34,061 nt of DNA, taken from a virus. Below the pieces are notes generated by a model that saw nothing but the letters and a program-made list of their open reading frames with translations, made no database searches and was not told the DNA's origin. The translations under genes were made by a program, and so were the position numbers. This document shows, piece after piece, positions 1 through 34,061 of the stretch (position 1 is the stretch's first letter; every line of letters starts with the position of its first letter). Where the stretch lies: the IMG/VR virus record IMGVR_UViG_3300032288_001608, positions 1-34,061 of that record; one strand, given 5' to 3'.

Positions 1-123
1 TACTTGTGATGCTTTATAGTTACAATAAAGACATTTGTGGTTATCACGATCAAGTACTTCTTGCCTTTTAATTTTCCATTCCTCACTTTTTAAATAATCA
101 TTATAAGTTCCATAAAGTTCGAA
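1..123. repeat. Terminal duplication (left copy) marking a circular assembly
   Basis: These 123 bases are identical to the last 123 bases of the window. A perfect end overlap of this size, lying inside a coding sequence, is what an assembler leaves when it closes a circular or circularly permuted molecule. After removing one copy the unit length is 33,938 bp. A true short terminal repeat is an alternative, but reading across the join restores an intact HNH gene, which favours circular closure. Confidence 0.93.
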
Positions 124-492
124 TAGCTTCTCAAATGAGTCATTAACTCTCTCAACAACTTGTTGTCTAATTTCCCCAATATGCTCATAGGCAATAGCAA
201 GGTTATTTTGCCGCCATTGTTGATTGATTTCATTTTGTGTATAGCTGATAATTGGTAGAGCCTTACCACTTCTTTTAACTGGTGATTTAGATAAATTGCA
301 ATTCTTACAAATCGCAACTTCTCTAAGATGCCCACGCACATTTTCCTTTAGCACAAAATAATAATCTGGTTCATTACAACAATTACTAATGCCTCCTTTA
401 TCTAAATGCCCACAATTATAACATAAATAATGGGTCTTATTATTTATAAGCATTTCCTCAAGATTAGTAGAACAACAAACTTCACAATTCAT
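1..492 (-). CDS. HNH endonuclease, N-terminal 164 codons (split by the window edge)
   Basis: Reading starts at ATG 492 and is open to base 1; it continues in frame at 33938 on the circular molecule, giving a 195-residue protein. The N-terminal third is rich in paired cysteines (CEVC at 3-6, CYNC at 24-27, CC at 38-39, CKNC at 62-65), which suggests zinc ribbons. A helical middle follows (about 85-140), then the start of an HNH core with DRDNHKCLYC at 148-157. Phage HNH proteins nick or cut DNA, often near packaging genes or as homing-type enzymes; the role here is not known. It sits directly downstream of the VRR-NUC gene (2-base gap) in the replication operon. The A/T-rich leader has no Shine-Dalgarno motif. 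Confidence 0.85.
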   Translation of the reverse strand, partial: MNCEVCCSTNLEEMLINNKTHYLCYNCGHLDKGGISNCCNEPDYYFVLKENVRGHLREVAICKNCNLSKSPVKRSGKALPIISYTQNEINQQWRQNNLAIAYEHIGEIRQQVVERVNDSFEKLFELYGTYNDYLKSEEWKIKRQEVLDRDNHKCLYCNYKASQV

Positions 493-494
493 AA

Positions 495-767
495 TTAATA
501 TGTTTTATGACAATAAACATCTACATCTTCTATCGACCTTACTACTCTACTATGTACCTTATGACTATTTAAAACCTTCATCACATAATCTTGCAGTGGT
601 GCAACAACACCGACATCGGTCTTAACTTCAAGGAATATCACCACTCCCTTGCGAATGCACATAAGGTCGGGGATGCCATTCATAGATGAACTAATAATCT
701 TCACCACCAACCATCCATGCTTGGTGAGGCGGTTTTTAATTTGTGTTTGGAGTTGTGATTCTTTCAT
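495..767 (-). CDS. VRR-NUC domain nuclease
   Basis: A 90-residue protein that is essentially a bare VRR-NUC domain of the PD-(D/E)XK superfamily. The catalytic pattern is visible: an early acidic residue (E3), GIPD at 31-34, FLEVKT with E47 and K49, and a following Gln (Q59). Free-standing phage VRR-NUC proteins are structure-specific nucleases commonly encoded beside SNF2-type helicases and are thought to act on branched replication or recombination intermediates. Its start overlaps the stop of the glycosyltransferase gene by four bases (ATGA), showing tight operon packing. The SNF2-type helicase is four genes upstream in the same operon. The fold call is firm; the substrate is inferred. Confidence 0.9.
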   Translation of the reverse strand: MKESQLQTQIKNRLTKHGWLVVKIISSSMNGIPDLMCIRKGVVIFLEVKTDVGVVAPLQDYVMKVLNSHKVHSRVVRSIEDVDVYCHKTY

Positions 768-1594
768 ATCTTCTTATATTTTTCATTTAAAATCATAGGG
801 GTAGTATTTACCCATTTTATTTGGTGATGTATTCGTGGGAATTTAGTATTCATCATTTTAATTTTTGTTGCACTTGGGTGGTACATTATAGTATAAAATG
901 ATTTTACATAAGTACCTGATAAATTATATGAATCAGTCATTCCACCACTTGTGCTTTGCGTATCTCCTTGACTAAGATTTATATTAGTAAAAGTTAAAAA
1001 CAAATCACCTTTTGTACCTAGAGTAGTATAAGTGTTTACATCCTCATTTAATTGACCAACAAACCAAAATCTTCTATTAATTGAGCAAATAAAACTATTC
1101 ATACATTTTCTTTTTAGTTTTATGCCACTAAAACCTCCTATGTGATCGCCACCTTGTGAAAATGCTAAAGATTTGCAATTAATTTTTTTATAATAATTTA
1201 AAACTATATCAAATACTTTATCCAAATTATTTATTTTTCTTTCACCTTCTATATATCTAAATCCAAGTGAATAATAATCATCATCTAATACTATAAAATA
1301 TTCATAACCTAATTCTTTTGCTAAATCAAAACAAGCATTTCTTGCGTGTGTTGTTGTTCTTCTATTATTAAAATTGTTACCTTCATCGGTTTGGTCAGCA
1401 ATTTTCTTTTTATCAAAAACAACTACATTATCTTGACCAAAATTTTTTATGTACTCATTGATAGTTTTATCTTCATTATCTAATACAAAATAAACTTTTT
1501 TAGTATAACCCCTTGCTCTTAAAAGTTTTAATGTTTTTATACTATTTGGTCTACCATTTGATATTATAAAAACTACAAAATTATTGTTCTCCAT
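764..1594 (-). CDS. TET-associated-type glycosyltransferase (TAGT-like), GT-A fold
   Basis: A 276-residue protein whose layout matches my recollection of the TAGT family: SNGRP near the N-terminus (12-16), LDNEDKT (38-44), HARNA (83-87), the metal/nucleotide-binding LDDDY (103-107), SQGGD followed by HIGG (146-154), and later NEDVNTYTTLG and TYVKSFYTIM blocks. TAGT enzymes were described in phage DNA hypermodification clusters, where they add sugars to hydroxymethylated pyrimidines. No TET/JBP oxygenase, hydroxymethylase or thymidylate-type enzyme is visible in this genome, so the acceptor is unclear: a host-made base, an unrecognised phage product, or a different molecule. It overlaps its upstream neighbour by 14 bases and the VRR-NUC gene by four. 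Glycosyltransferase fold is confident, family probable, acceptor unknown. Confidence 0.75.
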   Translation of the reverse strand: MENNNFVVFIISNGRPNSIKTLKLLRARGYTKKVYFVLDNEDKTINEYIKNFGQDNVVVFDKKKIADQTDEGNNFNNRRTTTHARNACFDLAKELGYEYFIVLDDDYYSLGFRYIEGERKINNLDKVFDIVLNYYKKINCKSLAFSQGGDHIGGFSGIKLKRKCMNSFICSINRRFWFVGQLNEDVNTYTTLGTKGDLFLTFTNINLSQGDTQSTSGGMTDSYNLSGTYVKSFYTIMYHPSATKIKMMNTKFPRIHHQIKWVNTTPMILNEKYKKI

Positions 1595-1982
1595 ATTCTT
1601 CTAAATATTGTTTTCTAATATCATCACATAATTGAACATATCCATATTCAATAGCTTTTTCAAAGTCTATTATAACTAATGCACTTCTCTCCATAAAGTG
1701 TTGCATTTCTTTGCTTGAATTTGCGTAATAATCGGCAATCTTTTCATAATTAAATACATTATGCCTTCTTGCAGCATCAAGTAAAAACATCTTCTCATCA
1801 TAGTCCAAGTTTGATGCTTCTATTTCTTTTATTAGCCTATGTGTTTTTGATTTATCACATAACTCAAGAATGTGTGGTTTTTTATTTTTAGGTTCGTAGA
1901 TCGGTGATTCAATTTTTAATGAATACTTTTGATCTTCTTGCTTTGGTGCAAATTCTTGCCCAAATAAATTTACTTGTTTCAT
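1581..1982 (-). CDS. Conserved phage protein paired with the TAGT-like gene
   Basis: A 133-residue soluble protein with no signal peptide or membrane segment. The body is alpha-helical with a highly conserved-looking core (HNVFNYEKIADYYA, then MERSALVIIDFEKAI). I recall similar proteins beside modification-type glycosyltransferase genes in other phages, but I do not know a function. The last codons overlap the TAGT-like gene by 14 bases, so the two are probably translated together and may act together. The PIYEPK and KPHILEL segments suggest a short flexible N-terminal arm followed by a compact domain. The functional link to base modification is inference from position only. Confidence 0.75.
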   Translation of the reverse strand: MKQVNLFGQEFAPKQEDQKYSLKIESPIYEPKNKKPHILELCDKSKTHRLIKEIEASNLDYDEKMFLLDAARRHNVFNYEKIADYYANSSKEMQHFMERSALVIIDFEKAIEYGYVQLCDDIRKQYLEEYGEQ

Positions 1983-1983
1983 A

Positions 1984-2403
1984 TTATTTTATTTGCAACC
2001 ATCCTTGGTCAACGTGAAAAATTAATTCTATTGGTTGGATAAGCCCACCTTTTACCTCCAAATCAAAATCAATCTCTGGGATTGTGTTGTTGTGTGTTGA
2101 AAAAGGCACAGATCCATACAACGTGTCGGCATCATCATAACACACCCATCTAACCTTTAGCATTGCAATCTCATCTTGGTTAAGTTCATCTAAGGGTATT
2201 TGAAAATTTACGAAGAATGATGTTTGCAAATGCCCTACCTCAAAATATGCTTGTTGGTGATTGTGTTGGTAGTCGCTATACCAGAATATCCTCAAATCCT
2301 CTACCTCGGCTCGAATCTCATAAGAATCATCCGACAATCCTAAATACTTAGGCAAGTAGGCAATCGTGCAGTCAAGTTTCTTAGTCAAGTGTTGTTGTTG
2401 CAT
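1984..2403 (-). CDS. Hypothetical protein
   Basis: A 139-residue acidic, soluble protein without recognisable motif. It has alternating hydrophobic residues typical of beta structure (IRAEVEDLRIFWY, FFVNFQIPL, PEIDFDLEV) and ends with an aromatic strand (GWLQIK). It lies between the helicase gene (3-base gap) and the TAGT-partner gene (1-base gap), so it is co-transcribed with the replication genes. I do not recognise it and assign no function. Confidence 0.7.
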   Translation of the reverse strand: MQQQHLTKKLDCTIAYLPKYLGLSDDSYEIRAEVEDLRIFWYSDYQHNHQQAYFEVGHLQTSFFVNFQIPLDELNQDEIAMLKVRWVCYDDADTLYGSVPFSTHNNTIPEIDFDLEVKGGLIQPIELIFHVDQGWLQIK

Positions 2404-2406
2404 AGT

Positions 2407-3639
2407 TTAAAGTTTAAAATCTTTACGAAAATAGTCTAAAGTGTAGTCTTTTTTATCCATTACGGCTTTATATATTTTATCCTCTATCCCTCCCTCACTA
2501 AATACCCAGTAAATTTGCGCTTCCTTAACCCTATCCTTGGTTTGTATCCTTGCCCTACTTTGCCAGTAACTTGTCGCACTAAAATCAATATTATAAAACA
2601 CCAGTGCATCAGCCGTGCTTAGATTTACACCCTCTCTCCCACTCACTATCTGCGATATAAAGCATCCTTCACGTGCATTGTTAAACTCAGTGGGATCCTC
2701 ATAGCATTTCCCCATCACCCATTTAATTGCCATTTGCTCGGCTGCGAATTTATAAAATATTGCAATCTTTTTGCCTTTAAAATAATCCCTAATAAATTCA
2801 GCCTTTGTATAGTCAAACACCTTTCCTTCTCTCACTGGTGCATCAATTATTACCGATCCGCTATAAATTTGATGTAGCTTGTTCATTAGCTTTACTGCTG
2901 TATCACCAAGCACACTCTTGCCTTCTTTATTAGTTATTACTTTGTCTATACGAAGTCTTTCAGAAAACTTATAGGTTGTATCCTCCATCTTAACGTATAA
3001 AACATTCTCCTTCACAAGTTCCGTGAACCCAGCTTCCTCTTGCGTATAGGCAAGGAATAAATGACCCGTCTCCTTTTCAATGAGTTCTTTCTTCGCAAAT
3101 GAGTAGTCATTAATCTGCTTACCATACAAATATTTTTTGCGTATTTCAACGTAATCTCTTGCCCAGGAATAGAAATTCTTGTAATCTTTAAAAGGACTAA
3201 AAGCCGATACCCACATCTGATGATATAACTGCGAGAAACTTTCTGGCGAAGGTGTCCCCGATAAATAGATAATTGGCTTTCCATTGCAAATACGTTTTAA
3301 TTCTTTTGCTCTTAAAGATGGTGTTGGGAATGCTCCAAGGCTATGCGCTTCATCTATAATGACAAGATCATAATCAGTACCAACATTATGCAACTGCTCA
3401 TAATTTGTTACATAAATCTCCAAATCAAACCCCATCTTCTTGCCTTGTGCGATAATGTCATCAATGGCTTTCTTCTTAGTCACAAACAACACTTTCTTAG
3501 CACCAAACTTATGTGCCGTAGCAAAGGCGGTAAGTGTCTTTCCTACTCTTGGTTCTAATGCAAGGTAAACCAGTCGGTATTGATTGAGTATAGAAGTTGC
3601 CTTATCTGACAACTCTATTTGGTAGTCTCTTAGTTGCAA
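2407..3639 (-). CDS. SNF2/DEAD-type superfamily 2 helicase
   Basis: A 410-residue SF2 ATPase of the compact phage SNF2-like type. Motifs in order: LRDYQ (3-7), Walker A-like EPRVGKT (29-35), TNYEQL (78-83), DEAH box (96-99), SGTP motif III (127-130), then in the second RecA lobe SGREGVNLSTA (motif V) and QSRARIQ (motif VI). It would translocate on DNA and remodel it during replication or recombination, and phages often encode it near VRR-NUC as here. The start is TTG at 3639; a stop lies only five codons upstream in the same frame and no ATG is available, so TTG is the best choice. It overlaps the small membrane-protein gene upstream by ten bases. Confidence 0.92.
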   Translation of the reverse strand: MQLRDYQIELSDKATSILNQYRLVYLALEPRVGKTLTAFATAHKFGAKKVLFVTKKKAIDDIIAQGKKMGFDLEIYVTNYEQLHNVGTDYDLVIIDEAHSLGAFPTPSLRAKELKRICNGKPIIYLSGTPSPESFSQLYHQMWVSAFSPFKDYKNFYSWARDYVEIRKKYLYGKQINDYSFAKKELIEKETGHLFLAYTQEEAGFTELVKENVLYVKMEDTTYKFSERLRIDKVITNKEGKSVLGDTAVKLMNKLHQIYSGSVIIDAPVREGKVFDYTKAEFIRDYFKGKKIAIFYKFAAEQMAIKWVMGKCYEDPTEFNNAREGCFISQIVSGREGVNLSTADALVFYNIDFSATSYWQSRARIQTKDRVKEAQIYWVFSEGGIEDKIYKAVMDKKDYTLDYFRKDFKL

Positions 3640-3731
3640 TTTGTAAAGAATTTAATAATGCCATATAAAAAGAAAAACCAAAATAAAATCGTGATAACGA
3701 TGATAAATATGAATGCTATTAATCGTTTCAT
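3630..3731 (-). CDS. Small single-span membrane protein
   Basis: A 33-codon reading frame beginning MKRLIAF and carrying an almost unbroken hydrophobic, aromatic-rich stretch (about residues 4-29) before FFTNCN. It starts with an ATGA overlap on the stop of the gene at 3728-3940 and overlaps the helicase start by ten bases, exactly the spacing used elsewhere in this operon. It would be an inner-membrane peptide, with a KR pair before the segment predicting the N-terminus in the cytoplasm. Function unknown. A chance frame is possible given its length, but the start overlap and the composition argue for a real gene. Confidence 0.55.
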   Translation of the reverse strand: MKRLIAFIFIIVITILFWFFFLYGIIKFFTNCN

Positions 3732-3940
3732 TTCAATTCATCCTTTAGTTTCATTAAATAAAGTGCGTGATCAAGTGATTCCTCTATTGCGTGGTCAATC
3801 CATTGCTTAACCTCTAAGTCAGTTCTATCTAATGTTGTCCCATACTTGCGAATCCCAGTCTCTGAGCGAGAGCGGAGTAGATGTGCAATGCGATATACTA
3901 CGGTATCTTTGTTGTCGATGGTAATGAAGTCGTGACTCAT
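3728..3940 (-). CDS. Small MazG-like or structural hypothetical protein
   Basis: A 70-residue helical protein with the pattern RKYGTTLDRTDL, then WIDHAIEESLDHALYLMKL. This resembles short conserved phage proteins sometimes likened to MazG-type nucleotide pyrophosphohydrolases because of the EExxD-like segment (EESLD, about 53-57), but the second metal-binding helix of true MazG is not visible. It overlaps the RecB-like nuclease gene by four bases (ATGA) and the small membrane-protein gene by three. A role in nucleotide metabolism is possible and unproven. Confidence 0.65.
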   Translation of the reverse strand: MSHDFITIDNKDTVVYRIAHLLRSRSETGIRKYGTTLDRTDLEVKQWIDHAIEESLDHALYLMKLKDELK

Positions 3941-4689
3941 TTCTTATGTTTTAAAGTGTAAGATAATTGTCTTGGTTTGGTTGTCTCGTTCATATAAAGC
4001 CAAAGTTGGTGGGTGGCTTGGAATAGTGTCCAATAGCTTAACACCTCACTAATAGGCTTGGTGATTAGTTGCCATCCTATTCCTTGTATTGCACCACCTT
4101 TTCCAGTGGTTCTTGTCTTGGCATTTAGCCATAAGATCCCTACTTCATCAATGCTTTTAACATCCGTTGCAATCTCACTAAGCAATTCGTAATAGGCTGA
4201 TAATTGCAACCAGTAGCTATCTTGCACACTATTTGATGTCTTGATGTCAAGTAGTATGCGTTTGCCATTTAGAGTTACCACCCTATCCAAAGTCCCAGCA
4301 AATCCTAATTTCTCACTCACAAAATGCGCCTCCATCATTTCGATGCTTGGCTTGTGGGTAGTGCAGAAATCAACATACCTTTCAAACATTGCCCATTCAA
4401 TATTTTTGTAAGCTGGGAACCCATTATGGTCTAAATAAGACACTTCCTCCCCATCATCATACCTCTCGGTCAATGTGTGTACGTTAGAGCCTCTACGACC
4501 AGCTTCATCACGAATGGTATCGGCATCGCCTCCATTCTCCTTGAGCCATTGGTAAAATTGCGCTCCTTTTGGAAAACACTCTAATATAGTCGTGACTGAT
4601 GGGACATAACCACCAGATTGGGTGGCATAAAAACGTGAGTCAATAAATTCAATGCGATTTTTGTTTAAGTCAACATTATAACTCTTCAT
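3937..4689 (-). CDS. RecB/Cas4-like PD-(D/E)XK exonuclease
   Basis: A 250-residue protein with the RecB-family nuclease arrangement: a helical N-terminal part with RRGSNVH (H71), then GTLDR (D135), LLDIKTS (D148, K150) and the QLSAYY motif (Q162, Y166) that typifies RecB nucleases. Such phage enzymes degrade or trim DNA ends in recombination or replication. No Cas4-type iron-sulphur cysteine set is seen: the only cysteines are C38 and C109. It is the first gene after the 291-base gap that follows the SSB-like gene, and overlaps the next gene by four bases. The nuclease fold is confident; the exact activity is inferred. Confidence 0.85.
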   Translation of the reverse strand: MKSYNVDLNKNRIEFIDSRFYATQSGGYVPSVTTILECFPKGAQFYQWLKENGGDADTIRDEAGRRGSNVHTLTERYDDGEEVSYLDHNGFPAYKNIEWAMFERYVDFCTTHKPSIEMMEAHFVSEKLGFAGTLDRVVTLNGKRILLDIKTSNSVQDSYWLQLSAYYELLSEIATDVKSIDEVGILWLNAKTRTTGKGGAIQGIGWQLITKPISEVLSYWTLFQATHQLWLYMNETTKPRQLSYTLKHKK

Positions 4690-4709
4690 AGTTTTAAGTT
4701 TTTATAATT

Positions 4710-4725
4710 GCTTGTCTTTCCAAGC
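4710..4725 (-). promoter_or_regulatory. Small hairpin in the leader of the RecB-like nuclease gene
   Basis: GCTTG and CAAGC (five-base stem, six-base loop) lie 21 bases before the start codon of the nuclease gene and are followed by an A/T-rich leader. This may shape the mRNA leader or mark a transcript end. No convincing promoter was found between it and the three-way-junction element. Confidence 0.3.
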
Positions 4726-4896
4726 AGTCATCACTTAACTTGCAGTGAGCCGTGTTCCCTTTTCTTCAGAGACCAATAGCACCCATTTAAACTCTGGGTA
4801 CACCGAGTAAAATTTTAAAAAAGACCCCAATGTAGAAACATCAGGTCGTATGCTACACTAATGAAAAACACAGTTATTTAAAAAATCATTAATTTG

Positions 4897-4910
4897 CTCA
4901 ACTTGTTGAG
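4897..4910. promoter_or_regulatory. Perfect 14-base palindrome CTCAACTTGTTGAG
   Basis: A perfect palindrome directly next to the A8/T8 run that follows the three-way-junction RNA. It could be an operator for a dimeric regulator such as the XRE protein encoded about 1 kb upstream, or an additional RNA hairpin. No second copy was noticed elsewhere. Confidence 0.4.
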
Positions 4911-4911
4911 T

Positions 4912-4961
4912 AAAAAAAATGGGGTGAGATCCTATCTCCAAATGCGCTCTTGCGCAACCCC
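4912..4961 (-). terminator. Three-way-junction RNA followed by a U8 run (terminator or structured RNA)
   Basis: On the minus strand GGGGT (4961-4957) pairs with ACCCC (4925-4921) to close two inner hairpins: TGCGC-AAGA-GCGCA (4956-4943) and GAGAT-AGG-ATCTC (4938-4926). Each inner hairpin abuts the closing stem with no unpaired base; the only linker is TTTG (4942-4939). One A and then eight Ts follow (4920-4912). This starts 20 bases after the stop of the SSB-like gene. It could end transcription of that gene or be a small stable RNA. Pairing is seen directly; function is inferred. Confidence 0.6.
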
Positions 4962-4980
4962 CGTACAAACCATCTATACA

Positions 4981-5565
4981 CTAAAACGGTGTATCTTCTC
5001 CCTCGGTTACATCTGAGAGGGTGGGTTTAATCTTAGGTAAGATAGATAATTTCACAAAATCCTCCAAATATTCTAACCTATTGGTAGAATCCCAAGTCTC
5101 CTTACCTTTTACCTTTATTTTCTGCAAGTCTGGTAATTCCTTTGGATCAGCTTTTGTCCAGTAATGCTTGAGTCCGTTCCCATTTTGCGAAATGAAAAGA
5201 ACACTTTGCTTCTTATCACCTTCAACAATTAGCTTTGGTGACAATGTTAGTGTTTCGGTCAAATCTGCGTTTGGTAATGCCTTCAAAAATGACATAGCAT
5301 AGCCGCTATCGTACTTACATTCAAGATTATAGTAGACACTATCATCTTTAATAGTAATCACCCAAAACTTACCATACTCACTTTCCTTAGTCTTTAGGTC
5401 GGTTAGCCATCCACTAAGTGAGTCATAAAACTCCTCGTGGACTTCACGACCCATTTTGTTAACTCTACTTACTGACTTCTCGGTTGGAGATGCGAACTGG
5501 CGCACAAGTTTACCATTAGTAATTGATAAAAACACTCCTTTGCTTTGACTTTGATTTAGTCCCAT
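4981..5565 (-). CDS. Single-stranded-DNA-binding-like protein with acidic C-terminal tail
   Basis: A 194-residue protein with a beta-rich middle (for example KFWVITIKDDSVYYNLECKY) compatible with an OB fold, ending in an acidic tail EGEDTPF. A disordered acidic tail ending in Pro-Phe is the hallmark of bacterial and phage SSB proteins, where it docks replication and repair partners. The gene sits among replication genes, upstream of a RecB-like nuclease, which fits. The first residues (MGLNQSQSKG) look flexible. I did not identify a standard SSB motif set, so this is an SSB-like functional analogue by tail, size and context rather than by family match. The stop is TAG, followed by a structured RNA. 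Confidence 0.6.
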   Translation of the reverse strand: MGLNQSQSKGVFLSITNGKLVRQFASPTEKSVSRVNKMGREVHEEFYDSLSGWLTDLKTKESEYGKFWVITIKDDSVYYNLECKYDSGYAMSFLKALPNADLTETLTLSPKLIVEGDKKQSVLFISQNGNGLKHYWTKADPKELPDLQKIKVKGKETWDSTNRLEYLEDFVKLSILPKIKPTLSDVTEGEDTPF

Positions 5566-5567
5566 TT

Positions 5568-5903
5568 TTACTTTGTTTTATGGTTATGAAAATAATTAAT
5601 CTTTGCATTATACTTGTCAATTAACTGAGTCATTTTCTCATCATAGGTATAGTTCATAAATAGCCTATGATATTTCTCATTTAATTGATTTAATCTTTGA
5701 AACACCACTCTTGCATTGCCTTCGGTCATATCATTAATATCTTGTAACATCTCATTATACTCTACCCAAAATTCCGCTGGGATGATATACTTTGTATTGG
5801 TATGCTTACGTTTAACCTTCTTGGGTAAGTCCCATTGTGCTGGGAGTAATATCACTGATAATGTAATCAATGTTACTATTATGATTCCTACTATCATATA
5901 CAA
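5568..5903 (-). CDS. Membrane-anchored hypothetical protein
   Basis: A 111-residue protein with one strong N-terminal transmembrane segment (about residues 3-22, MIVGIIIVTLITLSVILLP) followed by a basic stretch (KKVKRKH) and a helical, probably coiled-coil cytoplasmic domain (about 45-105). The basic residues after the segment predict the C-terminal domain in the cytoplasm. Its first 92 bases overlap the 3' end of the XRE regulator gene in another frame, unusually long for this genome; a later start (M3) is possible but does not remove the overlap. Function unknown. Confidence 0.65.
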   Translation of the reverse strand: MYMIVGIIIVTLITLSVILLPAQWDLPKKVKRKHTNTKYIIPAEFWVEYNEMLQDINDMTEGNARVVFQRLNQLNEKYHRLFMNYTYDEKMTQLIDKYNAKINYFHNHKTK

Positions 5904-6063
5904 GTTTAAGTGTGTTAAATAGTTTAGTCATAGTCTTGTGTAGGACATCACCGCTTTTCTCTGCACGATTCACAGTTGCCAATGACACACCACTCATCTT
6001 TGCCAACTCATCTTGCGTGATGTCCAAACTTCGCCTTAATGCTCTAAGTTTTTCTTTAGTCAT
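5812..6063 (-). CDS. XRE-family helix-turn-helix regulator
   Basis: From ATG 6063 the frame gives 83 residues: MTKEKLRALRRSLDITQDELAKMSGVSLATVNRAEKSG contains a clear XRE helix-turn-helix (about residues 14-36), then a short tail. The frame is open further upstream to 6195, but that extension is low-quality and shadows a small membrane-protein gene, so 6063 is preferred. It is the only obvious DNA-binding regulator in the genome and probably controls the early operon in which it lies. Its last 92 bases overlap the downstream membrane-protein gene, so its true end could be functionally shorter. Confidence 0.75.
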   Translation of the reverse strand: MTKEKLRALRRSLDITQDELAKMSGVSLATVNRAEKSGDVLHKTMTKLFNTLKLVYDSRNHNSNIDYIISDITPSTMGLTQEG

Positions 6064-6068
6064 AAAAT

Positions 6069-6167
6069 TTAAATAAAATTGTGAAGGAATAATGCAACCA
6101 AAATGATGATAGTGATTGCAATGTAAGATTGGTTTTTCGTGAGGGAATCTTTTTCGTAGTTGTTCAT
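6069..6167 (-). CDS. Small single-span membrane protein
   Basis: A 32-codon frame, MNNYEKDSLTKNQSY followed by a hydrophobic segment (about residues 16-32, IAITIIILVALFLHNFI). It ends five bases before the start of the XRE gene and begins 41 bases after the end of the preceding gene. Composition and placement resemble the other small membrane gene at 3630-3731. The function is unknown, and it might be a host-takeover or lysis-timing peptide; that is speculation. Being short, it could be chance. Confidence 0.5.
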   Translation of the reverse strand: MNNYEKDSLTKNQSYIAITIIILVALFLHNFI

Positions 6168-6207
6168 TGTGTTGGCAGTTGTTAAGATGCTGCACCCCTT
6201 TTTTAGT

Positions 6208-6765
6208 TTAGTTATCGTTTAAAGATACATACAATTCAATAGGCATATTGGTGCTTTGTCTATCTAATGTAGACTCTACCAATTGCTCATCTAATAATCT
6301 ACTAATGACCTTGCCATTAGTTAAATAGTAATACTCAATGGTGTTAATGAGGATCATAACCTTATAACCTTTCTTGTTATACGTTGATTGCTTCTTTGCA
6401 ACTCCTACAAAACTTACGTTATCACCATCTTTAATAATCCAGCACTCACCAAACTTACCATTCACAATTTTATCTGAAACTATATTACCATTCATATCGA
6501 CAAGGACTGATCTCTCTACATCTTCAACATATGCACCATCTCGCATTTGAGTTGATAGCCAATTGAAAAGCCTAAATCTCTTTGCGTATGCTCTGTCTGC
6601 GGCTTGATCGCACAATCCACCCCAAGAGTAATCATCAATGCAATTAAAATAATTCTGCATTCTATATTCGGAGTTCTTTTTCATTTGAGCATTTTCTTCT
6701 TCGTACCATTTAACAAAGTTGTCGAATTGCTCTTGCGTAGGCATTTGATCGTAAAAGTTGTTCAT
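6208..6765 (-). CDS. Hypothetical protein, first gene after the early promoter candidate
   Basis: A 185-residue soluble protein. The N-terminal part is helical and acidic/aromatic (QFDNFVKWYEEENAQMKK), and the C-terminal half is beta-rich (FGECWIIKDGDNVSFVGVA, ELYVSLND). I do not recognise the family. It is preceded by a terminator and a sigma70-like promoter candidate, so it is probably the first gene of the early transcript, a position where host-takeover or regulatory proteins are common in phages. That role is inferred from position only. Confidence 0.7.
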   Translation of the reverse strand: MNNFYDQMPTQEQFDNFVKWYEEENAQMKKNSEYRMQNYFNCIDDYSWGGLCDQAADRAYAKRFRLFNWLSTQMRDGAYVEDVERSVLVDMNGNIVSDKIVNGKFGECWIIKDGDNVSFVGVAKKQSTYNKKGYKVMILINTIEYYYLTNGKVISRLLDEQLVESTLDRQSTNMPIELYVSLNDN

Positions 6766-6800
6766 TGTGTGTAGTATTTGAAAGCTAAATTAAGTCATTT

Positions 6801-6829
6801 TTTATAACTACCAAATATTTTTTTATCAA
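6801..6829 (-). promoter_or_regulatory. Sigma70-like promoter candidate for the early operon
   Basis: On the minus strand TTGATA (6829-6824) and TATAAA (6806-6801) are separated by exactly 17 bases. They lie downstream of a strong terminator and 35 bases before the ATG at 6765. A Bacteroidota-type TAnnTTTG -7 element was not found here. Very A/T-rich DNA produces such matches by chance, so support comes mainly from spacing and position. Confidence 0.4.
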
Positions 6830-6872
6830 TTCTTATATATTTTAGTTAATAATATGTTAAAGCCTATATAAC

Positions 6873-6899
6873 AAAAAGGCTCGGGTAGAAACCCAAGCC
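6873..6899 (-). terminator. Rho-independent terminator ending the late operon
   Basis: On the minus strand GGCTTGGGT-TTCT-ACCCGAGCC forms a nine-base-pair stem (one U-G wobble) with a four-base loop, followed at once by TTTTT (6877-6873). On the plus strand the wobble becomes a C-A mismatch, so the structure favours minus-strand transcripts. It lies 31 bases after the metallopeptidase gene and before the early promoter candidate. Confidence 0.85.
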
Positions 6900-6929
6900 G
6901 TAATTTGACCATACCGTATTTAAGAACAA

Positions 6930-7202
6930 TTATTTTTCACCATTCTGCAATGGTATATCTTCCGTGTTGTCTATCTTCCTATAACCCTCGTGCCATAAGG
7001 TTTTGGTGAGGATCACACTTTTTCGTACCACCTCTTCCTCGCTATCCTCTGGTGCTAATATGTGGCATATCTCGTGTATCAATATCTCCATAGCCTTACG
7101 ACCTTTGAGCCGAATATCTATCTCAATCGACTCATCCATGTGAGCCAACCCCCAAGCCTTTTGTTTGCCTAATTTCGAGTATTTAACTCTTATTCGTTTC
7201 AT
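6930..7202 (-). CDS. Small zinc metallopeptidase-like protein (HExxH)
   Basis: A 90-residue protein with the zinc-binding helix LIHEICHIL (HEICH at 43-47), followed by acidic residues (PEDSEEE, 52-58) that could supply the third ligand. It resembles minimal SprT- or ImmA-like metallopeptidases found as small phage genes. Substrate unknown. It is the last gene before the terminator and starts one base after the stop of the exonuclease gene. The HExxH motif is seen directly; peptidase activity is inferred. Confidence 0.75.
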   Translation of the reverse strand: MKRIRVKYSKLGKQKAWGLAHMDESIEIDIRLKGRKAMEILIHEICHILAPEDSEEEVVRKSVILTKTLWHEGYRKIDNTEDIPLQNGEK

Positions 7203-7203
7203 T

Positions 7204-8229
7204 CTATTTAGCCGTAGGGATTAATAAATGTCGCTTTTGTTTGATAGTAGCCGCGCCAAGCCTTTTCCTTGATATGCTATTGCAATTCCCACACCTAAAC
7301 AACTCATAAATGTTAGCACTCGTGTTATAACATTTGCCTTGTGCCTCAAGTTGATTCGATCCACAACTTGGGCATCTATGCTCAGTCTCATCCAATATAA
7401 ATAGACCCATATTAGGATGAGGCTTTATCCAAGGTCTAATTTGTAGGTATGTTTCTTCTAATATTCTTACGTCTTGTACGTTATAATCCTCCATTTCCTT
7501 AAGAGCCTTCCTATCCCCTTTCATACAATTATCCCACAACTCAAATGAGGTTTCTTTCTTCCTTTCCAGGTTCAATAATTTATTGACATAATCTAACTTA
7601 TTAGAGGTGAACCCGAACTGCCTTCTAATATGTCTTAAAGTGTCTATAACTTGATAGGGTAGTGGTGGGTTTAGACCATTTAAGATAAACCTTGAGTTAA
7701 GTCGAGGTATGTCAAATTTCTCAGCATTATGTGCTATAACAATATCCGCTTCATTTACCAACTTCCATATTCCCTCCATTATCCTCTTATCATCTTGCTT
7801 CAAAACCTCCTCAGGCTTTAGCTTCGCACTATACACTTTATCTTCGAATAGCCACTTAGCTGCCCAAGTCAAACAAAACCAATCGGTCTTGATTTGTGGC
7901 AAGTGTACGTTCTGATTCCATATCCCCCAAACGTAAGCCGATATAGGAGCCGTCTCAATGTCAAGGATAAGGACTTTTGCGGATGTTTGGATTTTCTCCA
8001 TTTTGGTATTGGTTGTGTCGTAGGTTAATGGTACTTGATGCTTTCTATTAGCAAGTCTTTTTCTATCCCTATCACCATTTAACCCACGATAGTAATTTAT
8101 CAATTTTCTTGTCTGCTCTGAAGTGTCAAAAACCCCTTCATTCTCAGCAAAAATCTTCTTGGCAAGAGTAAACCCCTTCATTTTTGGATATAATGATAGG
8201 TACTCTTTAACTATATCACTTTTCTTCAT
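7204..8229 (-). CDS. DEDD 3'-5' exonuclease (RNase H-like) with C-terminal zinc ribbon
   Basis: A 341-residue protein. Residues 1-75 are a helical/basic extension. The nuclease domain has Exo I DIE (D90, E92), Exo II HNAEKFD (167-173) and Exo III YNVQD (249-253), the DEDDy order. The C-terminus has CPSCG (286-290) and CGNC (313-316), a four-cysteine zinc ribbon, then a basic tail. It is like YprB/RNase H-type exonucleases widespread in phages and would trim DNA or RNA 3' ends. It lies between lysis genes and a metallopeptidase, a replication-type gene at the end of the late block. The stop is TAG directly upstream of the next ATG. Confidence 0.88.
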   Translation of the reverse strand: MKKSDIVKEYLSLYPKMKGFTLAKKIFAENEGVFDTSEQTRKLINYYRGLNGDRDRKRLANRKHQVPLTYDTTNTKMEKIQTSAKVLILDIETAPISAYVWGIWNQNVHLPQIKTDWFCLTWAAKWLFEDKVYSAKLKPEEVLKQDDKRIMEGIWKLVNEADIVIAHNAEKFDIPRLNSRFILNGLNPPLPYQVIDTLRHIRRQFGFTSNKLDYVNKLLNLERKKETSFELWDNCMKGDRKALKEMEDYNVQDVRILEETYLQIRPWIKPHPNMGLFILDETEHRCPSCGSNQLEAQGKCYNTSANIYELFRCGNCNSISRKRLGAATIKQKRHLLIPTAK

Positions 8230-8666
8230 CTACGTTTGATAATATAAACCACTATACCAATAAGTAGCACCCATGCCCAAGTAATCAAAGCACCTCTTTG
8301 CCACCAGCGATACATCTTCTCGGTTGCAGCTGCATCTTTCTTAGCCAGTTCATACATCTTCTTATATCGGTCCACAAAAATCTTCTTGTTGACAATAACG
8401 ATGGAGTCTTTGCAAGGCTTTAAGACCTCTTTAATCCTCCATTTCGTTATTTGCTTGTCAACAAACTTATACTCCGTAAACCAATTATACAAGGTGTCGG
8501 TTAGCTTTTCAACTATCAAGGAATCCTTGACAACTCGAATCGTGTCGTGAACATCTTGGTAGATAAACACCTTCTCAATCGCCTCTGGGTGCTTTTTAAA
8601 GTACCTATCAATCTTCTTTTGTGTTACGCAAGAACTAAGTAGAATTAAAATCATTAAATATCTCAT
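8226..8666 (-). CDS. Unimolecular spanin (u-spanin)
   Basis: A 146-residue protein with an N-terminal lipoprotein signal ending in the lipobox LSSC (10-13) and a C-terminal transmembrane segment (about 122-142) before KRR. The middle is extended and charged (about 14-118). A lipidated N-terminus in the outer membrane plus an inner-membrane C-terminal anchor is the defining layout of u-spanins such as that of phage T1, which fuse the two membranes at lysis. The gene directly follows the endolysin (four-base overlap). This makes a Gram-negative host very likely. Topology is read from the sequence; function is a strong inference from topology and context. Confidence 0.82.
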   Translation of the reverse strand: MRYLMILILLSSCVTQKKIDRYFKKHPEAIEKVFIYQDVHDTIRVVKDSLIVEKLTDTLYNWFTEYKFVDKQITKWRIKEVLKPCKDSIVIVNKKIFVDRYKKMYELAKKDAAATEKMYRWWQRGALITWAWVLLIGIVVYIIKRR

Positions 8667-9259
8667 ACTAATATATTAAATAGGACATTGGTTTTGGACA
8701 ATCTATCGCTAAAACCGTGATAGCCTCCGTTCACTTTTAAGGTAACTTTCTTGACAATATCTTGGTGTACTCCTTCATCGCAAATTGCCCATAGTCCTCG
8801 CTTTTCAAAGAACCAAGCGGCTGATGTTAGAGGGTATTTTGTGGCAATAAGGTCTGGATTTATCATTATGTTGGCATCACCAATATGATCGGAGAATGCT
8901 TTGTAGTTGGTGCGACCAGTTAATTGCACATAGCCTCTACCACGAAACCGCCAACCATCACCAGTGTTGCGGTTGCCATTACCCATTCGTGATTCGTACA
9001 CTATGTTGGCTATTTGCTCAGGCTTACGAGCATAAAGAGGAGCAGTATTTTTGTCGAAGTATTTTGGAAAGACTTTGAGTAGTCCTTCGGTAGAGTAGTT
9101 AAGGTTTTCCCTAACGTGACGGAAGTTCCCACTCTCGTGTGCAACTTGTGCTAAGAAGTGAGTAAGCCTAAAAGAGTTGGTGATGTTAAATTGCTTTATC
9201 ACATCACCTAACTCATTAAGGACTTGTATGGGGATTTTATTGTGCAGTTTGTTCAGCAT
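8663..9259 (-). CDS. GH19-family endolysin (lysozyme/chitinase fold)
   Basis: A 198-residue protein of glycoside hydrolase family 19: AHESGNF with catalytic Glu42, ENLNYS with the second acid Glu51, FRGRGYVQLTG (105-115) and a late VNGG segment. These proteins cut the glycan backbone of peptidoglycan. No signal peptide is evident, so a holin is needed to release it; candidates are the membrane genes near 14.4-14.8 kb. It is followed by the spanin gene with a four-base overlap, forming a lysis pair. The length equals a single catalytic domain with no separate cell-wall-binding domain, as usual for phages of Gram-negative hosts. Confidence 0.93.
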   Translation of the reverse strand: MLNKLHNKIPIQVLNELGDVIKQFNITNSFRLTHFLAQVAHESGNFRHVRENLNYSTEGLLKVFPKYFDKNTAPLYARKPEQIANIVYESRMGNGNRNTGDGWRFRGRGYVQLTGRTNYKAFSDHIGDANIMINPDLIATKYPLTSAAWFFEKRGLWAICDEGVHQDIVKKVTLKVNGGYHGFSDRLSKTNVLFNILV

Positions 9260-9371
9260 CTTTCTGCATTGCCTCAGCGATTTTCTGATTTGTTTCTGCT
9301 AATTGTTTTTGGATGTACTCCATTTGTGCGAGTAGATCGTAGGCTTGAGCCTTGAGTTCTTTAATATCCAT
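9237..9371 (-). CDS. Small coiled-coil protein
   Basis: A 44-codon frame beginning MDIKELKAQAYDLLAQMEY that is almost wholly charged/hydrophobic heptad-like helix and ends EQTAQ. It overlaps the endolysin start by 23 bases and follows the gene at 9405. It has no membrane segment. Similar short coiled-coil genes near fibre and lysis genes occur in phages, but I do not know the function. The helical composition and gapless fit to the operon support a real gene. Confidence 0.6.
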   Translation of the reverse strand: MDIKELKAQAYDLLAQMEYIQKQLAETNQKIAEAMQKDAEQTAQ

Positions 9372-9404
9372 AGTTTAAAATTTTTATAAAGTTATAGAAA
9401 ATAT

Positions 9405-9689
9405 TTAGATAATTACCAAATTTAGTTTAGAAGCTATGTAAGCATAAGCCGCTTCGTTAGAATTATCCCAATCGATGTAGTCTTGACCATCCATCGCCAC
9501 ATTGCCTACCGATAGAACCGCACCACCACTCGCAACACCTTCCTCATCGTGTACGATGGCTTCTTTGAGTTCATAGTAGAATGTCGCACTTGTAGCCAAG
9601 TCGTCATAAATAATCCTTGCATCTAACTCTGATGCACTCTTGCTTTGTCCGTTTGCCCAGATTGATACTGGTTGAATTTGTACTCCCAT
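9405..9689 (-). CDS. Hypothetical virion-associated protein after the fibre gene
   Basis: From ATG 9689 the protein is 94 residues, starting MGVQIQPVSIWANGQ. The frame is open further upstream, but that part overlaps the fibre gene and reads as a shadow, so 9689 (15 bases after the fibre stop) is chosen. It is beta-rich with SATFYYEL and ends AYIASKLNLVII. Position and composition suggest a small tail or fibre accessory protein. I do not recognise the family. Confidence 0.7.
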   Translation of the reverse strand: MGVQIQPVSIWANGQSKSASELDARIIYDDLATSATFYYELKEAIVHDEEGVASGGAVLSVGNVAMDGQDYIDWDNSNEAAYAYIASKLNLVII

Positions 9690-9703
9690 TTTTATTGTTT
9701 TAA

Positions 9704-12019
9704 TTATACTAAAGTAAATGTTTTTGTTACTCCACCTATTCTCATTTTCAAGTCTGTACCATCGAACCAAATGTCACCATTATTAGGAGATGTTGGTGCA
9801 GTTGATGAAGCTAAGTTTATTTGTGCGTTGCTTATTGTACCAGCACCGATTGATAATTTACTTGTTATCTTTGCAGTTCCTTCAACTTGTAATTTCTCAC
9901 CACTTGAAGAACCAGACCATACACCAATAACAACTGCTCCATCAGAACCAACAAAATGTGCTGCTTGTGTAGTAGGATTGTTTGTACCAGTACCAACTAA
10001 AATAGATGCTACACCATTTGATATATAAGATTGAATAAAACTTGCACGACCAGTTGATGCTGTTCTTAAATTTATACCGGGTATAGTTGCATTTACAATA
10101 ACACCTAAATCAGATGTATTTGAATATGCCTTAGTAAATGTCGCACTATCCGTTATCTTCGCAGTGCCAGTGACTTGTAGACGTTCTCCGCTATCTGTGG
10201 TTGAGCCAATACTAAAGTTACCATTATTAAAGAATCTTCCTTTCTCTGTTCCAGTAGTTGAGAATGTTAGTGGTCTGCTATTTGCGTTTATATCTAAAGC
10301 AGCAGAACTTGCGAATATGTAACCAAAAGAAGTACCACCTCCTCTCATTGAAATTAATGAATCGGTTGCACCATTTATACCTACTACTACACGATTTGCA
10401 GCATTATAAGCATCAGTCGTTTGCCCTATTAGTAAATTCCCACTCGCATCAAGTGTCATTGCTTGGGTGAACGTAGCAGTGCCTCCAGCCGTACCGCTTA
10501 CGTTGCCAGTTGTAAAGAACGCAAATGCACCTTGTACTCCTAATCTTAAACGAGTTGAGCCATAGCCAGTACCAGTATATATCCAGTTAGTGCCGTTGTA
10601 ATATGTATTGTGTGCAAGTTCAAACTCACCACCAACATAAGCCATACTTGGTATATAAGATGCACTTGCAGAAACTTGTAACGCTTTTGTACCACTTCCC
10701 CACGCACTCGGAGTCACACCCAGACCGAGATTTCCACTCGCATCAAGTGTCATTATTTGACTTTGAGTTATAGTAGCACCAGCCGTTCCACTTGCACCAT
10801 TCCACCATTGGAATACATTGCCATCTAAAATAAATCTTGATGTTGCAGCGGTTGTTTTGTAAACCCATCCACTTGCAGTTAGTACAGTATTTGCAGCTAA
10901 TTGAACTCCAGTAGAAAAACCAGCAACAGCACCAGCAGTATTTATATCAATCGCTCTAAACACACCAGTATTCCACGCACTCGGAGTCACACCCAGACCG
11001 AGATTGCCAGATGCGTCAAGACGCATACGTTCAGTTGCGTTTGTACCAAATAGCATTGCAGCATTTTCATACTGCCATATATAAGCTAAGCTACCACTTG
11101 CTGATAATTGGAAACCATCACTTGCACCACTTCCAGTTGTAGGGTTTTGTAAAGCAAGTACTGGTATAGTAGAGTAATTTCTAAGAACACCAGCCGTAAA
11201 TACGTTTGTACCCATTGAGACCGCACCGCCAAATTGCACGTTATCACTAAAATACCCAGTACCTACAACTTGTAACCTCTGCCCCGAATCTGAACTGAAT
11301 GTGCCGATGTGAAGGTTTTTTAATGGTGTCATTCTTGCTACTTCGGAGATTGTTCCGCTATTATCTGTTGTTTCAAATAACAAATAACCAGCATAAACAC
11401 TTCCATTATTTCTACCAGAAATACGACCAAATACAAAATTATTAACTGCATTGTTGCCACCAAATGCAATAGACCCACCTCTATTTGAAGCCGAAGCGGT
11501 TGTAGTAGATATTAATAAGTTGGCATTACCAACATTATCTACCGCATAATTACTACCAAAAATTCTAACTGTATAATCAGAACCTAATACTGTTTGACTA
11601 CCGATTTGAAAAGATGATAATGGAGAATTTGTATTTACACCTAATCTATTATTTGCACTATCCCAAAATAAATTATTACTCCCAGCTTGTGTAGTCGCAC
11701 CAGTGAAGTATGCAACTTGACCAGCCGAACCAGAACCCGTTATCCCAGCATCGCTATCGTTCACCCAAGATGTGCCGTTGTACTTTAGCACTTGCCCAGC
11801 ACTCGGAGAACTAATTGCTAAAGGGAATGTGTATAAGCTACCATCACCTCTAAGGATTTGCGTAGTAGCACCCGAAGCAATGTACTTTTGGAAGCGAGTG
11901 TTAGTCGTTCCATTCCCTATATATAAATCAAAGGTGTCGGTTGTGAATAGTGGCTCACCAGCTAATGCCGTAGGAATCCCACTCGCTATACCCCTTTTAA
12001 ATCTTAATGTATTTGCCAT
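9704..12019 (-). CDS. Large tail fibre/receptor-binding protein with repeats
   Basis: A 771-residue protein. The N-terminus (LRFKRGIASGIP, then GEPLFTTDTFDLYIGNG at about 21-37) is a motif seen in many phage fibres, where it helps attach or trimerise. The middle has repeated TLDASGNLGLGVTPSAW units and related variants (LLIGQTTD, SDSGERLQV), and the C-terminus (about 735-771, NNGDIWFDGTDLKMRIGG) is a typical fibre end. It would sit at the tail tip and contact the host surface. The gene carries a 33-base perfect DNA repeat. The leader lacks a Shine-Dalgarno motif. Fibre identity is confident; receptor unknown. Confidence 0.85.
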   Translation of the reverse strand: MANTLRFKRGIASGIPTALAGEPLFTTDTFDLYIGNGTTNTRFQKYIASGATTQILRGDGSLYTFPLAISSPSAGQVLKYNGTSWVNDSDAGITGSGSAGQVAYFTGATTQAGSNNLFWDSANNRLGVNTNSPLSSFQIGSQTVLGSDYTVRIFGSNYAVDNVGNANLLISTTTASASNRGGSIAFGGNNAVNNFVFGRISGRNNGSVYAGYLLFETTDNSGTISEVARMTPLKNLHIGTFSSDSGQRLQVVGTGYFSDNVQFGGAVSMGTNVFTAGVLRNYSTIPVLALQNPTTGSGASDGFQLSASGSLAYIWQYENAAMLFGTNATERMRLDASGNLGLGVTPSAWNTGVFRAIDINTAGAVAGFSTGVQLAANTVLTASGWVYKTTAATSRFILDGNVFQWWNGASGTAGATITQSQIMTLDASGNLGLGVTPSAWGSGTKALQVSASASYIPSMAYVGGEFELAHNTYYNGTNWIYTGTGYGSTRLRLGVQGAFAFFTTGNVSGTAGGTATFTQAMTLDASGNLLIGQTTDAYNAANRVVVGINGATDSLISMRGGGTSFGYIFASSAALDINANSRPLTFSTTGTEKGRFFNNGNFSIGSTTDSGERLQVTGTAKITDSATFTKAYSNTSDLGVIVNATIPGINLRTASTGRASFIQSYISNGVASILVGTGTNNPTTQAAHFVGSDGAVVIGVWSGSSSGEKLQVEGTAKITSKLSIGAGTISNAQINLASSTAPTSPNNGDIWFDGTDLKMRIGGVTKTFTLV
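10700..10732 (-). repeat. 33-base direct repeat within the fibre gene (copy 1)
   Basis: Identical to 10973-11005 and encodes the same NLGLGVTPSAW block. The sequence just beyond it (10734-10754) is also repeated exactly at 10440-10460. Exact DNA identity, not only protein similarity, suggests recent duplication or recombination within the fibre gene. Confidence 0.9.
10973..11005 (-). repeat. 33-base direct repeat within the fibre gene (copy 2)
   Basis: Second perfect copy of the unit at 10700-10732, 273 bases away (91 codons, in frame). Confidence 0.9.
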
Positions 12020-12050
12020 ATATCTTGTATTATCTTATTTTAACTCTATG

Positions 12051-12108
12051 CGTGTTACCAGGTGCCATCTTTTATACCATTGATAACACTACGTGTTACC
12101 AAGTGCCA
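12051..12108 (-). repeat. Duplicated gene-end module between the two fibre genes
   Basis: CGTGTTACCAGGTGCCA (12051-12067) and CGTGTTACCAAGTGCCA (12092-12108) differ at one base. The second copy encodes the FGTW-stop end of the upstream fibre protein. The first lies in the 76-base gap after it and could encode a DGTW-stop end in another frame. A related sequence ends the gene at 13439 (FGTW-stop). The spare copy looks like debris of a module exchange. Confidence 0.75.
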
Positions 12109-13442
12109 AAATCCCCTACACTCCACGATCTATTTGCCGACAAATCAAACACCACATCATTGATTGTGATTGTGCGACTTGTAGGCACTGCCCCCGTGTC
12201 ACTTGCCGTTACTACACTCCATTGAGGTGCTGCACTATTCGTACCATCACCAGTCTGGCTTAGGAACATCTTAGTAGTAGTCGTGTTACCAGCCCTTCTT
12301 AGACCTATGCCAATGGCATTAGAGTATAAAATATCACCAAGTGAGGTGAATGGGTTGCCCATCTTATCATCAAAGTATGCCCAATCAGCTGAACTTAGCA
12401 ACCCATCGGTTGTACTTGATGCAGTTGCTATGTCAATAGTGATTGTACCACTTGTCGTGATGGGAGTAGAGCCGATAGTCACACCACTTGTCGTGCTGCT
12501 TAGTCCTACACTTGTCACTCCACCTACTGTCCAGCTTCTATTAGCCGTTAAATCGTAGGTTGTTCCATTTATAGTTAACGTCCTACTCGTAGGCACTGCA
12601 CCCAATCCACTCGCAGTGATAGTGTCCCAAAATGGTTGGTCACCACTTGTACCATCACCAGTTTGTGATAAATATTTTTTAGTCGTTGTAGTATTTGCAG
12701 CAAGTCTTAAAGGAATGCCAACCGCATTGCCATATATCATATCACCTAAAGAGGTCATAGGATTGGTCATACCTCCCAAACCAGCCAAAGTATATTCAGG
12801 CACGTTTAACGTAGCACCCACTAATGTAGATGCACCACTATTGCCCGTAGTTGTAAGAGTTATGGCTGGTTGCTTAGAACTAAACGTCAACCAATCTGCA
12901 CTTGTTAAGTATCCATCAGCAACATTTGTCGCAGCTGGGATGCTCATTGTATTCGTGCCACTATTCCACACAAGTGGAGAGGTGGCGATAATATCAGTTG
13001 ATACTATAAAACTCGGAGTAAAAAACTCATACCCCGTGCCTAATGTGTTGACCCTAAGTAATTGCCCACTTGTGACGGAGCTTGCGGTTGAGAATGCACT
13101 CGTGCCATTGCCGATAAGCACTCCACTCAAACTTGTTGCACCCGTACCACCCCTACCCACACTAAGTGTCCCACTTGTGATTTTAGATGCACTTAGGTTA
13201 GGTATGTCAGCCTCTACCAATGCTCTAAATGTCGGCGCACTCTCTGAGCCAGCACTAGGACCAGCCCATACAGTGTTGGCTAATTGATTAACTAACCCAA
13301 CTTGCAATGTGCCACTCGAAGTTATGGGTGAGCCAAGAATTGTAAATACCCCACTTGGAACAGTCATAGCCACGGATGTGACCGTACCACTACCAGCACC
13401 ACTTGCAGGAATATATGTTATGAGTGATTTGTTTATTCTCAC
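12096..13442 (-). CDS. Tail fibre protein with two tandem repeats
   Basis: A 448-residue protein starting at GTG (13442), which overlaps the upstream TGA by four bases. It is Gly/Ser/Thr-rich and beta-prone. Two copies of an approximately 136-residue unit are visible: TSLGDMIYGNAVGIPLR with TSLGDILYSNAIGIGLR, LSQTGDGT in both, and TNRSW-like ends (LTANRSWTVGG, LSANRSWSVGD). It ends in FGTW, the same last residues as the upstream protein. An N-terminal SGTVTSVA motif is typical of fibre shafts. It probably forms part of the tail-tip fibre set. Receptor unknown. Confidence 0.8.
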   Translation of the reverse strand: MRINKSLITYIPASGAGSGTVTSVAMTVPSGVFTILGSPITSSGTLQVGLVNQLANTVWAGPSAGSESAPTFRALVEADIPNLSASKITSGTLSVGRGGTGATSLSGVLIGNGTSAFSTASSVTSGQLLRVNTLGTGYEFFTPSFIVSTDIIATSPLVWNSGTNTMSIPAATNVADGYLTSADWLTFSSKQPAITLTTTGNSGASTLVGATLNVPEYTLAGLGGMTNPMTSLGDMIYGNAVGIPLRLAANTTTTKKYLSQTGDGTSGDQPFWDTITASGLGAVPTSRTLTINGTTYDLTANRSWTVGGVTSVGLSSTTSGVTIGSTPITTSGTITIDIATASSTTDGLLSSADWAYFDDKMGNPFTSLGDILYSNAIGIGLRRAGNTTTTKMFLSQTGDGTNSAAPQWSVVTASDTGAVPTSRTITINDVVFDLSANRSWSVGDFGTW

Positions 13443-14089
13443 CAGGTACCAAAATTAATTGATGAAGTCTTTGTCCATAGTCCCGTACTTGCCACATATT
13501 GTATCACATCACCATCCGAAGGGTTTTGAGCCGCCACATCGTGCAACTCATCCATCTCATACCCATTTTGTACCCTAACCTCCCACGTTCCTTGATTGGG
13601 ATGTGATCTCGTGACAATAGCCACATACACCAAATGATTAGGAGCATAAGGCTTGGTTGTGGTCACACCTCCAGCCACACTTGGTGACAAATATAATTGT
13701 TGCCCTTCGGCATAAATTTGTGTATCTAACCCACTCACCTTACCAAACACCACCACATATCCGAAGCCGTTATTTGATATATCATCTTTTACCACTCCAA
13801 GAGTCTGCGCACTTGTCGCATCACCCGTAGCAATAGCCTTGCTAATAGTTGCGGTATTGCCAGTCGCACCACTTATATATACCACCGTTCCCTTGCTAAT
13901 TGTAGCACCACTTTGGTTGCGTACATATTGAAGCAAAGTAAGAGCCGAGTCAACCGCTCCTCCTCCTACATTACTTCCTGACTTTATATAAATAGGACTT
14001 GGAGGCACAACCTTCACAACTATGTTGCTTGATGTGTCCGTAACCCTAATAATAGGCTGCGTTGTTGTATAACTAACCTTAATAACCAT
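13439..14089 (-). CDS. Tail/baseplate-associated protein (fibre anchor-like)
   Basis: From ATG 14089 the protein is 216 residues (MVIKVSYTTTQ). The start overlaps the stop of the upstream gene as TAATG, so it is preferred over the longer open frame to 14134. The central region (YVRNQSGATISKGTVVYISG, then LGVVKDDISNNGFGYVVVFG) is a beta-rich domain often seen in phage fibre or decoration proteins, followed by ELHDV and a C-terminal FGTW end shared with the next protein. The shared end suggests both C-termini dock to the same partner or derive from the same module. Function inferred. Confidence 0.75.
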   Translation of the reverse strand: MVIKVSYTTTQPIIRVTDTSSNIVVKVVPPSPIYIKSGSNVGGGAVDSALTLLQYVRNQSGATISKGTVVYISGATGNTATISKAIATGDATSAQTLGVVKDDISNNGFGYVVVFGKVSGLDTQIYAEGQQLYLSPSVAGGVTTTKPYAPNHLVYVAIVTRSHPNQGTWEVRVQNGYEMDELHDVAAQNPSDGDVIQYVASTGLWTKTSSINFGTW

Positions 14090-14427
14090 TATGATGTTAT
14101 TTGCGATTGCACTTGAATATATCCTTGCATCCACGTGTAAGTACCCGTTGCGGTAGTTACTTGTAGGTCGTATTTGTATTCCCCAGCGGTATAACCAGCC
14201 GTTGTAGCGGCAGTTAAAGTAACTGTGCGTTCATTTGGTTGCCCAACTACAAATGCTCCGTTATCCCAAGTAAATTGAGTGACACCAGCACTATTTTTAG
14301 CCATTAGCTTAAATACATCAGTGGTGACATCCATAGGACTTGTCTCGCACTCATCATCCCAAAATGACAATGGGAGAACGTATGTATCTCCTTGTCTAAT
14401 CGGCATTAAATTAAATTCTGGTACCAT
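14089..14427 (-). CDS. BppU-like/Ig-like baseplate or receptor-binding domain protein
   Basis: A 112-residue beta-sandwich-like protein. The opening PIRQGDTYVLPLSF, the middle VTLTAATTAGYTAGEYKYDLQV and the end TWMQGYIQVQSQIT match the pattern of small phage proteins that carry a BppU N-terminal-type or immunoglobulin-like domain used to link fibres to the tail tip. It lies between holin-like genes and fibre genes. The start at ATG 14427 follows the upstream stop by nine bases. Fold assignment is from pattern; role inferred. Confidence 0.7.
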   Translation of the reverse strand: MVPEFNLMPIRQGDTYVLPLSFWDDECETSPMDVTTDVFKLMAKNSAGVTQFTWDNGAFVVGQPNERTVTLTAATTAGYTAGEYKYDLQVTTATGTYTWMQGYIQVQSQITS

Positions 14428-14436
14428 ATAATAATT

Positions 14437-14658
14437 TTAATTTCTATCTACCTTATCTTTTAATTCCAATTTTATGTCTTGCAAAGCATCAAAAATCTTA
14501 CCCAATTTCTCACCAATCTCATCCTCCTTTTTCTCAAGGGTGCGGACACGAAGATCAAGTTCTCTCAACTTAATCTTCATATCCGTAAACATCTTCGACA
14601 ATGCCATTGCAAATGCAATAGTTTGAATAATTATCGTTACAATCACCCCTTGCTCCAT
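14437..14658 (-). CDS. XhlA/holin-associated-like membrane coiled-coil protein
   Basis: A 73-residue protein with a short hydrophobic N-terminus (about 4-20, GVIVTIIIQTIAFAMAL) and a long charged coiled coil (about 25-70, KIKLRELDLRVRTLEKKEDE). This resembles hemolysin XhlA-type proteins that assist holins. It lies beside another small membrane gene (14665-14823), making the pair a plausible holin unit, though it is separated from the endolysin by the fibre genes. The topology is visible; the lysis role is inferred. Confidence 0.65.
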   Translation of the reverse strand: MEQGVIVTIIIQTIAFAMALSKMFTDMKIKLRELDLRVRTLEKKEDEIGEKLGKIFDALQDIKLELKDKVDRN

Positions 14659-14664
14659 CTCGAA

Positions 14665-14823
14665 TTACTTTTTAGCGTCACTTGCAAAAATGCCTACTAA
14701 TAGCATTCCAAGACCAGCTAAGACCATTTTCCAATCATTAGCCATTGCACCTTCCCAAATCATAGGTAGTCCAGCTACCGCACCGAAAAGGCTTGTCTTT
14801 ACGTTTTCCATCATTTGTTTCAT
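14665..14823 (-). CDS. Holin candidate (small two-span membrane protein)
   Basis: A 52-codon frame: MKQMMENVKTSLFG, a first hydrophobic stretch (about 13-27), a short polar turn (NDW, about 29-31) and a second hydrophobic stretch (about 32-48, MVLAGLGMLLVGIF) before DAKK. Two short segments and a charged tail fit small phage holins. It is next to the XhlA-like gene, which supports a lysis role. The leader lacks a Shine-Dalgarno motif like other genes here. Confidence 0.6.
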   Translation of the reverse strand: MKQMMENVKTSLFGAVAGLPMIWEGAMANDWKMVLAGLGMLLVGIFASDAKK

Positions 14824-14834
14824 AAAATTTATAT

Positions 14835-15446
14835 TTAACTTGTTACATAAACCGCCACGACACTTGTGCCGTTGAGCGAAGAACCTAAATTTATAACTGG
14901 ACCAGCACTAATAGTATAGTTGTAATACCATTTGCCACCATATCCAACCGCCACAAGTTTGTATGTAAGAGGATCACGAGCCGTGATTGTACCACCAGCA
15001 ACCGTGTAAGTATCAACAGTAGTTATTTCAGTGAATGGACCAGTACCTTGTAAAGTATAAGAGTATTGACCAAAGTTATTAACATTTGAGTCAATTGACA
15101 AACTTGTTATTACACAATTAAATTTAAATACTTTATAATTATTTTGAGCATCAATTATGTCCAAATACCCTATATAAGTCACATCGGTAGACTCAATAAA
15201 TGGCTCAAAAAATGTGATAGGTTGCATATTACTCTCGGACAATTTAACCAATCCATTACCACTAATTGTGTAAGTTTTTCTACCTTTAATGTATTGCCTA
15301 TAAGCACTATTAACCTTTGGTGCTAATTCAATTGTCTCGGCACTGATGGTAAGGTTAGCATCCTTCGAACAAGCAAAAGGGTAAACTCCACCACTTTCAT
15401 TTGTGAGTGCTAAAATTAAACCTTCCGCTTTTACTACGTCAGCCAT
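14835..15446 (-). CDS. Second tail-tube-like or tail-tip protein
   Basis: A 203-residue beta-rich protein. The N-terminal half (PFACSKDANLTISAETIELAP, then YIKGRKTYTISGNGLVKL) follows the layout of phage tail-tube subunits (a short strand, a Cys-containing strand, a loop and a paired strand) and recalls the tube protein at 20448-20879, which has a similar Cys strand. The C-terminal part (about 145-203) adds another beta domain. It lies after the tail-tip hub gene rather than in the tube position, so it may be a tube-derived cap or tip protein. Paralogy to the tube protein is a hypothesis. Confidence 0.55.
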   Translation of the reverse strand: MADVVKAEGLILALTNESGGVYPFACSKDANLTISAETIELAPKVNSAYRQYIKGRKTYTISGNGLVKLSESNMQPITFFEPFIESTDVTYIGYLDIIDAQNNYKVFKFNCVITSLSIDSNVNNFGQYSYTLQGTGPFTEITTVDTYTVAGGTITARDPLTYKLVAVGYGGKWYYNYTISAGPVINLGSSLNGTSVVAVYVTS

Positions 15447-17938
15447 TATTTATATATATATTTATCGTTATATGTATCGTAATTTAAAGTATTTGGCACG
15501 GAATAATTATTGACTTGAAAACTACCACTTGTAAATTGAATGCTATCCAATGTCTTTCCTACCTCCGTTGCACTAAAAGTAATTTCAAAAGTATCATTAG
15601 GATTAATTGTTATACTTCCCGTTGGTGATAAGTTAAATGTAAATGCTTGAGGATTTACATTGACTGGGTAAGTTTGAGTTTTAATAGTTGTGCCATTTTG
15701 CTTTACCAAGAAGCTTGTTTGGACGGGAAATGCACCAGTCGTTTGAATGATATTACCACTTAATGATATTACAATCGCATTAGTAATTGTTTGCGCTCCT
15801 TTGTAAATAATCTTATTGTCACCAGTGGTAACAAAATCAGTATTAGACCCCGTTAAAAATGGCACGGATTGGCTACCTACATAAGTGCCAGTCTTTACCG
15901 ATGCACTAAATGACCTTGTAATCGCAGCACTTCCATCTCTTGCATTATCCCAAACCTCCTCTAAAGTAGCAGTCCAAGTAGCACTTGCAAAATCCATCTC
16001 TTTAAGATTAGCTATGTAATAAACCTTATTAGGATCATCATCCATAAACTTTATAGTATTAATAAGACCAATAGGTACTCTTAAAGTATCAACCCAAGTT
16101 AACCCATAAAAATTTGCATCAATCTTATTCCTATTATATCTATTGTGAGACCAATGAGCAATTGCATTTTGCTTCCTAAAGGCTTGTCTCTCTCCACTAT
16201 ATCTAAGTCTAAACCAGTTATTATCGGTTGGTGTAAGAGGTGATTTTATTTGAACTACACCACCAACAATCTCACTTTCAAATATACAACCCCTATATGC
16301 TTGAGTTAATTGGTCATCAAAGTAAGTTGTGTTACGAGCCTTTTCAAGAGCCGTATTGCTTTTAGTAAAAGTTGCCTCTACCTTTTGTAAACCAAGTTCA
16401 AATTGGTCAAAACGATTATAAACCGAAAAGTCAAAATTCTTAATTCTCATCACTTGACCTAATACTTGTGTTGCTGGTTCAACATCACAAACAAAATAAA
16501 AATATAATTGACCATTATTTGGTAATGGGTCGGATTCAATTTCTAATGTATTCCACTCGACTTCATTTATATTCTCTGCACTACCATAATTTATGAACAT
16601 AGGTACTGCCGCTGGTGAACCACTCCATTGACCATCACTAACAAGGAAATAATTACCAGTACCAGTAACTAATTTTGCATAAGCCACTCTTGTAGGATAT
16701 ATCGTTGCCGAGCCTGGGAATGCATCACTAAATTGCACCTCAAATGATAATCTAAGTCTTTCACCAGCATATACATTTATAGGCTCAGATTCTATCATAT
16801 AATCTTGTGGAGAGACAAGAGTTAAATCTTGAGGAATAACTACATAATTATCTATTATAGGACCAGAGACTGAGGTGTAATCTTCATTACGATAAAAACT
16901 CACCGCCGTTACTGGTGTATTAGATATTGGGTCACCTTTAATAAATGTCCAATTATCAACCTCATATTGCTTGAGTGTTGGTTGTTCTAATATTAAAGCA
17001 CCTCTAACAAATGAACTATTATTTATTACTTCTACAAATCTTTCATAATTAAACTCTACAATATCTTGATTTGTTAATCTCTTAATAAACCTCAACATTT
17101 GTGGAGATATAGGCTTTATATCATAATTAACACCAACTTGCAAATCAAATCTTTTATTATAGGTTGTTGGCGCACTTGGAGGTGTGTCAACAAATAATAC
17201 TTTAAGATTTGTAGATGATGAGCAATATAACTCCTCAATCCTCATAATATTCCAAAACCCACGATACATAAATATCGTTTGGTTGAACGAAGTATTTATT
17301 TTTTCTAATACATTATATGAACTCTCATACACACTTGGCTCGGTTTCAAAAGTCTTTGGATCTATATAAGCTTGGTTGAGTGATATGTTAGGATAAGTAG
17401 TACTCATACTATCGTGGTACAAGTTATTTATTACTTGGTACTTATCCCATCCAAGAGCAGTACCCCCAGTGGCATATTGTACCATATCAATAATCTTTTG
17501 CTTTGCGGTAACTTCAACTCCACTATTACTAAACAATATATCTTTTAGCTTTCCAAATCCATCCGTTGCCGTGATAGTGATTATGTGATTTTGGTCTTGC
17601 CACTCCTCACGATAGTCGGATTGCATCACATAACCAGTCCAATAAACCTCACCTAAATTATAATAATAAAAATATACTTGTATGTCGGTATCACTTGTAG
17701 CTAAAAAGTTGTCAAGAGTAACCCCAGTTGAACTTGCAAGAATTTCAATCTCCGCAAGTTGCGCTCTTATTGGTTTAAATATATTATCCTCGGTGTTAAA
17801 TTCTTTTAGTACGAATGGTCTTGCCCCAGCCGTTAGATTAGTAACCGCACCAGTATATCCTTCGTAGTATAAAGATACTCTACCTATATAACCCTCAAGG
17901 CTATAAAATTCAATTCTATATTTTTCTTGTTTAGCCAA
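15446..17938 (-). CDS. Tail-tip/baseplate hub protein
   Basis: An 830-residue protein directly downstream of the tape measure with an eight-base overlap, the usual place for distal-tail and hub proteins in siphoviruses. The N-terminal part has the pattern typical of Bacteroidota phage tail-tip proteins: YRIEFYSLEG, a variable arm, IEILASS, YWTGYV and ITATDGFGKLKD (about 128-139). The C-terminus is a beta-rich region (about 670-830). It should organise the tail tip that holds the fibres and contacts the cell. No protease or lysozyme motif was recognised. Confidence 0.75.
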   Translation of the reverse strand: MAKQEKYRIEFYSLEGYIGRVSLYYEGYTGAVTNLTAGARPFVLKEFNTEDNIFKPIRAQLAEIEILASSTGVTLDNFLATSDTDIQVYFYYYNLGEVYWTGYVMQSDYREEWQDQNHIITITATDGFGKLKDILFSNSGVEVTAKQKIIDMVQYATGGTALGWDKYQVINNLYHDSMSTTYPNISLNQAYIDPKTFETEPSVYESSYNVLEKINTSFNQTIFMYRGFWNIMRIEELYCSSSTNLKVLFVDTPPSAPTTYNKRFDLQVGVNYDIKPISPQMLRFIKRLTNQDIVEFNYERFVEVINNSSFVRGALILEQPTLKQYEVDNWTFIKGDPISNTPVTAVSFYRNEDYTSVSGPIIDNYVVIPQDLTLVSPQDYMIESEPINVYAGERLRLSFEVQFSDAFPGSATIYPTRVAYAKLVTGTGNYFLVSDGQWSGSPAAVPMFINYGSAENINEVEWNTLEIESDPLPNNGQLYFYFVCDVEPATQVLGQVMRIKNFDFSVYNRFDQFELGLQKVEATFTKSNTALEKARNTTYFDDQLTQAYRGCIFESEIVGGVVQIKSPLTPTDNNWFRLRYSGERQAFRKQNAIAHWSHNRYNRNKIDANFYGLTWVDTLRVPIGLINTIKFMDDDPNKVYYIANLKEMDFASATWTATLEEVWDNARDGSAAITRSFSASVKTGTYVGSQSVPFLTGSNTDFVTTGDNKIIYKGAQTITNAIVISLSGNIIQTTGAFPVQTSFLVKQNGTTIKTQTYPVNVNPQAFTFNLSPTGSITINPNDTFEITFSATEVGKTLDSIQFTSGSFQVNNYSVPNTLNYDTYNDKYIYK

Positions 17939-19802
17939 CTCGATTAATTGTTCCGTTAGTTCTATTCAATACACCCACCAAATCACTACCACGTTGTGTG
18001 AATACTACTTGACCAGCTAATTGCATCCCACCACCACTTAGATTTGCTAAGTTTGGTTGACCGCCTCCTCCACCTTTACCAATATTGAAACCTAATGATG
18101 ATGTTATTAAACCTAATACCTTTTGAAATCCTCCAGCAGCACCACCAGATGCCGCACTAAACCCACCACTAAATATAGTAAATAATAATGATACAATACC
18201 AGTTGCAATAATCTTAGACACTATTTGATTTATTGCTTTTAATACCGATTTTGCAAATTCATTAAATGTAAATTTACCAGTATTTAAAAATTCCTCAAAT
18301 AAACTACTTATTGGACTAAAAAATGTACTATTAATTATATCATAAGTAGCTTGTAGGTTTGCTTGTTCTTTTAATCTTGCCAATTCATTATTTGCCGCTC
18401 TAACACTTGACAAAAATTTCTCATTGTTAAAACTTGGTACAATACCAGATATTTGTGTTGGTAAAGTTATACCAGCTTCTCTTTCACCTTTCCTTCTTTC
18501 TTTGGTGATTGCCCTTAAACCTTCGAGTTCAGTTTTATTTACTTCTGCTTGTTGCCTAATTTTATTTTTAGCATTGTATAAATTATCAACTCGAATTTGC
18601 TCTTGTTGTAATTCTAATGCTTTTTTTCTTTCAGCAGCTAATCTTTTAGTTTCAGTAGCAGCTTTTTTAGCCGCTTCAGCAGTTTTCTTTTGATCTTCTA
18701 ATGCTTTATTAGCCGCATCTATTGGTGCTTGAATTTGATTTTGTAGTGTAATACTTTTATCAAGTTCTACATTATATAAAGAAATCTCTTTTCTTAAATC
18801 CTCAACTACTTTACTTTGCTCATCAAAAGCCTTTTTTGCTGTATCAATTTCGCTTGTATCAACCCTATCAGCTTTGCCAACAAATCTTGGTTGTTTTCTT
18901 CTTGCAGTTTCAAGTTCTTCTTGCAATTTTGCTTGTAAAGCAACTGCTTTAGCAAGTTGCACACTTGCATCACCTATTGCACTTTCAAACCCTTTGCTAA
19001 CCGCCGCTTGTCTTACACTTCGTATATAGGTTTTTATTGCAGTCTCTAAATCTTCGTACTTAGTTTTTTCTAAATCTAAATTCCCAAAGTAATCTTTATT
19101 TATATCTTTTAAAGCATTAAGAGCAGAGTTTCTCTCATTATAAGAACGTGTTTGATCTAAAACAATAGATGATAAACTTCTTATCTTGGAAATCGCTCCT
19201 TCGGTTGTTGCAATCTCCTCTTGTGTAATTTCTACACTTGTCCTTTTCTCCTCGTTATATTTACCAAGTTCTTTATTAAAATCAAGTATCTCTTTACTAT
19301 ACGCACTTTGCTTTGTAAATATTGCGTCTAAAGCAGCACCAAATGACCCATATTTTTGTATAAGTACAGTAAATGCAGAAATAGTAGCACCAATTGCAAA
19401 TGTAACACCAGCTGGTCCAATTAATGACGCACCTATAGCCTTTAAAGCATTGGTTGCGCCACCACTTTGCTTACTTAAATTACCAAGCTGATCAAATAAA
19501 ATTGGTAAGTTGTTCTGAATAGCTATAAATCCAAATGGAGCATCTCTTGCTACCTGACCAAGAGCATTTAATGAAGCTGCTCCATCATTAACCGCTTTAG
19601 GTAACTTACTTAAACCTTGAGAACGAAGATTGACAAGACTACCTTGCAAGTCTGCTATGTACTTATTTGTTTGTACGATAGCATCCCCAGTCTTTGTCTT
19701 TAATTCGGTTTGTACTTTCTTGAGTTCGCGCTCAACATCAGTAATTGATTTCGTAAACCCAGAGACATCAGCACCAACCCGAAATATAAATTCTTCATTC
19801 AT
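17931..19802 (-). CDS. Tape measure protein
   Basis: A 623-residue protein with an N-terminal coiled coil (DVERELKKVQTELKTK), hydrophobic segments (about 115-140, and about 540-570 near IVSKIIATGIVSLLFTIFSG), a long charged helical middle (about 170-450) and a Gly-rich patch (GKGGGGG). This mix and the position after the tail chaperone identify a tape measure. At about 0.15 nm per residue the tail would be roughly 90 nm long. Its ATG overlaps the stop of the chaperone -1 frame (ATGA). Confidence 0.9.
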   Translation of the reverse strand: MNEEFIFRVGADVSGFTKSITDVERELKKVQTELKTKTGDAIVQTNKYIADLQGSLVNLRSQGLSKLPKAVNDGAASLNALGQVARDAPFGFIAIQNNLPILFDQLGNLSKQSGGATNALKAIGASLIGPAGVTFAIGATISAFTVLIQKYGSFGAALDAIFTKQSAYSKEILDFNKELGKYNEEKRTSVEITQEEIATTEGAISKIRSLSSIVLDQTRSYNERNSALNALKDINKDYFGNLDLEKTKYEDLETAIKTYIRSVRQAAVSKGFESAIGDASVQLAKAVALQAKLQEELETARRKQPRFVGKADRVDTSEIDTAKKAFDEQSKVVEDLRKEISLYNVELDKSITLQNQIQAPIDAANKALEDQKKTAEAAKKAATETKRLAAERKKALELQQEQIRVDNLYNAKNKIRQQAEVNKTELEGLRAITKERRKGEREAGITLPTQISGIVPSFNNEKFLSSVRAANNELARLKEQANLQATYDIINSTFFSPISSLFEEFLNTGKFTFNEFAKSVLKAINQIVSKIIATGIVSLLFTIFSGGFSAASGGAAGGFQKVLGLITSSLGFNIGKGGGGGQPNLANLSGGGMQLAGQVVFTQRGSDLVGVLNRTNGTINRVG

Positions 19803-20439
19803 TTTCTTAACCTTTTGAATATTTCTCTTGCCTCACTATCACTAATGCCTCCTTGCGATTGCTCATCCCCTGGTAAACTCCACAAAGCCTCTGGAGTTTT
19901 TGGTGCGCTCTTTGGATCACCCATTAAGCGCACCATTGTAAACATCAAAAGTCTTGTTTGCCTATAAGTGTCAACCTTCTTTTCCTCGTGTCCTTTTATC
20001 ATTAGGGACAAATGCCTTGGACTCATATCAAAGAAATCACGAGGCAAAAGACACAATTCACCAAAGGCAAATGCTTCTATTTCTTCCCACGAGATGTCTT
20101 TTTTTTTGGTTGGTCTACAATATCTAAAGCCGTTTGAATATATTGGTTATTTGTCCAAATTTCAATAACACTTTTTATTTGTGTCATTACACCATCATTG
20201 AGTAAGTTTGTTTCTATCCAATCTACAAACTCCTCAAACTTTAGTGTAGGCTCAACATCCTTTACCAAGCAATTATTAAAATAACCACTATAAATGATGT
20301 GAGCAAGACCAATCTCATTTAAGTCTCCACCTTGATACGACTTGCCCTCAACAAGCTTGTCTTGTAAGTATCTAAATGAAGCCATACCAAATTTAAGTCC
20401 GACCTTTTGGTCGTTAATAGTAATATTAGTATAATTCAT
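19799..20439 (-). CDS. Tail assembly chaperone, -1 frameshift fusion (gpGT-like)
   Basis: This is the product of a -1 shift at 20104-20098 in the chaperone gene: 114 residues in the zero frame joined to 99 residues in the -1 frame, 213 in total. The -1 frame reads smoothly from the slip (DISWEEIEAFAFGELCLLPRD...) with no gap, and it has no ATG start of its own near its open end. Such fusions recruit the tube and tape measure for tail assembly in lambda-like phages. The fusion ends at 19799, overlapping the tape measure start. No experiment shows it here, but motif, frame and gene order all agree. Confidence 0.9.
20077..20439 (-). CDS. Tail assembly chaperone (gpG-like, zero-frame product)
   Basis: A 120-residue protein (MNYTNITINDQKVGLKFG start) between the tail tube and tape measure genes, the standard place for a gpG-like chaperone. 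It ends KKKTSRGKK with a TAG stop just after the slippery A-run. Most ribosomes should make this short form and a minority the long fusion. It helps the tape measure protein fold and assemble with the tube, and is absent from the finished virion in known cases. Confidence 0.88.
   Translation of the reverse strand: MNYTNITINDQKVGLKFGMASFRYLQDKLVEGKSYQGGDLNEIGLAHIIYSGYFNNCLVKDVEPTLKFEEFVDWIETNLLNDGVMTQIKSVIEIWTNNQYIQTALDIVDQPKKKTSRGKK
20098..20104 (-). promoter_or_regulatory. -1 programmed frameshift slippery site A_AAA_AAG
   Basis: The minus strand has nine As then G. In the zero frame the codons are CCA AAA AAA AAG, giving the canonical A_AAA_AAG heptamer also used in bacterial dnaX. A -1 slip opens the 19799-20097 frame directly. 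The zero-frame stop (20079-20077) follows six codons later. No strong downstream stem was recognised. Confidence 0.92.
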
Positions 20440-20447
20440 AAGTTAAA

Positions 20448-20879
20448 TTAAGCTGAAATATCTAAAGCACCATTTGATTGGATTGTGCCAGAGAAATTGA
20501 TAAACTCAGTAGTAGATTGATTCATTGTTAGGTCGGTGATATAACCCATAAATTGGTGATAATACACTGTACCTACTGATGAACCACTCACAGTTGGGTT
20601 TTGAACTCTAACACTAATTTGTGTCTTGTTTACCATTGCACTCAATAAATCTTCATAAGATACTTGAGAAATGCTTGGAGCAGTCTCACAAATTGCATCA
20701 AAATCCACACTCATTTGTGGAGCAGATGGTGATGTGAACGCACCACAATTGGTTTGCTCTGTTGTAGCATCCATAGTTGTATTAACTGAAGATGTACGCA
20801 AACAAACAAGACTCTTGTAAGATGTGCCACCAGCTACATCGATTTCAACGTCTTGTAATGATCCTAAAATTTGTCCCAT
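20448..20879 (-). CDS. Major tail tube protein
   Basis: A 143-residue beta-rich protein (MGQILGSLQDVEIDVAGG), with YKSLVCLRTSSVN, then TEQTNCGAF and HQFMGYITDLTMNQ, matching the compact tail-tube fold of siphoviruses. It is placed between the tail terminator and the tail chaperone, the expected spot. It would polymerise as hexameric rings to form the tube. It is short for a tube protein but within the range of phages that lack an added Ig-like domain. Confidence 0.85.
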   Translation of the reverse strand: MGQILGSLQDVEIDVAGGTSYKSLVCLRTSSVNTTMDATTEQTNCGAFTSPSAPQMSVDFDAICETAPSISQVSYEDLLSAMVNKTQISVRVQNPTVSGSSVGTVYYHQFMGYITDLTMNQSTTEFINFSGTIQSNGALDISA

Positions 20880-20886
20880 TTTACTT

Positions 20887-21318
20887 TTATTTTTGGTTAA
20901 CTAAATTGCTAATTGTTATTATTTTTCTTGCTATAAAATTGTCTCCATTAACTACTGGCAAGTAAGTAGATAATGTTCTTGCCGTTGGAAAGACCTCAAA
21001 ATTAGCATCATCAAAACCATCCACCTTAGTGTCAGGTATTAAAATGTTAAGTATTTGAGATGCGATATTGTCAACAATGCTATTGTCATAAACTCTATAT
21101 TGTTCGCTATTTATGTCAATAACAACATCAACTACATTCCCAAAGCTATTATTAGTATTAGAAGCCACCTCGGTTATAGAACTAATGATAACATAATTTT
21201 GTGGCATTGTCCTAAATGGATTTTGTCCATACACTGGCACGTCTTTGCCATTGTATGACAAGTTGCCATTTAAGGCATTCACATAAATCGTTCTCACATT
21301 ATTACTACAATCAAGCAT
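20887..21318 (-). CDS. Tail terminator/tail completion protein
   Basis: A 143-residue protein between the gp10-like gene and the tail tube. A helix/strand arrangement with VVDVVIDINSEQYRVYD and NSIVDNIASQILNIL fits tail terminator (gpU-type) or neck proteins that cap the tube and join it to the head. Its start overlaps the upstream stop. The call rests mostly on position, size and secondary-structure pattern. Confidence 0.7.
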   Translation of the reverse strand: MLDCSNNVRTIYVNALNGNLSYNGKDVPVYGQNPFRTMPQNYVIISSITEVASNTNNSFGNVVDVVIDINSEQYRVYDNSIVDNIASQILNILIPDTKVDGFDDANFEVFPTARTLSTYLPVVNGDNFIARKIITISNLVNQK

Positions 21319-21754
21319 TTTTACTTCTTATTATCTTTATTGCCTCCTCCTTAAATTTAGGATAGTAAGCAAGAATAGATGGTCTCATATATGGTCTCGC
21401 TGGTAAGTTAACTTGTTTTATCCCCCTACCTTTAAATTTACTCGCAAGTGCGCTCCATTCATTATTCTCAGGTGGTATAAAACCAGTACCAGTCCCAAAC
21501 TCAACGTAAGCAGCATATTTAGTTTGAGCAACCAAGTAGTAAGAAAGAAATTGGTCTTTCTTTAGTGATATTGAGTTTCGTAGTCTACCAGTATCAACCG
21601 CAACCATATTCTTAGCACTTGTAGCCATTAATTCACCAGTTGCGGCGAGTTCACGATCAAGTAAAGCGGCAGTGCCATTTACTTTCTCTTTATAGCGATT
21701 GAGCAATCTTTGAAAAGCTGCATCACTAACTTGTATGTTTATTCCTTTTGCCAC
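21311..21754 (-). CDS. HK97 gp10-like head-tail joining protein
   Basis: A 147-residue basic protein with the gp10 pattern: a helical N-terminus (AFQRLLNRYKEKVNG), LMATSAKNMVAVDTGRLRNSI (about 48-68), then AAYVEFGTG and PARPYMRPSI. It acts at the neck between head and tail. It overlaps the connector gene by a single base and the next gene by eight. Confidence 0.88.
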   Translation of the reverse strand: MAKGINIQVSDAAFQRLLNRYKEKVNGTAALLDRELAATGELMATSAKNMVAVDTGRLRNSISLKKDQFLSYYLVAQTKYAAYVEFGTGTGFIPPENNEWSALASKFKGRGIKQVNLPARPYMRPSILAYYPKFKEEAIKIIRSKNA

Positions 21755-22314
21755 TATATTACAACCGCCTTATATTGGTGATAATTTAGTCCATCCCAAT
21801 AAGGATATTGTGATATTGATGAAGCTGGATCTGCATTCATATTCTTACCTCTATTTTGATAAGACCAAGCAACAAGAGTTAAAATATCACTAACCAAATC
21901 TAATGGTAAAGTGCCATAACCAGCTTGATACTTTATATCATAATAGCCTTGAGAATATAACCATACTTTGCCACCTATCACCTCATAATCCTCATTTACG
22001 GTGAGTGTATCACTCATATTAATGCCCGTTTTCATCACAACCTCATCAACACAATTAAGTGGAGAGTAAGGCAAGTCTACCATCCAAACATTTGGCACGG
22101 TGCCAGTGAGTTGAATGTTTGCTCTTATTAGCTTATTTGTCAAAGACCTACCAGTTAATAACTCAAGATGCTTTCTTGCACTCGAGATTAAATTATCAAT
22201 CAAAGAATCATCTGAGGTATAATCTATCCTCATCCAATTTTTTGCATCCGTTCTACTTACTGGCTCAACCACCGCGTCAGCTAAAATGGTTATCCCGTTT
22301 ATATATATTGCCAT
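21754..22314 (-). CDS. Head-tail connector (gp6-like)
   Basis: A 186-residue protein. PVSRTDAKNWMRIDYTSDD and LIDNLISSARKHLELLTGRSL (about 18-57) are the gp6/connector signature, followed by beta strands and a C-terminal helix (LVSDILTLVAWSYQNRG). It forms the ring below the portal. It overlaps the glycosyltransferase gene by one base, so that gene is firmly embedded in the head module. Confidence 0.88.
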   Translation of the reverse strand: MAIYINGITILADAVVEPVSRTDAKNWMRIDYTSDDSLIDNLISSARKHLELLTGRSLTNKLIRANIQLTGTVPNVWMVDLPYSPLNCVDEVVMKTGINMSDTLTVNEDYEVIGGKVWLYSQGYYDIKYQAGYGTLPLDLVSDILTLVAWSYQNRGKNMNADPASSISQYPYWDGLNYHQYKAVVI

Positions 22315-23288
22315 TACTTGTAATATTTATCAACCATTTCTCTGAGCCAGAGTTCAAATTCATCAAGTGCTTTTCTTGGGTCGTGGTCTTTCGCTCTTTT
22401 TCTTGCTCTCCTTGAGGATTCGGCATACGCCTTTTTCTCATCCAATTTTGTAATTGCTTCAACCCAGCTTTTAGTGTCATTACGATCTTTTATAAATATT
22501 CCAGCATAACCACAATTCTCAACCAAACCATCCGCATTACTACAAATAACTGGTATCCCATTACACATCGCCTCGGTAGCCGTTCTACCCCACGATTCAT
22601 AGTCACTTGGCATCAATAGTATTCTTGTAATGCCATATAAAGGCTTAATATTAGACGTATTTGGCACTATTTTAAGGTTTGGTAGATTAGGTATTACTTG
22701 CTCATCATAACTCCCTAAAACACCTAAAAAACGCTTATTTGGTAATGCCTTAGCTATGCTTTCAAATATCTTACCACCTTTATTCTCGTTTAAGTTTATT
22801 AGTGTAATATATTCGTTGACCTCTGGGTCTTTTCCTAAGTCGTAATCTCTATAATCAACGGGAGGCGGTATTGTAAAGTTATCCCATTTGTAGTTTAATT
22901 TCCTCTTAATCCATAATGAGTTATAGACAATGTGTTGTGGAAATCGTGCATTTTCAATCTCTGGGTACTTATGCGAATTATGTATTAAATGAAATACTGG
23001 TTTTTTATATAATGATGCAGCACCAATTGTCCATTGTGTATAATCTAAATGTGTAAAAACACAATTACTCCATCTAAATAAATTCTCAATAACATTTGGA
23101 TTTGGTGGAAATACATCCACCCCATCAAAACAATAATTATTTTTTATTTTATAGTGGTTAGCTTGATGTAATAAAACCCTAACATTATGACCTTTAGCCA
23201 TCAAGTCTTTTGCCATATTATGAGCCATCCATTCTGCACCACAATTATGAACTGGAGGATATAAGTGTATGCTAAAAAGTATATTCAT
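22314..23288 (-). CDS. GT4-type (GT-B fold) glycosyltransferase
   Basis: A 324-residue protein with the classical GT4 layout: an N-terminal Rossmann domain with PPVHNCGAEWMAHNMAKDL (11-29) and, in the C-terminal domain, LLMPSDYESWGRTATEAM with the EX7E pair (E231, E239) and PVICSNADGLVE. It transfers a sugar from a nucleotide sugar. It lies between the methyltransferase (17-base overlap) and the connector (one-base overlap), so it is expressed with head proteins. That suggests modification of virion proteins or host surface sugar. No membrane segment. The family call is strong; the target is unknown. Confidence 0.88.
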   Translation of the reverse strand: MNILFSIHLYPPVHNCGAEWMAHNMAKDLMAKGHNVRVLLHQANHYKIKNNYCFDGVDVFPPNPNVIENLFRWSNCVFTHLDYTQWTIGAASLYKKPVFHLIHNSHKYPEIENARFPQHIVYNSLWIKRKLNYKWDNFTIPPPVDYRDYDLGKDPEVNEYITLINLNENKGGKIFESIAKALPNKRFLGVLGSYDEQVIPNLPNLKIVPNTSNIKPLYGITRILLMPSDYESWGRTATEAMCNGIPVICSNADGLVENCGYAGIFIKDRNDTKSWVEAITKLDEKKAYAESSRRARKRAKDHDPRKALDEFELWLREMVDKYYK

Positions 23289-23835
23289 AGATAATATCAG
23301 CTTCTAATTTTATTAGTTTTGCTGGGCTTGTCTTTTTTACAAAGTATTGTAAAAACTCATTATCTACATAATGAGTCTCAAATTTTAATTGTTTTATTTT
23401 GTATTTGTCAATATCAATGCTATCAACAATTACTTGGTCATAACCCTCACAATCCACTTGCACATAATCCACTTCATCAAAACCATACTTCTCGCATAAC
23501 ATATCAAATGTTACCGACTTTGCTTCGTGGTAACTTAACTCATCTATCTTTGCCAAGTATCTATTGAGTGGTGTGCCAAACTTAACGACACTACTACACC
23601 CACCCAAAAAATCCTCAGCATCAGGTAAATATGCCATCACAATATCCTCTATCCTATCACTAACAACTGAGTTTTCAAGATATACTTTACAACTCAATTT
23701 CTCTACGTTCTTTTGCAGTTTCTTAAACTGATGTGGTATAGGCTCCACAAATAAAGCAACATCATCTTTTGTTAGCTTGTCAAATATATTGTCAAAGCTA
23801 ACTCCATCCATTGCCCCTATGATAATATAGTTCAT
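23272..23835 (-). CDS. FkbM-like SAM-dependent methyltransferase
   Basis: A 187-residue protein with FkbM features: an N-terminal glycine-rich start IIIGAMDGVSFD (4-15), FVEPIP (E31 as a likely SAM ribose ligand), and VDYVQVDCEGYD (121-132). FkbM-type enzymes methylate hydroxyls of sugars or small molecules. It overlaps the glycosyltransferase by 17 bases, so the pair may make or decorate a methylated glycan. The length is somewhat short for the family. A hairpin precedes the start. Substrate unknown. Confidence 0.88.
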   Translation of the reverse strand: MNYIIIGAMDGVSFDNIFDKLTKDDVALFVEPIPHQFKKLQKNVEKLSCKVYLENSVVSDRIEDIVMAYLPDAEDFLGGCSSVVKFGTPLNRYLAKIDELSYHEAKSVTFDMLCEKYGFDEVDYVQVDCEGYDQVIVDSIDIDKYKIKQLKFETHYVDNEFLQYFVKKTSPAKLIKLEADIIYEYTF

Positions 23836-23846
23836 AAGTTAAAATA

Positions 23847-23869
23847 AGGGGAGAGAAACTCCCTCCCCT
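23847..23869 (-). terminator. GC-rich hairpin between capsid and methyltransferase genes
   Basis: AGGGGAG (23847-23853) pairs with CTCCCCT (23863-23869) across a nine-base loop; an alternative GGGAG/CTCCC pairing is also possible. On the minus strand it is followed by TATTTTAA, a weak U-rich tail, and then by the methyltransferase ATG 12 bases on. It may partly terminate transcription after the highly expressed capsid gene or stabilise its mRNA 3' end. Confidence 0.6.
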
Positions 23870-23882
23870 ATATTTATAAACC

Positions 23883-25052
23883 TTAGATAGCACCATAGAT
23901 AGCAGCTGAAGGCTGGAACTGAAGAAGTTCGCAACGAGCCTCTGCTCTGAAAGTGATAAGGTTCTTGATGAAATCATCTTGATCGAACTCGGTAGAACGA
24001 ACTGCAAGACCGCTTTGCTGAGCAATAGCGAACTTAGTAGTGTCCATAACGTAGATCTTAGAAGCAGTAACCAAAGAGTGAGGGATAACTGGTACACCTA
24101 CAATTCTTACGTTACCATTGTTATCGATAACCATTCCGCCAGGTACTGAGTAGTCAGATGGCTTGGTTTTCAAAAGACCAGCCCAACCAGCATGAGTTGT
24201 CAACGCAAGGTTTGGAGTCCAGTTCAATGCACCAAGTTGTGCAACGTAATCGATGAACTTCTCAGCGGTGTTAGCACCAGAAGAAGAACCAGCAGTTGCA
24301 GAAGATGCGATAGCGTTAAGATAATAAGTATCTTCAGCCTTTTGGAAATCTTCAATCAATGACTGCTGCAAGTAAGCTTGCAAGAATGGAAGGTCATCAA
24401 TCATCTGGCGAGATACTTTAGCGTAACCAGCGATGAAAGACAACGCAGTGTTTACAACTGTTACATCGTAATCAACTTGTGGCTTTGCAGAACCTTCAGT
24501 TTGCTTACCGAAAGAACCTTCACCAACTGGGGTGTTGCCTCTTGGGAAAGATACAGAACCAGTTGATACTGGGATGATGTTGAACACACTTCTAAGGTGT
24601 GGGTTAACGAAGCTACGAAGAGCTGGATTGTCTACATAAGATGTGTAAACAGAACCAGTAAGGTTGTTACCAATGGTCATAGTTCCTACTGCTTTCAAAT
24701 CGATGTCAGCAGAGAAACCTTTACCCTCATTACGAGCAGCATATTTAATGTCGTTCCATCCTTTCTCGATAGCAGCACCAATCTCAGCCTTGATGTTGTT
24801 TACGTGATCAGCATAAGAAGTAGCAACTTTTTGCTCAGCCTTTGCGCTCAACTTACCGAAAGCAGCCTTAGCTTCTTTTACTTCGTTGATAGCTTCAGCA
24901 AGAGTCTTGTTAGACTTCTCCATTTGCTCGTTGATTTGCTCTACTTTAGAGTCAAATGCCTTTGCAGCCTTCTCGGTTACGTTTGCAACCTCAGCCTTTT
25001 GTTCTGCCAATTTTGATTCGAGGGCAGATTCGAATGCTTTTAAATCGCTCAT
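23883..25052 (-). CDS. Major capsid protein (HK97 fold)
   Basis: A 389-residue protein. Residues about 1-85 are a long charged helix (a scaffold-like delta domain, expected to be cut off), then the HK97 body with GSVSFPRGNTP, AGYAKVSRQMIDDLPFLQAY and EDTYYLNAIAS motifs. It forms the icosahedral shell. It directly follows the protease gene (four-base gap). Codon use differs from neighbours: C-ending codons (AAC, TTC, ATC) are favoured in an otherwise AT-rich genome, as expected for a strongly translated gene. The A-rich leader has no Shine-Dalgarno motif. Confidence 0.95.
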   Translation of the reverse strand: MSDLKAFESALESKLAEQKAEVANVTEKAAKAFDSKVEQINEQMEKSNKTLAEAINEVKEAKAAFGKLSAKAEQKVATSYADHVNNIKAEIGAAIEKGWNDIKYAARNEGKGFSADIDLKAVGTMTIGNNLTGSVYTSYVDNPALRSFVNPHLRSVFNIIPVSTGSVSFPRGNTPVGEGSFGKQTEGSAKPQVDYDVTVVNTALSFIAGYAKVSRQMIDDLPFLQAYLQQSLIEDFQKAEDTYYLNAIASSATAGSSSGANTAEKFIDYVAQLGALNWTPNLALTTHAGWAGLLKTKPSDYSVPGGMVIDNNGNVRIVGVPVIPHSLVTASKIYVMDTTKFAIAQQSGLAVRSTEFDQDDFIKNLITFRAEARCELLQFQPSAAIYGAI

Positions 25053-25056
25053 TTTG

Positions 25057-26193
25057 TTAGATTTTATTGATTATTGATATAAATGAACCCACTGGCAATT
25101 CAGCTTCTTTTTGCTGCGGCTCTGTCGCAATGACTGGAGCAGTGCTACTCATCATCTCTATTGCTTGTGCGAGTTGTTTCACTTTTATTAAACACAAATC
25201 GATTGTCTCATCAGTGACATCACTATCACGGATAAATTTCTCGAATGCTTTTATTTGGTCCTTTACTTGTTCTACGTTACCCATATTTTTCAATCCCAAT
25301 AATGGTGTGTTCTCATTTGCTCCCCAAGCAGTTAAACTTGAGCCTTCAAACAACATCACCTCGTGTATCTCATTAGCCTCACCACTCTTTTGCTCTCTTA
25401 GTGTTCTAAAGCCAATAGAATGCTCACTAATAAGCCCACTCTCTACCATCTTGATGAAGTCCTTACCAAGTTGGTGTGTGCCAACCTTAGACTCGTAATA
25501 GAGTCCATAGCTATCTTCCTTTAGACTCATCAACTTACCCAAAGGTTTAGATGGGTCGTGGTTTAGTAAGTGCTTAATCCTTTGCTTACCATCTACTCCC
25601 CAATCTTGGATAGAACGCTTAAATGCACCTGGCATCATAATATCGCCATCGCTATCCACCATACCAAATGCAGAGAAGTAACCACTTACTACCCCACTTT
25701 TCGCATCAACATCTTTGACCTCAAGACCAAAAGACTTGTAATTGTAAATCATATTCTTTTTATTATCTATTTGTTCTAATTTGCTTATTGCCCAATTTAT
25801 CCCAGCATCACCACCCCAAGCATCCCACATTATCCCACCACATCCTTCATCATAAGGTACATCTTTGTGTTGTTGATGTCTCTTGAATGATGCCATCCTT
25901 GCGATAGTATCACGTGACAATCTCTCACGGTTTGCAAGTTGCCTTGCTCTTGTCCAACCCACATCAGTCCCACAAGTGCTGCCATTCTCCTCTTTATATT
26001 TTAATGCCCTCTTAGCATTATTAGTCGCTGCCTCAGGATAGTCGTTGTAAGTATCCGCCTTTTCCTCTTTTCCATTCTCTCCCTCCTCTGCCAAATAAGC
26101 CCTATAAGCCGAGTTGGCATTATCTCTTGAAGTGTAAATACATTCACCATCTCCGATCCTATATTTTCCATTTGAACAAAGTGTTACTGGCAT
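25057..26193 (-). CDS. Prohead protease (S78/HK97-type) with N-terminal extra domain
   Basis: A 378-residue fusion. Residues about 1-40 form a small domain (LCSNGKYRIGDGECIY) and about 50-140 a separate conserved block (YPEAATNNAKRALKY, then VGWTRARQLANRE and WGGDAGINWAI) that I recall from other phage head proteins. From about 147 the protease domain follows: GYFSAFGMVDSDGD (171-184), LLNHDP with catalytic His212, and SEHSIGF (256-262) with the likely catalytic Ser256. It matures the capsid by cutting the delta domain of the next gene. The N-terminal domain may tie the protease to scaffold or DNA; that is unknown. Confidence 0.88.
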   Translation of the reverse strand: MPVTLCSNGKYRIGDGECIYTSRDNANSAYRAYLAEEGENGKEEKADTYNDYPEAATNNAKRALKYKEENGSTCGTDVGWTRARQLANRERLSRDTIARMASFKRHQQHKDVPYDEGCGGIMWDAWGGDAGINWAISKLEQIDNKKNMIYNYKSFGLEVKDVDAKSGVVSGYFSAFGMVDSDGDIMMPGAFKRSIQDWGVDGKQRIKHLLNHDPSKPLGKLMSLKEDSYGLYYESKVGTHQLGKDFIKMVESGLISEHSIGFRTLREQKSGEANEIHEVMLFEGSSLTAWGANENTPLLGLKNMGNVEQVKDQIKAFEKFIRDSDVTDETIDLCLIKVKQLAQAIEMMSSTAPVIATEPQQKEAELPVGSFISIINKI

Positions 26194-26195
26194 AC

Positions 26196-27050
26196 TTACT
26201 CTATTGTTGCGGCATTAAGCCTTGGTTTTAAAATTAGCCTACCATTGCTATCTCTCTTAGGTATAAAACCAATCGCACATCGGCAATTGATTGTAAACCC
26301 AGCTGGGGCGGTTATGTCACCAGGTTGCATTGCGCTAACTTGTTGACCTTCCTTACCCACCGATGTAAAAGGCTCATCATAACCAACTATCACACCATCC
26401 AACGCAACGTGATCAAAAGTGTCCTCTGGGATTCTCCTCGTTCTACTATCTCTCGCACTTATCCATTGCTTGTCCACCTCAAAATCGTGTGATTCCGCTC
26501 CTTTCATCGCACCAATGTTACTTGCTCTCATCACCTCTGTTCTTGCTATTCTTCTCGCTCTAAAAGCTGAGTAATTTAACTGCTCATCGCTCTTTAAGAG
26601 TTTTACAATCTCTTCAATGCTCAACCCTTCGTTTATTCCCTTAGTCACTATATCATTCATCTTCTTTTTAGTAGTAGATGTGATGTCGGCAACTAAGACA
26701 AAGCCTTGTTGAAACAAAAATTCAATTACCGCAGTTGTCCATTCCTTATTAAATCCAAAAGTGTCAGCCTTCCTATTGGCTTCTATCTTTAGGACTCGAT
26801 AAGTGGCATTACCAAAAGTAACCACCGTTTCCTTATACATTTGTTCAAAGAGCCTTGTTATCTCCTTATCCCACACATCCAATCCTAACCTACTTCTCGC
26901 ACCACTCACACCATATCTACTCACATCACTAGCAAACTTAACAAACTGCTTATAGATGCTATCTTTTAGTTTGTTAAAGTATTTAGCCTCTATCTCCCTC
27001 CTCAACCGCTCCACTTTGAGCCAATATGTCTCTCGCTGCTTTGCGTTCAT
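26196..27050 (-). CDS. Minor head protein (Mu F/SPP1 gp7-like)
   Basis: A 284-residue basic protein with the Mu F-like homology: RIARTEVMRASNIGAM (about 166-181), then KQWISARDSRTR, and a late TINCRCAIGF segment with the CRC motif. Such proteins sit inside the head near the portal and are thought to aid DNA ejection or capsid assembly. It begins 29 bases after the portal stop, in the usual order portal - F-like - protease - capsid. Confidence 0.88.
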   Translation of the reverse strand: MNAKQRETYWLKVERLRREIEAKYFNKLKDSIYKQFVKFASDVSRYGVSGARSRLGLDVWDKEITRLFEQMYKETVVTFGNATYRVLKIEANRKADTFGFNKEWTTAVIEFLFQQGFVLVADITSTTKKKMNDIVTKGINEGLSIEEIVKLLKSDEQLNYSAFRARRIARTEVMRASNIGAMKGAESHDFEVDKQWISARDSRTRRIPEDTFDHVALDGVIVGYDEPFTSVGKEGQQVSAMQPGDITAPAGFTINCRCAIGFIPKRDSNGRLILKPRLNAATIE

Positions 27051-27079
27051 ATTCTTCTTTTAACTTCTCAAATAATGAC

Positions 27080-28543
27080 CTACGAATCTTGTTCATCATC
27101 TCTCGCTCCACTTGACAATTCCTCTCGCTCAATGTCTTGGGATATTGTGCCATCACTTGACTCCATAGTATCACTTCCGTTTGTGTCATCGTAACTTAAA
27201 TCCATTGCAACTTGATCCAACACCACCAACCCTTGGTTAACATATGAATACTCATAAGCACCAAACTTAGGCTCGTAGTTCATTGCCACGCGCTTCTCAT
27301 CCATTGTAAGCCAGTTCGCATCTCTTAGGACACGAGTCATTCGCTCCATATCTTGTTGCATCTCTGGGATTGATGTAATATCAAAATCGATATATACATC
27401 CTCACCATATATAGGCAACAACCACCTATTCAACTCATCACGCAAAGTACTACACAAAGGAATGATTGTATTAGTCATCATATCCCTAAGTGCATTTTGA
27501 TAGTTGTTATATGACGTTGTATCGGTATCAAATAATACTTGTGGTAATCCAAACACACGACACCATTGTTGCAATGACATCTTTAAAGTACCCATCAACT
27601 CCATATCTACGGAGGATAGTCCAAAATTTAGATAATCCCAAGGAGTTTGCAACACTCTTATCGCACCTTTATTGTCGATGCCATTTAGGTCATCATTGAC
27701 CGCTCTCTTAATGATGTTTGCTTGTTCGATTGTAAATTGCGCCACGTTTGTACCAATAGGCTTTGGCACAATCGCTCCTTTTGCGCCTCCATTAGCGGTC
27801 ATCGCCGCCGATGCATCGTGAGCATTGTTACTCATTCTCAAAGTAGAATAAGCCGACCTAAGAGGAGATAATCCTCTCATATGTGAACGAGTCACATCAT
27901 TGAAGTCTGGGTTCCACGATTTCCAAGCACAAACTTGATCCTTTGGAATGTCAATACTTTGTGACACCATTAACTTGTAACCCAATATACCATATAAGTC
28001 TCGTGGGTCAGGGTAGATGTCGAGAAACTGTGTTGGAAGAACATTGAGTTCGAGAAACTTACCACCTTGTATGTTACCATTGTTTCCGTATATGTTTCCT
28101 TCACCAGATAATATGCGATAGCCAAATAAATTTTCTAAGAACTGATCTTGCGCTTGATATTGGTTTGGGTTCTCAAGCAGCTTTGCCAAATCACTATCCA
28201 TCACAATGTTGTCCGAGTAAGCATTCTTTCTCTCAATCATTGCTCTCTCAAACGCACCTTTATTCGCCAAGCCTTTGCTTAGTTGCTTATAACGTAATAA
28301 AGAAGTTTTTGCCTTCTCGCCTTTGTTTAATTTGTAAACGTACCAAGGTACTGAGGCTGCTTTCCTCGCAAGGAATGATACAATAGAGTAGACATCGGCA
28401 TTGCCTAAGTAACCCTCATCAACATAACTTTTTGACTGATAATTTTGAAGCACCGCACCATTAATCTGCTTCAACGCATTATTGCTAATATTTTGCAAAG
28501 GGTCTAAGCCTTTCTGCCTTTTAAAAACATCAAATAAACCCAT
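27080..28543 (-). CDS. Portal protein (HK97-like)
   Basis: A 487-residue protein. The N-terminal domain (SIVSFLARKAASVPWYVYKL), the central wing and stem regions (SLQQWCRVFGLPQVLFD, about 325-341) and an acidic tail fit the HK97-type portal. It forms the dodecameric DNA entry ring. It begins six bases after the terminase stop. The last 40 residues are polar and low-complexity. Confidence 0.92.
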   Translation of the reverse strand: MGLFDVFKRQKGLDPLQNISNNALKQINGAVLQNYQSKSYVDEGYLGNADVYSIVSFLARKAASVPWYVYKLNKGEKAKTSLLRYKQLSKGLANKGAFERAMIERKNAYSDNIVMDSDLAKLLENPNQYQAQDQFLENLFGYRILSGEGNIYGNNGNIQGGKFLELNVLPTQFLDIYPDPRDLYGILGYKLMVSQSIDIPKDQVCAWKSWNPDFNDVTRSHMRGLSPLRSAYSTLRMSNNAHDASAAMTANGGAKGAIVPKPIGTNVAQFTIEQANIIKRAVNDDLNGIDNKGAIRVLQTPWDYLNFGLSSVDMELMGTLKMSLQQWCRVFGLPQVLFDTDTTSYNNYQNALRDMMTNTIIPLCSTLRDELNRWLLPIYGEDVYIDFDITSIPEMQQDMERMTRVLRDANWLTMDEKRVAMNYEPKFGAYEYSYVNQGLVVLDQVAMDLSYDDTNGSDTMESSDGTISQDIEREELSSGARDDEQDS

Positions 28544-28549
28544 TCTTTT

Positions 28550-29701
28550 TTATATTACACCCCAAGTCACACTTGGAATGGTTAATTTACTAAAGATAGC
28601 ATATCTCATCGCATCGGCGATATGATCATTGAATTTTACTGGTGCATCAAGCTTATTCCCATTTCTATCCGTTTTCCACCTATAATTCTTCAATTCTTTT
28701 AACAAATTTACACTTTCGTGGTCAATTATCAATGGAGTTCCTTTCACGGTTCTTATACCCTCCGTCACATCTTTGTTTGCGCTCTTAGCATTGAACCCAT
28801 TTCTAACCAACTCCTCAATAGTTTTAGGCTCGGCTGCGTCACAATATATCTCATCGTGTGAGTTTAGTCCTAATCCTTTTAGTTTTTCTATCAAGTCGTT
28901 AGTTGTCAACTTAGCCTCGTAGATTAACTCCTTACAATAAGCAGCGTTCTCAACAAACACCACTTTAACGAGTGCGGTTGGTACATTAAAACCAAAGTCC
29001 AACCCATAAACCGTCTCTCCTTCATCTGGGAAGTTCTCTGTTGTTTTCCAATGGGTGTAAATTATGTCTTGTGACAACCCCCTCTCACCCAAGCCATAAA
29101 TTTGCCAGTAGTTAGGATCGGCATCTTTCATCCTTTCAAGTTCCAATACCAATTCTTTTGGCAAGAATGGATTGTCTCTAAAAGTAGTGATGTAAAAGTC
29201 GGCATCATCACGAGGTATGACGGAGTCATAAATCCAAGATGAGATGTCCGAAGGGTTGTAATCAATCACAATCTTACCCTCAGTTCTCATAATTAACTGC
29301 ATCCAAGCTTCATACGTCAATTCGTTAGCCTCATTGCAAAATAAATAGTTTCTCGCTCTACCCCTTATCTTTTGTGGCTGATCAGCACTCACAAACTCAA
29401 TAATATTTCCGTTTAGGGAATATATTTGGTCGGTTTTGTTGTGATTATCCTCAGAATATATGCCTAACCTCGATAAGATGTCAACGAAATCTCTTAGCAC
29501 TGTACCTTTAATCGATGGGAGAGATTGCCTCACAATCGTTAATGTCTTGCCATTCTCTTGCAATAACTTTACAACAAACCAAATGAGGATGTTGTAAGTC
29601 TTGCCAGAACGTGAGCCACCTTGCATCACGGTTATTCGCTTGTCGCTATCACTCAGTAATTCAAAGACCTTGTTAGTTTGTAGTCGTGCATCCATTTTCA
29701 A
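28550..29701 (-). CDS. Terminase large subunit (PBSX-like)
   Basis: A 383-residue packaging motor. Walker A GGSRSGKT (28-35), Walker B LFCNEAN with catalytic Glu124, and nuclease residues D234 (GLDFGF), D287 (YCDAAEP) and D362 (HIADAMRYA, with D358 nearby). The order and NEAN-type Walker B fit the PBSX/terminase_3 group, generally linked with headful packaging, which agrees with a circularly permuted assembly. It is separated from the small-terminase candidate by 289 non-coding bases. Confidence 0.94.
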   Translation of the reverse strand: MKMDARLQTNKVFELLSDSDKRITVMQGGSRSGKTYNILIWFVVKLLQENGKTLTIVRQSLPSIKGTVLRDFVDILSRLGIYSEDNHNKTDQIYSLNGNIIEFVSADQPQKIRGRARNYLFCNEANELTYEAWMQLIMRTEGKIVIDYNPSDISSWIYDSVIPRDDADFYITTFRDNPFLPKELVLELERMKDADPNYWQIYGLGERGLSQDIIYTHWKTTENFPDEGETVYGLDFGFNVPTALVKVVFVENAAYCKELIYEAKLTTNDLIEKLKGLGLNSHDEIYCDAAEPKTIEELVRNGFNAKSANKDVTEGIRTVKGTPLIIDHESVNLLKELKNYRWKTDRNGNKLDAPVKFNDHIADAMRYAIFSKLTIPSVTWGVI

Positions 29702-29990
29702 GTATAAAAAAAAATTCTATATTGGTTTTTCAATCTCAAAAGTAGGGTCAAAATAGGGGGTCATCGTATAATGCAACTTTTTTGTTGCAATTCGAGTTTT
29801 AGTGGTATCAAAAATGTGGAGGATATAAACCCGACCCGATTTTCGTTTCCTAAAGTACCCCCCTCATCGTGTGGCTACTACTATTAGTAGTCAGATAATA
29901 GGTTACTTCGACTTATAATTAACATTATGTTAAATAGAAACCTAACTCACTCACAACTCACTCATTATCAGCTTCTCCCCCACCCTATTA
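29702..29990. other. Non-coding region between terminase genes with palindromes and tandem repeats
   Basis: This 289-base gap has no gene on either strand but holds four symmetry elements: TGCAAC-N6-GTTGCA (29772-29789), ACTACTA-T-TAGTAGT (29877-29891), TTAACAT-T-ATGTTAA (29919-29933) and a tandem AACTCACTCA repeat (29944-29953 and 29955-29964, 11-base period). It is a candidate pac site or regulatory region; no promoter could be fixed. Confidence 0.55.
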
Positions 29991-30296
29991 TTATGCGACC
30001 TTTTCTAGTGGTGGCTTCACCACTTCGACACTCACTTGGTTGAGGTTGCCTTCCACTTTGCTCTCGATCTTTTGGGTTGGCAATCCAACAAAGTATGACA
30101 TAAAGATTTGTAGAGCCTTCACATCACCCTTAGCAATCAATTCTTTAAGCTTAGTGAACGCAACATCAGCCATTGGTGATAGCTTCTCAATTAGTTCATA
30201 TTCCTCCATCTTGCGCTTACGACCAGCACCTGGTCTTGCACCACCAAGGTTTGGGCTTCTCTTCTTTATCAGCTTATCCAGTTGCTCTTGCTTCAT
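29991..30296 (-). CDS. Terminase small subunit candidate
   Basis: A 101-residue basic protein. LGGARPGAGRKRK (17-29) is an AT-hook/GARPGAGRK motif common at the N-terminus of phage small terminases and related DNA-binding proteins. A helical section with KGDVKALQIFMSYFVGLP (about 56-73) follows. It lies directly upstream of the terminase large gene across the repeat-bearing gap, which fits a pac-binding protein. A generic DNA-binding protein is the alternative. Confidence 0.65.
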   Translation of the reverse strand: MKQEQLDKLIKKRSPNLGGARPGAGRKRKMEEYELIEKLSPMADVAFTKLKELIAKGDVKALQIFMSYFVGLPTQKIESKVEGNLNQVSVEVVKPPLEKVA

Positions 30297-30308
30297 ATGT
30301 GATTTTTG

Positions 30309-30320
30309 CTGAATATTCAG
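30309..30320. promoter_or_regulatory. Perfect 12-base palindrome CTGAATATTCAG
   Basis: A perfect palindrome in the 20-base gap between two genes just upstream of the small-terminase candidate, overlapping the upstream stop codon. It might be an operator that controls entry into the packaging genes. Confidence 0.35.
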
Positions 30321-30547
30321 TTTGATTGTTCTTGACTATCAATGATATGCTTTGGATTAACAACGAACTCCATATTGTGTGTATGCCCCTTCTCATCCTC
30401 TACATTCCTCTCAAATATCCTTAGACGTACCCAACCATTACTTTGTGGGATAGTGTCTAGATAAGCCTTAAAATCGCTTACAAACACATTGAGGTATAAG
30501 CAATTTTCTTTGGGGTTATTTTTGAGATAAAATCCTTTTTTCGCCAC
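30317..30547 (-). CDS. Hypothetical protein
   Basis: A 76-residue beta-rich protein starting at GTG 30547. It has ENCLYLNVFVSDFKAYLD and GWVRLRIFER segments suggesting a compact sandwich, then a polar tail. It is the first gene after the DnaA domain IV gene and precedes the packaging genes. I do not recognise the family. Confidence 0.7.
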   Translation of the reverse strand: MAKKGFYLKNNPKENCLYLNVFVSDFKAYLDTIPQSNGWVRLRIFERNVEDEKGHTHNMEFVVNPKHIIDSQEQSN

Positions 30548-30602
30548 GATATAAAGTTAAGCTATAATCAATACACAAACTATCACTTTCCACATCCTTT
30601 GT

Positions 30603-30995
30603 CTATAACTTCTCTACTCTACATTCATATTTATTCACTATATCCATTATCACTTGATTGACCATAGTCTCATCATCAAAGGTGAGCATAACTCTTATTG
30701 GTTCGTTGGTGTACTTAGCCACCGCTTCTTTTACCGAGTTGTACAGTTCAATAGTCAACTCATCACCTACCTCAAGATAAGATGCAATCTTATCAACGGA
30801 GTAAATCACAGTGGAGTGGTGAGCATCTAAGTAGTGAGCAATATCCATAAAGGTCTCTTTCAACTTAACTCTAGCAACATAAGAAAAAATATATCTTGGT
30901 AAGACCAGTTTCCTATACCGATCCTTACCCGTTATTTTCTCTTTTGTTTGTCCACTACAACTCGCTACGATGTCCATCAATTGGTCTAAATTCAT
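30603..30995 (-). CDS. Free-standing DnaA domain IV-like origin-binding protein
   Basis: A 130-residue protein. Residues about 1-85 match the C-terminal DNA-binding domain of DnaA: KLVLPRYIFSYVARV (29-43), a helix-turn-helix and the signature HHSTVIYSVDKI (59-70), the segment that contacts the DnaA box. There is no AAA+ ATPase domain. The C-terminal 45 residues are a separate tail. It could bind DnaA-box-like sites and recruit or block host DnaA at the nearby candidate origin. The domain identity is clear; the role is inferred. It is next to the iteron region. Confidence 0.85.
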   Translation of the reverse strand: MNLDQLMDIVASCSGQTKEKITGKDRYRKLVLPRYIFSYVARVKLKETFMDIAHYLDAHHSTVIYSVDKIASYLEVGDELTIELYNSVKEAVAKYTNEPIRVMLTFDDETMVNQVIMDIVNKYECRVEKL

Positions 30996-31021
30996 ATTAT
31001 TGTTTTTTGTTATTTAATCAT

Positions 31022-31239
31022 CATTGTGGAAACCGAGCCATCAAAGCCATCAAAAATCCCACTTCTTCCCTATATATATGTATATATATATATTCTTATT
31101 ATTATTATAATTTAAGAAATTTGATGGTTTTATTGGCTCACCCCTCCTAACGCATTGAAAATCAATAAAGAGCGATAGCCAATAAACTTTTTAGCTTGAT
31201 GGCTTTTGATGGTCGTGTTGGCTATTTTTCGCCATTTTC
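31022..31239. other. Candidate replication origin, intergenic part: iterons, AT tract and inverted repeats
   Basis: The gap between the primase and DnaA domain IV genes has GCCATCA units at 31037-31043 and 31046-31052 (nine-base period), TGATGG units at 31122, 31197 and 31207, a long AT-only tract around 31071-31120, an inverted repeat ATAGCCAA/TTGGCTAT (31175-31182 and 31218-31225) and a palindrome ATTGAAAATCAAT (31154-31166). Iterons plus an AT-rich melting region are hallmarks of phage origins. Origin function is inferred. Confidence 0.7.
31071..31120. other. AT-rich tract, candidate DNA-unwinding element
   Basis: Almost only A and T, with alternating TA steps and ATT repeats, flanked on both sides by iterons. 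Such easily melted DNA is expected at a replication start. Confidence 0.55.
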
Positions 31240-33849
31240 TTAGAACACATCATCATTTTTTATAATGGGTTCATACCCACTTGCCATCAACTTGCCATCA
31301 TTTGCCATCAAAAAGCCATCACTTGCCATCAACTTTTTATTTTGATGGCTATCCAAATTGTGGATAAAAATAAATCTCCCGTGCTTCACCGACCTCTTTT
31401 GAGACACCTCAAGTTGGTTAATATCGCAGTAAGTTTTGACCTTTCTACTAAAATATTTGTCCAACATTTTGACCTTAAAAGCCTTGATGCAATACCTCAA
31501 AAGATGAGAATTATAGACGTTTAAACCTCCACTTTCCCACTCAAAACAACCAATCAAACTATCTTTATCGTGTTGCAATTGGTCATAAGGGGTCATCATT
31601 TCCTCAAATTCAAGGTGGTTTTTTGCGAGTTTATAGGTGCTAATTCCTTGCTCAAGCACCTCAATGATGAACTCTGGGACTTGATCTTGTAACAATCTCT
31701 TAGCCTTATTATCATCCATTTTGGCATTATTATACTCTACAATACCATCTTTAAGATAGACCTGGATGCACTCAATGGCAAAGTTTATAGCACTCATCTT
31801 CTCATAATAATCCCAATCATCAGAGAAAAAATCTTGCCCATTAAACGCATCTTTTAATCTATAACTACTACTAAATACCTTCTTGATTGGTACAACGATA
31901 AACCTATCTTTATCAGAGTCGCTCTCCAATGATGGCAAAAAGTTAGTTGTGATAAATACCTTTGGCGATTTGTTAAATGGGATGGTGTAAGATTTTTTAC
32001 CCTTATTCTCGATTAGAAAGTCATCGGTGATATAATTGTAGAACTGTTGGATGGGTAGTCCCTTTTGAGGATCGTTCAAGTAAAACACTTGTGTCCAAGG
32101 TGAGATGCGTTGCATCTTGAACTGGGAGTCTGTTTTATAATTCCTACCATCTTGCTCAATGGTTTGCCTAATCCATTTAATAAATTGCCCTAAAAGTCCC
32201 TTTCCACTCCTACCTCTTGCCTCCTCTTGATCATCTACATCCTCAATAATCATTACCGCTTTAGCAAAGCTTTTGCGCTTAAAGTTGTGCAAGATATAAC
32301 CAAACGCACTCATAAGAAACCTCTTATGACCTTCATCAAGCGAAATCATATTGATGAACTGTACAAAACTACCAGCATCATTATTAGGCTTATAGTCAAA
32401 GCTTTTAATATCTCTAACAAACACATACGAGTCCAACTCATTGTACTTAATCAACTCCATCTCATTACCACTAACCTTTAATACACCATTATTAAACAAT
32501 AAATAACTACAATCACTACTATCTCTAAGTACGTTGCCATCAAATTGTGGTAGGATGGTCAAATACGACATCAATCTTGGCAAAAATGCAATAAGTAATC
32601 TTTGCGCATCAGCTTCCATATATTCCACCATCACAAAGTCAACAAATGCACGTTGGATGTCAGACTCATCAATATCATAAATCACATTCTCAACGACTCT
32701 TATTAACCTTGATGGCGCATCATCATCAATGGACATTTTCATCATCATAAACCCACTCTCTATCGCCCAAAGTTGTATGCCACGAATCTCAAGCCTCCAC
32801 GTTAACCCATTCCTACCAGCCACCGATGATACCATTGGCACTCTTTCAGGCAACTCTATCCCCATTTGCCCACATAGGTCAACCACAACCCGACTTGTTT
32901 CATCCCAATTCCTATCATTTAAATAAAACAACACTTGGTAAGGACTAAGCCACGATGCGAGTCCTTCGCTATTATTGATGGATGGCAACTTAACTCCTAC
33001 ACTATCCGTATAAACACTAAGCCTCTTACTATTATAATAATACGATGCAGAGCGAACACTCCTCTCATCCTCCCCCTTCCCAGGTCTATACAACTCAATA
33101 AACTTGCCATAATCCTTACCATTACCAAGCCTTCGCCCATTCAATGACCAACCAAGAGACTCCAAATAATTAGGTATAAACATCTCATCAACCTTGCTAT
33201 CAAATATGTCCATCACTTGCTTGTACTTAATGGGTGGTTGGGGGAATTTAGCAATACTACGCTGCTTAACCCCTCCACTTGATGTGATAGCATTTCCCTT
33301 GTATGTGTTGAACTGGTAACCACAATCTATAAGTTGCATCATCTCATCAAAGTCAAGTGTCTCGAGTTCAAGCAAACTCCTTTGAATGAATGAGTACTTA
33401 GGTGTAGGTGCGCAGTAAGTAATCCCATTAAAATTATCACCACGCAAACCAATTACTTCTCGCCCTTCATCATTATAAGCTATGCCGTGAACATCACATT
33501 TATCATTGCATAAGAAGTAAACGTGGTAGCCATTCGACCTTGTGCGCTCAATTACTAGCTTACCATATATCACTGGGTCAATCAAAGCCTTCCAATTCTC
33601 AAACACATTCCTACCAATGGCATTCTTCTCATCAAAGTCAAGACATTTCAAATTAGGGTTGGCTTTCGACATTAACACCGCTATGCCATTACTAAACCCT
33701 TTGCCTATCCACTCTTGATGCTCATCATCACTCAACCCATTATCAAACTTGGTGTTGTATTCATAAATGTGATATATGCGCCCATCGGTGTATTTAATTG
33801 GTAAAACCTTCACACCACTATAATCTAGTTCCCTAATTAATTCTAACAT
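31240..33849 (-). CDS. Primase-polymerase (AEP) fused to SF3/D5-type helicase
   Basis: An 869-residue replication protein. The N-terminal prim-pol region has LDFDE (70-74) with the two metal-binding Asp residues and SNGYHVYF (105-112), and a later conserved NGITYCAP segment. The C-terminal part has a Walker A-like GRSGKG around residue 547 and PKVFITTNF, typical of SF3/D5-type helicases. It should prime and unwind DNA at the phage origin. Its 3' end contains five iterons (31282-31331), which encode repeated short peptides such as LMASDGF and LMANDGK, so coding and origin functions overlap. Its start overlaps the HNH stop by seven bases. Confidence 0.9.
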   Translation of the reverse strand: MLELIRELDYSGVKVLPIKYTDGRIYHIYEYNTKFDNGLSDDEHQEWIGKGFSNGIAVLMSKANPNLKCLDFDEKNAIGRNVFENWKALIDPVIYGKLVIERTRSNGYHVYFLCNDKCDVHGIAYNDEGREVIGLRGDNFNGITYCAPTPKYSFIQRSLLELETLDFDEMMQLIDCGYQFNTYKGNAITSSGGVKQRSIAKFPQPPIKYKQVMDIFDSKVDEMFIPNYLESLGWSLNGRRLGNGKDYGKFIELYRPGKGEDERSVRSASYYYNSKRLSVYTDSVGVKLPSINNSEGLASWLSPYQVLFYLNDRNWDETSRVVVDLCGQMGIELPERVPMVSSVAGRNGLTWRLEIRGIQLWAIESGFMMMKMSIDDDAPSRLIRVVENVIYDIDESDIQRAFVDFVMVEYMEADAQRLLIAFLPRLMSYLTILPQFDGNVLRDSSDCSYLLFNNGVLKVSGNEMELIKYNELDSYVFVRDIKSFDYKPNNDAGSFVQFINMISLDEGHKRFLMSAFGYILHNFKRKSFAKAVMIIEDVDDQEEARGRSGKGLLGQFIKWIRQTIEQDGRNYKTDSQFKMQRISPWTQVFYLNDPQKGLPIQQFYNYITDDFLIENKGKKSYTIPFNKSPKVFITTNFLPSLESDSDKDRFIVVPIKKVFSSSYRLKDAFNGQDFFSDDWDYYEKMSAINFAIECIQVYLKDGIVEYNNAKMDDNKAKRLLQDQVPEFIIEVLEQGISTYKLAKNHLEFEEMMTPYDQLQHDKDSLIGCFEWESGGLNVYNSHLLRYCIKAFKVKMLDKYFSRKVKTYCDINQLEVSQKRSVKHGRFIFIHNLDSHQNKKLMASDGFLMANDGKLMASGYEPIIKNDDVF
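31282..31349. repeat. Iteron array within the primase gene end
   Basis: TGCCATCA occurs at 31282-31289, 31293-31300, 31303-31310 and 31324-31331, and GCCATCA at 31315-31321, giving 10-11 base spacing, about one DNA turn. A final unit (TTGATGGC at 31342-31349) is inverted and forms a hairpin with GCCATCAA at 31325-31332. Regular helical phasing is typical of origin iterons. Confidence 0.85.
31359..31367. promoter_or_regulatory. Perfect DnaA box (TGTGGATAA)
   Basis: An exact match to the consensus DnaA box TTATCCACA on the minus strand, ten bases from the iteron array and within the primase gene. Together with the adjacent DnaA domain IV gene it points to DnaA-type recognition at this origin. 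Confidence 0.75.
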
Positions 33850-34061
33850 AAGTTATGTAGCTTTTGGTGACACGATGCACAAATAGATTGCAATTCTTCT
33901 AATTTCTCACGACCTACATTTGCGTAGGTGGAGTGATGTACTTGTGATGCTTTATAGTTACAATAAAGACATTTGTGGTTATCACGATCAAGTACTTCTT
34001 GCCTTTTAATTTTCCATTCCTCACTTTTTAAATAATCATTATAAGTTCCATAAAGTTCGAA
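33843..34061 (-). CDS. HNH endonuclease, C-terminal part (continues from the gene at 1-492)
   Basis: This is the 3' half of the split HNH gene; bases 33939-34061 duplicate the window start. Unique sequence from 33938 down adds 31 residues, including VHHSTYANVGREKLEEL and ICASCHQKLH. The His-His pair (165-166 of the joined protein), the second Cys pair (184 and 187) and the final His residues complete a zinc-containing beta-beta-alpha metal HNH fold together with CLYC (154-157). The TAG stop overlaps the ATG of the primase gene by seven bases, so translation of the two is probably coupled. Confidence 0.88.
   Translation of the reverse strand, partial: FELYGTYNDYLKSEEWKIKRQEVLDRDNHKCLYCNYKASQVHHSTYANVGREKLEELQSICASCHQKLHNLC
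33939..34061. repeat. Terminal duplication (right copy)
   Basis: Second copy of the 123-base end overlap, identical to bases 1-123. It lies within the HNH endonuclease gene, and removing one copy joins the two gene halves in frame. Confidence 0.93.

Follow-up and report, generated by a model that had tools for sequence, protein, structure and literature searches.

The window, as we call the whole stretch of DNA analysed, is a 34,061-bp IMG/VR virus record whose 123-bp terminal repeat backs a circle of 33,938 bp. It represents a complete tailed phage, encoding terminase, portal, capsid, protease, tail, tape measure and endolysin, and its main genes all lie on the - strand. Three further regions of this strand deserve mention. 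The gene at 764-1594 belongs to the phrog_842 family, annotated as beta-glucosyl-HMC-alpha-glucosyltransferase, and might point to modified phage DNA or to another sugar transfer. Two genes at 22314-23835, one glycosyltransferase-like and the other of unknown family, lie within the head block between the capsid and connector genes. The gene at 1581-1982 displays a weak ParB-like match (phrog_620).

The locus studied here comprises the 3' end of a primase-helicase gene (31240-33849, - strand) and the gap that separates it from a gene for a DnaA domain IV-like protein (DnaA-IV; 30603-30995, - strand). An earlier interpretation made from the letters of the window (the sequence-only reading) had named both flanking genes, and both identifications hold. 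The 130-aa DnaA-IV matches PF08299 (3e-13). Its recognition helix reads AHHSTV, the majority of homologues having DHTTV. Two separate small genes annotated as dnaA-like occur in MW202828 (L037), a 61-kb phage with a related primase. Two phage-labelled records retrieved as DnaA-IV relatives, MT835860 (L039) and MT837747 (L040), proved to be pieces of bacterial chromosome around dnaA and were rejected.

The 869-aa primase-helicase matches phrog_28855 (2e-38) and phrog_19930, DNA polymerase/primase (2e-9), and its relatives carry Pfam Prim-Pol and DUF5906. One GenBank row was dropped from the alignment behind its structure model and three more rows were left out for shortness. The structure nearest to the model is the SaPI5 primase-helicase (Foldseek 4.6e-12), the match falling in the helicase region at residues ~348-724 (31678-32808, - strand; VIA Z 20.9 over 337 residues against 7OLA chain C). 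Pox D5/E5, ASFV PrimPol and NrS-1 follow. The fold match thus assigns the protein to D5-type SF3 helicases like SaPI5 Rep. This likeness is one of fold, since PDB sequence search and profile search with the primase returned no match. A P4-family primase match appeared in a single relative (L132), below threshold.

Downstream of the helicase, AlphaFold predicts a C-terminal domain at residues 745-830 (31360-31617, - strand; pLDDT ~75-89) with elements in the order H-H-H-E-E. The label "winged helix" refers to this predicted order; matches of the domain in PDB are weak (Z 6.4 or less), and Foldseek with the C-terminal piece alone gave nothing below E 0.001. Directly after this winged-helix-like domain comes a predicted disordered tail, codons 835-869 (LMASDGFLMANDGKLMASG; 31243-31347, - strand; pLDDT ~30-50), which is encoded by the repeat array described below and is missing from more distant primases.

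The array consists of short iterons and covers both the end of the primase gene and the gap before dnaA-IV, in the window as well as in relatives. The sequence-only reading had counted about eleven of them, and exactly 11 TGATGGC/T sites (nine TGATGGC and two TGATGGT) were found in the 313 bp from 31037 to 31349, as compared with 15 in the remaining 33.7 kb (Poisson P ~8e-18); the second-densest 313-bp stretch of the window contains three. Degenerate copies at 31131 (TATTGGC, + strand), 31178 (TATTGGC, - strand) and 31216 (TGTTGGC, + strand) widen the set by three. Spacing within blocks is 9-11 bp, as had been read from the letters: 10-11 bp in the coding block and 9-10 bp within pairs.

Six sites are located within the primase ORF, the rest of the array beyond it, so the claim that the array is partly written in the last primase codons proved right. 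Five of the six are TGATGGC copies on the - strand that are kept in relatives (31283, 31294, 31304, 31315 and 31325, spanning 31283-31331), and the sixth is an inverted TGATGGC at 31343-31349 on the + strand. Past the stop codon, copies go on with a middle group at 31178-31222, in which the degenerate sites at 31178 and 31216 enclose TGATGGC at 31197 and TGATGGT at 31207, both on the + strand. Next comes a pair at 31122-31137 (+ strand), composed of TGATGGT at 31122 and the degenerate site at 31131. A distal pair of TGATGGC at 31037 and 31046 (31037-31052, - strand) concludes the array.

Between the iteron sets 31122-31349 and 31037-31052 stands an AT-rich tract (31071-31120), conserved in relatives, which we propose as the unwinding element. 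It is not AT-only, as had been supposed: three G/C interrupt it, and the longest stretch of nothing but A/T measures 20 bp. The instability implied by that description was borne out, however: no other 30-bp or 50-bp segment of the 33,938-bp circle is as unstable (z 4.1-4.5), though for lengths of 80 and 100 bp the tract ranks third and seventh. The predicted inverted repeats were also recovered. Iterons build up an inverted repeat at 31035-31139 with arms 31035-31054 and 31120-31139, the latter containing the pair at 31122-31137; 17 of 20 positions are paired and the tract is enclosed in a 65-nt loop (score 14.0, maximum of 20 shuffles 10.8). A perfect DnaA box (TTATCCACA; 31359-31367, - strand), likewise noticed before, lies inside the primase gene and is the sole one in the window. 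A degenerate DnaA-box-like site (GTTTCCACA; 31025-31033, - strand) reads TTTCCACA in 12 of 12 alignment rows, with G or C in front. Two boxes, one of them degenerate, do not make up a DnaA-box cluster of oriC type.

The sequence-only reading had suggested looking for TGATGGC in related phages. In 11 close relatives the array is present together with the AT tract and DnaA box. In the 12-row alignment including the window these elements are invariant or nearly so, and the distal pair is identical in all 12 rows; absence of iterons from close relatives, named beforehand as an argument against an origin, was thus not observed. Among seven full-length primase genes, synonymous divergence in codons 826-857 is 0.020 against a gene mean of 0.350, the lowest value among 795 equal windows of the gene being 0.165. 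Amino-acid divergence is the highest of the gene in the last 30 codons (0.154), and the region of codons 835-869 combines high amino-acid divergence with synonymous divergence of 0.02-0.03. Because synonymous divergence collapses where amino-acid divergence peaks, selection acts on the DNA itself in the array-bearing codons, and the codons of the primase tail serve a DNA motif. At this gene end, constraint on DNA overrides constraint on protein. In two relatives (L006 and L007), some TGATGGC copies are replaced by CATTGGC with spacing unchanged and the protein altered.

These data bear on the simplest alternative, namely that the repeats have no function as DNA and simply reflect a protein tail of repetitive sequence. 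The tail does contain the recurring peptides LMASDG and LMANDG. Still, synonymous sites are frozen precisely where the protein varies, copies are found beyond the stop codon, and random choice of synonymous codons yields 1.84 sites on average in place of six (P=0.00035), which leaves this explanation a negligible chance.

Comparison of 11 loci, including the window, revealed that the same layout recurs with differing repeat sequences. In relatives with primase identity of 57% or lower, the repeats are TCATGAT, GTACCGC, GTACCAC, ACCACTT, GTACGCGAT or GTACACGAT. Each such locus has copies of its own motif within the 3' portion of its primase gene. The compared loci also have a block past the primase stop codon and an AT-rich tract, except that in L166 just the middle pair of the block is left. 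A further set before dnaA-IV is found in the window type and in L006, L041, L181, L185, L187 and L190. Those L132-type loci that lack a distal inverted pair depart from the window layout. Within each region, the top-scoring inverted repeat mostly consists of iterons; in 10 of 12 loci its score is higher than that of any of 20 shuffles (exceptions are L006 and L190). One example of the shared layout is L041, with primase identity of 57%, unchanged gene order and layout, and TCATGAT repeats; ten TCATGA are packed in ~350 bp, as compared with three elsewhere in 10 kb. Loci with relatives of the L132 primase carry GTACCRC, ACCACTT or GTACRCGATT, the repeat depending on the primase subgroup, and their DnaA-IV varies widely.

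A repeat array at the gene end is absent in ~65 more distant primases, which also serve as control for the family-wide repeat test. Array-type origins thus appear not to be universal in the primase family, and our claim is limited to the nearer clades together with L059/L063/L064 and L083. The latter are distant primases with gene-end repeat clusters of their own, situated near 6149 in L083 and near the stop in L059/L063/L064 (CCCGTCA ten times, TCCTTCA six to seven times). Exact scan of viral contigs for three TTGATGGC retrieved 14 loci (L023-L036) with tight arrays and without relatives of 12 tested window proteins, apart from a weak exonuclease match in L027.

Which protein goes with the repeats can be judged from their covariation. 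Over the 11 loci, which are partly related to each other, repeat similarity correlates with primase identity (Mantel 0.43, p=0.001) but does not correlate with DnaA-IV identity (Mantel 0.03, p=0.40). A natural experiment is provided by L041 and L132. Nucleotide comparison of these phages displays 88-94% homology outside a non-homologous block that consists of the primase gene and the whole array; homology restarts 6 bp ahead of the dnaA-IV start. Their DnaA-IV are 96% identical, their primases differ, and the repeats change completely from TCATGAT to TGTACCG (L132: TTTTGTACCGC). Conversely, L132 and L170 have the repeat core GTACC in common with primase identity of 84% and DnaA-IV identity of 36%. 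Initiator and origin thus appear to be inherited and exchanged as one cassette, and this exchange assigns the repeats to the helicase-primase, not to the protein that resembles DnaA. The TerS gene has likewise been exchanged between these two otherwise 88-94% identical phages (L132 6655-7050, L041 8512-8796).

The sequence-only reading had suggested DnaA-IV as a protein that might bind the array. An origin with DnaA-IV as specific iteron reader, with or without host DnaA, would agree with the adjacency of its gene in the compared loci, with the perfect DnaA box within the array and with the fast divergence of DnaA-IV, including its altered recognition helix. The two pairs of phages just described contradict it: the repeats are replaced beside a nearly unchanged DnaA-IV and retain their core beside a very different one. 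The consensus DnaA box, moreover, is present in three of 12 loci and absent from nine; TTATCCACA is identical in all 12 rows of the window clade and beyond this clade occurs just in L181. It is a feature of the window clade (and L181), not of the origin type. On this evidence DnaA-IV does not seem to be the sequence-specific reader of the array, and we reject this variant as very unlikely. The DnaA-IV gene stays beside the proposed origin across repeat types; its product might influence initiation by the host, affect transcription or serve as an accessory factor.

TerS is another potential reader. The array would then be a packaging (pac) site recognized by the small terminase, the gene of which lies ~1 kb downstream; TerS and TerL genes are indeed nearby, and L041 and L132 differ both in TerS and in the array. 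L168, however, combines L132-type repeats with a TerS 90% identical to that of L041, and L006 and L007 have common variant repeats with TerS only 80% identical, which makes a pac site highly improbable. Because repeats track the primase and not DnaA-IV, and TerS is excluded by L168, the primase-helicase is the likely partner of the repeats. Linkage could partly explain this co-inheritance, as the array adjoins the primase gene, yet the distal set beside dnaA-IV changes too.

Finally, the iterons might form an operator block, bound by a phage protein that controls, negatively or positively, the transcription of dnaA-IV and of the terminase operon. Initiators often autoregulate, and the array does lie upstream of dnaA-IV and the following genes of the same direction. 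We regard this as very unlikely to be the main function, in view of sites that run >100 bp into the 3' end of the upstream gene, of two sets on either side of the 50 bp with the lowest stability in the genome, and of a repeat type that tracks the helicase-primase. Operator function could be an added role of the array.

Taken together, the repeats at the end of this DNA-copying gene very probably mark the place where the phage starts copying its genome. We are fairly confident of a more specific proposal: that the array is a phage replication origin of the SaPI/PICI rep-ori kind, read by the primase-helicase and exchanged as a cassette. The suggestion made from the window letters, a theta-type origin of the phage that lies partly within the primase gene, thus receives strong support from DNA-level conservation of the coding repeats, their near-invariance in close relatives, recurrence of the layout with other repeat sequences and coincidence with the least stable 50 bp of the genome. 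GC skew, proposed as a further check, does not indicate the site: with all main genes on one strand, its sign never changes along the circle, and its detrended extremes (716 and 25179) are away from the array.

We infer origin activity, binding by the C-terminal domain, melting, loading and directionality according to the following scheme. The primase-helicase, with its prim-pol-like N-terminus, D5-type SF3 helicase and winged-helix-like C-terminus, would bind TTTGATGGC-type sites by means of the C-terminal domain. Helicase hexamers would assemble on the two site sets around the AT-rich tract, melt it, load themselves, unwind and prime. The array is situated directly 3' of the proposed initiator gene and reaches into its last codons; because these encode a predicted disordered tail, origin sequence would be tolerated there as protein. 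It is conceivable, if doubtful, that iterons invading the gene end shaped the disordered tail of the initiator and that DnaA-IV is a second factor acting on host initiation.

Several known systems resemble this locus. Origin inside the initiator gene is textbook knowledge for lambda, where it is placed mid-gene, whereas the window array occupies the 3' end of the gene and the sequence past it. The candidate initiator here is an SF3 helicase-primase, which lambda O is not. Common to both is overlap of iterons and an AT tract with the initiator gene (six sites in the window ORF), and Stx phages have two additional iterons, which lengthen O by 13 residues (PMC7466680).

ORF904 of pRN1 likewise consists of prim-pol, SF3 helicase and C-terminal winged helix and has its origin downstream of its own gene (PMC4234260). 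The inverted repeat of the window may be a counterpart of the ~100-bp inverted-repeat element of pRN1; it has arms of 20, a 65-nt loop and AT content of 0.83, and such a repeat does not surround the AT tract in every relative. pRN1 is devoid of iterons, whereas the window arms are made of them. In satellite P4, with its ori/crr, the alpha protein is a primase-helicase whose winged-helix domain binds repeats (PMC4234260). A primase-helicase is the candidate repeat binder in the window too, but the primase of P4 alpha is of Toprim type.

The closest analogy is offered by SaPIs and other PICIs. The C-terminal domain of SaPI Rep recognises iterons directly downstream of its own gene, apparently as two hexamers (PMC7581432), and PICI origins, which immediately follow the initiator gene on its 3' side, always have an AT-rich region with an iteron set on either side (PMC6092414). 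By analogy, the phage locus fits this pattern: the putative origin directly follows the 3' end of the gene for a primase-helicase, the proposed initiator, an AT-rich tract lies between two sets of iterons, and the protein has a D5-type SF3 helicase with SaPI5 Rep as the closest solved structure. Differences are that sequence-level match to SaPI Rep was not found, that iterons enter the initiator coding sequence, and that an extra DnaA-IV gene is present. Such arrangement has so far been described mainly in phage satellites such as SaPIs, and within the part of the literature covered no paper on these phages was found. What is new is that these features occur together in complete tailed phages, that the overlap with coding sequence has been quantified, and that a natural exchange of cassettes splits the initiator from DnaA-IV. 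Origin recognition by a large, mostly unannotated primase-helicase family becomes testable, with a matched initiator/repeat pair for each phage type. Since the window encodes a complete tailed phage (terminase, portal, capsid, tail and endolysin), it is not itself a PICI satellite; a replication module of satellite type would here be placed in full phages.
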